DNA of 55,357 bases from contig SCRJ01000172.1 of NCBI GenBank assembly GCA_004298115.1, positions 1-55,357 of the forward strand, in the 5' to 3' direction. Positions 1 to 55,357 of the stretch are shown piece after piece (positions within the stretch are counted from its first letter, which is position 1; every line of letters starts with the position of its first letter). A model generated the notes under the pieces. It was not told the origin of the DNA. It searched no databases and saw only the letters and a list, made by a program, of their open reading frames with translations. The DNA is from Acidobacteriota bacterium (lineage in GTDB: Bacteria; Acidobacteriota; Thermoanaerobaculia; Thermoanaerobaculales; Thermoanaerobaculaceae). The position numbers and the translations under genes are program-made.

Positions 1-2566
1 CCGAGTAGAAGTTGCGCACGTCGTGGGCGCCGAACCACTGCTGGATGTCGCCCATCATGCGCAGCGCGAACTCGGTGGAGAAGATGCAGGTGTTCTGGGC
101 CTGGTCCTCCTTGAGGATGTCGGCCTGCACGGTGCCGCGCGCCTGCGCGACGGCGCAGGCGAGGGCCGCGCCCCACTCGCCGGGCGCGAGCAACGCGGCG
201 ATCTCGTCCCAACGCCTGCCGCCCACCTCCGGCTGCAGCGCGTCCTCGGGCTTGCCCGGCAGACGGCCGCCGGCGATCAGGCGGCGCTTGGTCTCCTGAC
301 GGCCGGCGACGTTGAAGAACATCGCCAGGATCATCGGCGCCGGCCCGTTGATCGTCATCGAGACGCTGGTGTTGGGGTCGCACAGGTTGAATCCGGCGTA
401 GAGGCGCTCCATGTCCTCCACGGTGCAGATCGAGACCCCCGACTCGCCGACCTTTCCGTAGATGTCGGGGCGCTCGGCGGGGTCCTCGCCGTAGAGCGTC
501 ACGGAGTCGAACGCGGTGGACAGACGAGCGTACGACTGGCCGCGCGAGACGTAGTGGAAGCGGGCGTTGGTGCGCTCCGGGCCGCCCTCGCCCGCGAACA
601 TGCGGGTCGGCATCTCCTCGGTGCGCTTGAACGGGAAGACGCCGGCGGTGTACGGGTAGGCGCCGGGGACGTTCTCGACGGCGAGGAAGCGGACGATGTC
701 GCCCCAGTCCTCGAGGTCGGGCAGTGCGACCTTCGGGACGTGGGTGCCGGAGAGCGAGACGGCGGTGAGGGGGACGCTGATGTCCCGCCCGCGCACGGTG
801 TAGGTGAAGGTGTCGCCGGCGTAGTCGGCGCGCAGCTTCGACCACGTCGCGAGGCGCTCGCGGGTGTCGGGGGCGAGGTCGAGCGCCACCTTGCGGATCT
901 CCTCGTCCAGGGCCGCGAGCGCCGGCTGGGGCGCCGGCGGTTCCGGCTGACCGTCGGGTTCGCGGGCGGGGGCAAGCCCCGCCCCTACACCGGTTTCGGC
1001 AAGCCCAGCCCGTGCGCGCGCGCCTCCGCCCGACGCAATCTCCTCGAAGAGCTGCCACAAGGCGTCGTGCGATTCGCCGTCGGGTCCGGACCCCGAGCCC
1101 CGAGCCCCGGACCCCGTCCCTGCGACCACGGTCCGCGCCCCGACCAGCTGGTACAGCGTCCGGGCCACGCGCGCCTGCTTCTCGGCGCTCGAGCGCGCGG
1201 CGCGGCAGACACTCGCGATCTCGCGCAGGTAGCCGACGCGATCGCCCGGGATGAGCGGGTGGCGTTCGGGGGTGCCCGCGGGCTGCGCGTGGGTGGCGTC
1301 CAGGTGCCAGACGGGACCGAACTCGCGCTCCAGGTGCGAGACCAGAGCGAGATAGAGCGCGTTGACGCCGCGGTCGTGGAACTGGTGGGCGCAGGTGGGA
1401 AACGCCGGCAGCCCCTCGTCCGGCACGGTGAACTCGTTGTGGTTGCGGCGCAGCTGCTTGCGCACGTCGCGTAGCGCGTCGAGCGCGCCCGGGCGGTCGA
1501 ACTTGTTGATCGCGACGAGGTCGGCGAAGTCGAGCATGTCGATCTTCTCGAGCTGCATCGAGGCGCCGTACTCGGGGGTCATGACGTACACCGACTGGTC
1601 GGCGAGGTCGGCGATCTCGCTGTCCGCCTGCCCGGCACCCGCCGACTCGACGAGCACGAGGCCGAACCCTGCGCCGACGCAGACGTCGATCGCGGCGCGG
1701 GTGGCCGCCGACAGCGTGTGGTGCGCCTGCCGCGTCGCCAGGGAGCGCATGTAGACGCGCTCCGAGCCGAGCGAGTTCATCCGGATGCGGTCGCCGAGCA
1801 ACGCGCCGCCGGTGCGCCGCTTGGTGGGGTCCACGGCGAGGACCGCGATGGTGAGGTCGGGGAAGTCCGCGAGGAGCCGGCGCACCAGCTCGTCGGTCAG
1901 CGACGACTTGCCGGCGCCGCCCGTCCCGGTGATCCCCACCACCGGGGTCCGTGGTGCGTGGTCCGTGGTCCGAAGAGACGGAGACGCCGGTTCCCCGCGT
2001 TCCGCCGCCGTGATCAGGCGCGCCACCACTCCGAACTCCACCCCACCCACGCCGGGCGGAGGCGGGCTCTTGTCTTCGCGGACCCCGGACCCCGGAGCCC
2101 GGTCCCCGTCATGCTCCGCGCAGGCGCGGAGCATGAGATCGATCATGCCGTCGAGGCCGAGGGTGCGGCCGTCGTCGGGGGAGAAGATCCGCGTGACGCC
2201 GTACGCCTGCAGCTCGGCGATCTCCTCGGGGACGATGACGCCGCCGCCGCCGCCGAACACCTTGACGTGGCCGGCGCCGCGCTGCCGGAGCAGGTCGACC
2301 ATGTAGGTGAAGAACTCCATGTGGCCGCCCTGGTAGGAGGAGACCGCGATCCCCTGCGCGTCCTCCTGGATCGCCGCGTCCACGATCTCGGCCACCGAGC
2401 GGTTGTGCCCGAGGTGGATCACCTCGGCGCCGTGCGCCTGCAGCAGGCGGCGGATGATGTTGATGGCCGCGTCGTGGCCGTCGAACAGCGCGGCCGCCGT
2501 CACGAACCGGACCTTGTGCCGCGGCGTGGTGGTTTCCCCCATGGGCAGGTCGTCCTCGCGGCTCAT
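1..2566 (-). CDS. icmF: IcmF-type fused acyl-CoA mutase (partial, 3' end outside window)
   Basis: Cobalamin-dependent carbon-skeleton mutase fused to its own G-protein chaperone, expected to interconvert isobutyryl-/butyryl-CoA or related acyl-CoAs in the cytoplasm. About 855 residues are visible. Order: B12-binding domain with the DxHxxG-type start D29-G-H31-D; a linker; a MeaB-like GTPase domain with P-loop GTGGAGKSS near residues 212-220; a second linker near 480-545; then the start of the mutase barrel (RFHYVSRGQSYARLS region). This B12/G/mutase order is diagnostic of IcmF, not of classical MutB. Family members are about 1,090 aa, so roughly a fifth of the gene lies beyond base 1. The ATG at 2566 was chosen because the B12 domain begins directly after it; an ATG 24 bases further in is an alternative. 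Both linkers are lengthened by heptanucleotide repeats and a GC hairpin (separate entries). It is transcribed divergently from the kinase gene. Substrate cannot be read from the visible part. Confidence 0.93.
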   Translation of the reverse strand, partial: MSREDDLPMGETTTPRHKVRFVTAAALFDGHDAAINIIRRLLQAHGAEVIHLGHNRSVAEIVDAAIQEDAQGIAVSSYQGGHMEFFTYMVDLLRQRGAGHVKVFGGGGGVIVPEEIAELQAYGVTRIFSPDDGRTLGLDGMIDLMLRACAEHDGDRAPGSGVREDKSPPPPGVGGVEFGVVARLITAAERGEPASPSLRTTDHAPRTPVVGITGTGGAGKSSLTDELVRRLLADFPDLTIAVLAVDPTKRRTGGALLGDRIRMNSLGSERVYMRSLATRQAHHTLSAATRAAIDVCVGAGFGLVLVESAGAGQADSEIADLADQSVYVMTPEYGASMQLEKIDMLDFADLVAINKFDRPGALDALRDVRKQLRRNHNEFTVPDEGLPAFPTCAHQFHDRGVNALYLALVSHLEREFGPVWHLDATHAQPAGTPERHPLIPGDRVGYLREIASVCRAARSSAEKQARVARTLYQLVGARTVVAGTGSGARGSGSGPDGESHDALWQLFEEIASGGGARARAGLAETGVGAGLAPAREPDGQPEPPAPQPALAALDEEIRKVALDLAPDTRERLATWSKLRADYAGDTFTYTVRGRDISVPLTAVSLSGTHVPKVALPDLEDWGDIVRFLAVENVPGAYPYTAGVFPFKRTEEMPTRMFAGEGGPERTNARFHYVSRGQSYARLSTAFDSVTLYGEDPAERPDIYGKVGESGVSICTVEDMERLYAGFNLCDPNTSVSMTINGPAPMILAMFFNVAGRQETKRRLIAGGRLPGKPEDALQPEVGGRRWDEIAALLAPGEWGAALACAVAQARGTVQADILKEDQAQNTCIFSTEFALRMMGDIQQWFGAHDVRNFYS
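964..984. repeat. GC-rich hairpin element inside icmF linker
   Basis: Perfect inverted repeat GGGCGGGG / CCCCGCCC with a 5-nt loop (gcaag), followed by CCTACAC. It lies in frame in icmF and encodes part of the Gly/Ala/Pro linker (GAGLAPAREPDG) between the GTPase and mutase domains. The look is that of a dispersed intergenic palindrome that has settled inside a coding linker; that origin is inference. Confidence 0.55.
1088..1115. repeat. Heptanucleotide array in icmF linker 2
   Basis: Four heptads in tandem: GGACCCC, GAGCCCC, GAGCCCC, GGACCCC. In the icmF frame they encode a Gly/Ser-rich stretch near residues 484-493, between the GTPase and mutase domains. The unit is 7 nt, so each added unit shifts the frame unless balanced. 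Confidence 0.75.
1946..1973. repeat. Heptanucleotide array just upstream of the icmF P-loop
   Basis: Four heptads: GGTCCGT, GGTGCGT, GGTCCGT, GGTCCGA. They encode the linker residues about 198-207 immediately before the GTPase domain. Same 7-nt period as the arrays at 1088 and 2080 but a different unit sequence. Confidence 0.75.
2080..2107. repeat. Heptanucleotide array after the icmF B12 domain
   Basis: Four heptads: GGACCCC, GGACCCC, GGAGCCC, GGTCCCC. They encode linker residues about 153-162 (DRAPGSGVRE region) that follow the cobalamin-binding domain. Confidence 0.75.
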
Positions 2567-2659
2567 TCTAGCGCGCGGTCGCGGCCCGACGGCCGGGGGG
2601 CCGGAACCCATCGCCGTTCCGCTTGAATCAGGCCGCCCTCCGTCGGAGACGAAAGCCTC

Positions 2660-2665
2660 TATAAT
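2660..2665 (+). promoter_or_regulatory. Perfect -10 box TATAAT, near-leaderless kinase promoter
   Basis: TATAAT ends 10 nt before the kinase ATG at 2676, predicting a start near 2672 and a leader of about 4 nt with no room for a Shine-Dalgarno. No good -35 is visible at 16-18 nt; TTGAAT at 2623 is too far upstream. Confidence 0.5.
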
Positions 2666-2675
2666 CCGGAGCAAA

Positions 2676-5402
2676 ATGGAACCCGAGAGATCCTCTGGGC
2701 GCAACCCGACGCAGACGTGGCCGGGAGGCGCGGGCGGCGGTGATCCCGGGTTCTCCCCACCTCCGCGCTGGAAGCTCGGGCGGAAGCTCGGGTCGGGCGG
2801 GCAAGCCGACGTCTGGCTCGCGCAGGACCTCGAGCTGGGCGAGTGGGTCGCGATCAAGGTCTTCCACGCGAACTTCTCGGACACCACGCGCGAGCGCCTG
2901 CGGCGCGAAGTGAGGCTCGGCCGTACCCTGCACCACCCGCACTTGGTGCGGCTGTTCGAGCTGATCGACAGCGAAGGGCGCCTCGCGGTGGCGATGGAGT
3001 GGGTGCCGGGGGGAAGCCTCGCGCAGCGCCTGGAGGGCGGGCCGCTCCCGATCGGGGACGTGGTCGCCTACGCCGATCAGACGCTGGCGGCGCTCGAGTA
3101 CCTACACGCCCAGGGGGTCGTCCACCGCGACGTGAAGCCGTCCAACCTGCTCCTCGACGAGGAGGGCCGCGTCCGGCTCGCGGACCTCGGGCTGGCGCGG
3201 CCGCTCGACGACGAGCGCGACCTGACTCAGACCGACACGGCCGTCGGCACCCCGGCGTTCATGAGTCCGGAGCAGATCCGCGGCGAGGCGCCGATCCCGG
3301 CCACCGATCTGTACGGTCTCGGCGTCACGCTGTTCCAGGTCTTGACGGGAGCGCTGCCGTTCCCCGGGAGGTCGCAGTACGAGGTTGCGACCCAGCACCT
3401 CGCGGCGCCCGTACGCGACCCCCGCGCGTTGCGGCGGGAGTGTCCGCGTTGGCTCGGGCGCTTCGTCCTGCGCCTGCTGGAGAAGAGGCCGGAGGACCGG
3501 TGGCCGGACGCGGCGGCGGCGCGGCGGGCGCTGCACCGCCGAGCCGACCTGACCTCGCCGCGGGTGCGGCGGCGCGCGGCGGTCGCGGCGGGCATCGCCC
3601 TGGGTTCGGTGGCCGTCGCGGCGTTCGTGGGCCGGGAGGCGGAGCGCGCGTGGTCGCACCCCGCCGCGGCGAGGGTGGAAGCGACCGGTCAGGAGGTCCG
3701 CGGTCTCGACGCCCGCGGCAACGTGGTGTGGCGCCGCGCGCTCGAATACCCGGTGCGCCAGGTCGAGGCGATGGACGTCCCCGGCGGCGATGGACCCGAC
3801 ACGGTCGTCACGGCATGGCCGGCGACGACCGCGCGCACGGCCGGGGGCCAGCTCTCCGATGTGGTCGTCTTCGACCGGCGCGGGGGCATCGTGACCCGCA
3901 TCCACCCCGAGGAGTTGCTGACCGGGTGGCCGTTCGAGTACCCGAAGGCGTTCGAGCCCGAGGCGAGGGTGCTCGACATCGGCAGGGGCGGCACGCCGGT
4001 GCTGCTCGTCAACGACCGCCAAAGGGGCTTCTACCCCACCGTCCTGACGGTCTACTGGCCGCGCACCGGCGTCTGGGAGCCGATCCTTTACCACCCCGGC
4101 TGGATCTATGACATCGCCGAGGTGCCCGGAACGCCGCAGCGCCTGCGCTTCGAAGGGGTCAACAACCGTTTGGGGATGTACCCGGTGGTGGGGGAGCTGA
4201 CGGTGCGGGACCCCGATCCGGCGGCGCCGCGCGCCGATCGCTACATCGATATGTCGCGGGGGCTGGTCCAACCGGTCGACGGCGGCTTCGAGCTGGAGTG
4301 GTACACCCTGCTCGACCGCGAGGGCGTCGAGCACGGCGCGCTCGAGGTCGCCGGCAACGGCGACTCGGTGCTCCGCTACCCCGGAGCGACCGTGAACCTC
4401 GACCGGTTCGGCAACCCGACGCCCGGCCCGAACCAGGGGCGAGATCTGCGGGCGATGAGAACCGTCTTCCTCGCCCGCCTCTACTGGCTGTCCTCGTACA
4501 GCCAGCCGTTCACGGCCGCGGGTGTGCGCGACATGCTGTCGAGGCTGCGCGACTCGACGCGGGCGCTGTTCGCCGAGCGCCCCTATCGGGTGGTCGCGGC
4601 CGTAGAAGGAGCGCGGGCGTTGGCCCGCGCCGGGGACACCGGCGGTGCGATCGCGCTGCTTGGGGAGGCCAGGGCCGGCGGGGGCGCGGCCGACGCGACG
4701 TACTGGCTTGCCAACCTGAAGGCGGTCGCGGGCGACCTCGCGGGCGCCCGGCGCTTGGCCCAGGAACTGGCCGACAGCGGCCGCCCGACGCGGCGCTACG
4801 ACGCGGTCCAGCTCCTGCTGCGGCTGTGCGCCGAAGAGCGCGACGGGGAGGGGTACCGCAAGGCGGTTCTGGCGCTGGGCATCTTGACCGCCGACCGAGA
4901 CTCGGCCGACAGGCTGGCCGAGGGGAGTGGTGTGCGCGCCCGGCTGTGGTGGGACGAGCTGGAGGAGTCGGACACCCGCGCCGTGTCGTCGGCGTTCGTG
5001 CCCGAGGGCGCGGCGCTGGCGTGCCTGGCGCGCTGGCGGCTCGGACGGACCGCGCCCGGCGACCCCGAGGCGATGGTCGAAGCAGAGAGGATCAACCCGG
5101 ACGCGGCGCTGCAGTGCCGCCTCGCCCGCGGGGCGGCGTTGCTCGGGCTCCGGCGGCCGCGCGACGCGGCGGCGCTGCTCGGCCAAGTCGTGACGCTGCT
5201 GCGGCCGCTCGCCGAGGACGATTTCGCCGACCTCCAGACGCTGCAGCTCGCGATGGCCGTGCACGTCACGGCGATGCTGGCCTCCGGCGACCGCGCGCAG
5301 GCGCTCGCCGAGGCGCAAACGTTGCGCCCGCAGCTGCGCCCCGGCCTGCTGCCGCGCATCCTCGTCGACGAGGTGCTGCGGGACGGCGGCGCCGCGCGGT
5401 GA
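2676..5402 (+). CDS. Membrane Ser/Thr protein kinase with extracytoplasmic sensor and helical repeats
   Basis: PknB/Hanks-type kinase of 908 aa. Kinase domain about 31-285: Gly-rich loop GRKLGSGGQADVW (36-47), catalytic Lys61 in AIKVF, HRDVKPSN at 150-157 with Asp152 and Asn157, DLG in place of DFG at 170-172, activation segment GTPAFMSPE at 191-199. A basic stretch and one membrane segment (about 301-318) follow. The remaining 590 residues would be outside the cytoplasmic membrane: first a beta-rich region reading like a propeller or PQQ-like sensor (WRRALEYPV..., about 330-600), then Ala/Leu-rich helical repeats resembling tetratricopeptides to the end. The ATG at 2676 is preferred because residues before it have no conserved content and a -10 box sits just upstream. 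It stands alone, divergent from icmF and convergent with the lipoprotein gene. The ligand and the substrates are not evident. Confidence 0.9.
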   Translation: MEPERSSGRNPTQTWPGGAGGGDPGFSPPPRWKLGRKLGSGGQADVWLAQDLELGEWVAIKVFHANFSDTTRERLRREVRLGRTLHHPHLVRLFELIDSEGRLAVAMEWVPGGSLAQRLEGGPLPIGDVVAYADQTLAALEYLHAQGVVHRDVKPSNLLLDEEGRVRLADLGLARPLDDERDLTQTDTAVGTPAFMSPEQIRGEAPIPATDLYGLGVTLFQVLTGALPFPGRSQYEVATQHLAAPVRDPRALRRECPRWLGRFVLRLLEKRPEDRWPDAAAARRALHRRADLTSPRVRRRAAVAAGIALGSVAVAAFVGREAERAWSHPAAARVEATGQEVRGLDARGNVVWRRALEYPVRQVEAMDVPGGDGPDTVVTAWPATTARTAGGQLSDVVVFDRRGGIVTRIHPEELLTGWPFEYPKAFEPEARVLDIGRGGTPVLLVNDRQRGFYPTVLTVYWPRTGVWEPILYHPGWIYDIAEVPGTPQRLRFEGVNNRLGMYPVVGELTVRDPDPAAPRADRYIDMSRGLVQPVDGGFELEWYTLLDREGVEHGALEVAGNGDSVLRYPGATVNLDRFGNPTPGPNQGRDLRAMRTVFLARLYWLSSYSQPFTAAGVRDMLSRLRDSTRALFAERPYRVVAAVEGARALARAGDTGGAIALLGEARAGGGAADATYWLANLKAVAGDLAGARRLAQELADSGRPTRRYDAVQLLLRLCAEERDGEGYRKAVLALGILTADRDSADRLAEGSGVRARLWWDELEESDTRAVSSAFVPEGAALACLARWRLGRTAPGDPEAMVEAERINPDAALQCRLARGAALLGLRRPRDAAALLGQVVTLLRPLAEDDFADLQTLQLAMAVHVTAMLASGDRAQALAEAQTLRPQLRPGLLPRILVDEVLRDGGAAR

Positions 5403-5439
5403 GGGTTGCGGGCCGCGGCTCCTGGCCGTCGGAATGTCG

Positions 5440-5913
5440 TCAGGCGAGCTGGCCGCGCGACGGCGGCGGGAGCTCGTCGGCGGCGCGCAGGACGGCGTCC
5501 GGCTCCCCCTGCAGCCAGTACACGGTCGGCCCGCTCGCCCACAGCACGTTATGGCCGCCGGGACCGACGGTCAGCCAACGACCGGGCGCCCCCTCGAGCG
5601 GCCGCGGCGTGGAGAACTGCGAATGCCCGGCGCGCATCCCCTCGATCATCCGCGCCAGCACCTCCATGGCGTGGACCTCGTCCGGGTAGCGCGAGGTCCA
5701 CATCCGCAGCTGGCCGGGGGCGCCGTAATCGGCGACGGCCGAGTCGCGCGGCGCGACCTCCGCGCCGTGCAGCTCGGCCATCATGCGGACCGCGCGGGCG
5801 CCCGTCCAGACGTGGACGCGATGCAGGCCGGCCAGGCGGACCGGCACCCGCGTCTGTCCGCAGGCGGCCAGCAGGACGAGGACGGCGACGGCGGCGCCGC
5901 GGCTACGACGCAC
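5440..5913 (-). CDS. Small predicted lipoprotein of unknown function
   Basis: 157 aa. The N-terminus MRRSRGAAVAVLVLLAAC has two arginines, a hydrophobic core and a lipobox (LAAC, Cys18), so it should be lipidated and envelope-anchored. The mature part has no motif I recognise; it contains repeated Met/His-containing helical segments (RMMAELHGAEV, HAMEVLARMIEGMRAG) and a Gly/Pro-rich centre. Its start lies inside the end of the HD gene (11-nt overlap), so the two are probably co-transcribed and translationally coupled. A periplasmic role linked to the HD protein is possible but unsupported. Confidence 0.7.
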   Translation of the reverse strand: MRRSRGAAVAVLVLLAACGQTRVPVRLAGLHRVHVWTGARAVRMMAELHGAEVAPRDSAVADYGAPGQLRMWTSRYPDEVHAMEVLARMIEGMRAGHSQFSTPRPLEGAPGRWLTVGPGGHNVLWASGPTVYWLQGEPDAVLRAADELPPPSRGQLA

Positions 5914-6472
5914 CGGCGAGCCCCAGATCGGCGGCGATCGCCGCCATCGCGGCGCGCACGAACTCGATGTGCGCCGGCAGCTCCATACCGATCTCCTCGG
6001 CGCCGCGGCGGATGTCGTCGCGGTTGACGGAGCGCGCGAACGCCTTGTCCTTCATCTTCTTCAGGACCGACTCGACGGGTACGTTGGCGATCGCCTTGTC
6101 GGGCCGCACCAGCGTGGCGGCGGTGAGGAAACCCGTCAGCTCGTCCACCGCGTACAGGCAGCGCGCCATCTCCGTGTCGCGCGGGACGCCGGTGTAGTCG
6201 GCGTGGCCCTCGATGGCGCGAACCATGCCCTCCGGCCACCCCTGCTCGCGCAACACCTTGGCGCCGGCGTAGACGTGCGTCTCGGCGGTTGGGTTCTTCT
6301 CGTAATCGAAGTCGTGGAGCAGCCCGGTGATTCCGAACGTCTCCTCGTCGGCTCCGAGGCGGCGGGCGTGCGCGCGCATCGCGGCCTCGACGGCGAGCGC
6401 GTGCTTGCGCAGGTTGACGTTGACGGTCCAATCGCAGAGCAGCTGCCATGCCGCGGCGCGGTCATATGTCAT
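5903..6472 (-). CDS. HD-domain protein (predicted phosphohydrolase)
   Basis: 189 aa, a single HD domain close to full length. Metal-binding residues are visible: His24 in NLRKHALAV, His53-Asp54 in GLLHDFDYE, a further His in AETHVYAG and GHADYTG. Small stand-alone HD proteins of this shape (HDIG-like, often called 'hydrolase') act on nucleotides or phosphorylated metabolites in the cytoplasm; the substrate here is unknown. First gene of a two-gene unit with the lipoprotein. No Shine-Dalgarno precedes the ATG; a -10 box TAGGCT ends exactly 6 nt before it (see promoter entry). Confidence 0.8.
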   Translation of the reverse strand: MTYDRAAAWQLLCDWTVNVNLRKHALAVEAAMRAHARRLGADEETFGITGLLHDFDYEKNPTAETHVYAGAKVLREQGWPEGMVRAIEGHADYTGVPRDTEMARCLYAVDELTGFLTAATLVRPDKAIANVPVESVLKKMKDKAFARSVNRDDIRRGAEEIGMELPAHIEFVRAAMAAIAADLGLAGAS

Positions 6473-6478
6473 GCGGGA

Positions 6479-6508
6479 AGCCTAGCGCATCGGGGGCCGC
6501 CGTCACAA
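6479..6508 (-). promoter_or_regulatory. Leaderless-type promoter of the HD gene
   Basis: On the minus strand: TTGTGA (6508-6503), 18-nt spacer, TAGGCT (6484-6479). The predicted +1 falls on the A of the ATG at 6472, so the transcript would be leaderless. Confidence 0.5.
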
Positions 6509-6655
6509 CGCGGAGCGGCCGGAGGATGGAGGGAGACGGGTAGGTGGAGCAGGAACGCGGGAGGCGAACGACGAGAGCCCAAAGCCGGCGGGCCGGAGGA
6601 CGGACGTCGACTCGGCCGTTCCTTTGCCCTTGCCCCCGTCCTGCCCCCCGGCGTC

Positions 6656-8263
6656 CTACCCCTCGGAGGCGGCGCGCTCGGGGGCTCCCACGACGTAGTG
6701 GCAGCCGACCGAGATCGGGTTCCGCTGCGCCGCGGCCGCGATCAGGCCAGCGGCGGTGCACCCGTGCACGAGGTCCACGAGCGCCGCCGAGATCGGCGTC
6801 GAGCGGTAGAACTCGGTGAGCCGGCCCTGCTGGTGGCGGAGGTCGGCGACGGCGCGCGCGAGGCGCTCGGGCGTGCGCACGATGCCGACGTAGTTCCACA
6901 TCGTGTGGCGCAGCGAGGACCAGTCCTGGGCGATCAGGGCGGGGTCCTCGTTGGACGGGCCGGGGACCGGCTCCCAGTCGGGGATCACGTCCGCCAGGCT
7001 CTCCGAGAGAGGGGCGCGCTGCGCGCGGCTGGCGGCGTGCTCCCCGGCGGCGAGGCCGAACGTGAGCCCTTCGAGCAGCGACGTGGAGGCCAGGCGGTTG
7101 GCCCCGTGCACCCCCGTGCAGGCGGCCTCGCCCGCGACGTACAAGCCGGGGATCGTCGTGCAGCCCGAAAGGTCGGAGACGACCCCGCCGCACGTGTAAT
7201 GCGCCGCCGGCACCACCGGGATGCGCTCGCGGCGGATGTCGATGCCGTACTCGAGGCAGTTCTCGCTGACGTTGGGGAAGTGCGCGGCGAGCTTGTCGCC
7301 GTCCTCCCCGAGGTCGAGGAAGACGCACTCGGAGTCGGTCCGGTGCAGCTCGTCCACGATCCCGCGCGCCACAACGTCGCGCGGCGCCAACTCGCCGAGG
7401 GGGTGGTGCTTGGTCATGAACCGCTCGCCCTCGCGGTTGACGAGGTGGGCGCCCGCGCCGCGCAACGCCTCGGTAATGAGGAAGCGAGGCGCCCCCGGAA
7501 CGTACAGGCAGGTTGGGTGGAACTGGATGAACTCGAGGTTGAGGAGGCGGGCGCCGGCGCGCGAGGCCATCGCGAAGCCGGAGCCGATCGAGCCGGGGTG
7601 GTTCGACGTGTGGATGTACAGGGCGCCGGCGCCGCCGGTGGCGAGCACGGTGGCCGGGGCGAGAACGGTGCAGACCCGGCTCGTGGACGCCTCGATGACG
7701 TACGCCCCGAGGCAGCGGTTGTCGAGCGCGTAGCGGTCCTCGGCGCGCCGCGACTGGTGGTGCGTCGTGAGCAGGTCGATCGCCTGGACGCCGGCGACGA
7801 TGCGGATGCCGGGCGTCCGGCGCACCTCGGCGAGGAGCGCCTGCTCGATCACCGCGCCGGTCTTGTCGGCCGCGTGCAGGATGCGCGGCACCGAGTGCGC
7901 ACCCTCGAGGGCCAGGTCGAGGCGGCCGTCGGCGGCGCGGTCGAACGGCACCGCCAGGCGTTCGACGAGCCACTCCTGCACGCAGCGGGGACCCTCCTCG
8001 GCGAGGAAGCGCGCGGCGTCGGCGAGCCCGTAGTCGGCGCCCGCGACGAGGATGTCCTTCGCCAGGAGCTCCGGCGAATCGCCCTCGCCGCGGAAGATGA
8101 TGCCGCCCTGCGCCCGCCAGGTGTTCGTCGCCGCGGGGTCGGTGGTGCGGCAGACGAGCAGCACGTCGGCGCCGGCCCGGGCGGCCGTGAGCGCCGCGGC
8201 CAGGCCGGCCACGCCGGTCCCCAGGATCAGGACGTCGCAGCGGTCGCGGTCGGCGAGCGTCAC
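6656..8263 (-). CDS. nadB: L-aspartate oxidase
   Basis: 535 aa flavoprotein that oxidises L-aspartate to iminoaspartate, first step of de novo NAD synthesis. N-terminal FAD-binding dinucleotide fold CDVLILGTGVAGLAAAL; FAD-contact region TNTWRAQGGI; active-site/substrate region of the succinate dehydrogenase/aspartate oxidase family (LEFIQFHPTCLY, HYTCGGV, GLYVAGEAACTGVHGANRLA). Length matches the family (about 530). The GTG start at 8263 overlaps the nadC stop by 4 nt (GTGA), so translation is coupled. No nadA is in the window. The C-terminal helical domain (RLTEFYRST...) is complete. Confidence 0.96.
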   Translation of the reverse strand: MTLADRDRCDVLILGTGVAGLAAALTAARAGADVLLVCRTTDPAATNTWRAQGGIIFRGEGDSPELLAKDILVAGADYGLADAARFLAEEGPRCVQEWLVERLAVPFDRAADGRLDLALEGAHSVPRILHAADKTGAVIEQALLAEVRRTPGIRIVAGVQAIDLLTTHHQSRRAEDRYALDNRCLGAYVIEASTSRVCTVLAPATVLATGGAGALYIHTSNHPGSIGSGFAMASRAGARLLNLEFIQFHPTCLYVPGAPRFLITEALRGAGAHLVNREGERFMTKHHPLGELAPRDVVARGIVDELHRTDSECVFLDLGEDGDKLAAHFPNVSENCLEYGIDIRRERIPVVPAAHYTCGGVVSDLSGCTTIPGLYVAGEAACTGVHGANRLASTSLLEGLTFGLAAGEHAASRAQRAPLSESLADVIPDWEPVPGPSNEDPALIAQDWSSLRHTMWNYVGIVRTPERLARAVADLRHQQGRLTEFYRSTPISAALVDLVHGCTAAGLIAAAAQRNPISVGCHYVVGAPERAASEG

Positions 8264-9105
8264 GGGCGCACCTTCAGGGAGAGGTCGAGCGCCGGGGCGG
8301 AGTGGGTGAGGGCGCCGACGGACGCGAAGTCCACGCCCGTTTCGGCGAAGCCGCGAACGTTTTCGAGGGTGACGCCGCCCGAGACCTCGAGCCGCGCGCG
8401 GCCGGCGACGAACGCGACGGCGCCGCGCACGGCCGCGAGATCCATGTTGTCGAGCATGATGTGTTCCACCTTGCAGGCCAGCGCCTCCTCGACCATCGCG
8501 AGGTCCGCGCACTCCACGACCAATGGCACGCCGGCGCCCCAGCGGTCGCGCACCCTCGACACCGCGGCGGTGATCGAGCCCGCGGCGGCGAGGTGCGTGT
8601 CCTTGAGCATGGCGGCGTCGAACAACCCCATGCGGTGGTTCGTGCCGCCGCCGCAGCGAACCGCGTGCTTCTCGAGGGCGCGCCAGCCGGGGGTCGTCTT
8701 GCGGGTGTCGAGGACCTTGCAGTCCGTCCCGGCGACCGCGTCCACGAACCGGCGGGTGAGGGTCGCGACGCCCGAGAGCCGCGTGACGAAGTTTAGGGCC
8801 GTACGCTCGGCGGCCAGCACCGCTCGCGCCGGGCCGGAAACGAGCGCCGCCTCGTCGCCCGGGCGGACGGCATCGCCGTCGCCCCGTAGCGCCTCGACCC
8901 GGCAACGTCCGTCCAGAAACGCGAACGCCGCGGCGAACGCGGGCGCTCCGGCGACGACGCCTGGCGCCTTGACCACGAGCGCCGCCGCGAGCGTCTCGTC
9001 CGGGCCGAACACCGCCGGGCCGGTCAGGTCCGGAAGGTCTTCGGCCAGGGCCGCTGCGAGCAGCGACGGGAGATGGCTGGCGTACGGCTCGACAAGCTCG
9101 TGCAC
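8260..9105 (-). CDS. nadC: Nicotinate-nucleotide pyrophosphorylase (quinolinate phosphoribosyltransferase)
   Basis: 281 aa. Converts quinolinate and PRPP to nicotinate mononucleotide in the NAD pathway. The signature block is intact: ERTALNF, DTRKTTPGWR, EKHAVRCGGG, NHRMGLFDAAMLKD, VECADL, IMLDNMD, EVSGGVTLENV, supplying the conserved Arg, Lys and His residues of the active site. GTG start at 9105, 9 nt after the upstream methyltransferase stop; a TAGAAT -10 box overlaps that stop and sits 6 nt before the GTG, so nadC may also have an internal leaderless promoter. Overlaps nadB by 4 nt. Confidence 0.96.
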   Translation of the reverse strand: MHELVEPYASHLPSLLAAALAEDLPDLTGPAVFGPDETLAAALVVKAPGVVAGAPAFAAAFAFLDGRCRVEALRGDGDAVRPGDEAALVSGPARAVLAAERTALNFVTRLSGVATLTRRFVDAVAGTDCKVLDTRKTTPGWRALEKHAVRCGGGTNHRMGLFDAAMLKDTHLAAAGSITAAVSRVRDRWGAGVPLVVECADLAMVEEALACKVEHIMLDNMDLAAVRGAVAFVAGRARLEVSGGVTLENVRGFAETGVDFASVGALTHSAPALDLSLKVRP

Positions 9106-9111
9106 GCCGTC

Positions 9112-9117
9112 ATTCTA
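9112..9117 (-). promoter_or_regulatory. -10-like TAGAAT 6 nt before nadC start
   Basis: TAGAAT on the minus strand (9117-9112); predicted +1 is the G of the GTG at 9105. It overlaps the stop codon of the upstream gene. No clear -35, so this is weaker than the hflX and HD sites. Confidence 0.35.
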
Positions 9118-10005
9118 GCGCCCCCCGTGGTCGAGCCGGGCCGCGATCGCCGCGATGTGATCCGGGCCGGCGCCGCAACATCCGCCCACCAGGCCGGCGC
9201 CGGCCGCGACCCACGTCGCGGCGGCGCGCGCGAACCCGGTCGGGGGAACGGGCTCCGCGGCCAGCCACGGCGAGTCCGCCGCGTGCCAGGCGTTGTTGGC
9301 GTACGCGACGAGCGGGAGCGCGGTCGAGGCGGCGATCCTGATCAGGGCCGGCAACATGTCCTCGACGGCGGTGCAGTTGACCCCGACCGCGACGACGCCG
9401 GGGATCCCGACGGCGGCCGCCGCGTCGCCGGGCTCCTCGCCCGAGAGCAGCATGCCGCGGCGGCAGGCGAAGCTCACGATCACGGGCAGGCCGGTTGCGA
9501 CGGCGGCGACGGCGGCGATGCGCGCTTCGCGCACCGTGTTGAACGTCTCGAGCAGGAGCGCGTCGGGCTGCGCCGCCGCCAGGCTGGCCGCGGTCGCCGC
9601 GTGCTCGCTCTCGAGCGTGGCGTCGTCCGGGACGAGATCCGGGCGGTAGCAGTCCTCCAGCGTCGTCTGCGAGGCGAGCACGAGCGCGTCGCGCCCGGCC
9701 GCGGCGGCGCCCTCGCGGGCGAGGCGCACCGCCAGCGCCGCGAGTTCGCCCGCACGGCTCTCGAGGCCGGCAGCGCGGAGCGCATACGGTGCCACGCGGA
9801 ACGTGGCGGCGGTGAGCGCGTCGGCGCCGGCCGCCGCGTAGTCGCGGTGCAGCGCTCTGACGGCCTCGGGGTCCTCGATGAGCGCGCCGGCGCCCCACAG
9901 GCGGCCGGCCGCCGCGACGCCCCGTCGCAACAGCTCGGAGCCCGTCGCGCCGTCGAGCACCCGCGGCCGTTCCACCAACCATGCCGTTGTCTCAGCTGGC
10001 GTCAT
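9115..10005 (-). CDS. Homocysteine S-methyltransferase family protein
   Basis: 296 aa, zinc-dependent methyltransferase barrel of the MmuM/BhmT/MetH-N type; likely transfers a methyl group from S-methylmethionine, betaine or a similar donor to homocysteine. Evidence: N-terminal VLDGATGSELLRRG, central ETFNTVREA, zinc ligands in VGVNCTAVEDM and GGCCGAGPDHI (one Cys plus a Cys pair). Length agrees with stand-alone MmuM (about 300). ATG at 10005 with GGAGAG 5 nt upstream. First of three genes with nadC and nadB; no obvious metabolic tie, though both concern cofactor and one-carbon supply. Donor cannot be told from sequence. Confidence 0.88.
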   Translation of the reverse strand: MTPAETTAWLVERPRVLDGATGSELLRRGVAAAGRLWGAGALIEDPEAVRALHRDYAAAGADALTAATFRVAPYALRAAGLESRAGELAALAVRLAREGAAAAGRDALVLASQTTLEDCYRPDLVPDDATLESEHAATAASLAAAQPDALLLETFNTVREARIAAVAAVATGLPVIVSFACRRGMLLSGEEPGDAAAAVGIPGVVAVGVNCTAVEDMLPALIRIAASTALPLVAYANNAWHAADSPWLAAEPVPPTGFARAAATWVAAGAGLVGGCCGAGPDHIAAIAARLDHGGR

Positions 10006-10036
10006 CGTCTCTCCATCCCGGCTTTCCGCTCCGCCG

Positions 10037-10066
10037 TTGACGCTGCCTCCACGACCCCCGTAGGAT
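10037..10066 (+). promoter_or_regulatory. Leaderless-type promoter of hflX
   Basis: TTGACG (10037-10042), 18-nt spacer, TAGGAT (10061-10066). The -10 box ends 7 nt before the ATG at 10074, so +1 is at or next to the start codon. It lies in the 68-nt divergent gap with the methyltransferase gene. Confidence 0.55.
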
Positions 10067-10073
10067 ACGGCAG

Positions 10074-11441
10074 ATGACGCCGAGCGGATCACGCCACGCG
10101 CCGCGACAGCAAGCGGGGAGCGGACACGGCCGGGACCGCGGTCCCCGGCGATCGCCGCGCCCGGAGGAGAACCCGGCGGCCGGGGAGACGGCGGCCGGGG
10201 CGGAGGCGCCGGCGGCAAGCCGCGCGCCGGCCGCCGCGAGGGGACGCGAGCGCGCGGTGCTGGTCGCGGTGGTGACGGGCAAGGCGGCGCGCATGGCGGT
10301 CGAATCCCACCTCGACGAGCTGGCCCAGCTCGTCGACACGGCCGGCGGGGTCGCGGTCGCCCGCATGGTGCAGGAGCGCAAGTCCCCCGATCCCGCGACG
10401 TTCATCGGCAAGGGGAAGGTCGCGGAGCTCGCTCAGCTCGCGGCGGAGCACGGCGCCAAGCTGGTCGTGTTCGACGACGACCTGTCCTCCTCCCAGGCCC
10501 GCCACCTCGACGAGGCGCTCCCCGCGGACGTCAAGGTCATCGACCGGGCCGGCGTCATCCTCGACATCTTCGCGCTACGGGCGCGCACCCGCGAGGCACA
10601 GATCCAGGTCGAGCTGGCGCAGCTCAACTACCAGATGTCGCGGCTCACGCGGCGCTGGGCCCACCTCTCGCGGCAGGCCGGCGGGATCGGGACCCGCGGT
10701 GTGGGGGAAACCCAGCTCGAGAGCGACCGCCGCGTGATCCGCCGCCGCCTCGGGCTGCTGGGCGAGCGTCTCGACGAGGTGGAGCGCGAGCGCGAGGTGC
10801 AGCGCAAGCGGCGCGCGCTGCTCCCGGCCGTGGCCCTGGTCGGGTACACGAACGCGGGCAAGAGCACGCTGTTCGAGAAGCTGACCGGCGCCGAGACGCT
10901 CGTCGAGGACCGGTTGTTCGCGACGCTCGACCCGCGCACCCGGCGCGCCGAGGTCGGCGACGGCCTCGCCGTGGCGGTCGCCGACACCGTCGGCTTCATC
11001 CGCAAGCTTCCCCACCACCTCGTGGCGTCGTTCCGCGCGACGCTCGCGGAGGCGGCGCTCGCGCAGGTCGTCGTGCACCTGGTGGACGGCTCCCACCCCG
11101 ACTGGCCCGACCAACTCGCCGTCGGGGAGGAGGTCCTCGAGTCGCTCGGCATCGACCCGAAGGGCTGCATCGTCGCGCTCAACAAGATCGACCGGCTGGA
11201 CGGCGGCCTGCCGCCCGCGCCGGTCGGCCGCGAGGTCGTCGCCATCTCGGCGCTGACCGGCCAGGGCCTCGACGCGCTGCGCGCGGCGATCGCCGCCGCC
11301 GTGCTGGCGCAGCCCGGCCTCGAGGTGTTGCGCTTCTCCGCCGACGGCGGGGAGGCGCTGCAGCGCGCGCTGCGCGACGAGATCGTCGTGGCCCGCCGCT
11401 ACTCGGAGGCGGGGATCGAGCTGGTCGTCCGCCGGCGCTGA
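10074..11441 (+). CDS. hflX: Ribosome-associated GTPase HflX
   Basis: 455 aa GTPase that splits stalled or hibernating 70S ribosomes. After a low-complexity basic/Ala-Pro extension of about 60 residues comes the HflX N-domain (PDPATFIGKGKVAEL, VFDDDLS, DRAGVILDIFALRA), the coiled linker with GGIGTRGVGETQLE, then the G domain: G1 GYTNAGKST, switch region DPRTRR, G3 DTVGFIRKLPHHL, G4 NKID, G5 ISALTGQG. All motifs are present. The long N-terminal tail is an addition to the usual 420-430 aa. Convergent with the carbonic anhydrase gene, 37 nt apart. Confidence 0.96.
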   Translation: MTPSGSRHAPRQQAGSGHGRDRGPRRSPRPEENPAAGETAAGAEAPAASRAPAAARGRERAVLVAVVTGKAARMAVESHLDELAQLVDTAGGVAVARMVQERKSPDPATFIGKGKVAELAQLAAEHGAKLVVFDDDLSSSQARHLDEALPADVKVIDRAGVILDIFALRARTREAQIQVELAQLNYQMSRLTRRWAHLSRQAGGIGTRGVGETQLESDRRVIRRRLGLLGERLDEVEREREVQRKRRALLPAVALVGYTNAGKSTLFEKLTGAETLVEDRLFATLDPRTRRAEVGDGLAVAVADTVGFIRKLPHHLVASFRATLAEAALAQVVVHLVDGSHPDWPDQLAVGEEVLESLGIDPKGCIVALNKIDRLDGGLPPAPVGREVVAISALTGQGLDALRAAIAAAVLAQPGLEVLRFSADGGEALQRALRDEIVVARRYSEAGIELVVRRR

Positions 11442-11478
11442 GCCGCGGCGGCGGTGCGGCGCGTTCGCGCCCGGCCGG

Positions 11479-12093
11479 TCAGGGTTCGTTGCCGGAGTCG
11501 GGGCCGCCGCGGCTGACGTGCAGGTCGCGGAGCAGGCCGTCGCGCACCGAGAACATCCAGCCGTGCAGAGTGAGCGGCTGTCCCCGCCGCCACGCCTCGC
11601 GGACGACGTCCGTTCGCGCGAGGTTCTCGATCTGCGCCGCGACGTTGAGCTCCGCCAGGCGGTCGCCGCGCGTCGCCTCGGGCAGGGAGGAGAGCATGGC
11701 GGCGTGCTCCCGCACGAGGGCGTGGACGGGTCCCAGCCACCCGGCCAGGGGGCCGCGGTCCTCGCCGGCGAGGACCGCCTTCATGCCGCCGCAGCCGGTG
11801 TGGCCGCAGACGATGACGTGCGCGACCTTCAGGCCCTCCACGGCAAAGTACAGCGCGGCGTGGCTGTTGGGGTCGTGCGCGCCGATGAGGTTGGCAACGT
11901 TGCGGTGGACGAACACCCGACCGGGCTTGAGACCGAGCACGCGGTCGGGCGTGACGCGGCTGTCGCTGCAGCCGATCCAGAAGAAGCGCGGCGCCTGCCC
12001 CCCGGCGAGGCGGTCGAAGAAGGCCGGGTCCTCGGTGCGCGTCCAGTTGGCCCACGCCCGGTTTCTCGCGAAAAGGTCCTCGAGCTCGTCCAT
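11479..12093 (-). CDS. can: Beta-class carbonic anhydrase
   Basis: 204 aa zinc enzyme interconverting CO2 and bicarbonate in the cytoplasm. Zinc ligands and the gating dyad are visible: Cys42-x-Asp44-x-Arg46 (GCSDSR), His98 and Cys101 (GHTGCGG). The N-terminal NRAWANW and FFWIGCSDSRVTP blocks match the E. coli Can/YadF clade, about 215 aa, so it is full length. It has its own sigma-70-like promoter (TTGACT-N16-TACACT) about 70 nt upstream, almost identical to that of the P1 peptidase gene at 14.9 kb. Divergent from the lyase gene. Confidence 0.95.
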   Translation of the reverse strand: MDELEDLFARNRAWANWTRTEDPAFFDRLAGGQAPRFFWIGCSDSRVTPDRVLGLKPGRVFVHRNVANLIGAHDPNSHAALYFAVEGLKVAHVIVCGHTGCGGMKAVLAGEDRGPLAGWLGPVHALVREHAAMLSSLPEATRGDRLAELNVAAQIENLARTDVVREAWRRGQPLTLHGWMFSVRDGLLRDLHVSRGGPDSGNEP

Positions 12094-12127
12094 CGCTCTC
12101 CCCCGACCGGGACCCTCACCCCGGAAG

Positions 12128-12198
12128 CCGGGGCGAGGACGTCGCCATCGTCACCCTGCGGCGAGTGTAGGGCCGCCCCGGTCGAAGTCAACGCGCCG
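12128..12198 (-). promoter_or_regulatory. can promoter module, homologous to the one at 14932-15003
   Basis: Minus strand -35 TTGACT (12191-12186), 16-nt spacer, -10 TACACT (12169-12164); predicted +1 near 12157, leader about 64 nt. The block from the GCCGGGGCGAGGACG box through the -35 aligns with the region upstream of the P1 peptidase gene. Confidence 0.65.
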
Positions 12199-12235
12199 GG
12201 ACGCCCGTCGTGAGGCCGAGTGGGCCGATCCCGTT

Positions 12236-12292
12236 CGGGCCGTCGGCCCGGGAGGCGAGACGGTTGCCGAAGCGGACGAGACGCGGTACGGT
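12236..12292 (+). promoter_or_regulatory. Promoter and palindrome before the beta-eliminating lyase
   Basis: TTGCCG (12264-12269), 17-nt spacer, TACGGT (12287-12292), +1 near 12299, 55-nt leader. Directly upstream a perfect palindrome CGGGCCG-T-CGGCCCG occupies 12236-12250, placed where an activator could bind. Confidence 0.4.
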
Positions 12293-12353
12293 CGCCGCGG
12301 CGGCGCGGCGAGGCTCGGTGAAGCCGGCGCACCCGCGGGCGAGGGGGTGAGCG

Positions 12354-13724
12354 GTGAAGACCGTCATCGAGCCGTACCGGAGCCGGGTCGTGGAGCCGAT
12401 GCGCATGACGACGCGGGAGGAACGCGAGGGGTTCATCCGCGCGGCGGGGTACAACCCGTTTCTGCTGCGGGCCGAGCAGGTCCTCATCGATCTCGTCACC
12501 GACTCGGGCGTGTCGGCGCTGTCGACGAGGCAGTGGTCGGCGATGCACGGGTCGGACGAGTCGTTCACCGGCTCGCGCAGCTTCTACCGGTTCAGCGAGG
12601 CGGTGCGCGCGCTGTTCGGACACGCGTTCGTGATCCCCGCGCACCAGGGGAGGGCGGCCGAGCACCTGCTCGCGCGCGCCGTCATCCGCCCGAACGACGT
12701 GATCTTCGCCAACACCCACTTCGCCACCACCCGCGAGAACTTCGAGGCGGCCGGGGCGGAGGTGCGCGACCTGCCGATCCCGGAGGCGCTGGACCGCACC
12801 AGCCCGCACCCGTTCAAGGGGAACATCGACCTCGACAGCCTCGAGGCGGGTCTCGCCCAGGCAGGCCGTCGGGCGCGCATGGTGGTCCTGACCGTCACCG
12901 ACAACTCCCGCGGGGGACAGCCGGTGAGCATGGCCAACGTCCGCGGCGCGCGGGAGATCTGCCGCCGCCACGGCGTGCCGCTGTGGCTCGACGCCGCACG
13001 CTTCGCCGAGAACTGCTACCTCGTCAAGGTGCGGGAGGCGGAGTTCGCGGCGCGCACGCCGCGGGAGATCGCCGGCGAGCTGTTTGCCCTCACCGACGGC
13101 GTCTTCATGAGCCTCAAGAAGGACGCCCTCGGCAACACCGGGGGGCTGATCACGCTCGACGACGAGGTGTGGGCCGAGGCGATTCGCGTCCAGCTCCTGG
13201 CCAGCGAGGGGATCCCCACGGCCGGCGGCCTCGCCGGCCGCGACCTCGAGGCGCTCGCCGCCGCGCTGGACGAGATGCTCGACGAGGACTACCTCACCTA
13301 TCGCGTCGCCTCGACAAGGCGCCTCGGCGAGCAGATCCAGGCGGCCGGCGTGCCGGTCGTCACCCCTTTCGGAGCGCACGCGGTCTACGTCGACGGGCGG
13401 GCGTTCTGCCCGCACCTCCCGGACGAGCGGCTGCCCGCGTGGTCGCTGTCGGTCGCGCTGTACGTCCACTCCGGCGTGCGCACCTGGGAGACGGGGAACG
13501 TCATGCAGGGGCGGCTGGACCCGGCCTCGGGCGCGTGGCGCTGGCCCGACCTCGACCTGATGCGTCTCGCCATCCCGCGCCGCGTGTACAGCCAGAGCCA
13601 CCTCGACTACGCCGCCGAGGCGCTCGTCGAGCTGTTCGAACGGCGCTCGTCGGTGCGGGGCCTGCGCTTCGTCTACCGGCCCGCGACGCTGGCGCAGTTC
13701 GTCGCCACGTTCGAGCCGGCGTGA
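12354..13724 (+). CDS. Tryptophanase/tyrosine phenol-lyase family PLP lyase with altered active site
   Basis: 456 aa, colinear with Citrobacter tyrosine phenol-lyase (TPL) without gaps over at least the first 130 residues. PLP features are present: HQGR (97-100), GGQPVSMAN, LDAARFAEN with the cofactor Asp, Schiff-base Lys in SLKKD, IPRRVYS Arg. Residues that define phenol chemistry are not: position 71, catalytic Tyr in TPL and TnaA, is Phe (GSDESFTGS); position 124, Thr in TPL, is Ala (HFATTR); the Arg of TPL VRSMERG is Thr (VRTWETG). It also lacks the tryptophanase-typical residues there. So the fold is certain but the reaction (beta-elimination or another PLP reaction, on which amino acid) is open. 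GTG start at 12354 with GAGGGGG about 6 nt upstream. Single gene, convergent with the P1 peptidase. Confidence 0.88.
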   Translation: MKTVIEPYRSRVVEPMRMTTREEREGFIRAAGYNPFLLRAEQVLIDLVTDSGVSALSTRQWSAMHGSDESFTGSRSFYRFSEAVRALFGHAFVIPAHQGRAAEHLLARAVIRPNDVIFANTHFATTRENFEAAGAEVRDLPIPEALDRTSPHPFKGNIDLDSLEAGLAQAGRRARMVVLTVTDNSRGGQPVSMANVRGAREICRRHGVPLWLDAARFAENCYLVKVREAEFAARTPREIAGELFALTDGVFMSLKKDALGNTGGLITLDDEVWAEAIRVQLLASEGIPTAGGLAGRDLEALAAALDEMLDEDYLTYRVASTRRLGEQIQAAGVPVVTPFGAHAVYVDGRAFCPHLPDERLPAWSLSVALYVHSGVRTWETGNVMQGRLDPASGAWRWPDLDLMRLAIPRRVYSQSHLDYAAEALVELFERRSSVRGLRFVYRPATLAQFVATFEPA

Positions 13725-13746
13725 GAGGGCCCCGGGCGCGCGCGGG

Positions 13747-14889
13747 CTACTCGGCGAGGGCGTGATGGCGGCGGAGGATCTCGAGCACCCGTTCGATCGG
13801 GAGCGCCTCGGTGGTGTGGCCCTGGAAGCCGCGGGTGGTCGTGGCGGTGAAGAGCGAGTCGAGGACCGCCTCCTCCGTCGCCTCGACGGTCGCGAGGAAG
13901 ATCGGTGAGAGGTCGTCGTCCGCCAGCACCGGGGCGCTCCTCACGCCGCGCGCGTCGTTGGCGACGCGGCACCGCGGGTTGGCGGTGAACGCGATCGCGT
14001 AGTCGCCGCTCCCGTTGGCGGCAAAGCCGCCGACGCGCGCCAGTCCCATCGGCATGCGCGCCGCGATCCGCCCGAGCTGGCGGGCGTCAACGGGCGCGTC
14101 GGTGGCGATCACGACCATGCACGAGCCGCGCTCGGGGGCGGCGAGCTCCCGCTCGAACGAGTAGCGACCCAGCTCGACGCCCACCGGGACGCCCGCGATC
14201 GTGAGCACACCGCCGAAGTTGGTCTGCACGAGGACACCGACGGTCCAACCCCCGAGGGCCGGCGGCAGCGTGCGCGAGGCGGTGCCGATGCCGCCCTTCC
14301 AGCCCAGGCATCTCGTTCCGGTGCCGGCTCCGACGCTTCCCTCGGCGACCGGGCCCGCCGCGGCGGCGGCGATCGCGGCCAGGAGCTCCTTGCGCCCCAC
14401 CGGTCGCTTGCGGATGTCGGAGAGGTAGCCGTCGTTGCACTCGCCGACCACGGGGTTGACCGACCCGACCTCGGCGTTGCCCGGCTGTGCGAGCGACCAC
14501 TCGGCAAGAGCGTCCGCCACCCTCCACGCGCTCAGGGTGCCGGTCAGCGCGATCGGCGTCTCCAGGGTGCCGAGCGTGGCGACCTGGGTCGTCCCGGTGA
14601 GCTTGCCGAAGCCGTTCCCCACGTACACCGCGGCCGGGACCTTCTCCTGGAACACGTTCCCTGGGTGGGGGAGGATCACCGTGACGCCGGTGCGGAGGTC
14701 GTCCCCGACGGCCACGGTCGCCTGGCCCACGCGAACGCCCTCGACGTCCGTGATCGCGTCGAGCGGCCCGGCCGGGAGGACCCCGGTGACGACACCCAGC
14801 TGCCGGGCCCGCGGGCGCGGCTCCGGGGCGGACGAAACGGCCGCGGCCAGCGCGACCGCTGCGACGGTCAGGACGAGCGACGGAGCCAT
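13747..14889 (-). CDS. P1 family (S58) aminopeptidase, DmpA/BapA type
   Basis: 380 aa self-processing N-terminal nucleophile hydrolase of the DmpA / beta-peptidyl aminopeptidase family. A signal peptide (MAPSLVLTVAAVALAAAVSSA) indicates export to the periplasm. Family blocks: AITDVEGVRVGQ, GVTVILPHP, VGNGFGKLTG, VNPVVGECNDGYL, GAGTGTRCLGWKGGIG, and the cleavage/nucleophile site Gly255-Ser256 in ERGSCMVVIATDAP; Ser256 would become the N-terminal nucleophile after autocleavage. Length fits the family (about 370). Its promoter is nearly the same as that of the carbonic anhydrase gene, with a perfect palindrome at the predicted +1. Natural substrates (D-, beta- or L-amino peptides) cannot be deduced. 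Confidence 0.9.
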   Translation of the reverse strand: MAPSLVLTVAAVALAAAVSSAPEPRPRARQLGVVTGVLPAGPLDAITDVEGVRVGQATVAVGDDLRTGVTVILPHPGNVFQEKVPAAVYVGNGFGKLTGTTQVATLGTLETPIALTGTLSAWRVADALAEWSLAQPGNAEVGSVNPVVGECNDGYLSDIRKRPVGRKELLAAIAAAAAGPVAEGSVGAGTGTRCLGWKGGIGTASRTLPPALGGWTVGVLVQTNFGGVLTIAGVPVGVELGRYSFERELAAPERGSCMVVIATDAPVDARQLGRIAARMPMGLARVGGFAANGSGDYAIAFTANPRCRVANDARGVRSAPVLADDDLSPIFLATVEATEEAVLDSLFTATTTRGFQGHTTEALPIERVLEILRRHHALAE

Positions 14890-14931
14890 GCGTCCTCCTC
14901 AGGAACCCCAAAGCAGAATCCGTCGCCCCGG

Positions 14932-15003
14932 GGGGCCGGGGCCAGGACGGCACGTTCGCAAACGTGCCGCGAGTGTAGAGCCGCTCCGGGTGTTGTCAAC
15001 GCG
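14932..15003 (-). promoter_or_regulatory. Promoter module of the P1 peptidase with palindromic operator
   Basis: Minus strand -35 TTGACA (14999-14994), 16-nt spacer, -10 TACACT (14977-14972), +1 near 14965. A perfect 8-bp inverted repeat GGCACGTT/AACGTGCC (14949-14968, 4-nt loop) covers the predicted +1 and could be an operator or a 5' stem-loop. Sequence around it aligns with 12128-12198. Confidence 0.65.
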
Positions 15004-15102
15004 CTCCTGATTCGGGGAATCGCCCACGGTCGCGGCCAAGGTTCCGGAAACGCCAGGGCGGGGAGGATCGCCTCCCCGCCCGGCGCAACGCGTGTTCGTT
15101 GG

Positions 15103-15981
15103 CTACCGTCCGGTCCGCTGGCCGCCGACCGGGAGGCCGGTGGCGGGGTCGCGGAGGACGAGAACGAGGCCGCTGGCCACGTCGGTGACCGTGATGGCGA
15201 CCCAGATCTCCTGGCCGTCGATGGTGACGGGGGCCGCGGTCACCGAGAGCGCGTCTCCGACCGCCGGATCGAACCCCGCCCGGATGAGGACCCAGACCGG
15301 CGAGAGCAGGAACGAGACGTCGCCCGCGCTGGTCGCGAGGACGAGCGTCGCGGCCCCGGCGCCCGCCGAGATCGACGAGGACACGACCGTGCCCGTGTAC
15401 GTCGTCATCCGGCCGAGGTCGGGCACGAGCTGGTCGCCCGTGCCGGAGCCGTAGCCGCTGCTGCGGACGACGGGCCGGACGGTCCGGGCCGTGGCGCCGC
15501 CCTGACCCATGGCCCCGTTGCCGCTGCCGCCGTTGCTGCCGGCTCCGGCGTTGGCCGACCCCGCCTGGAGACGGGGCCAGATCGGGAGGCCGTCCTCATC
15601 CCGGAGCGTGAGCGTGACGCCGGCGGTCACGTTGACGACCGCGGCCACCGCGAACCCCGTGTCGCACAGCGTGCACGGGTAGGCGGTCACGATCACCGAG
15701 TCCCCGGCCTGAGCGGTGAACCCCTGCTCCTTCAGGTACCAGAACGGGCCGAGGATGAAGGTGTGGAGCACGCCGGCGGCGTCCTCGACCTGCAGCTCGG
15801 GCATTCCCTGGCCGGGGCCGGCCACGAACTGCACCACCACGCCCTCGGTCGTCACCGTGTCCGCGGTGGCGATGAGCGGCCCGGAGCCGTCGCGGGCGCC
15901 GCGCTGGCCGTTCTGGGCGAAGCCCGAGCCTGCCACGGCGAGCGACAGGAGAACCAAACCCGCTACCTTGAACTTGTTCAT
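15103..15981 (-). CDS. Exported protein with a duplicated beta-rich domain, unknown function
   Basis: 292 aa. Signal peptide MNKFKVAGLVLLSLAVAGSGFAQ, cleavage after AQ. Two copies of one domain of about 90 residues (about 43-135 and 195-285) share the pattern GxVV...L.V....G....FLL-P-W.L...GF.....GD...VTA.P......VA..V.....G..L.LRD..G.P. They are joined by a Gly/Ser/Asn-rich linker. Only the first copy carries a Cys pair (CTLC), a possible redox or metal site. The strand-rich pattern suggests an OB-like fold (inference). Flanked upstream by about 200 nt without a gene and downstream by the P1 peptidase 213 nt away; not obviously in an operon. I do not recognise the family with certainty. Confidence 0.75.
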   Translation of the reverse strand: MNKFKVAGLVLLSLAVAGSGFAQNGQRGARDGSGPLIATADTVTTEGVVVQFVAGPGQGMPELQVEDAAGVLHTFILGPFWYLKEQGFTAQAGDSVIVTAYPCTLCDTGFAVAAVVNVTAGVTLTLRDEDGLPIWPRLQAGSANAGAGSNGGSGNGAMGQGGATARTVRPVVRSSGYGSGTGDQLVPDLGRMTTYTGTVVSSSISAGAGAATLVLATSAGDVSFLLSPVWVLIRAGFDPAVGDALSVTAAPVTIDGQEIWVAITVTDVASGLVLVLRDPATGLPVGGQRTGR

Positions 15982-16183
15982 GAAACCCCCTTTCGTTGTG
16001 CCACCCGTCGTGGGCGGCCGACCACCGGGAGTTCAAGTTCCGTGCCGGGTTCGTGCTAAAGACTTATGTCGAATGTGGACAATAGTCTACGTCGTTCTGT
16101 GTCGAGTGGGTCCGGCGTCCCGCCGTGGCCGGACGACGCGGGCGCGGGTCGTCGGATCCCGGGAGGCGGGTCAGCGTGACCCG

Positions 16184-16879
16184 TCAGCCGCGGCCGCCGC
16201 CCGGCCGCCCGCCCTGGCCACCGGGCCGCGTCGCGGGCGCCCTGGGCCCCGACGGCGGCTCGCCGACGCGCGACCCCGGTCCGCTGCCCGGCTGGTCGAG
16301 GCCGCCGCGCCAGCTATCCTCGCCGACGCCGCGCGGGAGGGGCGCCCGCTCCGGCGGCGTCCGCGGCCCGAAGCGGCAGAGCTCGCCGGCCGCGACCGCG
16401 GTCACCGGGAAGCCGGGCGTCGTCGGCCGCACCTCGACGGTGCCCTCGAAGACCGCGACGGTCGCGCGTCCATCGCCGGCCACCTCGACGCCGTACCGCG
16501 TCCCGCGCACCGCCAAGAGCGCGCCGGGGGTCGCGACCAGGCGGTCGTGCCGGCCGGTGAGCGCGTCGAAAACCGCCTTGAGGCGGCCGTGTTCGAGCAC
16601 CAGCAGCACGCCCGGCTGCGGGCCGCCGAGGCGGGCGCGGGTCGAGGGGAGGATCTCGAAGCGGGCCGCCTGCGCCGCGGCCTCGACGACCGTGCGGCCC
16701 CGCCACCCCGTGCGCACCTCGTCGCCGGCGACCCCTGATTCGCCGGCTGCGACCTTCCGCTCGATCGCCTCGTGGCGCAGGTGCACGCTGCTCTTGACCT
16801 CGGTGAAACGGTACTCGAGCGGGGCGCTACCCGGCGCCACCGCGAGCGCCACGGTCACGATCGCAGTGATGGCTTTCAT
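16184..16879 (-). CDS. FecR-domain periplasmic protein
   Basis: 231 aa. Signal peptide (MKAITAIVTVALAVAPGSA) followed by a FecR domain: GDEVRTGWRGRTVVEAA, RFEILPSTRARL, LEHGRLKAVFDA, ATPGALLAVRGTRYGVEVAGDG, TVAVFEGTVEVR. The C-terminal 55 residues are a low-complexity Pro/Gly/Arg tail. In this arrangement (free FecR protein, no sigma factor) it probably acts as an envelope sensor or structural protein rather than a TonB-linked anti-sigma. It ends the set HK-response regulator-fecR, 17 nt after the regulator, so it is likely co-transcribed and possibly part of the same signalling unit. Confidence 0.85.
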   Translation of the reverse strand: MKAITAIVTVALAVAPGSAPLEYRFTEVKSSVHLRHEAIERKVAAGESGVAGDEVRTGWRGRTVVEAAAQAARFEILPSTRARLGGPQPGVLLVLEHGRLKAVFDALTGRHDRLVATPGALLAVRGTRYGVEVAGDGRATVAVFEGTVEVRPTTPGFPVTAVAAGELCRFGPRTPPERAPLPRGVGEDSWRGGLDQPGSGPGSRVGEPPSGPRAPATRPGGQGGRPGGGRG

Positions 16880-16896
16880 GAATCGTTCCCTCGTCC

Positions 16897-18258
16897 TCAG
16901 TCTAGATCAACCTCGACGCCCAGGCGCCGGAGCTTCCGCGTCAAGGTCTTGCGCTCGATGCCGAGGATGCGGGCGGCCGCGCTCTTGTTCCCCCCGGTCG
17001 CCGACAGGACGCTCACGAGGTGCCTCCGCTCGGCCTCCTCGAGGCTCGCGAGCGGCGCGCCGGCCGTGGCGGGGGCGACCGGACCGGGCGCCGTCCGCGG
17101 CGCGGCGCCGCTCGTCGCGAGCGCCTGCCGTACGGCGGCGGCGTCGGCGAGGCTGCGGGCGTCGATCAGGACTCGGCGCACGACCTGCTCGAGCTCGCGC
17201 ACGTTTCCGGGCCAGGCGTACTCGGCGAGCGCCGCGAGGGTCTGGGCGGTCGCGGCCGGCGTCGGGGCGATGCCGAGCTCGCGTTCGGCTCGCCCCTGGA
17301 AGTGGGCGACCAGGGCGGGCAGGTCGGCGAGCCGTTCGCGCAGCGGCGGCAGGCGGATCTCGTAGGCGGCGAGGCGGAAGTAGAGGTCCTGGCGGAAGCC
17401 GCCGGCGGCGACGAGCGCCGCGAGGTCGCGATGCGTCGCCGCGAGCACGCGCACGTCGACGTGCTCGCCGGCGTCCGCGCCCAGAGGCCTGACCACACCG
17501 TCCTGGAGGAAGCGGAGCAGCTTCACCTGGAACGCGGCCGACACGTCCCCGATCTCGTCGAGGAACACCGTGCCGCCGGCCGCCTGCGCGAGCGCCCCGC
17601 GCCGGTCGCGGTGGGCGTCGGTGAACGCGCCCTTGCGGTGGCCGAACAGCTCGCTCTCGAGCAACGTGTCCGGGATCGCGCCGGAGTTCACCGGCACGAA
17701 CGGGCTCGACGGCTCGGTGCCGAAGCGGTGCAGCGCCCTCGCCACCAGCTCCTTGCCGGTCCCGGTTTCGCCGAGGATCAGGACCGGCACGTGCAGCCGG
17801 GCGACGCGGACGATCGCCTTGTAGACCTCGACGATGGCGGGGTGCGAACCGACGATCATCGTCTCGGGCCCGGGTTCGCGCGCCGGCCCGGGGGCCGCCG
17901 GCGGCGACAGCGCGGCGGCCACGCGCTCGAGCAGGACCTTGACGTCGAACGGCTTGGCGAGGTAGTCGAAGGCTCCGAAGCGGCTCGCCAGCGCGGCCGT
18001 CTCGACCGTGCCGCGGGCGGTGATGAGGATGAGCCGCGGCGGCGACGGCCGGCGCTGCAGCTCGGCGAGGAGGTCCAGACCGGTCCCGCCGGGCATGTAG
18101 ATGTCGCAGACGACGAGGTCCGCAGGGTCGCGCGCCAGGGCCTCGCCGGCGGCGGCGACGTCCCCGGCGAGGGCCACGACATGGCCGGCCGTCCGCAGCG
18201 CGAGGGCGACCATCTCACGGATGCCGCGGTCGTCATCGACGACGAGGATCTTCGCCAA
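16897..18258 (-). CDS. Sigma-54-dependent response regulator (NtrC family)
   Basis: 453 aa. Receiver domain 1-120 with the acidic pocket VVDDD, phospho-acceptor Asp52, Lys102. AAA+ domain about 135-370: Walker A GETGTGKE (163-170), sigma-54 contact loop GAFTDA (210-215, Asp where GAFTGA is usual), Walker B GGTVFLDEIGD (228-238), sensor region FRQDLYFRL. C-terminal Fis-type helix-turn-helix (GGNKSAAARILGIERKTLTRKL) near 420-445. It activates transcription by RNA polymerase with sigma-54 after phosphorylation. The cognate kinase lies 10 nt upstream. Possible targets are the two TGGCAY-N5-ATGC promoters at 24.5 and 25.5 kb. The GAFTDA variant occurs naturally in some activators and does not by itself mean loss of function. 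Confidence 0.95.
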   Translation of the reverse strand: MAKILVVDDDRGIREMVALALRTAGHVVALAGDVAAAGEALARDPADLVVCDIYMPGGTGLDLLAELQRRPSPPRLILITARGTVETAALASRFGAFDYLAKPFDVKVLLERVAAALSPPAAPGPAREPGPETMIVGSHPAIVEVYKAIVRVARLHVPVLILGETGTGKELVARALHRFGTEPSSPFVPVNSGAIPDTLLESELFGHRKGAFTDAHRDRRGALAQAAGGTVFLDEIGDVSAAFQVKLLRFLQDGVVRPLGADAGEHVDVRVLAATHRDLAALVAAGGFRQDLYFRLAAYEIRLPPLRERLADLPALVAHFQGRAERELGIAPTPAATAQTLAALAEYAWPGNVRELEQVVRRVLIDARSLADAAAVRQALATSGAAPRTAPGPVAPATAGAPLASLEEAERRHLVSVLSATGGNKSAAARILGIERKTLTRKLRRLGVEVDLD

Positions 18259-18268
18259 CGCTGGCCTC

Positions 18269-20104
18269 CTACCGCCCGGCCGGTATCGCGAGCCGGAACA
18301 CGCTGCCGCCGCCGTCCGGGCTCGCCACGGTCACGCGGCCCCCATGCCACGTTAGCACCTCGCGGACGAGGGCGAGGCCGAGCCCGAGCCCTTCGCGGCC
18401 CTGCGCCGCCGCCCCACGCGCGAAGCGGCGGAAGATCACCTCCTGCTCCTCGCGCGGGACGCCGCACCCGTGATCGCGGACCTCGACGATCACGTCGGGT
18501 GCCGCGGCGAACGCGCGCACCTCGACCGGCGCCTGGGCGGGCGAGAACTTGAACGCGTTGCCGAGCAGGTTGTCGAGCGCCCGCTCGAGCAAGCCGGCGT
18601 CGCCGCGTACGCGCAGGCCGGGCGCGACGTCGGTGCGGACCGTGCGCCCGTGCCCGCGGCCGAGCACCTCGGCGCGGCCACACACCAGCGCGGAGAGGTC
18701 CACGTCGGTCACGGCGCCGGAGAACGGGCGGCGCGACAGCCGCTCGAGCTCGGTGAGGCGCTCGATCATGGTCTGCAGCCGATCGGTCTCGGCGACGAGG
18801 AGTTCGCTCGCGCGGCGGTGCTCGTCGGGCGAGAGGTCGAGGTCGCGCAGCATCTGGCCGAGCCCGCGCACCGAGGTCAGCGGCGTTTTCAGCTCGTGCG
18901 CCATCACCCGCCGCGCGTCCTCCTCGGCGACGCGGCGGCGGGCCGCGGCCGTGGCGAGCTCCTCGACGATGCCCAGACGGCCCTCCAGCGAGCCGCGGCC
19001 GGAGGGCACGTCTCCGCCGCCGGCGGCCGCGAGCACGGCGCCCGTCGTGCCGGCGCTGCGCCAGGCCACGAGGCCGTTCCTGGCCTCCATGCCGACGACG
19101 AGCAGCAAGGCGAGGGCGGCGAGGGTGGCGGTCGGCAGGACGACATCCGCCAGGCGGAGGAGGAGGAAGCCGACCACGAGCGGAACGGCGAGGAGCAGGA
19201 GGTCGCCGGCAAGCCGCCGCCCGCCGCCGAGACGCGAGACCGCGCCGGCCGCCAGCCCGAGCGCCAGCGCCGCGACGCCCGCAAGCAGGGGCGAGATCGG
19301 ATGGAGGAGGTCGCCGCCGGCGATCGCCTCCGTGACGGCCGCCTGGACGAGGACGCCGGGGTCGGGGATGGGGCCGCGCGTCACCGGCGTGACGACGCGG
19401 TCGCCGAGACCGGCGGCGGTCAGGCCCACGAACACGATGCGCCCCCGCAGAGCGCCGCCCCCCTGACCGCGCAGTAGGCGAGCGGCGCTCACCGCCGGCA
19501 CCGACTGGGGCGCCGCGCGGAACCCGGGTTGCACCACCTGCGCCACCGGGATCGCCGACGCCGGGGACGCCAGCGCCGCCGCAACGAACGCCACCGCCGG
19601 AATGGCGGCGCCTGCCGCCTGCTTGGTCGAGACGAGGCGGCGGAGCACGCCGTCGTGGTCGAGCTCGAACATCCCGTGGCCGAGCCGCGCGGCGTCGCCA
19701 AGCGGCGGGACCGGCGCGAGCCAGCGCGCGGCGCGGTTGTCGAGCGTGGCGACGAGCACGGTGGGGAGCGACCTCATCGCCCGGGCAAGGGCGGGGTCGT
19801 CGGCGCGGGCGTCGAGCAGGAGGATGTCCAGCACGACGCCGCGGGCGCCGGCGTCGCGCACCGCGCGGACGAGATCGGCGAGGCGCGCTCGCGACCAGGG
19901 CCACGGTCCCTCCGCCGCCAGGGAGGCCTCGTCCACGACGACCGCCGCGACCAGCGTGGGCGCGCGGCGCGGCAGCGTGCGCTCCATCGCGTCGCGCAAC
20001 GGCAACTCGAGGCCGCGCAGCGCGTCGGTCGCCGTCGCCGCCACGACCGCAAGCGCGACCGCGACCGCCAGGCTGGCCCAGCGCGGCGTCGGCAGAGCCT
20101 TCAT
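18269..20104 (-). CDS. CHASE2-domain sensor histidine kinase
   Basis: 611 aa. First membrane segment near residues 10-28; a periplasmic CHASE2 domain follows (VVVDEASLAAEGPWPWSRARLA, GARGVVLDILL, GRIVFVGLTAAGLGDRVVTP, DPGVLVQAAVTEAI); then about three membrane helices (about 270-345); then the kinase core with HisKA AHELKTPLTSVRG (His near 403), N box NLLGNAFKF, G1 DHGCGVP, G2 GLGLGLALV. All catalytic motifs are intact. Partner of the NtrC-type regulator immediately downstream and of FecR. The signal is unknown. The ATG lacks a Shine-Dalgarno; TACACT ends 6 nt before it, predicting a leaderless message. Confidence 0.93.
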   Translation of the reverse strand: MKALPTPRWASLAVAVALAVVAATATDALRGLELPLRDAMERTLPRRAPTLVAAVVVDEASLAAEGPWPWSRARLADLVRAVRDAGARGVVLDILLLDARADDPALARAMRSLPTVLVATLDNRAARWLAPVPPLGDAARLGHGMFELDHDGVLRRLVSTKQAAGAAIPAVAFVAAALASPASAIPVAQVVQPGFRAAPQSVPAVSAARLLRGQGGGALRGRIVFVGLTAAGLGDRVVTPVTRGPIPDPGVLVQAAVTEAIAGGDLLHPISPLLAGVAALALGLAAGAVSRLGGGRRLAGDLLLLAVPLVVGFLLLRLADVVLPTATLAALALLLVVGMEARNGLVAWRSAGTTGAVLAAAGGGDVPSGRGSLEGRLGIVEELATAAARRRVAEEDARRVMAHELKTPLTSVRGLGQMLRDLDLSPDEHRRASELLVAETDRLQTMIERLTELERLSRRPFSGAVTDVDLSALVCGRAEVLGRGHGRTVRTDVAPGLRVRGDAGLLERALDNLLGNAFKFSPAQAPVEVRAFAAAPDVIVEVRDHGCGVPREEQEVIFRRFARGAAAQGREGLGLGLALVREVLTWHGGRVTVASPDGGGSVFRLAIPAGR

Positions 20105-20110
20105 GGCCCC

Positions 20111-20116
20111 AGTGTA
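20111..20116 (-). promoter_or_regulatory. -10-like TACACT 6 nt before the CHASE2 kinase ATG
   Basis: TACACT on the minus strand (20116-20111) places +1 on the A of the ATG at 20104. No convincing -35. Same geometry as the HD, nadC, hflX and GT-C-like genes. Confidence 0.4.
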
Positions 20117-20200
20117 GTGGCTCGTGCGGGCGTCGGGCCGCGCCCGGCCTCGCCGGCACGACCGACGCCACGCGTGGGGCCGGATGCCTGCCGGACGGCG

Positions 20201-22168
20201 TCAGGGCCGGACGACGAGCGGCAGCTCGACGAAGCTCGTCTCACCGGGGGCGTGGTAGATCCGCTGGACCGCCTTTCGGTAATCATCGGGTTTGGCCCAG
20301 AAGATGTTGGGCACGAACGTCTGCGGGTTGCGGTCGTAGAGCGGGAACCAGCTCGACTGCACCTGCACCATGATCCGGTGGCCGGGGAGGAAGACGTGGT
20401 TCGCGGTGGGCAGGGCGAAGCGGTAGAGCAGAGGCACGCCCGCGGCGATCGGCGCCGGCTTCTCCAGGCTCTCGCGGTAGCGCCCGCGGACGATGTCGGC
20501 CGAGACCATGAGCTGATAGCCGCCCATCGCCGGCTGCTCCGCGACCTCGTCGGGGTAGACGTCGATCAGCTTGACCACCCAGTCGGAGTCGGTGCCGCCG
20601 GTCGAGGCCACGAGGTTGGCGACCGGCTGGCCGGCGATCTTCACGGGTTCCTGGAGGACGTCGGAGACGAACACGAGCACGTCGGTCCGGCCGGACGCCT
20701 CCCGCTGGTCGGTCACCAGCCAGTCCGCCCACGTGCCGCCGCTCGCCCGCACCGGCCGCGGGATGAACGGCACGGGCTTGGCGGGGTCGGAGACGTACTC
20801 GTCGAACGGCGCCCCGCCGGGTTTCGGCGCCGCGAACCCGAGCCCGCCTCCGGCCGCCAGGTAGAGCGGCGTCGGCTTGATCGAGCACCCGGCCGCGCAG
20901 CCGGCCGGCCACGCCGGCAGCCGCCGCCACACGTCGGTCCCGGTCTCGTACGCCTCGACCGGCGCCACGTTCGCGGCCGGCGCGCCGTCCTTGAGGTTGT
21001 GGTCGAGGAACGGCCGCAGGATGTGCTGCCGGAAGTAGAGCGCCGTGTCGCTCCCGAACCGCAGCGGCCCCAGGGTGCTGCCGTCGTGAATTTCCTGGCC
21101 GTGGTGCCACGGGCCGAGGACGAGGAACACCTTGTCGTGGCCGGCGTCCTTCGCCGCGAGCGCCCGGTAGACTGCCATTGCGCCGTAGATGTCCTCCTGG
21201 TCCCACAGGCTGTCCACGAGCATCACCGGGACATCGAGCGGCTGCGCCGCCAGGACGCGGTCCATCGCCTGATCGCGCCAGAACGCGTCGTAACTCGGGT
21301 GCTCGAGCAGCTTGCGCCAAAAGCCGACCTGCTCGAGCCCGCGCTGGCGCCCGAGCTCGCCCGCGGATCCGGCCCGCATGAAGGTGTCGTAGTCGTCGTA
21401 GCACCCCGTCCACCACTCGGTCTTCGAGTCGCGTGTCGCTTCCTGGCCGTAGATGTAGGGCAGGTTCTGCTGGCGGAACGCGCCGTTGTGGAACCAATCG
21501 TCGCCCATCCAGCCGTCGACCATCGGGTTCATCGGCACCGCCACCTTGAGCGCGGGGTGCGGGCCGACGAGTGCGGTCAGCGCCAGGAACCCGTCGTACG
21601 AGATGCCCAGGATGCCGACGCGGCCGTTGCTCTCCGGGACGTTCTTGACCAGCCAGTCGATGGTGTCCCACGTGTCCGTGGCCTCGTCGACCGGCGTCGG
21701 GTTCTGCGGGCCGCGCGTCGGCCGGTTCATCACGTAATCACCCTCGGAGCCGTACTTGCCCCTGATGTCCTGCACGACGCGGATGTACCCGCCCTCGACG
21801 ATCACGTCGGTGGCGTTGTCGTAGCCGGCCAGGGTGGGGCCGAGGTGCGGGCTCTGCGCGCGCGTGGTCATCGCCGTGGCGTCGTACGGCGTGCGGGTGA
21901 GGAGCATCGGCGCGCGCGCGGCCCCCTTCGGCACCAGGATGACGGTGTGCAGCCGGACCCCGTCGCGCATCGGGATCATCACGTCGCGCCGGGCGTAGTC
22001 GAAGGTGTCGGTGACCGGCGTGAAGCCCGCGGGGATCTCGCTCGGCAGCTCGGGGTAGGTCGCCGGCGTCGGCGGGCCGGGCTGAGCCGCCGCCATCCCC
22101 GCGAGCAACGTCGCGCCGAGGACGGAGCCGATCGCCATCATCCGGCGGGTACGTTCGATCCGCGTCAT
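20201..22168 (-). CDS. CocE/NonD family hydrolase (alpha-amino-acid ester hydrolase-like)
   Basis: 655 aa secreted serine hydrolase. Signal peptide to about residue 28 (..LLAGMAAAQ). Alpha/beta-hydrolase core with DVMIPMRDGVRLHT, oxyanion Tyr region TRTPYDA, nucleophile elbow GISYDGF (Ser190), Asp in LVDSLWDQEDIYG, His in LGPWHHGQE; C-terminal jelly-roll (PGHRIMVQVQSSWFPLYDRNPQT) typical of X-Pro dipeptidyl-peptidase/CocE proteins. The elbow GxSYxG and the strings DIRGKYGSEGDY and WWTG resemble alpha-amino-acid ester hydrolases and glutaryl-acylases more than cocaine esterase. Substrate is likely an amino-acid ester or small peptide in the periplasm. Good GGGAGGG ribosome site before the ATG. 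Confidence 0.9.
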   Translation of the reverse strand: MTRIERTRRMMAIGSVLGATLLAGMAAAQPGPPTPATYPELPSEIPAGFTPVTDTFDYARRDVMIPMRDGVRLHTVILVPKGAARAPMLLTRTPYDATAMTTRAQSPHLGPTLAGYDNATDVIVEGGYIRVVQDIRGKYGSEGDYVMNRPTRGPQNPTPVDEATDTWDTIDWLVKNVPESNGRVGILGISYDGFLALTALVGPHPALKVAVPMNPMVDGWMGDDWFHNGAFRQQNLPYIYGQEATRDSKTEWWTGCYDDYDTFMRAGSAGELGRQRGLEQVGFWRKLLEHPSYDAFWRDQAMDRVLAAQPLDVPVMLVDSLWDQEDIYGAMAVYRALAAKDAGHDKVFLVLGPWHHGQEIHDGSTLGPLRFGSDTALYFRQHILRPFLDHNLKDGAPAANVAPVEAYETGTDVWRRLPAWPAGCAAGCSIKPTPLYLAAGGGLGFAAPKPGGAPFDEYVSDPAKPVPFIPRPVRASGGTWADWLVTDQREASGRTDVLVFVSDVLQEPVKIAGQPVANLVASTGGTDSDWVVKLIDVYPDEVAEQPAMGGYQLMVSADIVRGRYRESLEKPAPIAAGVPLLYRFALPTANHVFLPGHRIMVQVQSSWFPLYDRNPQTFVPNIFWAKPDDYRKAVQRIYHAPGETSFVELPLVVRP

Positions 22169-22274
22169 GGGTTCCCTCCCGGGCGGGACAAAGGCCTGGC
22201 GGCCCCTTTCCGCGGCGCCGATGATACCGCCGGGGGCGGGCGTGATGCGCGGCGGAGCGGTTCCGGCGCTTCGA

Positions 22275-22622
22275 TCATTCCTTCTCGGACGGGTCGTTGA
22301 ACAGGACGGTCAGCTTGATGCTGCCGTGGCCGAACTGCGGGAACAACGGCGTGCGCGGGTCGCCGGGGTCCAGGTTCGACGCGGTGTCGTCCGGAGGGAA
22401 GAGGACCAGAGACCTCAGGAAGGCGAGGACGGCGGCCCGCTTCTCGTCGCCGAGCGCGGCGAAGGCGTCGCGCGACTCTTGCGCCTCGCCGCCGTGGCGC
22501 AGGATGACGTCGGTGAGGGTGACGCTGCGCCCATCGTGCCCGTAGGCGACCCTGCGGCCCACGCCCCAAAGCGCGCGGCGCGTCGGGCGCGGGGGCGAAC
22601 CCTCATCGCGGAGGCCGTCGGA
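22275..22622 (-). pseudogene. C-terminal remnant of a di-haem (DUF1111) thiol oxidoreductase
   Basis: The minus-strand frame ending at 22275 reads as the last ~115 residues of the di-haem oxidoreductase/putative peroxidase family: ALWGVGRRVAYGHDGRS, LTDVILRHGGEAQESRD, AAVLAFLRSLVLFPPDD, FPQFGHGSIKLTVLF. Full members are about 450-600 aa with CxxCH haem sites; none is present here because the upstream part is replaced by the O-methyltransferase gene, whose stop is at 22625. No ATG exists in the fragment (a GTG at 22562 could start 95 aa). Best read as a decayed gene end left by deletion or insertion. Confidence 0.75.
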
Positions 22623-22624
22623 GC

Positions 22625-23617
22625 CTAGACCGGCGTGAACGCCTCGACCAGGCCGGTCATCCGCTCGTCCGCCTGTAGGAGGCGGATGGCCGTGAAGCCC
22701 GCCGACTCCAGGTCGCCGCGAATTTCCGCGAACGAGTACGTGCCGCCGCCCTGCGTGCCCACCAGCATGTTGACGGCGAAGATCGCGCCGCGGGCGGGCC
22801 GTGTGTGATCCGGGCTCATCACGTGGTCGCGGATGACCAGGCGGCCGCCCGGCGCCAGCGCCCGGCGGATCTTGCGGAAGAGCTCGACGTTCTGCTCCGG
22901 GCCGTTCTGATGGATGATCGCGGAGAGGAGGGCGAGGTCGTGGCCGCGGGGCAACTCGTCCCGGTAGAAATCGCCGGCAACGAAGGCCACGCGGTCGATC
23001 ACGCCGGTCGATCCCAGCCGCCGGCGCGCGATCTCGACGACCGGGGGCAGGTCGAACAACGTGGCCCGCATCGCGGGACAGGCCTCGAGGAACGCTTGCG
23101 TGTAGGTGCCCGAGGCGCCGCCGACGTCCAGCAGTCTGGCGGCATCGCCCGGCCCGACCGCCGCCACGACCTCGGCGGCCATCCGCGCGCCGACGGTGTG
23201 CATCGCGCCGATGAACGCCTCCCTGTCCCTCTCGCGCCGCTCCGGCTCGGGAGGCTGCACCGGCGTGCCATGCCGGACCACGTCCGTGAGCGCGGACCAG
23301 CGCCGCCACAGGGCGGCGGAGTGCGCCAGCATCGGCACCGCCGAGGCCGGCGACTCCCGCGACAGGACCGCGGCGGCGCCGGGAGGGCAGGAGAACGAGC
23401 CGTCGTCCTTCGCCAGCAGGCCGATGGCGGCGAGGGCGTCGAGGAGGGTGGTCGTGCCGCGGACGTCGGTCCCGAGCGCGGCGGCAACCTCGCCGGCGGT
23501 CATCGTTCGGCCCGCCAACGCCGTGAAGACGTCGAGATCCACAGCCGTGAGGAGCACTCGTGACTCCATGAATGCCCGGGCAAGATCGAGGATCGCATCG
23601 GGCGTCGTCGCTGGCAT
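22625..23617 (-). CDS. SAM-dependent O-methyltransferase (HIOMT/CrtF-like)
   Basis: 330 aa, class I methyltransferase of the acetylserotonin/hydroxyneurosporene O-methyltransferase type. N-terminal winged-helix dimerisation domain (about 10-90, FTALAGRTMTAGEVAAALGTD), SAM motif LLDVGGASGTY near 165, acidic residue in FDLPPVV, post-motif VAGDFYRDELP, catalytic-region LLSAIIHQNGPEQN in which His precedes Gln where plant enzymes have HDW, and C-terminal RDHVMSPD. Probably methylates a hydroxyl on a small aromatic or terpenoid. GGAGGGGGG precedes the ATG; a TAGAAT lies at 23662-23657. Stand-alone; upstream part of the region that truncated the DUF1111 gene. Confidence 0.85.
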   Translation of the reverse strand: MPATTPDAILDLARAFMESRVLLTAVDLDVFTALAGRTMTAGEVAAALGTDVRGTTTLLDALAAIGLLAKDDGSFSCPPGAAAVLSRESPASAVPMLAHSAALWRRWSALTDVVRHGTPVQPPEPERRERDREAFIGAMHTVGARMAAEVVAAVGPGDAARLLDVGGASGTYTQAFLEACPAMRATLFDLPPVVEIARRRLGSTGVIDRVAFVAGDFYRDELPRGHDLALLSAIIHQNGPEQNVELFRKIRRALAPGGRLVIRDHVMSPDHTRPARGAIFAVNMLVGTQGGGTYSFAEIRGDLESAGFTAIRLLQADERMTGLVEAFTPV

Positions 23618-23797
23618 CTCGACCCCCCTCCAACCGTCATCCGACCCGCTCCCGGGATTCTAGTCCTCATCCTCTCGCGCGCCGAGCCGGCAACCCCTCC
23701 GGCCAGGACCGTCGTCGCGACCGGGCGGCGGCGCTCCCGCCCCCCCGCATTCGTCGCCTCGCCGGCCGGCTTCCCTTACCGCTCGGGCGACACACGA

Positions 23798-23829
23798 GGA
23801 CCGGAGGCCGCCGCCGGCGCCTCCGGTCC
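23798..23829 (-). terminator. Hairpin after tandem paralogue A
   Basis: Perfect 11-bp inverted repeat GGACCGGAGGC / GCCTCCGGTCC with a 10-nt loop, 21 nt after the stop of the gene at 23850-24434. There is no U-run, so it may act as a 3' stabilising or Rho-assisted element. Confidence 0.45.
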
Positions 23830-23849
23830 GGTCGTGGTGCAGGCGGAGG

Positions 23850-24434
23850 TCAGACCGTGAACGGGATGACGACCTCGTCCTTCGGCAGGCGGATCAGCAG
23901 CTCGTAGCGGCCCTTCTGGACGCCGTTGGGAAGATTGAAGTAGAGGCGTCCATAGGAGTTGTGGAACTGGTCGAGCCACGCCGAGTCCCAGACGATGCCG
24001 ATGCCGCGCGGCGCGAACAGGCGCAGGAAGCGAGGGCGCTGGGGTATGAGGTAGTCGAGCGGTTCTCTGGCCACGCGGGCCCGCATCAGGGTCGAGGCCA
24101 GCTCTGGGTAGTGCATCTCGAACTCGGCCTGGGTGGCGAGCGGAACGACGGAGCCGTCCGGCGTCCGCACCGCGATCGCGCTCCTCGGGATCTCGACCGG
24201 GTTGGAGGTGGCGGTCATCGCGGTGTCGAGCAGGAGCCATTTCCCCTCGGGGTTGTACCTGGCGAACCGATCCGAAACCACGACCTGAATCTGCGGGCCC
24301 TTGTACACGATCGCCGTTGCACCGACCTGCGTGAGCTGTACGGCCGGGCCCGCGTGCGCGACCGCCGCCGTGCCGACGAGCGTGCCGAACGCCGCGACCA
24401 CCACTCCCGTGCGGCGCAACCAATTGGTCTTCAT
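23850..24434 (-). CDS. Exported protein A of a tandem paralogous pair, unknown function
   Basis: 194 aa. Signal peptide MKTNWLRRTGVVVAAFGTL... ending VAHA-G. Start at 24434 chosen because the signal peptide begins there and AGGAAT precedes it. The mature domain is shared with protein B (24825-25406): IVYKGPQIQVVVSDRFARYNPEGKWLLLDT, IPRSAIAVRTPDGSVVPLA, YPELAS, FHNSYGRLYFNLPNGVQ, and an almost identical end KGRYELLIRLPK-EVVIPFTV. Predominantly beta; no catalytic motif recognised. Preceded by a sigma-54-like promoter 79 nt upstream and followed by a strong hairpin, so it is a single-gene unit. Function unknown; the repeated phrases about position-specific residues suggest a ligand-binding or envelope role. 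Confidence 0.82.
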   Translation of the reverse strand: MKTNWLRRTGVVVAAFGTLVGTAAVAHAGPAVQLTQVGATAIVYKGPQIQVVVSDRFARYNPEGKWLLLDTAMTATSNPVEIPRSAIAVRTPDGSVVPLATQAEFEMHYPELASTLMRARVAREPLDYLIPQRPRFLRLFAPRGIGIVWDSAWLDQFHNSYGRLYFNLPNGVQKGRYELLIRLPKDEVVIPFTV

Positions 24435-24512
24435 AGATTCCTCCCGCCGGGCCGGCCACCCGGCCTGCCCGGCTCCGGGCGACCTTGCCATCGCCGCCCG
24501 TGCAAGTTGCTC

Positions 24513-24527
24513 GCATAAAGCGTGCCA
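24513..24527 (-). promoter_or_regulatory. Sigma-54-type promoter of paralogue A
   Basis: Minus strand TGGCAC-GCTTT-ATGC: the -24 GG and -12 GC are spaced as in the consensus TGGCAC-N5-TTGC. Upstream it shares GAYTGAGTC with the site before paralogue B. The -12 element lies 79 nt before the start codon. Confidence 0.65.
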
Positions 24528-24770
24528 TTAAGACTCAGTCTAGGCGAGCTTCCCTGGCCGCAGTCGGGGTCCCCGACAGGATCCTGCTGTTGGGACGCGA
24601 GTTGCGGTAACGTCCAAGCCCGCCGTCACGATCGCGGCCTCAGGCCGTATCCTGTGCCGGTGCCAGGGGGCGTCCACCATTCAGGACGGGGTCGGACCGG
24701 GCGTTGCGGCCTGGCTGCTGTTGGGTGGGGGCTGGGGCGTCGGAGCCCTCGTCCCGCAGACCCGAAGCGC

Positions 24771-24803
24771 GGACGAAGAAACCGGTGGGCCGGCGCCTCC
24801 GGT
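24771..24803 (-). terminator. Intrinsic-type terminator after paralogue B
   Basis: Minus strand: stem ACCGGAGG / CCCACCGGT region with one mismatch and a GC loop, followed by TTTCTTCG. Located 22 nt after the stop of the gene at 24825. Confidence 0.5.
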
Positions 24804-24824
24804 AGCTTCCGGCACAGCACGAGG

Positions 24825-25406
24825 TCAGACGGTAAAGGGGATGACGACCTCGTTCTTCTCCAGTTGAATGAGCAGCTCGTACCGGCCCTTTTGGACGCCG
24901 TTCGGAAGTTGGAAGAAGAGACGGCCGTAGCAATTATGAAACGGGTCCAACACGGCCGAGGGCCACACCCACCCGACGCCGTGGATGCGGAATAGGTTCA
25001 GGGCTCGGTGGCGCTCCGGGAGGAAGTAGGCGAGGTGCTCCTCGAAGAAGTCCGCCTGGCGGATGGGCGAAGCCAGTTCCGGGTAGCCCTTCTCGAAGGC
25101 CTGTTGCGAGGCGAGGGGAACGACGTCTCCGCCGGGCGTTCGAACGGCGAACGCGCTCCTGGGAATGTTGATCGGCCCCCCGACGGCGCTCATCTCGGTG
25201 TCGAGCAGGAGCCAGCGGCCTTCGGGGTGGTAGTGGGCGTATTGGTCGGAGATCGCTACCTGAATTCGGGGCCCCTGGTAGACAGCGATGGTCGAGCCGG
25301 CGTCCGTGGCGGGTGCGACCCTGGTCTCCGCGTGGACGGTCGTGCCGAACATCGCGCCGAGGGCCGCAACAGCCGCGCCTGTACCGCACACAACGCTCAC
25401 TCTCAT
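24825..25406 (-). CDS. Exported protein B of a tandem paralogous pair, unknown function
   Basis: 193 aa with signal peptide MRVSVVCGTGAAVAALGAM...TVHA-E. Aligns with protein A over its whole mature length (IAVYQGPRIQVAISDQYAHYHPEGRWLLLDT, IPRSAFAVRTPGGDVVPLA, YPELAS, FHNCYGRLFFQLPNGVQ, KGRYELLIQLEK). It differs by a unique Cys (FHNCYGRL) and by a more acidic/aromatic middle (FFEEHLAYFLPERH). Same promoter type and same distance from promoter to start as protein A, so the duplication included the control region. No recognised family; the pair is probably co-regulated under sigma-54. Confidence 0.82.
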   Translation of the reverse strand: MRVSVVCGTGAAVAALGAMFGTTVHAETRVAPATDAGSTIAVYQGPRIQVAISDQYAHYHPEGRWLLLDTEMSAVGGPINIPRSAFAVRTPGGDVVPLASQQAFEKGYPELASPIRQADFFEEHLAYFLPERHRALNLFRIHGVGWVWPSAVLDPFHNCYGRLFFQLPNGVQKGRYELLIQLEKNEVVIPFTV

Positions 25407-25485
25407 GGTCGCCTCCCTGCGGTCGGGCCGAGGAGGCCCGTCCGGCTGCGGACGGCCTCAGAAGCGCCGCCCTCTCGGGCCCATT

Positions 25486-25500
25486 GCATAACCGATGCCA
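25486..25500 (-). promoter_or_regulatory. Sigma-54-type promoter of paralogue B
   Basis: Minus strand TGGCAT-CGGTT-ATGC followed by AA; GG and GC are 10 nt apart as required. Preceded by GATTGAGTC, matching GACTGAGTC at the other site. The -12 element is 80 nt before the start codon, against 79 nt for paralogue A. Confidence 0.6.
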
Positions 25501-25820
25501 CTGGGACTCAATCGTGACGGTTACGAACCGCAGCCCCCCGCCTCCGCCAGGAGCATGCAGCAGCTGGAGTTGTGCCTGTCTGCAACCTTGCCCCGGGGGC
25601 ACCGCTTCGACTCCACGCCGCCGGGTGCCGAGTCCCGATGTCCGCGCCGCAGGACGGGGCGGGGGAGGACGGCGGCGCCGGGCCCGGCCCCCGGTGGCGC
25701 CGGATCCGGGGCGCCGGCCACGTGCCGGAGGTTGGGCTTGGGCGGGCGAGCGTCGTCAGGTCGGGCGTCGCCGGTCCCCGGCGTCCCGGTGTCGAACGGG
25801 GACCGGAAACCGAGCCGCGC

Positions 25821-25849
25821 CTGGCAGGGCCGCTCCCGATTGCTAGAAT
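25821..25849 (+). promoter_or_regulatory. Leaderless-type promoter of the GT-C-like gene
   Basis: CTGGCA (25821-25826), 17-nt spacer ending in an extended -10 TGC, then TAGAAT (25844-25849). The box ends 6 nt before the ATG at 25856, so +1 coincides with the start codon. Confidence 0.55.
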
Positions 25850-25855
25850 CACGCA

Positions 25856-27457
25856 ATGTCTTCGCGTCGACGCACGCGGGTCGCGGTGATCCTCTATGCC
25901 CTCTGTTCGCTGTACCTGCTCCCCGTCTTCCCCCACTTCCTCTCGGCCAACGAGCTCACCCGGTGGGCCGGGGTGGCCGGGCTGGTCGAGCGAGGCAGCC
26001 TCGACGTCACCTGGGCCACACCGCTGATCGGGCCGCCGATGGACGTGGCCCGGCACGGCGCGAACCTCTACCCAAACAAGGCGCCCGGCCTCACGTTTCT
26101 CTCGGTCCCCGCGTATCTGGCCGTCCGTCCGTTTCTCGGGCCTCCGAGCAGCGGAAACCTGCGGTGGTCGTTGACGGCGATGCGCATCGCGACCGTGACG
26201 TTGCCTGGCGTCCTGCTCGGCCTGTTGCTGGCCCGCTCCACCGGCAACGACAGCTTCGCGGTCGTGTCACTCCTCTTTGCCACTCCGGTCTTCGTCTTCG
26301 GGACGTTGTACTTTTCCCACGTCACGGCGGCGGCCTTCCTCTACGGCGCCTATCTCCTCGCGCTCCGGACCTCCGCCGGCCCGCACGCGCTGGCGCGAAC
26401 CGCTCTGGCAGGGTTCCTGGGCGGCCTCGCGGTCGTCACCGAGTACCCCGCCGCGCTCGGGGTGGTGATCATCGGCGGGTTGCTGCTTGCCTTTCCCGAC
26501 CGAGTGAAGCGGCTCGGCGCCTTCGTCGCCGGCGGGGCGCCGTTGGCGGCCGCCCTGGCGCTGTACGATCGCGCCCTGTTCGGCTCGTTCGTCTCGCTCT
26601 CCACGGCCAACGAGGCGGCGGCGGACCTCGCCGCGCAAAACGCTCACGGGATCTTCAGGGTCGCTTGGCCAACGTGGCTCGGGCTGTCGACGATCCTGAC
26701 GTCGCCCTCGCGGGGCCTGCTGTTCTTCTCGCCGGTCCTGGTCCTCGGCGTCGTCGCCCTGGTCCCGCGGTCGCTGCGGGCGCCGGACGCCTGGTTTCGT
26801 TTCCTGTTCGTGCTCCTGCTGGTTTTGGCGATGGCCGGTTACCCGATGCCCTCCGGAGGCTGGGGTGTCAGCGCCCGCTACCTCATCCTCACGCTTCCCT
26901 TCATCGTCGAAGCCGCCCACGACCGGGGCGTCGTACCGGGCTTCCTGAGCACTCTCCTGCTCGCATTCTCGGTCGTGGCGTGCGTCGTGCCGGCCCTCAC
27001 CTTTCCTCTCGCGCCGGAGTTCTTCCGTTTCGTCCACGCGGGGTTTTCGCGGCCGCTGCTGGCGGCGGGGTTTGCCACCCCGAACCTGGGGTCGTTCGTG
27101 ACGCCGGGCCTCGCCTCGCTGCTCCCGGTGGTGGTCGCGGCCGGCGCGGCGCTCGCGATGGGCGGCGCGGGGGCGCCGCGCCGCACGATCGCCGCGGCTC
27201 TGGTCGGGATCGCTCTCGCCGCCGGCGTGGTCCTCGCCCCGGTCCAGGACACCACGATGGAGCGGGCGACCCGGGCGTTGTTTCTCGATTCCTACTTCAG
27301 GCCGGAGGATCGCCTCGGAGCGCTGGCGCGCGCCACGCCCGACCCCGCCGAGAGGGCCGAGATCGAGGAGCTGCGCACGCTCGTCCCGGCCACGCGCCGG
27401 GTCGGTCCCGACGACTGGCCGTACGGCGCGACAGCCACACCTGCGACACGGCGATGA
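25856..27457 (+). CDS. Polytopic membrane protein, GT-C glycosyltransferase-like
   Basis: 533 aa with about 10-12 hydrophobic segments. After the first helix comes an extracytoplasmic loop with the polar string NELTRWAGVAGLVERGSLD and then LYPNKAPGLTFLSVPAYL; a later loop reads GGWGVSARYLILTLPF. Acidic residue near the end of TM1, a long first loop and many helices are the layout of GT-C/ArnT-like enzymes that use polyprenyl-linked sugars, and similar proteins are annotated as hypothetical integral membrane or dolichyl-phosphate-mannose type. No metal DxD is obvious, so the enzyme assignment is tentative. Stand-alone gene, convergent with the efflux operon. Confidence 0.7.
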   Translation: MSSRRRTRVAVILYALCSLYLLPVFPHFLSANELTRWAGVAGLVERGSLDVTWATPLIGPPMDVARHGANLYPNKAPGLTFLSVPAYLAVRPFLGPPSSGNLRWSLTAMRIATVTLPGVLLGLLLARSTGNDSFAVVSLLFATPVFVFGTLYFSHVTAAAFLYGAYLLALRTSAGPHALARTALAGFLGGLAVVTEYPAALGVVIIGGLLLAFPDRVKRLGAFVAGGAPLAAALALYDRALFGSFVSLSTANEAAADLAAQNAHGIFRVAWPTWLGLSTILTSPSRGLLFFSPVLVLGVVALVPRSLRAPDAWFRFLFVLLLVLAMAGYPMPSGGWGVSARYLILTLPFIVEAAHDRGVVPGFLSTLLLAFSVVACVVPALTFPLAPEFFRFVHAGFSRPLLAAGFATPNLGSFVTPGLASLLPVVVAAGAALAMGGAGAPRRTIAAALVGIALAAGVVLAPVQDTTMERATRALFLDSYFRPEDRLGALARATPDPAERAEIEELRTLVPATRRVGPDDWPYGATATPATRR

Positions 27458-27602
27458 CCCGGCCGCCCCGACGGGCGCCGGGGGCCCGGACCGGTCGCCC
27501 TGAGGGGGTGACGGCCAGCCTCGCAACAGTCCGGTCACGTCTCGCGCCCCTTCGGGTGCCACCGCCTCTCGAAGGCGGGGATGTCCGGTTCGCGCGCCGG
27601 CG

Positions 27603-30600
27603 CTACTGCGCGGCCGCGTCGGTTCCGTGGCGTTCGCGGCGCAGCAGGCTGAACAGCACCGGGAGCAGGAGGAGGACGGCGGGCAGCGTCAGGACGAGGC
27701 CGGCGATGATCGCGATCGCGAGCGGTTGCAGCATCGAAGCTCCCTGGCCGATGCCGAGGGCCAGCGGCAGCAGCGCGAGGATCGCCGCCAGAGCGGTCAT
27801 CACGATCGGCCGGAAGCGCAGCCGCCCCGCCTCGACGAGGGCCTCGGCGAACGGCACCCTCCCGAGCGAGTCCTTCCACTGCGTCATGAAGAACACCGCG
27901 GCTTCCGACGAGATGCCGAGGATCATCGTCAGGCCCATCAGCGAGGAGATGTTCAGCTCGGTGCCGGTCCACCACAGGCCGGAGAACACGGCGGTGGCGG
28001 CGAACAGGTCCATGACGAGGATGGCGACGGGAGCGGCGAACGACTCGTACTGGTAGAGCAGCACGAGGAACACGAGCAGCGCCGCGGCGACGAGCACCGT
28101 CAACAGGCCGCGGAACGACGACTGTTGCTCCCGGTAGAGGCCGCCGTACTCGACGTAGACTCCCGCGGGTAAGGCGACGCCGGAGACCGCGCGGCGGACG
28201 TCGCGCATCACCGAGCCGAGGTCGCGCCCGAAGATGCGGCCGGTGACGGCGACCATGCTCTTGAGGTCCTCGCGGGTGAGCTGCGGCTGGCCCACCTCGG
28301 TCTCCAGCGTCGCGACCTGGCCGAGCCGCACGAGCGTCCCTCCGGGTGTGAACAGGCGCAGGTCGCGGATGCGGTCGAAGCGCGAGCGCACGTCCGGCGC
28401 GGTCCAGACGCGGATGCCGACGGTCTTCTCCCCGCGCTGGACGGTGGTGGTCACGTCGCCTTCCAGGGCGATCAGCCCCAGCCGCGTGACGGTTTCGGGG
28501 TCGAGGCCGAGCATCTCGGCCTTGAGCCGGTCGACGCGGATGCGCACGGCGTCGCCCGCGAGGACGACCCCGCTCTTCACGTCCACGACTCCAGGAAGCG
28601 GGTCGATGGCCGCCGCGACGCGGACCGCCTGCTCGCGCAGGACCCCGGCGTCGGGGCCGAAGAGCTTGACCTCGATCGGCTGCGGGACCGCGGTGAGGTC
28701 GCCGATGAGGTCCTCCATGAGCTGCGCGAACTCGATCTCGAGGCCCGGGACTTCGCTGTCCACGCGCTGCCGCACCGAGTTCATCACCTCTTCGATCGGG
28801 GCGCGCGGCTGCGGCCGCAGCCGGATGAAGTAGTCGCCCTCGTTCGCCTCGGTGATGCCGCCGCCGAGCTGCAGGCCGGTGCGGCGGGAGTAGGACGTCA
28901 CCTCGGGGGTCTGCGCCAGGATGCTCTCGACCAGACGCAAGCGCCGGTCGGTCTCCGCGAGGGAGGTGCCGGCGGGGGCGCGGTAGTCGAGCACGAAGCC
29001 GCCCTCGTCCATCGCCGGCATGAACCCCGTGCCGACGTGGCGGTAGGCGAGCCAGCCCAGGATCAGCAACGGGATGACTCCGGCGAGGCCCCAGAGCGGC
29101 CGGCCGAGGATGCGCCGCAGCAGCCACTCGTAGCCGGCGAGCACCCTGGCCAGCCACGGCCGCACGTCCTCGCCCTCGGCGTCGCGACGGCGCAGCAGCA
29201 GGTGGGCGAAGATCGGCACGCCGAGGAACGCGACCACGTAGGAGACGATCAGCGCAATCGCCATGGTGAGCGACAGGGCGCGGAAGAACGCGCCGGTGAC
29301 GCCGCTCAGGTAGGCCAGCGGCGCGAAGATCACGATCGTGACGAGGGACGACCCGGTCAGCGGCGACGCCATCTCGCGCCCGGCGCGCAGGAGCATGGTG
29401 GCGTGCTCCTCGGGTTGCTCGCGCAGGCGCCTGATGCCGTGCTCGACCATGACGATGGCGTCGTCGATGATGAGGCCGACGGCGGCCGCCATGCCGCCGA
29501 GCGTCATGATGTTGAGGCTCTTGCCGAGCGCCTGGAGGATGAGCAACGTGATCGCGAGGACGACCGGCACGGTGAGCGCGGCGACCAGCGTCACGCGGAC
29601 GTTGCGCAGGAACAGGAAGAGCACGAGCACCGCGAGGCCGATGCCGATGAGGATCGAGTCGCGCACCGACTTGGCGGAGGCGAGGATGAGGTCGGCTTGG
29701 TCGTACCAGGTGCGGATGTCGAGGTCGGAACCGGCGCGTGCGCGGAACTCGGCCAGGCGCGTCTTGAGGTCGGAGGCGATCTGCACCGTGTTGCTGTCGG
29801 GCTGTTGGTAGATGTTGACCACGACGGCGTCCTGCCCGTCCGCGACCACCCGGTTCCAGCGCGGTTCGACGCTATCCCGGATGTCGGCGACGTCGCTCAA
29901 CAGGACGACACCCTCCGGGCTGCGGCGCACGACCACGCGGCCGAGCTCGGCGAGGGTGCGGAACTGGGTGTCGGAGAGGATCAGGAAGAGCTTCTCGTTC
30001 TCCTGCAGTCGTCCGACCGCCTGCACGACGTTGGCCGCGGAAACTGTCTTCACGAGGTCGTCCACGGTGAGGCCAACGGCGGCGAGGCGGGCGGGGTCGA
30101 GGAGTACCTGGTACTCCTCGGTGTCGCCGCCGAGGACGGCGATCCTCGCCACGCCCGTGACGGTCGAGAGGAGCGGCTGCAGGTCGTACAGGGCCAGGTC
30201 GCGAAGGGCGACGGAGGAGCGGGTCCGCGACGTGATGGAAAGCCCGATGACCGGGAAGACGGTCGGGTCCATCCGCCGGACCTTGTACGACACACCCGGC
30301 GGTAGCGTCGGCAGGATCTGGACGATCGCGGATTCCACCTGCAGCGTCGCGGCGATCATGTCCGTGCCCCAGGCGAAGTTGACCGAGATGTCGGCGCTCC
30401 CGCGGCTGGTGTTGGAGCGGATGCTGCGCACGGCCGGAACGCTGCGGACGGCGCCCTCGAGCGGGCGCGTCACCTCGATCACCATGCGGTCGGCGGGGCG
30501 GTCGCCCGCGTCCACGTTGACGACGATGCGGGGGAACGACACGTGCGGGAAGAGCCCGACCGGCAGCCGGCCCACAGACGCGACGCCGCCGGCGGCGAGG

Positions 30601-30659
30601 ACGAAGAGCAAGAAGAGGAGCGAGCGCCGGTGCTCCTGCAGCCAGGCGACGAGATTCAT
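27603..30659 (-). CDS. RND efflux permease
   Basis: 1,018 aa inner-membrane proton antiporter of the AcrB/CzcA superfamily. Twelve membrane segments in two repeats with two large periplasmic loops. Start of TM1 (LLFLLFVLAAGGV), RLPVGLFPHVSFPRIVV, and TM4 motif GLIIDDAIVMVEHG with the proton-relay Asp pair as in HAE1 drug exporters; heavy-metal HME members usually read DGAV there. The second half has GLTMILGISSEAAVFFMTQW. Overlaps the adaptor gene by 4 nt (ATGA). Together with the adaptor and the TolC-like lipoprotein it makes a complete tripartite pump; substrate unknown. Confidence 0.93.
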   Translation of the reverse strand: MNLVAWLQEHRRSLLFLLFVLAAGGVASVGRLPVGLFPHVSFPRIVVNVDAGDRPADRMVIEVTRPLEGAVRSVPAVRSIRSNTSRGSADISVNFAWGTDMIAATLQVESAIVQILPTLPPGVSYKVRRMDPTVFPVIGLSITSRTRSSVALRDLALYDLQPLLSTVTGVARIAVLGGDTEEYQVLLDPARLAAVGLTVDDLVKTVSAANVVQAVGRLQENEKLFLILSDTQFRTLAELGRVVVRRSPEGVVLLSDVADIRDSVEPRWNRVVADGQDAVVVNIYQQPDSNTVQIASDLKTRLAEFRARAGSDLDIRTWYDQADLILASAKSVRDSILIGIGLAVLVLFLFLRNVRVTLVAALTVPVVLAITLLILQALGKSLNIMTLGGMAAAVGLIIDDAIVMVEHGIRRLREQPEEHATMLLRAGREMASPLTGSSLVTIVIFAPLAYLSGVTGAFFRALSLTMAIALIVSYVVAFLGVPIFAHLLLRRRDAEGEDVRPWLARVLAGYEWLLRRILGRPLWGLAGVIPLLILGWLAYRHVGTGFMPAMDEGGFVLDYRAPAGTSLAETDRRLRLVESILAQTPEVTSYSRRTGLQLGGGITEANEGDYFIRLRPQPRAPIEEVMNSVRQRVDSEVPGLEIEFAQLMEDLIGDLTAVPQPIEVKLFGPDAGVLREQAVRVAAAIDPLPGVVDVKSGVVLAGDAVRIRVDRLKAEMLGLDPETVTRLGLIALEGDVTTTVQRGEKTVGIRVWTAPDVRSRFDRIRDLRLFTPGGTLVRLGQVATLETEVGQPQLTREDLKSMVAVTGRIFGRDLGSVMRDVRRAVSGVALPAGVYVEYGGLYREQQSSFRGLLTVLVAAALLVFLVLLYQYESFAAPVAILVMDLFAATAVFSGLWWTGTELNISSLMGLTMILGISSEAAVFFMTQWKDSLGRVPFAEALVEAGRLRFRPIVMTALAAILALLPLALGIGQGASMLQPLAIAIIAGLVLTLPAVLLLLPVLFSLLRRERHGTDAAAQ

Positions 30660-31759
30660 GGGCGGGCGGGCTCCGGGGTAGGCGCGGACCGCACGCTCAT
30701 CCCGTCGGCGAGGCTCGTCCGGCCAGTCGTTGCGACCATCTCGCCGGGAGCGAGTCCCTGGGCGACCTCGACGACGCCGCCGCCCTCGATCCCGAGCACG
30801 ACCGGCCTCCAGCTTGCGTGGCCCTGGGCGACGAGAAAGACCCCCGGCTTGCCGTCACGATCCAGCAGCGCGTCGCGCGGGATCACCACTGCGGCCGAGG
30901 CCGAGCGCACGACCACGCGGACGCGGAGCTTCATCCCCGCGGCCATCCATGGTGGCGGGGTGGCGAGCTGGATCAGGCCCTCGACAAGCTGGGTGCTCGG
31001 GTCGACGAGCCGATGGAGGCGGGAAAGCGCCGCGCGCACCGGCGCCGCGCCCGCCTCGGCGTATACCGGGTCGAGGAGCACCGGGAGGCCGACCGCCAGA
31101 CGCGGGACGTCCCCGACCTCGAACCCGACCCGTACCGCGACCGCGTTCTCGGCCGCGAGCTGCACGGCCTCGTGACCGGCGGCGAGCACCTGGCCGCGGG
31201 TGACCAGCACCTGGGCGACGATACCGGCCTGCGGGGCGGCGACCACGGCCGGGGCCGGCCCCCGGCCGTCGCCGAGGCTCGCGAGGACCGCGCGGTCGGT
31301 GTCGAGCTGCTTTTCGGCGTTGAGGAGGTCCTGGTTCGTCGCGAGCTTTTCGCCGAGCAGGCGGCGCGTGCGCTCCACCTCGCGTGCGGCGAACTCGACG
31401 TCGATACGGGCCCGCTGCATGTCGAGCGAATCCTGCGGCACCGGCCCCAGCGTGAGGAGCGGCTGGCCGCGCCGCACGACCTCGCCGGCCACGACCGGGA
31501 CGTCCACGACCTGGCCCGCCTTGAGCAGCGTCACGGTGCGCACCTTGGCCGGGTCGAACTCGACGGTGCCGAACGCCTCGATGGTTTCCTCCACCGGGCC
31601 GCGTGCCACCTCGACGGTGGCGACCGCCGCGCTCGGCTCCGCCTTGGGCGCTTCGGACGGCTGCGGCCCGGAGCACGCCGGCGCGAGGAGGAGAACAGCC
31701 GCCGCAGCGAGCGGTGCGAGCCGCCGGGCCTTCCGTACCCAGTTCGGAATGGTGATCAC
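30656..31759 (-). CDS. RND periplasmic adaptor (membrane fusion protein)
   Basis: 367 aa. GTG start at 31759 overlaps the stop of the outer-membrane gene as GTGA; from here a signal peptide with lipobox (LLLAPAC) leads to a lipid-anchored adaptor. Domains: N-terminal barrel-sandwich half (GTVEFDPAKVRTVTLLKAGQV), a helical hairpin (RARIDVEFAAREVERTRRLL...EKQLDTDRA), second half (VAAPQAGIVAQVLVTRGQVL), beta-barrel, and a membrane-proximal end (VFLVAQGHASWRPVVLG). It bridges the permease and the TolC-like channel. Confidence 0.92.
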   Translation of the reverse strand: MITIPNWVRKARRLAPLAAAAVLLLAPACSGPQPSEAPKAEPSAAVATVEVARGPVEETIEAFGTVEFDPAKVRTVTLLKAGQVVDVPVVAGEVVRRGQPLLTLGPVPQDSLDMQRARIDVEFAAREVERTRRLLGEKLATNQDLLNAEKQLDTDRAVLASLGDGRGPAPAVVAAPQAGIVAQVLVTRGQVLAAGHEAVQLAAENAVAVRVGFEVGDVPRLAVGLPVLLDPVYAEAGAAPVRAALSRLHRLVDPSTQLVEGLIQLATPPPWMAAGMKLRVRVVVRSASAAVVIPRDALLDRDGKPGVFLVAQGHASWRPVVLGIEGGGVVEVAQGLAPGEMVATTGRTSLADGMSVRSAPTPEPARP

Positions 31760-33171
31760 TGCCCTGAACCTCCCTTGGTCGCCGCCGCCCGAACGGCTCC
31801 CGGGCATGCGGCGTCGAGCGCAACGTGGGCTTCGGCGAGGGCCTGCGACAGCGCCGCGTCCTGCAGCCGCTGGTCGAGCAGGGACGAGCGAACCGTCTGG
31901 TAGGCGAGCCTGTCGACGTCGCCGCGCGCCGCGGCCGCGCGCTCCCGCTCCTCGATCGAGGCGAGCGGCGCCAGCGAGGCGCGGACGGTGGGGATCTGAC
32001 GCTCGAGGAGGGCGATCATCGCCCCGGTTCCCGCGATCTCATCCCGCGCCGCGGCCGCGCGCGCGTCGAACTCGTGCCGCAGGCGGGTGCGGGTGGCGTC
32101 GGCGAGCGCGACCCCCGAGCGGCCGCGGTCGAAGATCGGCAGGGCGAGCGAGACGAAGCCGCCGAGGAACCGGACCGAACTTTCGTTGCGCTGCCGCGAG
32201 ATGCCGATGGTGAGGGCGGGGAACTGCTCGAGCACCGCGAGGCGCAGCCGCGCTTCCTGCGCCTCGTAGCCGCGGCGCAGGGCGTCGAGGTCGAGACGGC
32301 GGTCGAGACACGCCGCCATGTCGGGCGCGGCCGCATGTGCAACGGGCGCGGCGGCGGCCGGGACGGGGGCGACGTCGAGGCGCAACCCGGGGGGGCGGCC
32401 GAGGAGGGCGAGCAGGACGTTCTCGCTCTCCGATTGCGCCTGCTCGAGACCGTTGGCCTCGCGGCGGACGGTCTCCAGCGACGCGCGCTGGACGCCGAGC
32501 TGCGGCAGCGTCGCGTCCCCGGCCGCCACCGCTCGCTCCAGGAACTTCTCCGTCTCATCCTGAAAGGAAAGCTCCGTGCGGACGATGTCGAGGCGGCGCC
32601 GGAGCCAGGCGAGACGCACGGTGAGCAGGCGCGCGTCCTGCGCCACCACCCACTCGTGCCAGGCGATGCCGAGGTCAACCTGCGCGAGCTCGGCCTGCGC
32701 CGCGGCGCGCTTGGCGCCGCGCGTGCGCAGCGATTGCAGGTCGAACGCAAGGCTGGCGGCGAGGGTGTTGACGAGCGGCGTCGGGTCGGAGCTGGAGGGG
32801 TGCGTGGCCTCGAAGCTGAAGTCGGGGTTGCGGAGGAGGCCGGCGACGACGAGCTGGGCCTCGGCCTCGCCGTGTGCGTCCCGCTCGGCGCGCAGCTGGG
32901 GGTTGAGCAGCACCGCCAGCACCGCGGCCTGGTCCGGGTCGAGGCCGTGCGCGAGGTCGAGGGTGATCGGCGCGAGAAGCGGATGGCGCAGCTCGGCGGC
33001 CGCGACCCGCAGGCGCGGGAGGTCGAGCGGCGCGGGGTGGGCGATCGCGTCCCGTCCCGGCAGTGGCGCGGCGTGGTACGTCGCGCACGCCGCCAGCAAC
33101 GGCATCACGATCAGGCCGAAAAGAGGCCGGCGCATTCTCACGGTGCATGATGATAACTCAAACCGATTCAT
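31756..33171 (-). CDS. TolC-family outer-membrane efflux lipoprotein
   Basis: 471 aa. Signal peptide ending in lipobox LLAAC. The ATG at 33171 has GAGGG at good spacing; an internal ATG at 33135 right before the hydrophobic core is the alternative. Two OEP repeats with long heptad helices (LNPQLRAERDAHGEAEAQLV, LEQAQSESENVLLALLG; second half around ALTIGISRQRNESS and FGLVSLALPIFDRGRSGVA-like strand). This is the exit duct of the pump and the first gene of the three-gene operon; both downstream junctions are 4-nt overlaps. Confidence 0.9.
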   Translation of the reverse strand: MNRFELSSCTVRMRRPLFGLIVMPLLAACATYHAAPLPGRDAIAHPAPLDLPRLRVAAAELRHPLLAPITLDLAHGLDPDQAAVLAVLLNPQLRAERDAHGEAEAQLVVAGLLRNPDFSFEATHPSSSDPTPLVNTLAASLAFDLQSLRTRGAKRAAAQAELAQVDLGIAWHEWVVAQDARLLTVRLAWLRRRLDIVRTELSFQDETEKFLERAVAAGDATLPQLGVQRASLETVRREANGLEQAQSESENVLLALLGRPPGLRLDVAPVPAAAAPVAHAAAPDMAACLDRRLDLDALRRGYEAQEARLRLAVLEQFPALTIGISRQRNESSVRFLGGFVSLALPIFDRGRSGVALADATRTRLRHEFDARAAAARDEIAGTGAMIALLERQIPTVRASLAPLASIEERERAAAARGDVDRLAYQTVRSSLLDQRLQDAALSQALAEAHVALDAACPGAVRAAATKGGSGQ

Positions 33172-33382
33172 CGTCCCTCGTCGAAATTCAGCTGTCACTG
33201 GGAGTCCGACCGCAGGCGGGACCGGCGGCGGGGCGCAGTCTCGTGCAACGGCGTCACACAGACCTCATGCCGGGCGCCGTGCCCTTCAAGCGGCAACGAA
33301 AACGCGCCGTTGAAGGAGAACGCGGAATCACGCGCCGGCGGGTTGCAGCCATGACGGATCGGCTGCACCCCGGCCGTGACGT
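33172..33382. other. Gap between PepSY gene and efflux operon
   Basis: 211 nt. Contains an inverted repeat TGCAGCC / GGCTGCA (33344-33350 and 33361-33367) just after the PepSY stop that may serve as terminator; no clear promoter for the efflux operon seen. Confidence 0.4.
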
Positions 33383-33778
33383 TCAGCGTTTTTGGGTGGG
33401 GGTCTGCTTCTGGTCGTTCTTCTTCTCGGCCGCTTCCTTCGCCGGCGTCTCGTGAACCGAGGAAAGGACCTTGCCGTCGCCGGCGTCGATCTGGACCTCG
33501 TGGACGCCCTCACTGCCCCTCACCTTGAGGTCGAACGACCAGATCAGGCAGCCGTGCTCGGCCTCGAGCTCGGACTCGGCGACAGCGACGTCAGACGGGT
33601 TCTTGAACACCGCCGTGGCGGTGCGCTCCGCGTCGGCCTGGCTCACCTTGGCGAGCTTGGCAAGCTCCGTCTTCGTTGCGTTCTTGGGCGGGTGCACCGA
33701 GCACGGCATCGTGGCCGCCAGCGCCGCGCCGGTCGCGGCCAACATGACGATGGGAAGCGTCCGAGTCAAGCGGTTCAT
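33383..33778 (-). CDS. Periplasmic PepSY-domain protein
   Basis: 131 aa. ATG at 33778 is preceded by GGGAGG at 5 nt and starts a clean signal peptide (MNRLTRTLPIVMLAATGAALAA). One PepSY domain: KLAKVSQADAERTATAVF, AVAESELEAEHGCLIWSFDLKV, VHEVQIDAGDGKVLSSVHE. A charged Lys/Glu/Gln tail ends the protein. PepSY modules inhibit proteases or sense envelope/metal stress and often accompany two-component systems and RND pumps; here it precedes an RND operon. A Cys in the middle of the domain is unusual. A perfect palindrome lies 81 nt upstream. Confidence 0.85.
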   Translation of the reverse strand: MNRLTRTLPIVMLAATGAALAATMPCSVHPPKNATKTELAKLAKVSQADAERTATAVFKNPSDVAVAESELEAEHGCLIWSFDLKVRGSEGVHEVQIDAGDGKVLSSVHETPAKEAAEKKNDQKQTPTQKR

Positions 33779-33858
33779 GTGTCCTCCCGTGCGCATTGTC
33801 CGGCGCACATTTCTCGGGCCTTTGTAGCAAGTGGAGATGAAGCGAACGTGGATCGTGC

Positions 33859-33874
33859 ATGACGGAACCGTCAT
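33859..33874. promoter_or_regulatory. Palindrome upstream of PepSY gene
   Basis: Perfect inverted repeat ATGACGG-AA-CCGTCAT, 81 nt before the PepSY start and inside the 153-nt gap after the outer-membrane protein gene. Its symmetry suits a dimeric repressor or activator; no regulator can be named. Confidence 0.4.
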
Positions 33875-33931
33875 CGGTGGAGGTCCGGGCGGATGGCGCA
33901 GGAGGTCAGCCCCTACCATGACGCCGGCCAC

Positions 33932-34816
33932 TCAGAAGGTGGCCGCGAGAGAGAGCGTGGTCCTCCAGCCGGAGAGGGCGTTGCGCGGGCGCAGGTCCTT
34001 GACGACCGACAGGCGCAGACCCGGGATCATCGTCCGCGCCGGCACCTTCCAGTCGAGACGCAGGCCGGCGAAGGCGCCCTGCGAAGTCCGGTCGTGGAGG
34101 AACATCCCTTCCTGGCGCGCCGATGTGGATGACCGATACCCGAGGAGCCCGAACGCACAGAGTTCGGAGCCGAGGACGTGGAGGACCGGCCGGCCGGCCT
34201 CGACCTGGACCCGCGACTCCAGGAAGCGGCGTTCGGCCTCGAGCGGCGGTCCGTACAGGACCTGGAACGTTCCGCCGCCACGCCAGCCCGATCCTTCGGG
34301 TCCCGCCGGGGCGTCGAGGCTGAGCGCGGCCGAGTAGCGGTTGGCGCCATCGCTGATCGTCAGGACCCGGTCGGTCTCGTTGCGCGCCCGGAAGTACCCG
34401 AACCGCAGCACGGGACGCCACCGGTGCGTCCGGTCGCCGCGAGGCGCCCAGTCGACAAAGAAGCCAATTCCCGGGATCCCCTTGGAAGAGAACGACGCTT
34501 CGATCCCGGGTTCGTCGAACGCGGACCGCCGGTACGGTTGCTCCACGCCGATCGCGAGGTTCCGCAGCGGCGAGTAGGAGACGCGGAGGACGGCAAGGGT
34601 GAAATCGAGCGACCCCGGGAACCGCTGCTCGTGTCCATCGAGCCCCGCGAACGAGTCGGCCGCGTACAGGGAGTACTCGGTCTCCGCGCGGGCGTGTCCG
34701 ACCGGAGGGACGACGATCGAGGTGTTGGGGGTAAGCAGTTGACCCCGGCTCACGCCGGAACCGGCCAAGAGCGCGACCAACGTTGCCAGGCAGCGACGGC
34801 GCACGGGCGTCGTCAT
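33932..34816 (-). CDS. Predicted outer-membrane beta-barrel protein
   Basis: 294 aa. Signal peptide MTTPVRRRCLATLVALLAGSGVSRG-Q. The mature part alternates hydrophobic and polar residues in strand-sized units (VPPVGHARAETEYSLYAAD, LRNLAIGVEQPYRRSAF, WRPVLRFGYFRARNETDRV) and ends in aromatic TLSLAATF, the C-terminal Phe typical of Bam substrates. Similar to uncharacterised transporter-type barrels. Its ATG overlaps the stop of the phosphatase gene (ATGA), so the two are co-translated; the barrel may take up the phosphatase product or simply be co-expressed. Confidence 0.75.
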   Translation of the reverse strand: MTTPVRRRCLATLVALLAGSGVSRGQLLTPNTSIVVPPVGHARAETEYSLYAADSFAGLDGHEQRFPGSLDFTLAVLRVSYSPLRNLAIGVEQPYRRSAFDEPGIEASFSSKGIPGIGFFVDWAPRGDRTHRWRPVLRFGYFRARNETDRVLTISDGANRYSAALSLDAPAGPEGSGWRGGGTFQVLYGPPLEAERRFLESRVQVEAGRPVLHVLGSELCAFGLLGYRSSTSARQEGMFLHDRTSQGAFAGLRLDWKVPARTMIPGLRLSVVKDLRPRNALSGWRTTLSLAATF

Positions 34817-36009
34817 CGCCGCCCCATGTGGCGGCGCACGTGACCCTTGTGGATCCTGACGCCGGCGCTCGGCGCCGGTTGCGGCTTGTCGAGGACGAGC
34901 GAGTCGAATACCGCTCCGCTGGGGTCGTGCGCCGTGAGGTCGAGCGTGCCGCCGTCGATCTGGACTTCGGTGTAACCGAAGCGCGCCGCCACGAAGGCGG
35001 TGTAGTCCTCCTGGTGGAAATCGCTGAGGGGGGACCCGCCGCCGCCCTCCGTGATGTAGACCACGCCGCGACCCGACGGCACGAAGTCGCGGATCGGCCA
35101 GGTCCGCTCGTAGAGGTGGACGTGGCCGGAGAACACGATGTCGACGCCGAAGTGCTCGAACAGAGGGCAGAGGATCAGGCGCACGAGGTGGTTGGGGTGC
35201 CCGGAACTGTACGGCGGTTCGTGGAAGTACACGAACTTCCACGTCGCGGTCGAGGCGCTGAGGGTGCGCACGAGCCAGTCGTACTGCGGCGAGTCGGCGC
35301 CGTACGACGAGCTCTCCACGTCGAGGCAGACGAAGAGCGCGTTCGCTTGCCGGATGGCATAGAAGCGCGAGCTCTGCGTCACCCCATTCGGCGGCACGAC
35401 GAAGTTGCTGAGGTAGGCCGAGCCTCGACCCGTCATGACGTCATGGTTGCCGAGGGCGGGGAGGACCGGGCCGTGGAGCAACCAGCGCGCCAGGGGGAGG
35501 AAGAAGGTCTTGTCGTAGTTCTGCTGCGCACCCGTCGGGTAGACGACATCCCCCGTGTGCACCGCGAAGTCGGCGCCGCTCTCGACGAGCCGGTCCGCGA
35601 TGTCGGTGAGCACGGACCCGCCCTCGGCCGTGTCGCCGATGACGGCGAAGCGGAAGCGCGTTTCCGTGCCATCCCGGGGGGCGCGGAACGAACTCTCCGG
35701 CGCGAGTTGAACGCCGGCCGAGAGGACGCGGTAGTTGATCTCGGCGCCGGATGGCAACCCTGTGATGGCGACCACGTGGCGCGTGCCCACCTCGGGCGAC
35801 GTGGCGGTGCGCCAGACGCCGTCCGGGGCCGCGTAGTCCACGCGGGAGTCCGCCGCCGTATCGGTGTTCCAGATCACGGCCACCGAGCTGTCCGATGGCC
35901 GCCCGAGGTACGGTCCCCGGACGAGCGCGACCGCGAGAGCGGATTCGACTGCGCAAAACGCCGCCACACCAATGAGAACGGTCCGCAGCAACGACCCTGG
36001 ACTTGACAT
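34813..36009 (-). CDS. Purple acid phosphatase-like metallophosphoesterase, exported
   Basis: 398 aa. ATG at 36009 has GGGAGGTG upstream and starts a signal peptide (MSSPGSLLRTVLIGVAAFCAV...ALA). N-terminal fibronectin-like domain (RGPYLGRPSDSSVAVIWNTD) followed by the catalytic domain with all metal motifs in order: FAVIGDTA, HTGDVVYPTG, LGNHDV, YFHEPPYS, SGHVHLYERT. That is the layout of bacterial PAP-type phosphatases acting on phosphate esters in the periplasm or outside the cell. Coupled to the barrel protein gene downstream. Separated from the DUF5666 gene by a 148-nt gap with hairpins. Confidence 0.92.
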   Translation of the reverse strand: MSSPGSLLRTVLIGVAAFCAVESALAVALVRGPYLGRPSDSSVAVIWNTDTAADSRVDYAAPDGVWRTATSPEVGTRHVVAITGLPSGAEINYRVLSAGVQLAPESSFRAPRDGTETRFRFAVIGDTAEGGSVLTDIADRLVESGADFAVHTGDVVYPTGAQQNYDKTFFLPLARWLLHGPVLPALGNHDVMTGRGSAYLSNFVVPPNGVTQSSRFYAIRQANALFVCLDVESSSYGADSPQYDWLVRTLSASTATWKFVYFHEPPYSSGHPNHLVRLILCPLFEHFGVDIVFSGHVHLYERTWPIRDFVPSGRGVVYITEGGGGSPLSDFHQEDYTAFVAARFGYTEVQIDGGTLDLTAHDPSGAVFDSLVLDKPQPAPSAGVRIHKGHVRRHMGRR

Positions 36010-36083
36010 CGACACCTCCCAGACAGATGCGGTCGCTCGAACGTCTCGCCAAGAGTAGCTCACACGGGCCGATCGACCGTGAC

Positions 36084-36124
36084 ACGCACCGGTGTGTGGT
36101 GGAGAGGGGGCCACGGCCCTCTCC
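36084..36124 (-). terminator. Hairpins between DUF5666 and phosphatase genes
   Basis: A perfect 8-bp stem GGAGAGGG / CCCTCTCC (36101-36108, 36117-36124) lies 34 nt after the DUF5666 stop, next to a near-perfect palindrome ACACGCAC/CGGTGTGT at about 36084-36099. No U-run; probable transcription end or attenuation point. Confidence 0.4.
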
Positions 36125-36157
36125 GGTTCACATCGAGTGTGGTAAACGCTGCACACG

Positions 36158-36730
36158 TCAGTTGTTGTGCTCCGACTGGACGTCGCCGCCCTCGAACGAG
36201 ATCCGCGTGGCGATCAGGCTGCCCTGGAAGACGGCCACCTCGACGTCCACGACCTTGCCGACGGTAAGGTCGGCGGCGGTGGTTGCCACGCCGTTGTTGC
36301 CGGCGAACACGGTCGTCGGGGTGACGGCGATCGACAGCCCGAGCACCGAGAAGTGGCCGCCGGCCCCGTCGACCGCGCCGATCGGTCCCTGGATGGTGCC
36401 GTCGTGCTTCGGTCCGTGCACCTGGATCGCGGTGGCGTGCAGGACCTGGCCGGCCATCGTCCCCTCGATCCGGACGACCGACCCCACCTTCACATCGGTG
36501 AGCGCCAGCGGCAGGTTGTCGTTCTCCGCCACGATTGCAGCGGCGCCGGCGTCCACGGTGACCAGACCCGAGAGCAACTTGATCGTCGTACCCGCGACAT
36601 CCGAGACGACGCCTTGAACGCTCGGTCCGTTGCCGTCATTGCTGTTCTCCCCGGCGAGAGCCGGAGCCGCGAGCAGCGCGAGTGCCAGACCCGCGGCGGC
36701 GATGCCGGTGTATGTAGCGCTCTTCTTCAT
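36158..36730 (-). CDS. Exported DUF5666 protein
   Basis: 190 aa. ATG at 36730 preferred because AAAGGG stands 8 nt before it; a GTG nine bases further upstream is the alternative. Signal peptide ends ALAAPALAG. Two DUF5666 repeats of about 70 residues: SVQGVVSDVAGTTIKLLSGLVTV...VKVGSVVRIEGTM...LHATAIQV and GPIGAVDGAGGHFSVLGLSIAV...LTVGKVVDVEVAVF...LIATRISFEG. These are small OB-like beta-barrels common in Acidobacteriota, Deltaproteobacteria and metal-rich habitats; function unproven. An array of 10-bp-spaced boxes (36897-36940), shared with the glycosyltransferase gene, lies about 170 nt upstream. Confidence 0.85.
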   Translation of the reverse strand: MKKSATYTGIAAAGLALALLAAPALAGENSNDGNGPSVQGVVSDVAGTTIKLLSGLVTVDAGAAAIVAENDNLPLALTDVKVGSVVRIEGTMAGQVLHATAIQVHGPKHDGTIQGPIGAVDGAGGHFSVLGLSIAVTPTTVFAGNNGVATTAADLTVGKVVDVEVAVFQGSLIATRISFEGGDVQSEHNN

Positions 36731-36896
36731 TGGGTTCACCCTTTCGCCTGCAACACCCCGTCAACACCGTATGGACTCGCGGCTGACGGGTCAGGGCCGC
36801 GGGTCCATGGGCCATGCCGTTGCTTGACTCGCCGCTTCACCTCCCTTCGCAATCTGCTGCCGTGGTCTCTCCGGCAGCGGCATGGTGGGGCTTCGC

Positions 36897-36940
36897 CATG
36901 AAAGGCGAATGTCCGGTGGATGACGATCCTGTCAGGGGGC
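36897..36940. promoter_or_regulatory. Operator A: boxes at 10-bp spacing
   Basis: On the plus strand TGTCCGG (36910), ATGACGA (36920), TGTCAGG (36930) and CTGACG (36940) begin exactly 10 bp apart. The block is homologous to 38338-38381, including the CATGAARGGCG lead-in. Direct repeats of one helical turn are the usual form of OmpR/PhoB-family sites. Confidence 0.5.
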
Positions 36941-37054
36941 TGACGTGAGCGAACCGCTCCCCGGGCAGGACGACGCCGCCGCGCGATCGTCGTTCCGAAC
37001 ACACCCATGGGCGAACGGGCCGGAGAGCAGGGGAGCAAAGGAACGGAGGCGGCC

Positions 37055-37132
37055 GTTATCCCCACGGAAGCGGGGATCCAGGTCGTCGCCCTCGTGAGTC
37101 GAAACCTGGGTTCCCGCGGGCGCGGGAACGAC
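37055..37132. repeat. REP-like inverted repeat, copy 1
   Basis: Two small GC hairpins facing each other: left TCCCCACGGAAGCGGGGATCC, right TTCCCGCGGGCGCGGGAA, with arms ending CCAGG and CCTGG. This is the widespread 'attcccgcg...cgcgggaat' type. A second copy is at 50989-51070. Confidence 0.7.
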
Positions 37133-37161
37133 GACAAGGCAAGGCGCAGGAGTGGTCTCGA

Positions 37162-38259
37162 TCACCCGCGCTGCGAGGCCGAAAGGGGGCGCAGGAAGTC
37201 GAGATAGCTCTGCGCGAAGCGAGAGAGGTCGTAGCGCGTGGCGGCCGCGCGGGCTGCGGCACCCATGCGGCGGCGCAGGGCGACGTCTTCGCACATTCGG
37301 CGGAGCGCCTCCCCCCAGGCCTCGGGGGTGCTTGCCCACAGACCGGTGTCGCCGTTGCGGACAACCTCGCGCTGCGCCCCGACCGGGGACGCCACCGTTG
37401 GCAGGCCGGCCGCGGCGTACTGGATGCAGCGGTAGCCGGCCTTGCCCCTCGTCCACGCGTCGTCGGGCAGCGGCGCGAGGCCGACGTCGCAGTCGGCGAG
37501 AGCCGCCCGTTGCGTGGCCTCCGACCACGGGATCAGGGTGCACGGCACACCCCGCAGGTCGGGCAGGAGGTCGGAGATGACATGGACCTCGAGCTGCACG
37601 CCGTTCGCTCTCAGGCGCTCGAGGACGGGGGTAAGCTCCCGGAGGTAGCGGAGGTTGCTCGCGAGCCCGATCCACGCGAGGCGGACATGGCTCCTCGCCG
37701 GCAGAAGCGCGACCGGATAGGCGGCCAGATCCACGGGGGTGGGGAGCACCGCGACCGGCCCTGCCGCGTCGCCGATGATCCCGGCGAGGGATTGCGAGCC
37801 GGCGACCACCAGGCGGCACCGGCCGGCCATGGCGCGGAATCGGCGCTGCCGCCAGCGCGCCGCGTCGGCAGCCGCGCCGGGTCTGCGCGGCCGGCGGAAC
37901 ATGATGGCGTCGTCGACGTCGAGGACCCACCGGTCGCAGAGGCGCTCGACGTAGGCCCGCTCGCCGGCGAGCAGCTTGACCTGCTGGAAGACCAGCACGT
38001 CACTCGCGCGCCAGGCGCCGGTCAGGCGCAACACGCGGAACCACTCCCTTCCGCGGCCGAGGGCGACGACGCGGGCGTCGAACCCGTTCGCCTCCAGCAG
38101 AGGACGAAGCGCAGCCAAGCGCAGGCGGAACGACGGCACGGCGATGTCGTGCCCCACCAGGCTCACGACCGGGCGCCGCCGCCAGCGCGCCGCCTCAGGA
38201 ACGGATGGCGTTCGCGACGGCGACCAGATCGGACCCACCGGGCATTCCTGCGCGGACAT
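37162..38259 (-). CDS. Glycosyltransferase, GT-B (GT4-like)
   Basis: 365 aa. Two Rossmann-like halves. N-terminal half SLVGHDIAVPSFRLRLAALRPLLEANGF and a domain boundary near 190; C-terminal half with LAWIGLASNLRYLREL (nucleotide-sugar loop), DVGLAPLPDDAWTRGKAGYRCIQYAAAGLPTVASPVG (the GT4 E/x7/E region in which Lys-Gly-Tyr-Arg replace the first Glu). Acts on a nucleotide-sugar donor in the cytoplasm; acceptor unknown. Stand-alone on the minus strand, 113 nt below the histidine kinase. Operator B sits about 80-120 nt upstream of its start, so it may be under the OmpR-type regulator encoded next door. Confidence 0.83.
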   Translation of the reverse strand: MSAQECPVGPIWSPSRTPSVPEAARWRRRPVVSLVGHDIAVPSFRLRLAALRPLLEANGFDARVVALGRGREWFRVLRLTGAWRASDVLVFQQVKLLAGERAYVERLCDRWVLDVDDAIMFRRPRRPGAAADAARWRQRRFRAMAGRCRLVVAGSQSLAGIIGDAAGPVAVLPTPVDLAAYPVALLPARSHVRLAWIGLASNLRYLRELTPVLERLRANGVQLEVHVISDLLPDLRGVPCTLIPWSEATQRAALADCDVGLAPLPDDAWTRGKAGYRCIQYAAAGLPTVASPVGAQREVVRNGDTGLWASTPEAWGEALRRMCEDVALRRRMGAAARAAATRYDLSRFAQSYLDFLRPLSASQRG

Positions 38260-38337
38260 TCAGGGCCGCCCCCCCGATGTCAAGACGAGGTCACCACGGA
38301 ATGGGTTACACATCCGCACGAATCGTCGGCGAACCGG

Positions 38338-38381
38338 CATGAAGGGCGCGTGTCAGGCCGATGACGAGTCTGTCAGGAGGA
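38338..38381. promoter_or_regulatory. Operator B: boxes at 10-bp spacing
   Basis: TGTCAGG (38351), ATGACGA (38361), TGTCAGG (38371) on the plus strand, same spacing and same flanks as operator A. It overlaps the last codons of the histidine kinase and lies upstream of the glycosyltransferase start at 38259. Confidence 0.5.
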
Positions 38382-39818
38382 GGTGGGAGCCGTCGAGGCC
38401 GCGGCGGGGACCTCGATTTCGATCACGGTGCCGCCGCCGGCGGGCTGACCGAGCGTCACGGTGCCGCCGTGCACGAGCGCGGCGGCGCGCACGAGCGCGA
38501 GGCCGAGGCCGGTGCCCTCCGACTTCCGCCCGCGCGCGAACCGGTCGAACGCACGGTCGCGGATCTCGGGGGGGAAGCCGGGCCCATCATCTTTCACCGC
38601 GATCGCCGCGCGGCGGGCATCGCCGTGGACGGAAACCTGCACCGTGCAACCCGAGGGCAAATGGGCGAGGGCGTTGTCGAGGAGGTTGGTGAGGGCGCGC
38701 CGGAGCAAACCCTCGTCCGCCCGGACCTCGACCGGGGCGGGCGCCCGCAGCGTCAGGGCGAGGCCGCGTTCCTGGGCCGCGGGCAGGTAGAGTTCGACGA
38801 CGTCCTCGGCAAGGACGCGCAGGTCGAAAAGCTCGCGACGGAGCCGCAGCGCGCCCGCCTCAACCTCGGTGGCGTCGAGCGAGGCGTCGAGCATCGCGGT
38901 TAGCTGGTCGAGGCCCTCGAGAGCGGACGCGACGCGGTCGCGCAGCTCGCCGTTCTCGGGGGACGTGAGCGCCATCTCGAGCGAGCCGCGGATCGCGGTG
39001 ACCGGGCTGCGCAGGTCATGGGCGACGGAGTCCCCGATCGCCCGCATCTGGGTGATCGACGTCTCGATCCGATCGAGCATGACGTTGAAGGTCGCCACCA
39101 GGCGGGCGATCTCGTCGCCGTGCTTCTCCTCCGGCAGCCGTCGGCCGAGCTGGTCCGGCCCGATGGCCGCGGCCACCTCGGTGATCGTGTTGACGCGGGC
39201 GAGGACGCGACGGATGCCAAACCACGACACCGCGAAGCCGCAGACGGTCACCCCGGCCCACATCCACGCCAGGTTCTGCGTCGTCTCGTCGAGCATTTGT
39301 TGGTCGCCGCGCAGCGACTCGCCGACGAGCAGGACGTCCCCGCCCGTGAGGGCGCGGGAGGCGACCCGCATCGGATACTCCCAACCGGGGACCGCCACCG
39401 ACCGCGGCGGGCCCGGGCGGAGGTGCCGCGTGTCGAGCGCCGGCAGGATCTCGAGCCACGCGGGCGGGGCGTGGACGAGCAGGGGAGTTCCGCGGCGGTC
39501 GAGGAGCGCGAAGAAGACCACGCTCTCCTTGGCGTCCTCCGGTTCCAGAGGAACCGAGAGGCTGCGGTTGGTCAGTTCGTGGTCCTCGCGGGCGAACTCC
39601 TGCATCAGGGTCTCCCGCGGCGCGGTGGCGGCCAACTCGGCCAGCGACGCGGTCTCGGCGTCGAGCCAGTTGTCGCCGCGCTGCCTGATGCCGGACGCGA
39701 GCATCAGGTACGCCGCCACGAACACGGCGGCGGTGCCGAGAGCGAACACGGCGGTCGCCACGGCCGAGAGCCGCCACGCCGCCGTGTGCCGGATCGCGGC
39801 GCTAAATCTTGAGAACAT
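38373..39818 (-). CDS. HAMP sensor histidine kinase
   Basis: 481 aa. Two membrane segments (about 17-40 and 188-207) bracket a periplasmic sensor of about 145 residues; HAMP linker (RRVLARVNTITEVAAAIGPDQLGRRLP), HisKA with phospho-acceptor His near 268 (DSVAHDLRSPVTAIRG), N box LTNLLDNALAH, G1 DDGPGFP, F box FDRFARG, G2 GTGLGLAL. Full set of catalytic motifs. Paired with the OmpR-type regulator upstream; the two overlap by 17 nt. The sensed signal is unknown; the genes follow the aldehyde oxidoreductase cluster. Confidence 0.94.
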   Translation of the reverse strand: MFSRFSAAIRHTAAWRLSAVATAVFALGTAAVFVAAYLMLASGIRQRGDNWLDAETASLAELAATAPRETLMQEFAREDHELTNRSLSVPLEPEDAKESVVFFALLDRRGTPLLVHAPPAWLEILPALDTRHLRPGPPRSVAVPGWEYPMRVASRALTGGDVLLVGESLRGDQQMLDETTQNLAWMWAGVTVCGFAVSWFGIRRVLARVNTITEVAAAIGPDQLGRRLPEEKHGDEIARLVATFNVMLDRIETSITQMRAIGDSVAHDLRSPVTAIRGSLEMALTSPENGELRDRVASALEGLDQLTAMLDASLDATEVEAGALRLRRELFDLRVLAEDVVELYLPAAQERGLALTLRAPAPVEVRADEGLLRRALTNLLDNALAHLPSGCTVQVSVHGDARRAAIAVKDDGPGFPPEIRDRAFDRFARGRKSEGTGLGLALVRAAALVHGGTVTLGQPAGGGTVIEIEVPAAASTAPTSS

Positions 39819-40476
39819 ACCCGACGCCGCGAATGGTGTGGATCAGCTTGGGTTCGGCTTCATGGTCGACCTTCTCACGCAGCCGGTGGATGTGGACGTC
39901 CACGACGTTGGTGGCGGGGTCGAAGCGCATCTGCCACACGTGATCGAGGATCATCGTGCGGGTGACGACGCGCCCGGCGTTGCGGCACAGGTACTCGAGC
40001 AGGGTGAACTCGCGCTGCGAGAGGGCCAGCGTGCGCGCCCCACGCCGCGCCTCATGACGGAGCAGGTCGATCTCGAGGTCGCCGACACCCAGCCGGCTCG
40101 GCTCGACGCCCTGCGGCGCCGCACGGCGGAGCAGCGACTCGAGGCGCGCGAGCAGCTCGGCGAGGGCGAACGGCTTGGTGAGGTAGTCGTCGCCGCCGCG
40201 CTGCAGGCCGCGCACGCGATCGTCCACCGTGCGGCGGGCCGAGAGGATGAGCACCGGAGCGCTCACGCCCCGCTCGCGGCACTGCTCGATGAACTCGAGC
40301 CCGTCCATGCCCGGCAGCACCACGTCCACGATCAAGGCGTCGTGGATCCCCTCGGAGACGAGGTCGAGCGCGTCCTCGGCTGAGGTCGCGTGATCAACGG
40401 TGTATCCGCGCTCGAGCAGCCCCCGGCTCAGGAACGCGGCGATCCGTACGTCGTCCTCGACCAGTAGGATCCGCAT
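39802..40476 (-). CDS. OmpR/PhoB-family response regulator
   Basis: 224 aa. Receiver with EDD (7-9), phospho-acceptor Asp51 in ALIVDVVLPGMDG, Thr/Ser in LILSA, Lys in DDYLTKPF. C-terminal winged helix with TLALSQREFTLLEYLCRNAGRVVTR, VVDVHIHRLREKVD and GVGYVLK. Strong GGAGG before the ATG. It lies only 21 nt after the FAD-subunit stop of the molybdenum enzyme, so it may be expressed with that operon. Operators A and B are candidate targets. Confidence 0.95.
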   Translation of the reverse strand: MRILLVEDDVRIAAFLSRGLLERGYTVDHATSAEDALDLVSEGIHDALIVDVVLPGMDGLEFIEQCRERGVSAPVLILSARRTVDDRVRGLQRGGDDYLTKPFALAELLARLESLLRRAAPQGVEPSRLGVGDLEIDLLRHEARRGARTLALSQREFTLLEYLCRNAGRVVTRTMILDHVWQMRFDPATNVVDVHIHRLREKVDHEAEPKLIHTIRGVGYVLKI

Positions 40477-40497
40477 TTGTTTTGCCTCCGGCCGTCG

Positions 40498-41469
40498 TCA
40501 GGCGAGCCGCAGCAGCGCCTCCTCGACGGCGCCGCGCAGCAGCTCGACCTTGTAGGCGTTCTCGGCGAGCGGCTCGGCGCCCCTGACCGCGGCCGCCGCC
40601 GCCTTGCGCACGACCTGCTCCGTGAGGCGCTGGCCGGTGACCTCGCGCTCCGCGTCAGGGACGCGCCAGGGGACCGGCGCCGCGCCGGCGAGCACGATCC
40701 TGGCCCGGGACACGCGGCCGCCGGCAAGCGTCGCCACGACCGCGGCGCCGGCGAGCGCGAAGTCCCACGCGCCGCGCGCACGGACCTTGCGGTAGGCGCC
40801 ACGGGTTCCCGGCGGTTGCGGCGGCAGGACGATCTCGGTGACGAGCTCGCCGGGCGCGAGGACCGTCTCGCGCGTGTAATCGGTCGCGGGCCCGACGAAG
40901 AACTGTCCCACGGGCACTGAGCGGCTGCCGTCCTTGCCGGTGATGCGCACCGTGGCGTCGAGCGCCACGAGCGCCGGGGCGGTGTCGGAGGGGTGGACGT
41001 AGAAGCACACGTTGCCGCCGAAGACGCAGTGGAACTGGTTCTCTCCCTCGACCGCGTAACACTTGTCGCCGCCCTTGCGGGCGCAGTGGAAGTCGCCGCG
41101 GTAGTACCAGCAGCGCGGGCGCTGGCAGAGGTTGCCGCCGAGCGTCCCCTGGTTGCGCAGCTGCGGGCTGGCCGCCGCGAGGGCACCCTCGGCCAGCGCC
41201 GCGTAACCCGCCGCGACGGCCGGGTCGGCCCCGACCTCGGCGAGCGTGGTCATGGCGCCGATGAGCAGGCCGCCGTCGAGGTTCTTCCGGACGCCGCGCA
41301 ACTCCGGAACCGCCGATAGGCTGACGACGGTGTCGGCCGCGAAGACGCCGTCGCGGAGGCAGCCGAGGAGGTCCGTCCCCCCGGCGTGGGCGTGCGTCTT
41401 CGGAGAGGCGAGCTTCGCGCAGGCCTCGGCGAGGGTCGTTGGCCGGAGGTAGTTGAAGGCCGGAATCAT
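40498..41469 (-). CDS. paoB: Aldehyde oxidoreductase FAD-binding subunit (PaoB/YagS type)
   Basis: 323 aa. FAD-binding fold of the xanthine dehydrogenase medium subunit: FNYLRPTTLAEACAKLAS, AHAGGTDLLGCLRDG, SPQLRNQGTLGGNLCQRPRC. Directly after the last motif come extra cysteines (RPRCWYYRGDFHCARKGGDKC...HC), as in PaoB and 4-hydroxybenzoyl-CoA reductase beta subunit, which carry an additional [4Fe-4S] cluster. Overlaps the large-subunit gene by 4 nt. Confidence 0.88.
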   Translation of the reverse strand: MIPAFNYLRPTTLAEACAKLASPKTHAHAGGTDLLGCLRDGVFAADTVVSLSAVPELRGVRKNLDGGLLIGAMTTLAEVGADPAVAAGYAALAEGALAAASPQLRNQGTLGGNLCQRPRCWYYRGDFHCARKGGDKCYAVEGENQFHCVFGGNVCFYVHPSDTAPALVALDATVRITGKDGSRSVPVGQFFVGPATDYTRETVLAPGELVTEIVLPPQPPGTRGAYRKVRARGAWDFALAGAAVVATLAGGRVSRARIVLAGAAPVPWRVPDAEREVTGQRLTEQVVRKAAAAAVRGAEPLAENAYKVELLRGAVEEALLRLA

Positions 41470-43778
41470 CGCTCACCCCCTCGCCGCGCCGCGACCAGCA
41501 GCGGCGCGAGGCGCATCGGGCTGATCGGCGCGTCGGTGACCCGCACACCGGTGGCGTCGTACACCGCGTTGGCGATCGCCGCGGCGGTCGGGATCGTGAC
41601 CGGCTCGCCGAGGCCCTTGGCGCCGGCCGTGTTGGCCTCGTCGTCGGGGACCTCGATCGGGAGCGACGCGATGTCGGCCGGCACGTCCATGGCGGTCGGG
41701 AGCTTGTAGTCGTGCCAGTTGGCGTTCAGCATCGTGCCGGTCTGGCGGTCGAAGACGCGCCGCTCCGTCAGGCCGAGACCGATCCCCATCGTGACGCCGC
41801 CGATCACCTGACTTTCATAGGTGAGGCGGTCCATCACCCGGCCGCTGTCGTTGGCCGACAGGAAGCGCAGCACGCGGACCTCGCCGGTGCGGGTGTCCAC
41901 CTCGACCTCGCAGAACTGCGCGACGAAGGGGTTGACGACCTTGCCCTCCGGGTTGGGACCGCGCGTCCCGACGCCGATGAGCAGGCCGCGGCGCTGAACG
42001 CCCTCCAGCTCCGAGATCTTGCGCCGCACCTTCGCATCCGCGTCCGAGACGACCTCGTCCCCCTCGATGTGAAGGGCGCCGGCGGGAGCCTTGAGCTCGG
42101 CGCCCGCGATCTCGAAGAGCTGGCGCTTGACGGCGAGCGCCGCGTCGCGCACGGCGGGCGCCTCGGTCGGCACCGTCTTGCTCCCGCCCGACGCGGTCGC
42201 ATATTGGGTCGTGCCGGTGTCGGCGTTCTCGATCTGGATCTTCGCGAGCGGCACGCCGAGCTCCTCGGACACCACCATCGCCATCACGGTCTTGGTGGCG
42301 GTGCCGAGGTCGGAGGCGCCCATGTTGAGGTTGGCGCTGCCGTCGGCGAAGAGCTTGACGACGATCGTGGCCGGCGGACCGCCGCCGCCCGCGATCCACA
42401 GGCCGGCCGCCACCCCGACGCCGCGCTTGACGGCCCCGTCCCCCTTGGGGCGGCGGCGCGCCTCGGCCCAGCCGAACGCCGCGGCGCCTTCGGCGAGGCA
42501 CCGGTCCAGGCCGGTGGTCGTGTACGGCTGGTTGCCGCGCGTCTGCGAAACAGTGGGGATGTTCTTACGGCGCAGAGCGACCGGGTCCATGCCGACGGCG
42601 GCGGCGAGGGCGTCCATCATCTGCTCGAGCGCCCAGGCGCCCTGCGGGTGGCCGGGCGCGCGGAACGCGCGCGCCGGGCCGCCGTTGATGTAGACGTCGG
42701 TCATCTCGGTGCGGACGTTGGGGCAGAGGTAGAGGTCGCGCACGAGCCAGTCCACGAGCGACGTCCCGCCCGCCGGGTAGGCGCCGCCGGTGCCGAGGAC
42801 GGTCAACTCGAACGCCGTGAGCGTGCCGTCCTTCCTGACCCCCGCCTTCAGGCGCATCGTCGATGGCGGCCGGTTGCCGACGCAGACGAACGTCTCCTCG
42901 CGCGTGAGGAAGAGCTTGACCGGGCGCGCCGCGAGCTTGGCGAGCACGGCCGCGACGAGATCGTACTTGTCGGCCTGGAGCTTGGACCCGAAGCCGCCGC
43001 CCATGTAGCGGCCGATCACGCGCACGTTGGCGAGCGGCATCCCGAGCAGCATCGCCACCCGTTGCTGCACCGGGTACACGCCCTGGGTCGATTCCCAGAT
43101 CGTGAGGCGTGGGCCGTCCCAGCTGGCGACGCAGCCGTGCAGCTCCATCGGCGTGTGGATCTCGGCCGAGGTGTGGTACGTCGCCTCCAGCACGGTATCG
43201 GCCTCGGCGAAACCGCGGGCGACGTCGCCGCGGGCGTACACCTCCGGCTCGCCGACGCGGTTGCCGCCGGCGCTGACGGCGGGGGCGCCGGGCGCGAGAG
43301 CCTTGTGCTCGTCCACCACGAAGGGGAGCACCTCGTACTCGACGGCGATCGCGCGCGCCGCGTCCCACGCCTGCTGCGGCGTCTCGGCGGCGACCGCCGC
43401 GACCGCCTCGCCCGCGAAGCGGCAGTCGCGGTCGAACAGCTTGGTGAACACGGTGCGGCTGTAGTACCAGCGCAGGTCGGCCGCGGGTGTGGCGTCGGTG
43501 ATCACGGCGCGCACGCCGGGCATCGTCGCCGCGGCGGCGGCGTCGACCTTGACGACCTTGGCGTGGGCGTGCGGGCAGCGCAGGATCGCGCCGTAGAGCA
43601 TCTCCGGGAGGACCACGTCGGAGGGGTAGACGGCCGCGCCGGAGAGCCGCTCGTAGCCGTCGATCCGCGCGACGGGCTTGCCGACGACGCGGGTCTCGCG
43701 CCAGGGTTGCGGGTTCCGGTCGGGGACCGCCGTCTCGGGTACGGCGCCGTCAATGAAGTAGAGCTCGGGGGTCTTCAT
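41466..43778 (-). CDS. paoC: Molybdenum-binding large subunit of aldehyde oxidoreductase (PaoC/YagR type)
   Basis: 770 aa xanthine oxidase-family catalytic subunit. Domain 1 GKPVARIDGYERLSGAAVYPSD; Moco-contact regions GRYMGGGFGSKLQADKY, GPARAFRAPGHPQG, MGASDLGTATKT, TQYATASGGSK; catalytic Glu in AKGLGEPVTIPTAAAIANAV. The CO-dehydrogenase form I motif AYxCSFR is absent, so CO oxidation is not indicated. Together with a Tat-exported small subunit and a [4Fe-4S]-bearing FAD subunit this matches periplasmic PaoABC, which detoxifies aldehydes; related hydroxylating enzymes remain possible. Confidence 0.9.
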   Translation of the reverse strand: MKTPELYFIDGAVPETAVPDRNPQPWRETRVVGKPVARIDGYERLSGAAVYPSDVVLPEMLYGAILRCPHAHAKVVKVDAAAAATMPGVRAVITDATPAADLRWYYSRTVFTKLFDRDCRFAGEAVAAVAAETPQQAWDAARAIAVEYEVLPFVVDEHKALAPGAPAVSAGGNRVGEPEVYARGDVARGFAEADTVLEATYHTSAEIHTPMELHGCVASWDGPRLTIWESTQGVYPVQQRVAMLLGMPLANVRVIGRYMGGGFGSKLQADKYDLVAAVLAKLAARPVKLFLTREETFVCVGNRPPSTMRLKAGVRKDGTLTAFELTVLGTGGAYPAGGTSLVDWLVRDLYLCPNVRTEMTDVYINGGPARAFRAPGHPQGAWALEQMMDALAAAVGMDPVALRRKNIPTVSQTRGNQPYTTTGLDRCLAEGAAAFGWAEARRRPKGDGAVKRGVGVAAGLWIAGGGGPPATIVVKLFADGSANLNMGASDLGTATKTVMAMVVSEELGVPLAKIQIENADTGTTQYATASGGSKTVPTEAPAVRDAALAVKRQLFEIAGAELKAPAGALHIEGDEVVSDADAKVRRKISELEGVQRRGLLIGVGTRGPNPEGKVVNPFVAQFCEVEVDTRTGEVRVLRFLSANDSGRVMDRLTYESQVIGGVTMGIGLGLTERRVFDRQTGTMLNANWHDYKLPTAMDVPADIASLPIEVPDDEANTAGAKGLGEPVTIPTAAAIANAVYDATGVRVTDAPISPMRLAPLLVAARRGGER

Positions 43779-43781
43779 CGC

Positions 43782-44405
43782 TCACCTCCCCGCGGCCTTC
43801 TTCAGCTCCGAGGCCTTCCGCACCGCCTTGAAGATGTGCGCGTAGGCGCCGCAGCGACAGAGGTTGCCGCTCATGCCGAGGCGGATTTCCTCGAGCGTCG
43901 GCTCGGGGTTGGCGCGCAGCAGCCCCTCCGCCGCCATCACCTGGCCGGGCGTGCAATACCCGCACTGCAAGCCGTCCTCGACGAGGAACGCTTGCTGGAC
44001 GGGCCCGAGCTCCTCTCCGCGCAGCAGCCCCTCCAGGGTCGTGATCTCGTGGCCGACGGCCTCGAGCGCGAGGGTCATGCAGGCGTAGCGGGGGATGTTG
44101 TCGATGAGCACCGTGCACGCGCCGCACTCGCCGCGCTCGCACCCGACCTTGGTTCCGGTCAGGCCGAGCTTCTCGCGCAGGACGAACAGGAGCGTCCAGC
44201 GGGGCTCGACCAGCAGCCGCCGCTTCCGCCCGTTGACGAGGAGGGTGACCTGGGCTGGCTCGTCCCGCGGGGCGGCGGGCGCCGCCGCGCCGGGCTGCGC
44301 CGTCGCGAGCGTCGCCGCCCCGATGGCGCCGGCCCCGACGGCGGAGATGAACCCTCGCCGGCTGACGCCCTTGCAGCCCTCGCCGTCGTCGTGATCGTGG
44401 GTCAT
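43782..44405 (-). CDS. paoA: 2Fe-2S subunit of aldehyde oxidoreductase with Tat signal (PaoA/YagT type)
   Basis: 207 aa. N-terminal twin-arginine signal SRRGFISAVGAGAIG shows that the assembled complex is exported folded. Two [2Fe-2S] clusters: plant-type GCERGECGACTVLID...C and helical CGYCTPGQVM...GNLCRCGAY. First gene of paoA-paoC-paoB, 3 nt before paoC. GGAGG before the ATG; a TAGAAT box lies at 44472-44467, about 55 nt upstream of the start. Confidence 0.92.
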   Translation of the reverse strand: MTHDHDDGEGCKGVSRRGFISAVGAGAIGAATLATAQPGAAAPAAPRDEPAQVTLLVNGRKRRLLVEPRWTLLFVLREKLGLTGTKVGCERGECGACTVLIDNIPRYACMTLALEAVGHEITTLEGLLRGEELGPVQQAFLVEDGLQCGYCTPGQVMAAEGLLRANPEPTLEEIRLGMSGNLCRCGAYAHIFKAVRKASELKKAAGR

Positions 44406-44606
44406 CGCGGCCTCCAAGCGCACTCGGGGTTCTGGCAGCGTCGCAACGGCGGTGTGCGCTGTCCCGATTCTACTTGAGAACACCCCGGTCGGCTCGCCGC
44501 CGCCACCGCGCCCGCAGCCGCCGTGACCATGGGTGGAGGAAGCCTCGCCGGGGCGACGGGGCCCGGCGCGGTGAAGTGCGCTATCGTGAGACTCCGGAGG
44601 TGGCGC

Positions 44607-45032
44607 ATGCGAACGAGGGCGAGCGCTGTGGCGTGGGGAGCGCTGGCGTTGTTGCTGGCGACGACGGTCGTGGGGGCCGCGGAGAGCCCCGAGGCCAAGG
44701 CGGTCGCCAGCGCGAAGTCGTGGCTGGCGCTGGTCGATGCCGGCAAGTACGGCCCCAGTTGGGACGCCGCCGCCGCGACGTTCAAGGGCGCGGTGGCCCA
44801 GGCGGACTGGGAGAGGATGGTGGGGAGCGTGCGGGGTCCGCTCGGCGGCCTCCTGAGCCGCGAGCTCGCGGCCAGCAAAGCGGTTTCGAGCCTGCCCGGG
44901 GCGCCTGACGGCCGCTACGTCGTGGTCCAGTTCAAGACGGCGTTCGAGCACAAGGCCCAGGTCGTGGAGACGGTCACCACCGTGCTCGAGAGCGACGGCG
45001 CCTGGCGGGTCACGGGGTACTTCATCAAGTGA
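44607..45032 (+). CDS. Exported DUF4019 protein
   Basis: 141 aa. ATG at 44607 has CCGGAGG at 6 nt and begins a signal peptide (MRTRASAVAWGALALLLATTVVGA-A). The rest is one DUF4019 domain: AKAVASAKSWLALVDAGKYGPSWDAAA, FKGAVAQADWERMVGSVRGPLG, GRYVVVQFKTAFEHKAQVVETVT, ESDGAWRVTGYFIK. The fold is NTF2-like by pattern; no known activity. It is 134 nt upstream of the cytochrome gene, which has its own promoter. Confidence 0.85.
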   Translation: MRTRASAVAWGALALLLATTVVGAAESPEAKAVASAKSWLALVDAGKYGPSWDAAAATFKGAVAQADWERMVGSVRGPLGGLLSRELAASKAVSSLPGAPDGRYVVVQFKTAFEHKAQVVETVTTVLESDGAWRVTGYFIK

Positions 45033-45117
45033 CCCGCCCGCACATGGCGGCCGTACCTCACTGATTGCGGACGACTTCCGTTCGGGGGCGCGGCGTCTCC
45101 GAGTCAAGTTAGTGACC

Positions 45118-45146
45118 TTGACAAATCTGCGACAAATTATTACCCT
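45118..45146 (+). promoter_or_regulatory. Sigma-70-like promoter of the cytochrome gene
   Basis: TTGACA (45118-45123), 17-nt A/T-rich spacer, TACCCT (45141-45146); predicted +1 near 45153, followed by a GGGGGGG ribosome site and a GTG at 45167. The A/T content stands out from the surrounding sequence. Confidence 0.75.
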
Positions 45147-45166
45147 CCCGTTGCAGTTGGGGGGGT

Positions 45167-48016
45167 GTGTCGTTGATTTCTGCATCGGTCGGGTTTCGGC
45201 GCGCGGCTCCATCAAGCTGGATTCGTTCGTCGCGTTTCCCTTTCGCGGCGGCGTGCGTACTCGCCGGATTGGCGGCGGTCGTCGCGCCCGCGCCGGCTGT
45301 CGCTCAGGAGAACGGCGACTGCTTCACCTGCCACGCGGACAAGGACCTCAGCAAGAAGCGCGACGGCCGGACGGTGTCGCTGTTCGTGGACGAGAAGAGG
45401 TTCACGGCGGACGTGCACGGCAAGGTGCCGTGCATCGGCTGCCACACCGATCTCAAGGGCTCGGACTTCCCGCACGCCGAGACCTTGAAGCCGCCCACGT
45501 GCACGCCGTGCCACGAGAAGGAAGTCGCGGACAACGCCGCGAGCATGCACGGCCGCGCCGAGGCGCGGGGCAAGGCGGTCGCCCCCAAGTGCCTCGACTG
45601 CCACGGCATTCCCCACTACATCGTGCCGGTGCGCGACCCGCGCTCGCCGGTGGCCCCGATTCGGATCCCGTTCCTGTGCGGCAAGTGCCACCACGAGGGT
45701 TCGCCCGTCAGCCTCGAGTTCAACATTCCCGAGTCCAACATTTTCGAGAACTACTCCGAGTCGATCCACGGGCAGGCGCTGCTCACGAAGGGCCTGACGG
45801 TCGCGCCGAGCTGCGTGTCGTGCCACACCCCGCACCTGGTTCTGCCGCACACCGACCCCCGCTCCTCGATCGCGCGTAAGAACATCGCCGCGACCTGCGC
45901 GAAGTGCCACAGCGCGATCGAACAGGTGCACCGCAAGATCATTCGCGGCGAGCTCTGGGAGAAGGCGCCCAACACCCTCCCCGCGTGCCCCGATTGCCAC
46001 CAGCCGCACAAGATCCGCAAGGTCTTCTACGAGCAGGGGATGTCGGACAAGGACTGCCTCTCCTGCCACGAGCGGCCGGGGATCAAGGCGTCCTCCGACG
46101 GGCGCTCGCTGTACGTCGACGCCACCGAGCTGGCCAAGTCGGTGCACGCCAGTCGCGCGTGCAGCCAGTGCCACAGCGAGGTGCGGCCCTCCCTGGACCG
46201 GCCGTGCGCCTCGATCACCCATAAGGTGGACTGCGCCGCGTGCCACGCCGAAACCGTCACGCAGTACGGCAAGAGCATCCACGGTCAGCTCCACGCCCAG
46301 GGCGACCCCAACGCTCCCGCCTGCCGCGACTGCCACGGCACGCACGGCGTCAAGGGAAAGAAGGACCCCGCCTCGCCGACGTTCTCCCGCAACGTGCCGG
46401 ACCTGTGCGGCGGTTGCCATCGCGAGGGCGAGAAGGCGGCCGTCCGCTACAAGGGCACCGAGCACAACATTCCGGGGCGGTACTCCGAGAGCATCCACGG
46501 CCAGGGCCTGGTGCAGAGCGGGTTGCTGGTGACCGCGATGTGCACCAGTTGCCACACGGCCCACTCGATCCTGCCGGCCGCCGACCCGGCCTCGACCGTG
46601 AACCCCGGCAACTTGCCGACGACGTGCGGCCACTGCCACTACGGCGTCGAGCGGCAGTTCGAACAGAGCATCCATTCCGTCAAGGTCTCGCACACGACCA
46701 AGCCGCTGCCGGTCTGCAACAGCTGCCACACGGCCCACTCGATCCGCAGGACCGACTCGCTCGGGTTCGAGCTCGGGATCATCAACACCTGCGGCAAGTG
46801 CCACGCGGACGTGACCAAGTCGTACTTCGCGACCTACCACGGCAAGGTCTCGCAGCTCGGCTACGGCAAGACCGCCAAGTGCTACGACTGCCACGGCGCG
46901 CACGACATCCTGCCGCCGTCCGACCCGCGCTCGCACCTGTCGCGCGAGCACGTGGTCGCCACCTGCCAGAAGTGCCATCCCGGCGCGACGCGGCGCTTCG
47001 CGGGGTACCTCACCCACGCCACCCACCACGACCCCGCCAAGTACCCGTTGCTGTTCTGGACGTTCTGGGGGATGACCGGCCTGCTGATCGGCACCTTCAT
47101 CATCGGGGGCCTGCACACGCTGCTGTGGCTGCCGCGTGCGGTGCAGATGCGCCGCCAGCACCGCCGCGACGCGGTGGCGGAAGACCCCAAGGCGATGCAG
47201 TACGTCCGCTTCTCGCGCCTCAACCGGGCGCTGCACATCGCGATGATCGTGAGCTTCCTGACGCTCGCGACCACGGGGCTGACGTTGAAGTTCTCCTACA
47301 CGGCGTGGGCCTCGACGCTGTCGCACATCCTGGGCGGGTTCGAGACCACCGGGTACATCCACCGCGCGGCGGCGATCCTGATGGTCGGCATCTTCGTGAC
47401 GCACCTGACCGACCTGACGCGCCGGAAGAAGCGCGAGGGCCTCTCCTGGAAGTGGATGCTGACCGGCCCCGACACCATGCTGCCGACGCTCAAGGACGGC
47501 AAGGACGCGTGGCGGTCGATCAAGTGGTTCCTCGGGTTCGGGCCGCGCCCCGACTACGGGCGCTGGACGTACTGGGAGAAGTTCGACTACTTCGCGGTGT
47601 TCTGGGGGATCTTCGTCATTGGCTCCACCGGCATGATGCTCTGGTTCCCCGAGCTGTTCACGCGGCTGCTCCCGGGCTGGCTGATCAACATCGCCACGAT
47701 CATCCACAGCGACGAGGCGCTGCTCGCGGTCGGGTTCATCTTCACGGTGCACTTCTTCAACACCCACCTGCGCCCGGAGAAGTTTCCGATGGACATCGTC
47801 GTCTTCACCGGCCGCATGCCCGTGGACGAGCTCAAGCGCGACAAGCCGGCGGAGTACGAGAAGCTCGTCGCGTCCGGGACGCTCGAGGAGCACCTCGGCG
47901 AGCCGTACCAGCCGGTGGTGATCCGAGCGGTGCGGTTGTTCGGGTGGGCGGCGCTGATCACGGGGTTTGCGATCGTGATCTGGATCATCTACGCGATGCT
48001 CTTCGCCTACCGCTAA
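45167..48016 (+). CDS. Fusion of 19-haem cytochrome c to membrane diheme cytochrome b
   Basis: 949 aa. A signal/anchor (about 22-46) is followed by a periplasmic region to about residue 615 with 19 CxxCH motifs (CFTCH, CIGCH, CTPCH, CLDCH, CGKCH, CVSCH, CAKCH, CPDCH, CLSCH, CSQCH, CAACH, CRDCH, CGGCH, CTSCH, CGHCH, CNSCH, CGKCH, CYDCH, CQKCH). The haems come in repeated modules (YSESIHGQ, then CxxCHTxHxxL-P, then TCxxCH), implying internal duplication. From about 625 to the end is a cytochrome b561/HydC-type domain: helices starting YPLLFWTFWGMTGLLIG, and His-bearing helices LNRALHIAMI, YIHRAAAILMVGIFVTHL and IIHSDEALLAVGFIFTVHFF, which can ligate two b haems. The architecture resembles Geobacter CbcL but with about twice the haems. 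Likely a quinol-linked electron exporter or reductase, direction unknown. GTG start with GGGGGGG. Confidence 0.92.
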   Translation: MSLISASVGFRRAAPSSWIRSSRFPFAAACVLAGLAAVVAPAPAVAQENGDCFTCHADKDLSKKRDGRTVSLFVDEKRFTADVHGKVPCIGCHTDLKGSDFPHAETLKPPTCTPCHEKEVADNAASMHGRAEARGKAVAPKCLDCHGIPHYIVPVRDPRSPVAPIRIPFLCGKCHHEGSPVSLEFNIPESNIFENYSESIHGQALLTKGLTVAPSCVSCHTPHLVLPHTDPRSSIARKNIAATCAKCHSAIEQVHRKIIRGELWEKAPNTLPACPDCHQPHKIRKVFYEQGMSDKDCLSCHERPGIKASSDGRSLYVDATELAKSVHASRACSQCHSEVRPSLDRPCASITHKVDCAACHAETVTQYGKSIHGQLHAQGDPNAPACRDCHGTHGVKGKKDPASPTFSRNVPDLCGGCHREGEKAAVRYKGTEHNIPGRYSESIHGQGLVQSGLLVTAMCTSCHTAHSILPAADPASTVNPGNLPTTCGHCHYGVERQFEQSIHSVKVSHTTKPLPVCNSCHTAHSIRRTDSLGFELGIINTCGKCHADVTKSYFATYHGKVSQLGYGKTAKCYDCHGAHDILPPSDPRSHLSREHVVATCQKCHPGATRRFAGYLTHATHHDPAKYPLLFWTFWGMTGLLIGTFIIGGLHTLLWLPRAVQMRRQHRRDAVAEDPKAMQYVRFSRLNRALHIAMIVSFLTLATTGLTLKFSYTAWASTLSHILGGFETTGYIHRAAAILMVGIFVTHLTDLTRRKKREGLSWKWMLTGPDTMLPTLKDGKDAWRSIKWFLGFGPRPDYGRWTYWEKFDYFAVFWGIFVIGSTGMMLWFPELFTRLLPGWLINIATIIHSDEALLAVGFIFTVHFFNTHLRPEKFPMDIVVFTGRMPVDELKRDKPAEYEKLVASGTLEEHLGEPYQPVVIRAVRLFGWAALITGFAIVIWIIYAMLFAYR

Positions 48017-48339
48017 GGACGCCGCTAAGGGCGCCGCCGATAGCGGACCATCCGCGGCGTTGCCCTTCGGCGGTTCGCGTGCTCACGTAGCCTCCGGCTA
48101 CGCTCCGCCGCGTCCGCCTCGGGCGCCTTGCGGCTGGCCCACTCTCGGCGGCGCGGCTACACGCCCCAAGCTGCGAGGGCCTGCCTACGGTGGAGTGGTC
48201 GTCTTCGAGGGAGGGACTCGAGGCGGCGCGGCCTGCCGCTGGCGCGGCCGGACCGAGGGAAGTGCCACGCTAGATCCGTCTCCAGGATGCGGTCGACGCG
48301 ATGATCCGGCGAGTTGCTCACGATGCCTGCGGAGCGCGG
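48017..48339. other. Gene-free 323-nt region after the cytochrome gene
   Basis: Contains an imperfect hairpin (GGGCGCCGCCG with CGGCGTTGCCC, about 48028-48066) that could end the cytochrome transcript, a short palindrome GTAGCC-TCC-GGCTAC near 48087, and the left copy of a 32-nt direct repeat (48220-48251). No coding sequence seen. Confidence 0.5.
48220..48251 (+). repeat. Left copy of imperfect 32-nt direct repeat
   Basis: Matches 51081-51112 at 28 of 32 positions (shared core GCGCGGCCTG and GGCGCGGCCGG). The two copies flank the hydrolase and the nucleotidyltransferase/HTH pair. Confidence 0.5.
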
Positions 48340-49737
48340 TTACTTTCTGGGCTCCACTTCCTTCAGAATCCAGGCGGCGATCTTCTGCAGGACCGATGGC
48401 GCAATCGTTTCCTCGATATGCCCGTATTCGTTCGGTAGACCCGTCGGTGCCGTCTGAAAGAGGTGGTTGAGGCCCGGGAACTCGTCGGTCTCGACGTTCT
48501 TGTTGTGGCCCTCTTCCAGGGCTCTTCGAATCGCCGTCAGGTTCTGTTCAGGAGATACCTGCAGGTCCTTCGAACCGTCCAGCGCCAGGACCGGGCACTT
48601 CACCCTCCTCAGCGTTGGCGCGGGGTCGTACGCCAGGAAGTATCGGAACCAAGGCGAGGTCAACGCCTTGATCTGCGCGGCCATCTGGGCCTCGGGGACC
48701 TTCGCGCCGGAGAGCTGCGCAATTTCCTTCTGGACCGTTGCCGGGTCCCTGCCTTCCATGACCGACCCCAGGATCGTGCGCTCGTTCGCGGCCGCCTTGT
48801 CCGCCTCGCCCTGGCTACGCCCGCTGGCACGAGCCAGCATGCGCACCTGCTCCACCAGGACCGTTTCCCCCGGAACGCCCGTTCCCGCCATCATCACGAT
48901 AAACGCAACGGCGGGATGTTCAGCGGCAACCATCGCCGCGATGATGGCTCCTTCACTGTGCCCGATCACTCCGATCCTGTGCGGATCGACCTCAGCTCGC
49001 GTCGCGAGATAGGCCACACCGGACTCCGCATCGGTCGCGAAGTCCGCTGTCGTCGCCGTCGCGAACTGCCCTCCTGATTGCCCCACCCCACGGTCGTCCA
49101 CCCGCAGCACCACGATCCCGCGCCGCGTCAGGCAGTCGGAGAGCACCAGGAACGGCCTGTGCCCCATGATCTCCTCGTTGCGGTTTTGCGGCCCTGAGCC
49201 CGTGACCAGCAGCGCCGCCGGGAACGGCCCCTGGCCTTGCGGAACCGTCAGCGTTCCGGCCAGCGTGATCCCTGCTTGCTTGTTCTCGCAGGTAACGTCT
49301 TCCGAGCTGTACGGGAGGGGACGCTTCGGTTCCTGCGGACGCGGTGGTTCCAGCGAAGCCACGTCCTTCACCCGCTCCAGCGTCAGCGGCAGGAGTGCGC
49401 CACCCTGCTGAAATGTGCCGTGGATCGAAGCCGCGTCCGCAGCGATGGTCCCTTCATATTTCGCGCCCAACGCTGGCATCGTCATCACCAGCTTCGCGCC
49501 CTCCCGCGTGAGGCTGGCCACCGGAAGGCCCTTCGCCCCCTGGTCCAGGCTGTCCATCGTCGCGCTGTAGCCCTTGTCGTCCGCCGTGATATGGAACGCG
49601 ATGCGGAGCTTGACCGTGCCCGCATTGAGGGTTCCCAGCCACGTGCCCGTCATGTCCGCCGTCCGCGCGGCATCCTGCGCCAACGCCGGGCACGACGCGC
49701 AGGCGGTCAGCATTGTCAACACCAGTAAGCTCCTCAT
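48340..49737 (-). CDS. Exported alpha/beta hydrolase (S9/S33-like, acyl-aminoacyl or esterase type)
   Basis: 465 aa. Signal peptide MRSLLVLTMLTACASCPALAQ. N-terminal beta-domain of about 110 residues (GTWLGTLNAGTVKLRIAFHIT, TMDSLDQGAKGLPVASL) common in Acidobacteriota hydrolases; then the catalytic domain: VTGSGPQNRNEEIMGHRPF, VLRVDDRGVGQSGG, nucleophile elbow GHSEG, Asp region LALDGSKDLQV, His in FPGLNHLFQ. Probably a periplasmic peptidase or esterase. ATG at 49737; GGAGG lies 13 nt upstream, a slightly long spacing, so the in-frame ATG at 49764 is an alternative. Codon use is visibly less G+C-biased than in neighbouring genes. Confidence 0.88.
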   Translation of the reverse strand: MRSLLVLTMLTACASCPALAQDAARTADMTGTWLGTLNAGTVKLRIAFHITADDKGYSATMDSLDQGAKGLPVASLTREGAKLVMTMPALGAKYEGTIAADAASIHGTFQQGGALLPLTLERVKDVASLEPPRPQEPKRPLPYSSEDVTCENKQAGITLAGTLTVPQGQGPFPAALLVTGSGPQNRNEEIMGHRPFLVLSDCLTRRGIVVLRVDDRGVGQSGGQFATATTADFATDAESGVAYLATRAEVDPHRIGVIGHSEGAIIAAMVAAEHPAVAFIVMMAGTGVPGETVLVEQVRMLARASGRSQGEADKAAANERTILGSVMEGRDPATVQKEIAQLSGAKVPEAQMAAQIKALTSPWFRYFLAYDPAPTLRRVKCPVLALDGSKDLQVSPEQNLTAIRRALEEGHNKNVETDEFPGLNHLFQTAPTGLPNEYGHIEETIAPSVLQKIAAWILKEVEPRK

Positions 49738-49910
49738 GAGGATCTGCCAGCCTCCTTGGTCCATCCGATTCTGTGCGCACGGCGCCCTGGCAACCCCGGT
49801 TGGGTCATGGTGGATCCGTCCTACCAGGGGAGGCGTGCCCAGTGAACCATCGTCTGGCAAGCTTGCGCCACCGCCGTCCAAGTGCGCAAGTCCGACACCC
49901 GTTCGGCGAC

Positions 49911-49937
49911 TTGCATGGATCGAAAACAAGGTATACA
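49911..49937 (+). promoter_or_regulatory. A/T-rich promoter-like site of the nucleotidyltransferase gene
   Basis: TTGCAT (49911-49916), 15-nt spacer (short), TATACA (49932-49937), 11 nt before the ATG, giving a leader of about 5 nt. The hexamer is part of the palindrome GTATAC. Confidence 0.4.
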
Positions 49938-49948
49938 TTGTGTGTGAG

Positions 49949-50542
49949 ATGGAACTCGAGCGGATCCTCGCGCTGGCCGATGGCCCACCGAAGACAGCAG
50001 CCCTTGCGGCCTGGGTGCAGGGTCTGTTCCCGGTAGAGAGTACGCCGGTTCTCGTCGGCGGCGCGGCGGTCGAGCTCTACACCGGTGGCGCTTACGTGAC
50101 CGGGGATCTCGACTTTGTCGGCCACGTCCCGGCCGGGGTCGCGACGAAGCTGGCCGCCGCAGGGTTCTCCCGCACCGGGCGGCACTGGCTGCGCGAACCG
50201 GGTCAGGTCTTCATCGAGTTCCCTGGCGAGACGCTCGGACCTGGCGAGGAAAGCGTCCGGTTGCGCATCGGTGAGGTGGACGTGGTGACCATCAGTCCGG
50301 AAGATGCCGTCGCCGACCGGCTGGGCGCGTGGCAGCACTGGCGTTCCATGGTTGACGGCGTCAACGCCTGGCTCCTGTTCCGGGCGCAACGGCTCGTCCT
50401 CGATCGCGCGCGCCTGCGAAAGCGTGCGGCAGCCCTGGAGGCCGAGGACGCGTTGCGCGCGCTGCTCGCTCTGGCGCGCCGCCTGGGGACGAGGGAGGCC
50501 ACGGAGGAGGAACTCGAGCGATGGGCGCAGGAGGGGCCATGA
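49949..50542 (+). CDS. Nucleotidyltransferase-like protein (antitoxin/toxin-type pair member)
   Basis: 197 aa. N-terminal nucleotidyltransferase signature: PVLVGGAAVELYTGGAYVTGDLDFVG, with the Gly-Gly and the DxD pair, followed by GRHWLREPGQVFIEFPGETL and VDVVTISPEDAVADRL. This is the pattern of the AbiEii/DUF6036-like stand-alone nucleotidyltransferases. The C-terminal third is helical (RKRAAALEAEDALRALLALARRLG). It overlaps the HTH gene by 4 nt (ATGA) with GGAGG serving the second gene, so the two act as a pair, as in MNT/AbiE-type toxin-antitoxin systems. That role is inferred from layout only. Start ATG at 49949 follows a TATACA box. Confidence 0.75.
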   Translation: MELERILALADGPPKTAALAAWVQGLFPVESTPVLVGGAAVELYTGGAYVTGDLDFVGHVPAGVATKLAAAGFSRTGRHWLREPGQVFIEFPGETLGPGEESVRLRIGEVDVVTISPEDAVADRLGAWQHWRSMVDGVNAWLLFRAQRLVLDRARLRKRAAALEAEDALRALLALARRLGTREATEEELERWAQEGP

Positions 50543-50904
50543 GGACCGTGACCGGCGCCGAGCCAGAGTTCAAGCGGATCGCGAGTCCCCGGCTGTCGCG
50601 GACGCGCCCCCGTGCCTTCCCCGAGTGGCAGGCGCTGCGGCGTTGGGGCAAGCTGCCCCCTTGGGAGGAGGGCGTCGCCGGGTACTTGCTCCGCGCACTG
50701 CGCGCCGAAGCCAGTCTCACTCAGCGCGAACTGGCGGCTCGCCTCGGCGTCTCGCAACAGGCCGTGGCCCAGGCCGAGCGCTGGAGCGGCAACCCCACTG
50801 TTTCTTTCATGCGCGGATGGGCCGACGCCTGCGGCGCCGCGCTGGAGCTGAGCTTTGCTCCGCGACAGCCGGGGACGCGGCACAATCGGGGGGCGCGCCG
50901 TTGA
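50539..50904 (+). CDS. XRE-type helix-turn-helix protein paired with the nucleotidyltransferase
   Basis: 121 aa. ATG at 50539 preferred: it overlaps the previous stop as ATGA and has GGAGGGG 4 nt upstream; an ATG at 50521 is possible. HTH domain near 48-105: YLLRALRAEASLTQRELAARLGVSQQAVAQAERW, a typical XRE recognition pair, followed by FMRGWADACGAALELSF. The basic N-terminal tail (RTRPRAFPEWQALRRW) is unusual for a minimal antitoxin. It could repress its own operon by binding around the GTATAC promoter palindrome. Confidence 0.8.
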   Translation: MRTVTGAEPEFKRIASPRLSRTRPRAFPEWQALRRWGKLPPWEEGVAGYLLRALRAEASLTQRELAARLGVSQQAVAQAERWSGNPTVSFMRGWADACGAALELSFAPRQPGTRHNRGARR

Positions 50905-50988
50905 CGGTCGGCAACGGTCCGTGAGTCCCGCCCGCACCAGGCTGCCATCTTGAGGTCGGCGGGGACATGCCGCGCGCCTCATGGCCCT

Positions 50989-51070
50989 GAACGGGGTCCC
51001 CGCGAACGCGGGGATCCAGGCGGCCTCTGTGAGGCGGTGACTGGATTCCCGCTTGCGCGGGAAAGACGAC
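50989..51070. repeat. REP-like inverted repeat, copy 2
   Basis: Left hairpin TCCCCGCGAACGCGGGGATCC and right hairpin TTCCCGCTTGCGCGGGAA, arms bounded by CCAGG and CTGGA, 82 nt in all. Same design as 37055-37132. Confidence 0.75.
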
Positions 51071-51080
51071 AGAGGGGGGC

Positions 51081-51112
51081 GAGGGCGCGCGGCCTGCGGC
51101 CGGCGCGGCCGG
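51081..51112 (+). repeat. Right copy of imperfect 32-nt direct repeat
   Basis: 28/32 identical to 48220-48251 and in the same orientation. Confidence 0.5.
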
Positions 51113-51115
51113 CTC

Positions 51116-51171
51116 GGACCACGGACCACCGGCCACGTCTTTGTCTGGTCGACCCACAACCCACGACCCAC
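51116..51171. repeat. Two heptanucleotide arrays upstream of glnA
   Basis: First array GGACCAC, GGACCAC, CGGCCAC (51116-51136). Second GACCCAC, AACCCAC, GACCCAC (51151-51171). Same 7-nt period as the arrays inside icmF. Confidence 0.7.
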
Positions 51172-51283
51172 CGCCTCCGACCTTGTGAAAGTCGGGTACA
51201 ATGCCCGCGATCGCACCCCGCCGCGGCGGGGTGTTCGCGCCGCGGGGCCGGGGAGGCGGGAGCGGCGGCGCCCGGAGGGCGAC

Positions 51284-52702
51284 ATGTTCGAGGATTTCGA
51301 GGCGGCGCAGGCGTTCGTCCGCGAGCGCGCGATCGCAATGGTAGACCTGAAGTTCTGCGACCTGTGGGGGCGCTGGCACCACGTGACGATCCCGGCGGCG
51401 CGCTTCAGCCCGAGCACGATGGAGAAGGGGGTCGGCTTCGACGGCTCCAGCGTGGGCTTCAAGACCGTGAGCGCGGGCGACATGGTGATGATCCCGGACC
51501 TCGCCACCGGGTTCGTCGACCCGTTCTGGGAGGTGCCGACGCTTTCGTTCGTCTGCACGACGCTCGAGGCGGACACGCGCCAGCTCTTCCCGTACGACCC
51601 GCGCAACATCGCCCGCAACGCCGAGCGGCAGCTGCAGGCGAGCGGCGTGGCCGACTGGAGCCGGTGGGGGCCCGAGTTCGAGTTCTACCTGTTCGACGGC
51701 GTCGCCTACGAGAACGGCATGAACGTGGCCTCCTACCGCGTCGAGTCGGCGGAAGCCGACTGGTGCTCCCCGAAGCTGGGAAGCGGCTACAACATCCCGC
51801 GCCACGGCGGCTACCACGCAATCCCGCCGCAGGACCACCTGCACAACGCCCGCACCCGGATCACCATGAACCTCCAGGGGATGGGGATCGAGGTCAAGTA
51901 CCACCACCACGAGGTCGGCGGCCCGGGCCAGTGCGAGATCGAGACACGCTTCATGCCCGCGCTGGTCGCCGCGGACACCACGATGATGGTGAAGTACGTC
52001 ACGCGCATGACCGCGGCGGCGATGGGGATGACCGCGACGTTCATGCCGAAGCCGCTGTACGGCGAGGCGGGGTCGGGGCTGCACTTCCACCAGCAGCTGT
52101 GGAAGGGCGGGGTCAACGTGTTCTACGACGCCGCCGGCTACGGCACCCTCTCCGCCGCCGGCCGCTCCTTCATCGCCGGCGTGCTGCTGCACGGCGGCGC
52201 GGTGATGGCGTTCACCAACCCCTCGACCAACTCGTACCGCCGCCTGATCCCCGGCTACGAGGCGCCGGTCTCGGCCGTGTTCTCGCTCGGCAACCGGTCG
52301 GCGGCGATCCGCATCCCCAAGTACGCGAACCGCCCGGAGAGCGCGCGCTTCGAGTTCCGCCCGCCGGACGCCACGTGCAACCCCTACCTCGCGGTCGCCG
52401 CCCAGCTCATGGCCGGGATCGACGGGATCAAGCGGAACCTCGACCCGACGGCGCTCGGGTTCGGCCCGGTGGACGAGGATATCTTCGCCCTCCCGCCGGA
52501 GCGGCGCGCCGGCATCAAGGCGCTGCCCACGTCGCTCGAGGAGGCGATGAACGCCCTCGAGAGCGATCACGCGTTTCTGCTCGAGGGCGGCGTCTTCTCG
52601 GCCGATCTGATCGAGCGCTGGGTCGCGCGCAAGCGCTGGGAGGACCGCGAGGTCCGCAACCGGCCGCACCCGTACGAGATCGAGCTCTACTACGGAATGT
52701 AG
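51284..52702 (+). CDS. glnA: Type I glutamine synthetase
   Basis: 472 aa, dodecameric ammonia-assimilating enzyme forming glutamine from glutamate, ammonia and ATP. Motifs: MVDLKFCDLWGRWHHVTIP, GFDGSSVGF (latch), GPEFEFYLFDG, VGGPGQCEIETRF (metal ligands), GSGLHFHQQLWKGG, NPSTNSYRRLIPGYEAP (Asn/Arg glutamate loop), RFEFRPPDATCNPYLAVAAQLMAGIDGI. The adenylylation Tyr of the enteric NLYDLPPEE segment is replaced by Phe401 (DIFALPPE), so GlnE-type control is not expected even though the length is that of the regulated subgroup. GGAGGG precedes the ATG. Confidence 0.96.
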   Translation: MFEDFEAAQAFVRERAIAMVDLKFCDLWGRWHHVTIPAARFSPSTMEKGVGFDGSSVGFKTVSAGDMVMIPDLATGFVDPFWEVPTLSFVCTTLEADTRQLFPYDPRNIARNAERQLQASGVADWSRWGPEFEFYLFDGVAYENGMNVASYRVESAEADWCSPKLGSGYNIPRHGGYHAIPPQDHLHNARTRITMNLQGMGIEVKYHHHEVGGPGQCEIETRFMPALVAADTTMMVKYVTRMTAAAMGMTATFMPKPLYGEAGSGLHFHQQLWKGGVNVFYDAAGYGTLSAAGRSFIAGVLLHGGAVMAFTNPSTNSYRRLIPGYEAPVSAVFSLGNRSAAIRIPKYANRPESARFEFRPPDATCNPYLAVAAQLMAGIDGIKRNLDPTALGFGPVDEDIFALPPERRAGIKALPTSLEEAMNALESDHAFLLEGGVFSADLIERWVARKRWEDREVRNRPHPYEIELYYGM

Positions 52703-52721
52703 CGCGCACCGCGCCGCGCTT

Positions 52722-52749
52722 TGCATTCGGGCGGCGATGGCTTACCCTG
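52722..52749 (+). promoter_or_regulatory. Sigma-70-like promoter of the M6 protease gene
   Basis: TTGCAT (52722-52727), 16-nt spacer, TACCCT (52744-52749); +1 near 52756, 38-nt leader with GAGGGGGGG before the ATG. The -10 box is identical to that of the cytochrome gene. Confidence 0.6.
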
Positions 52750-52793
52750 CACGGCGTGGCTCCGGGAGGAGCCCACACCCGAGGGGGGGCTGC

Positions 52794-55357
52794 ATGCGAG
52801 TTGCTGGTCCGGTACGAAGGCACGTTTCGTTTTGGGTTCTGGGAACCGCGCTGCTGCTGGCGGCGGTGTCGGCGCCGGCGGCGCCGCTGCGCAACATCCC
52901 GCAGACGCTCACCCAGCCCGACGGGACCGTGGTGCACCTGCTGGCGACCGGCGACGAGTACTACAACCGCCTGCACGATGCGAGCGGTTTCACGGTCGTG
53001 CGCGACCCCGACACCGGCTACCTGGTCTACGCGATGAAGATCGACGGGCGGCTGCAGCCCACCGGTTTCATCGTCGGCAAGGACGACCCGGCTGCGGCCG
53101 GCCTCACGCCCGACCTGATGCCCGACCCGCGAACGCTGCCCTCGCCGGATGAGCTCTACCCGATCACCCAGCACCACGCGCGGGTTCGCACTCTGGGTCT
53201 GGCCAACGCTCCGGCGTTCTCGGCGGTCAACAACCTCGTCGTGTTCATCAGCTTCGCCGACGAGCCGACGCCTGGCTTCCAGTCGCTCCCCACGTACACC
53301 ACCTGGTTCGATTCCACGGCGAGCCCCGACGCCTCGATGAAGCGGTACTTCCTCGAGGCGTCGTACGGCGTGTTGACGATCGACAGCACGTTCTACCCTG
53401 CGTCCAGCGGGACCACCGTGGCGTCGTACCGGGATTCGCACAACCGCTCGTACTACAAGCCGTACGACGCGACGACGAACCCCGACGGCTACAAGGACGA
53501 CCAGCGCAACGCCCGCGAGTGGACGCTGCTGCAGGCCGCCGTCAACTCGATCGCTCCGCAGGTGCCGGCCGGCCTCGACCTCGACACCAACCACGACGGC
53601 TACATCGACAGCGTCGTGTTCGTGGTCAGCGGCTCGGCCGTCAACGCCGACTGGGCGAACCTCCTCTGGCCGCACCGCTGGGCGATCGACGACACGCACT
53701 ACCCCGCGCCCGTCAACGGCAAGTTGCTCGGGGACTATAACCTGCAGCTCGACGGCAACATGCAGGTCGGTGTGCTCTGCCACGAGATGACGCACCTGCT
53801 CGGGGCGCCGGACCTGTACCGCTACGACACCTGTTCCTCCGACTCGAACCTGACCCCGGTCGGCGACTGGGACCTGATGGCGAACGACAAGAATCCGCCG
53901 CAGCAGATGTCGGCGTACCTGAAGTGGCGCTACCTCGGGTTCATCCCGAGCATCCCGACGGCCACGGCGGGGAGCCACACGCTCAACCCGCTCAGCTCGG
54001 CGACCAACAACTGCTACCGGATCTCCTCGCCGAACTCGGCGAGCGAGTACTTCGTCGTCGAGTACCGCAAGCGCTCGTTCCCGTTCGAGAACTCGGTGCC
54101 GGGTTCGGGACTACTCGTTTACCGGATCGACACCGCCGCCGACGGCCAGGGCAACCGCTGCGGCCCCCCGGACGAGGTCTACGTCTACCGGCCGGGTGGG
54201 ACGCCGACGAGCAACGGCAATCTGAAGCAGGCGTTCTTCACCTCCGACGCGGTGCCGCCGCGGACCGCGATCAACGACGCCACGGATCCCTCCTCGGCCC
54301 TCTCCGACTGGTTCCCGGGCGGGCTCTCGATCCACGACATCGGCGCCGCGGGGAGCACGATCAGCTTCACGGTGGACAGCGTCGCCGCGTGCACGCAGCC
54401 CGGGGCGTTCGCGCTGGCGTCGCCGGCCAACGGCGGCAACGTCGCCGGCTCGGGCACGGCAACGCTGACGTGGGGCGCGTCGGCGGGCGCCTCGTCGTAC
54501 GACGTCTACTTCGGCACCGATCAGAACCCGCCGCTCGTGGGCAACCAGAGCGGCACCAGCCTGGCGGTCGCGGTGACCGACGGCACGACGTACTTCTGGC
54601 GCGTGGCGGCGAAGAACGCCTGCGCCCAGGTGTTCGCGCCGGCCTCGGGGACGTGGGCGTTCTCCGCCGGCGCCTCGAGCGGCGGCATCACGATCTTCTC
54701 CGACGACTTCGAGGGCGACCTCTCGAAGTGGAAGCTCGGCAACACCGCGGGCGCCAGCGCGGCGGCGTGGGGGATCGTGAGCTGCAAGACGAAGGACGGC
54801 AACGGCGCCGCCTGGTGCGCGGGCGGCGGCTCCGCGGCCCAGCCGGCGTGCACGCAGTACGTCCCCGGCGAGGGGACGTTCCTGATCGCCGGTCCGTTCG
54901 ACCTCACCGACGCGGTCGACGGCACGTGGGATTTCGATCTCTGGACGGACATCGACGACGGCGGCAACCCCAGCGACCCGCCCGACGTCGTGTACTGGAT
55001 GTGGTCGCTCGACGGCCGGAGCTTCTCCGGGGGCGGCACGTCCGGCAACAGCGGCGGTTGGGAACACGAGACGATCAGGATGGCCGACATGACGATGGGC
55101 GACGGCACGCCGGTCACCGGCAAGCCGAAGGTGTACTTCGCCTTCCTGTTTCTCTCGGACGCGGCGACGCAGAAGGAAGGCGCGTACGTCGACAACGTGG
55201 TGATCAAGAAGATGCTGCAGGGCCAGACCAGCTACGACCACTGGTTGCCGGCGGTGATCCACAAGGACGTGCCGAGCCGGAACGCGTGGTGGCGGTCGGA
55301 CGTGGCGGTGGTGAACCGGTCGTCGCAGCCGGCGAACGTGACGTTGAAGGTATACGC
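52794..55357 (+). CDS. M6 family (immune inhibitor A-like) metalloprotease, partial
   Basis: At least 854 aa, running off the right edge. Signal peptide MRVAGPVRRHVSFWVLGTALLLAAVSAPAAP. Prodomain-like start (RNIPQTLTQPDGTVVHLLATGDEYYNRLHD), catalytic domain with zinc site HEMTHLLGAPD (His330, Glu331, His334, Asp340), and VGDWDLMA as the Met-turn-like region. After about residue 530: an Fn3-like domain (GSGTATLTWGASAGASSYDVYFG...TTYFWRVAAKN), then a galactose-binding/MAM-like jelly roll (DDFEGDLSKWKL...GAYVDNVVIKK), then the start of a C-terminal domain (HWLPAVIHKD, WWRSDVAVVNRS) often seen on secreted proteins of Acidobacteriota. Probably secreted and nutritional; the end of the protein is not visible. 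Confidence 0.92.
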   Translation, partial: MRVAGPVRRHVSFWVLGTALLLAAVSAPAAPLRNIPQTLTQPDGTVVHLLATGDEYYNRLHDASGFTVVRDPDTGYLVYAMKIDGRLQPTGFIVGKDDPAAAGLTPDLMPDPRTLPSPDELYPITQHHARVRTLGLANAPAFSAVNNLVVFISFADEPTPGFQSLPTYTTWFDSTASPDASMKRYFLEASYGVLTIDSTFYPASSGTTVASYRDSHNRSYYKPYDATTNPDGYKDDQRNAREWTLLQAAVNSIAPQVPAGLDLDTNHDGYIDSVVFVVSGSAVNADWANLLWPHRWAIDDTHYPAPVNGKLLGDYNLQLDGNMQVGVLCHEMTHLLGAPDLYRYDTCSSDSNLTPVGDWDLMANDKNPPQQMSAYLKWRYLGFIPSIPTATAGSHTLNPLSSATNNCYRISSPNSASEYFVVEYRKRSFPFENSVPGSGLLVYRIDTAADGQGNRCGPPDEVYVYRPGGTPTSNGNLKQAFFTSDAVPPRTAINDATDPSSALSDWFPGGLSIHDIGAAGSTISFTVDSVAACTQPGAFALASPANGGNVAGSGTATLTWGASAGASSYDVYFGTDQNPPLVGNQSGTSLAVAVTDGTTYFWRVAAKNACAQVFAPASGTWAFSAGASSGGITIFSDDFEGDLSKWKLGNTAGASAAAWGIVSCKTKDGNGAAWCAGGGSAAQPACTQYVPGEGTFLIAGPFDLTDAVDGTWDFDLWTDIDDGGNPSDPPDVVYWMWSLDGRSFSGGGTSGNSGGWEHETIRMADMTMGDGTPVTGKPKVYFAFLFLSDAATQKEGAYVDNVVIKKMLQGQTSYDHWLPAVIHKDVPSRNAWWRSDVAVVNRSSQPANVTLKVY

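Follow-up and report, generated by a model that had tools for sequence, protein, structure and literature searches.

Natural replacement of the catalytic tyrosine and its surrounding pocket in a clade of tryptophanase-related proteins from Acidobacteriota

Point mutants and structures have led to the view that Tyr71 of tyrosine phenol-lyase (TPL) and of tryptophanase acts as the general acid of the reaction. What does a protein of this family do when phenylalanine occupies that position? The question is raised by an open reading frame in a draft genome of the family Thermoanaerobaculaceae (Acidobacteriota; GCA_004298115.1, referred to as G000, 203 contigs), located in the window, i.e., the whole stretch of 55,357 nucleotides of contig SCRJ01000172.1 that was analyzed. 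According to the original prediction, the protein lacks Tyr71, Thr124 and Arg381, retains its PLP-binding residues, and either acts on another amino acid through a different PLP activity or performs the same chemistry with another acid.

The start codon of this frame lies behind GAGGGG, and the frame contains no internal stops and has a GC3 of 0.96 (Table 1). Against the tryptophanase subfamily model PRK13238 (NF009709), the protein scored 556.4 bits and passed the cut-off of 285; for comparison, the ordinary-type paralogue of the same genome scored 652.5 bits and E. coli TnaA 756.4 bits. It also passed Beta_elim_lyase (PF01212; 210.3 bits, Pfam gathering cut-off 27) and remained below the cut-off of the TPL model TIGR02618 (491 bits, cut-off 720.7). 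Scores against the tryptophanase equivalogs TIGR02617 and NF053783 were 423.3 and 448.2 bits, compared with cut-offs of 825.8 and 750, and the ordinary-type paralogue, with 490.1 and 555.3 bits, was below both as well. Because this paralogue also falls short, the equivalog cut-offs do not separate the two proteins, and we dropped them as proof that the protein is not a tryptophanase. The predicted fold had a mean pLDDT of 89.7 (32-row alignment), and in a structure comparison of this model the best 22 PDB rows were all TPL or tryptophanase, with Z scores of 50.0-55.9. The protein is thus a full-length PLP enzyme of the tryptophanase fold in which the cofactor residues are present.

Table 1. 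Coordinates of the tryptophanase-related gene, of selected codons within it and of the adjacent genes in the window
Feature	Position	Strand	Remarks
Phe71/Gln448 tryptophanase paralogue gene	12354..13724	+	GTG start, 456 aa; PRK13238 556 bits, Beta_elim_lyase 210 bits
Phe71 codon	12564..12566	+	place of Tyr71 (TPL) / Tyr74 (E. coli TnaA); reaches into the site of the neighbouring subunit
Ala124 codon	12723..12725	+	Asp137 in E. coli tryptophanase, Thr124 in TPL
Asp183 codon (TPL 184)	12900..12902	+	clade-specific; adjoins the conserved Asn185
Lys256 codon (TPL Lys257)	13119..13121	+	PLP Schiff-base lysine, kept
Ile287 codon (TPL 288)	13212..13214	+	Phe in tryptophanase
Ala290 codon (TPL Tyr291 / E. 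coli Tyr307)	13221..13223	+	second trans tyrosine lost, according to the alignment and an excerpt of PMC2770544
Trp378 codon (TPL Met379)	13485..13487	+	Val/Cys in tryptophanase; clade-specific bulky residue
Thr380 codon (TPL Arg381)	13491..13493	+	mostly Ile in tryptophanase
Arg404 codon	13563..13565	+	arginine for the substrate alpha-carboxylate, kept
Gln448 codon (TPL Phe448, E. coli His463)	13695..13697	+	clade-specific
Pro_CA-type carbonic anhydrase	11479-12093	-	divergent, in front of the 12354-13724 gene
S58-family peptidase	13747-14889	-	convergent, 22 bases behind the 12354-13724 gene; Pfam

We examined the active site in TPL numbering, using Erwinia TPL (1c7g) as the reference, to which the protein aligns without gaps up to about residue 171. 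On this alignment, Phe occupies residue 71 and Ala residue 124, and the protein's own T380 falls on Arg381, as had been predicted. The PLP-binding residues described as intact are likewise found (Q98, R100, E103, F123, N185, D214, R217, K256, K257, R404 and F449), and T49 and S51 are also kept. The pocket consists of F71, A124, D184, S285, I288, A291, W379, T381 and Q448, where E. coli tryptophanase has Y74, D137, S197, Gln (at 285), F304, Y307, V394, I396 and H463, respectively; the differences from tryptophanase include Tyr291 to Ala, His448 to Gln, Phe288 to Ile, Val or Cys379 to Trp, and Asn184 to Asp. Thus, the Tyr74/Tyr307 pair of TnaA, which is Tyr and Tyr in all 191 tryptophanase-type rows, has become Phe and Ala, and its indole-holding Asp137/His463 pair has become Ala and Gln. 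Compared with TPL, Tyr71, Tyr291, Thr124, Met379, Arg381 and Phe448 are all replaced, the phenol-binding Thr124 and Arg381 by Ala and Thr and Phe448 by Gln. Trp379 and Gln448 would face the pocket, given their position in the TPL numbering. As judged from the alignment, the side chains responsible for holding and protonating indole or phenol have been replaced as a set, whereas those for PLP and the alpha-carboxylate are untouched.

The significance attached to the three losses in the original prediction stands for Tyr71 and not for the other two. Among the 191 tryptophanase-type rows, which were sorted by Asp124, none has Arg381 (I in 164, V in 15, L in 10 and T in 2), so that with Asp and mostly Ile at these places in ordinary tryptophanases, the losses at 124 and 381 are not special. 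They were misjudged because the comparison had been made with TPL alone, while the nearest kin of the protein are tryptophanases.

To see how unusual the change at residue 71 is, we surveyed 250 rows, consisting of 228 single chains (one partial) and 11 fused proteins each cut in two, with duplicates dropped; because the rows were drawn from 80 loci and part of the further places listed, further exceptions may exist. Tyr71 is kept in 216 of the 228 single chains. It is accompanied by Tyr291 in 215 and also present in the partial row, and the other 12 have Phe71 together with Ala or Gly291, so that no single-chain row in this survey has lost Tyr71 alone. These 12 rows are also, gaps aside, the only ones in which residue 124 is neither Asp nor Thr and residue 448 neither His nor Phe. 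Ten of them, including the protein from the window, form a clade, in which no member has a Tyr at 71 or 291. F71, T72, D184, S285, W379, Q448, K257 and R404 are invariant in the ten, and the more variable positions are A124 (nine, Ser in one), I288 (eight, Val in two), A291 (nine, Gly in one) and T381 (eight, Val in one and Ser in one). Conservation of Phe71, Ala124 and Thr381 in the clade, which had been proposed as a check on the prediction, is therefore largely observed, and because Phe71 recurs in all ten members, it is neither chance nor a sequencing error. We also considered, and set aside, the possibility that TPL position 324 supplies a new arginine for the substrate: it is Arg in eight members and Ala in two, and Arg also occurs in 5 of the 216 Tyr71 rows. 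Among the matches listed from the open-access literature, none described a stand-alone tryptophanase or TPL that lacks the catalytic Tyr.

The remaining two Phe71 rows belong to a second, distant group of stand-alone proteins from two genomes of one genus (L039:4962-6383 on the minus strand, and L040, with a frame ending at 3045). They have Phe71, Ala291, Glu124, Asn448 and Ser49, and residues 379-382 are deleted, resembling a deletion reported for domains embedded in polyketide synthases (PKSs).

The position of these residues relative to the subunit interface is informative. We take Tyr-72 of P. vulgaris tryptophanase to be the same residue as E. coli Tyr74 and TPL Tyr71. The partner chain of the dimer contributes this Tyr-72, which is held to donate a proton to C3 of indole (PMC11301627, excerpt), and in the E. 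coli enzyme, hydrogen bonds are reported to run from Tyr74 and Tyr307 of one subunit to the PLP phosphate of its neighbor (PMC2770544, excerpt). Based on the alignment, Tyr74 and Tyr307 correspond to TPL residues 71 and 291. We accordingly distinguished a cis set (124, 184, 379, 381 and 448) from a trans set contributed by the partner chain (71, 288 and 291). Within the clade, identity was 0.90 in the trans loops, 0.89 in the cis segments and 0.71 in the rest of the protein, with segment limits chosen by us.

A natural dissection of the two sets is provided by fused, double-length TPL-like proteins of about 890-970 aa in the host's class (L027, L028, L029 and L154-L161; for example, L156:5318-7984 on the plus strand and the L027 frame ending at 7960). 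Based on 40-44% identity and an open frame, 16 full-length and 4 partial fused proteins were counted among 148 genomes, of which 11 were read; no fused TPL was found among the matches listed from the open-access literature. In the N-half, the PLP lysine is Gln (Lys257 lost) and Gln98 and Arg404 are missing, while Y71, L288 and Y291 are kept. The C-half carries the PLP set together with T124/M379/R381/F448, the TPL signature, whereas its residue 71 is P, A or C and its residue 291 is D. Identity to the TPL consensus in all 11 proteins read was 0.87 (trans) and 0.29 (cis) for the N-half and 0.33 (trans) and 0.82 (cis) for the C-half. Because the halves show reverse patterns of loss, they support the cis/trans division and add residue 288 to the trans set. 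The didomain thus resembles a dimer whose two chains were joined into one, leaving a single composite active site. In its catalytic C-half, whose trans residues are supplied by the other half, the identity of the trans loops was 0.73 versus 0.75 in the rest, indicating that trans loops drift when they are not needed. In the clade, both the cis and the trans parts have changed and yet are conserved, unlike the drifting loops of the didomain, and we therefore read it as carrying a complete new composite site in a putative homo-oligomer.

To place the clade, we constructed trees from which the signature columns had been removed. In the first tree (98 of 156 rows, seven signature columns removed), the clade, of which nine rows were then known, had an SH-aLRT support of 100 and grouped (91) with 16 tryptophanases, most of them from the same family. 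In the second tree (40 of 165 rows, ten signature columns removed, with bootstrap), the ten members were supported by 100/100, as was their grouping with 14 tryptophanases, 11 of which came from the host's family. Since trees without the signature columns place the clade with tryptophanases of mostly the same family, it represents a tryptophanase duplicate, and we infer that the duplication arose near the base of the host's family.

Members of the clade were found in at least 9 of the 148 genomes of the host's class, eight of them in the host's family, where six of the nine genus members have it, and the other in a sister family. The member at locus L063 is 87% identical to the protein. The tenth member occurs in another class of the phylum (G167). 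Its 74% identity, the unrelated genes around it and its lower GC3 suggest that it was probably acquired by transfer; contamination was not favored as its source, with a contig GC3 of 0.57-0.75 compared with mostly 0.9 or more in the window. Phyla beyond Acidobacteriota were covered by a single lossy scan, and the three members that it found belong to these ten. A tryptophanase-type paralogue, verified at its residues in each case, is likewise encoded in all ten genomes, and in every genome it is on a different contig from the clade gene. The paralogue in the source genome is 62% identical to the protein and, by its signature residues, presumably an ordinary tryptophanase. The dN/dS ratio (Nei-Gojobori) was 0.10-0.32 for 9 clade pairs analyzed out of 45 possible, the widest of which approach saturation at synonymous sites; three pairs of the ordinary paralogue gave 0.12-0.16. 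The clade is under purifying selection.

What could such an enzyme do? We consider it highly likely that its function is distinct from those of both tryptophanase and TPL. The monophyly of this selected paralogue, the changes in both halves of its pocket and the retention of an ordinary-type tryptophanase support, at the level of sequence, the part of the original prediction in which another amino acid is the target of a different PLP activity. On balance, we lean toward a homo-oligomer of the aromatic-lyase fold with a new activity, lacking both the cross-interface Tyr71/Tyr291 pair and the ring pocket; its substrate would be a small, non-aromatic amino acid, perhaps one to which no enzyme has been assigned. 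For the reaction itself, our leading proposal, to which we give about an even chance, is that of a neofunctionalised tryptophanase duplicate carrying out beta-elimination or beta-replacement, perhaps at a C-S bond. Considered separately, a beta-elimination or replacement with a good leaving group is an evenly balanced call, and sulfur as that leaving group is a tentative suggestion. The protein, which is probably homo-oligomeric, would bind PLP and form the external aldimine and then the quinonoid of a small amino acid. A beta-substituent able to leave without a proton donor, most likely sulfur, would then be eliminated or exchanged. This would correspond to a C-S lyase or beta-synthase, with a cysteine-type substrate passing through aminoacrylate to pyruvate and ammonia. 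Phe71, Ala124, Ile288 and Ala291 would make the pocket more apolar, Trp379 would occupy part of it, and Gln448 would be its new polar side chain.

This proposal draws on several mutants and relatives. The positions of Ala and Gln in our protein presumably correspond to Asp133 and His458 of P. vulgaris tryptophanase. In that enzyme, according to an excerpt of PMC11301627, D133A has undetectable activity on Trp while losing only about 2-fold on S-ethylcysteine, and H458A retains 1.6% of kcat on Trp while its kcat on S-ethylcysteine is doubled. The phenol OH in TPL is reported to be held by Thr124 and Arg381 (excerpts of PMC11301627 and PMC9262865), both of which are missing here. Replacement of Tyr71 in TPL abolishes activity on Tyr, with effects that vary with the substrate (excerpts of PMC3870968 and PMC5054688). 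A similar dependence on the substrate is described for changes at Tyr71 and Arg381, along with PKS-embedded domains of the family that are without these functions, one modelled domain having Arg at 71 and a deletion being found at 381 (PMC3870968, excerpt). SH domains are described as cysteine or thiocysteine lyases (PMC8479088, excerpt). The SH domain 9cen, a thiocysteine lyase from polyketide synthases of the leinamycin family, has the same fold as our model (Z 39.2), though at only 30% identity. Like the PKS domains, our protein is without Tyr71; in contrast to them, it has Phe at this position, W-E-T-G is present and there is no gap in the 381 region. Furthermore, the SH domain is part of an assembly line, whereas the protein studied here is a stand-alone 456-aa ORF outside any PKS module.

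There is also evidence against the proposal. E. coli Y74F keeps 0.2 of 45.7 U/mg on S-(o-nitrophenyl)cysteine, which has a good leaving group, a loss that the authors attributed to weaker PLP affinity (PMC2770544, excerpt), and the activity of Y71F TPL on other substrates is also reported to be decreased (PMC5054688, excerpt). The Y74F result indicates that loss of the tyrosine is costly for C-S elimination as well, at least without compensation, and the clade must have overcome weaker PLP binding in some other way. The structures of both laboratory forms (Y71F TPL, 2ycn, Z 55.6; Y74F E. coli tryptophanase, 2v1p, Z 44.2) match our model and carry the same single substitution; they are, however, engineered point mutants with an otherwise normal pocket, whereas seven further signature positions are naturally changed in our protein.

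If the true reaction had no leaving group in need of a proton, the absence of Tyr71 could instead reflect different PLP chemistry on the same scaffold, such as retro-aldol cleavage, transamination, racemisation or beta-decarboxylation. Fold type I is versatile, the Ala/Gln pocket points to no leaving group, and threonine aldolases (Z 28.9-34.5) make up most of the rows that come next after the aromatic lyases and the SH domain in the structure comparison. We nevertheless regard this explanation as unlikely, if credible, given that the sequence still scores as tryptophanase subfamily, that K257, N185, R404, R217 and F449 are kept, and that no aldolase or aminotransferase residue was identified in the protein. 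The missing tyrosines might also be borrowed, the Phe71 chain pairing with an ordinary tryptophanase so that a mixed dimer would contain one changed and one damped site. The tryptophanase-type paralogue in all ten genomes and the division of the two parts between the halves of the fused didomain would fit such a partner subunit. However, the trans loops of the clade are strongly conserved rather than drifting, the G167 tryptophanase is only 48% identical to our protein, and the two genes are on separate contigs throughout, which makes this arrangement improbable.

Retention of the original activity appears more doubtful still. Tryptophanase is the highest-scoring named family, and Arg100, whose P. 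vulgaris counterpart Arg-101 is reported to touch the C3 group of a bound analogue (PMC11301627, excerpt), is kept, both of which would fit a Trp or Tyr lyase with a different acid. Yet the Asp and His used for Trp and the Thr124, Arg381 and Phe448 used for Tyr (roles from excerpts of PMC11301627 and PMC9262865) are all absent, none of the ten members has a Tyr at 71 or 291, and a tryptophanase-type enzyme is already encoded in the genome. As the indole-holding Asp/His pair is gone as well, the option of the same chemistry with another acid, the other branch of the original prediction, is not favored, and we rate it as quite improbable. Least probable is that the gene is a decaying copy with no catalytic role. 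Pseudoenzymes typically lose catalytic residues, but the frame is open in all ten members, several of the new residues are invariant while the PLP set is kept, and the gene was retained after its probable transfer to another class; on the dN/dS values of the nine pairs, we rejected a pseudogene.

Among known systems, the protein has fold, length, and PLP and carboxylate residues in common with TnaA (EC 4.1.99.1), and tryptophanases are its sister group in the trees. With TPL (EC 4.1.99.2), it shares the fold (Z 48-56), the ungapped N-terminal alignment and 41-43% identity. Natural evolution has here made the Tyr71 change along with those in the remaining pocket and has kept it, and the clade offers a ready series for studying the conversion of an aromatic lyase to another specificity. 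There is also a consequence for annotation. To judge by its residues, the protein very probably makes no indole. Two other clade members scored also pass the curated tryptophanase subfamily model, so that indole production would be over-predicted from such annotation.

We also investigated whether gene context could guide the search for a substrate, and rejected it, since no partner is conserved across loci. An S58-like protein (by BLASTP; Pfam was applied only to the 13747-14889 copy) lies downstream and convergent in six of the nine loci compared, with two genes in between in one of them. One further compared contig ends about 340 bases behind the orthologue, and the other loci have unrelated neighbors. 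Three genus members have aminotransferase and CN-hydrolase genes upstream, and three have a DUF4442 gene (by similarity; the families were named on L041 only). In the source genome, neither the aminotransferase nor a short DUF4442 match shares a contig with 12354-13724, so this link is not kept.

Elsewhere in the window, a run of minus-strand genes (6656-10218) encodes an FAD_binding_2 protein, a quinolinate phosphoribosyltransferase (NadC, 8260-9105) and a homocysteine S-methyltransferase family protein (9115-10218); by context, the FAD_binding_2 protein would be NadB-like. Finally, neighboring pairs of tryptophanase-type and TPL-type genes were observed on contigs of Planctomycetota, Chlorobiota, Bacteroidota and Bacillota (L097, L112, L115, L126, L132, L137 and L117, and L094, where the two are about 2 kb apart).

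Follow-up and report, generated by a model that had tools for sequence, protein, structure and literature searches.

The closest described counterparts of the DNA elements discussed here are the QseF/GlrR promoters of the Enterobacteriaceae, such as those of glmY and rpoE. In these promoters, which share a cell-envelope theme, an inverted repeat is found upstream of a sigma-54 promoter. The site has been given as TGTCN10GACA (PMC8745638) and as TGTN12ACA (PMC6075780). The upstream region of E. coli K-12 glmY, which served as a positive control, contained three copies of the dyad. More broadly, sigma-54 has been described as a controller of the bacterial exterior, with lipoproteins among the associated envelope components (Francke et al. 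2011, PMC3162934). The text of that work mentions neither Acidobacteria nor the protein family or the enhancer-marked gene set reported here. The envelope theme of the genes reported here fits this picture. A search of papers available without subscription yielded no account of a sigma-54 regulon in Acidobacteria, which is weak evidence of its absence from the literature.

We analysed a stretch of 55,357 nucleotides of acidobacterial DNA (contig SCRJ01000172.1), referred to as the window. It contains two tandem genes, A and B, for exported proteins. Both are preceded by sigma-54-type boxes and, further upstream, by candidate enhancer dyads related to TGTC-N10-GACA. The arrangement is thus similar to that of the QseF/GlrR promoters, but it occurs in another phylum, usually with one dyad rather than three. 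Moreover, the acidobacterial targets are exported proteins, whereas the enterobacterial ones are a small RNA or a sigma factor. We consider it probable that the genes of the A/B family are transcribed by RpoN polymerase with the help of an activator at the upstream dyad, as part of a regulon of envelope proteins in the phylum.

Tandem genes and their sigma-54-type boxes

The two genes are located as follows:

24825..25406, minus strand: gene A, exported protein of 193 amino acids with a signal peptide and a predicted Ig-like beta sandwich
23850..24434, minus strand: gene B, paralogue of A, 194 amino acids, with a signal peptide

The initial annotation had described A and B as tandem exported paralogues of an uncharacterised family. 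The paralogy was borne out by the gene positions, by 58% identity between the proteins and by their common C-terminal tail, KGRYELLIxLxKxEVVIPFTV. The novelty of the family is supported as well, since no Pfam or NCBIfam model matches A or B. The signal peptides of both proteins are of the ordinary type, and many other family members have a lipoprotein-type signal.

Upstream of the genes, TGGCAY-N5-ATGC boxes and a common GAYTGAGTC had been noted, and we found all of them where they had been reported:

25486..25500, minus strand: -24/-12 box of A, TGGCATCGGTTATGC, sigma-54-type, kept in the orthologues (L007, L008)
24513..24527, minus strand: -24/-12 box of B, TGGCACGCTTTATGC, sigma-54-type, kept in the orthologues (L007, L008)
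25505..25513, minus strand: GATTGAGTC element of A, adjoining the -24 side of the box, kept in A/B orthologues
24532..24540, minus strand: GACTGAGTC element of B, adjoining the -24 side of the box, kept in A/B orthologues

Counted from the last base of the box to the first base of the start codon, the distance is 80 nt for A and 79 nt for B. Transcription would be expected to start near 25474 for A and near 24501 for B. The window has three matches to TGGCAY-N6-TGC, where 0.63 would be expected; the boxes of A and B account for two of them, and only one of 100 shuffles reaches three. GAYTGAGTC by itself is not rarer than chance, as 16 of 100 shuffles of the window reach two occurrences, but its place beside the box is conserved in three genomes, in each of the six regions upstream of A and B. 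Across the wider family, this type of element was seen only in A/B orthologues and in one further locus (L013), where it is recognisable as GATCGAGTC. The version of B, GACTGAGTC, is nearly palindromic and lies immediately 5' of the -24 element.

Extent and predicted fold of the family

The family of A and B is previously undescribed. The source genome (3.97 Mb) encodes four members, namely A, B, one on contig C137 and one on contig C28. With a single-sequence query, the family was found in 35 of 60 relatives. Profile searches detected it in 31 of 37 genomes of the order and in 44 of 396 Acidobacteriota genomes; the profile for the contig scan was built from a 10-member alignment. The named near matches are from acidobacterial metagenome assemblies. 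Among 52 family members, there was no consistent match to Pfam or NCBIfam at curated cut-offs, and a sequence search of the PDB with a family protein returned chance-level matches only.

An AlphaFold2 model shows a confident beta sandwich (pLDDT 84.8). The best structural match in the PDB is the secreted Ig-fold protein MPT63 (1lmi). The match is weak (E 0.005, TM 0.39 and 0.54, 10% identity), and a sequence relation between MPT63 and the family was not detected; the likeness, if real, would be that of a secreted beta sandwich. As far as prediction goes, the family proteins would have an Ig-like fold and would often be lipoproteins.

Boxes in the wider family and the age of the promoter

RpoN is encoded in the source genome. 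In the whole genome, the box pattern is not over-represented (53 occurrences, compared with 142 for the reversed control), and therefore it proves nothing on its own. For the family, we analysed the upstream regions of 77 relatives across Acidobacteriota. A near-consensus -24/-12 box was present within 130 nt upstream in 38 of them; on the opposite strand the count was 3 of 77, and dinucleotide shuffles gave 2.4%. The 38 boxed members share the GG and GC elements and the fixed spacing between them; the flanks vary, and so does the distance from box to start (about 40-97 nt). Members that belong to other classes of Acidobacteriota (f17, f65) have boxes as well. Conservation before homologues in other genomes shows decisively that the boxes are more than chance matches.

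About half of the family members lack a recognisable box, among them the C28 paralogue of the source genome. The genome scan for further boxes before homologues, proposed in the initial annotation, was run and identified the C137 paralogue as the third gene with a box (TGGCACAATCCATGC, 91 nt before the start). On a maximum-likelihood tree, presence of the box is strongly clustered, with 11 changes compared with 26 in shuffles. In a clade of 13 members from two genera, which includes A, B and the C137 type, the box is present without exception. The split between A and B falls inside one genus, and the box is uniform in the two-genus clade, so that the promoter must predate the duplication. The earlier suggestion that the duplication involved a sigma-54-type control unit before each gene thus holds, with the revision that the promoter is older than the A/B duplication and was inherited by it.

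The C28 paralogue (locus L006) has a perfect TGTCC-N8-GGACA (G000:C28:16398-16415) and a degenerate -12 element. The box is intact in the orthologues from sister genomes (L015, L016, L040, L044). The C28 promoter is possibly decaying or altered.

An enhancer-like inverted repeat

Spaced tetramers above the boxes were counted without a preset site in mind. In 33 regions, TGTC-N9-GGAC was found in 14, compared with a maximum of 6 in shuffles. TGTC-N10-GACA and GTCC-N8-GGAC followed with 13 and 12 regions. Together, these describe an inverted repeat TGTC-N10-GACA with the best form TGTCC-N8-GGACA, in a position like that of a sigma-54 enhancer. A dyad score of at least 8.5 was reached by 20 of 38 boxed members, by 2 of 40 unboxed ones and by 1.2% of shuffles.

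There are only four perfect TGTCC-N8-GGACA sites in the source genome, and two of them precede the family members on C137 and C28. For four randomly placed sites, a rough calculation by hand puts the probability that two would land in the 300 nt before any of four given genes at about one in two million. The other two perfect dyads, on C100 and C158, were taken as chance occurrences rather than functional sites, because they are in or near unrelated genes with no box close by. In the window, the candidate sites are less perfect:

25639..25656, minus strand: candidate enhancer dyad of A, CGTCCTGCGGCGCGGACA, differing from TGTCC-N8-GGACA at one position
24670..24689, minus strand: candidate enhancer dyad of B, CCGTCCTGAATGGTGGACGC, differing from TGTCC-N8-GGACA at two positions

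The coordinates of the B dyad were derived from the computed offset together with the sequence. It lies about 162 nt above the box, and the orthologues in two other genomes have the versions CCGTCCTGCAGGGTGGACAC and CCGTCCTGCAGGGGGGACAC. The orthologues of A in two other genomes lack a conserved counterpart of its dyad. As a putative activator site, the dyad is thus enriched family-wide, and within the window it appears clear for B and weak for A.

A wider set of genes for exported proteins

The combination of dyad and box is not confined to the A/B family. A composite site, defined as a dyad followed after 36-66 nt by a box, was found 84 times in 396 genomes of the phylum, compared with 7 times for the reversed pattern (totals counted from the table of scan output). 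When a wider gap between dyad and box was allowed in an order-level scan, 13 sites were obtained, six of them before family members. In a sample of genes below composite sites, 39 of 42 had an export signal by a crude hydrophobic-signal test, although the 42 are not independent cases, because several are orthologues of one another. Apart from the A/B family, the genes below composite sites include those for DUF6600 and VWFA-related (TIGR03436) proteins, an HtrA-like protease, a ComEA-like helix-hairpin-helix protein and a FecR-like protein. In the source genome, genes on C21 and C177, both apparently for exported proteins, each have a near-perfect dyad and a box. Since the same dyad-plus-box arrangement precedes many other genes for exported proteins, the A/B family appears to be part of a wider sigma-54 regulon.

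In the mechanism that we propose, RpoN (sigma-54) polymerase would be held in the closed state at TGGCAY-N5-(T/A)TGC, until an ATP-driven activator, bound at the upstream TGTCC-N8-GGACA or the looser TGTC-N10-GACA, opens it. The genes of this proposed regulon could be read by one activator, or by several of like specificity, and would probably answer to a condition of the envelope or surface. Whether the Acidobacteriota possess an undescribed regulon of exported proteins, with a single enhancer, TGTCC-N8-GGACA, that has the QseF/GlrR sequence and, at least in the source genome, a different activator reading it, we regard as an even question.

Acidobacteria are abundant in soil and hard to grow, and the control of their surface is little known. 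A set of surface-protein genes, unnoticed before, may be expressed in concert. With a DNA signature for envelope genes that have their mode of control in common, function could be inferred from co-regulation, and many unannotated exported proteins would gain a testable condition of expression. The data also raise the question of whether envelope control through TGTC-N10-GACA is common to Acidobacteria and enterobacteria by descent or by convergence.

In the source genome, some sigma-54-type boxes lack a dyad (L146, L159, L160, L177). These boxes precede a type IV pilin gene and genes that, judged by eye, resemble those for rubrerythrin, HtpX and an HtrA/DegP-type protease. Sigma-54 in this organism seems to serve several envelope or stress genes.

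Candidate activators for the dyad

The identity of the dyad with the QseF/GlrR enhancer, present in three copies before E. coli glmY (PMC8745638, PMC6075780), suggests that the activator could be a GlrR/QseF orthologue, which would make the system an offshoot, within Acidobacteriota, of the QseEF envelope system of enterobacteria. A GlrR-like DNA-binding tail is indeed present in two activators of the phylum (L277, L282). However, the source genome encodes about 17 full sigma-54 activators, and none of the 17 has such a tail. The nearest candidate, on C150, does not follow the composite sites: clear orthologues are present in genomes that lack such sites and missing from several that have them. 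An orthologue of GlrR is thus an unlikely reader of the dyad. The A/B unit would work like a QseF-type sigma-54 promoter, and the GlrR-type activator that defines a GlrR system was not found among the activators of the source genome. No activator was found that tracks the composite sites across genomes.

The window itself encodes a candidate, and the domains found in it agree with the initial annotation as a sigma-54 activator:

16897..18258, minus strand: NtrC-type response regulator with receiver, Sigma54_activat AAA+ and HTH_8 (Fis-type HTH) domains

Together with the CHASE2 sensor kinase (18269-20104), this protein could exert local two-component control of A and B. It is encoded only 6 kb from them on the same strand and has the domains of an activator, and in one sister genome (L057), too, the gene for this kinase lies close to the tandem. 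The suggested link to A and B did not hold up, however. The protein is one of about 17 activators in the genome, and linkage is not conserved: a homologue is absent from the flanks examined around two other family members in the same genus (L063, L064) and around the other two paralogues of the source genome (L005, L006). There is no enhancer dyad in the stretch examined around the activator gene (L080), and the dyad as such is phylum-wide, far beyond the A/B pair. Sigma-54 activators usually have a GAFTGA motif in the loop that touches sigma-54; here, the loop reads GAFTDA. Local control by this pair is therefore distinctly improbable.

It is more improbable still that the conserved block before A and B (GACTGAGTCCCAGTGGCAY), which is longer than a sigma-54 box requires, belongs to an ordinary promoter or is bound by a different regulator, and that its resemblance to a sigma-54 box is a coincidence preserved by descent. 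Against this reading, the 38 boxed members have GG and GC at constant spacing in common, amid variable flanks and distances, and the box comes with an enhancer-like dyad.

In addition to these readings of the A/B upstream regions, two individual candidates were set aside. A PilR-type activator was named by eye on C98, where its gene adjoins pilT- and pilC-like genes. The promoter of the pilin gene on C22 contains a sigma-54 box and no TGTC dyad, so that this activator is not an obvious reader of the dyad. The NmpR site of Myxococcus (GCGCA-N5-TGCGC) differs from the dyad in sequence.

The activators L277 and L282 come from one genus, and their C-terminal DNA-binding region is strikingly like that of E. 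coli GlrR. Their genomes contain several composite sites. Tandem pairs of dyads, for example TGTCCTAAAAATAGGACA followed by TGTCCTAAAAATGTGACA, are present at composite sites in the genus of G338 and G352 (at L234, L235 and further loci); they resemble the repeated sites before E. coli glmY.
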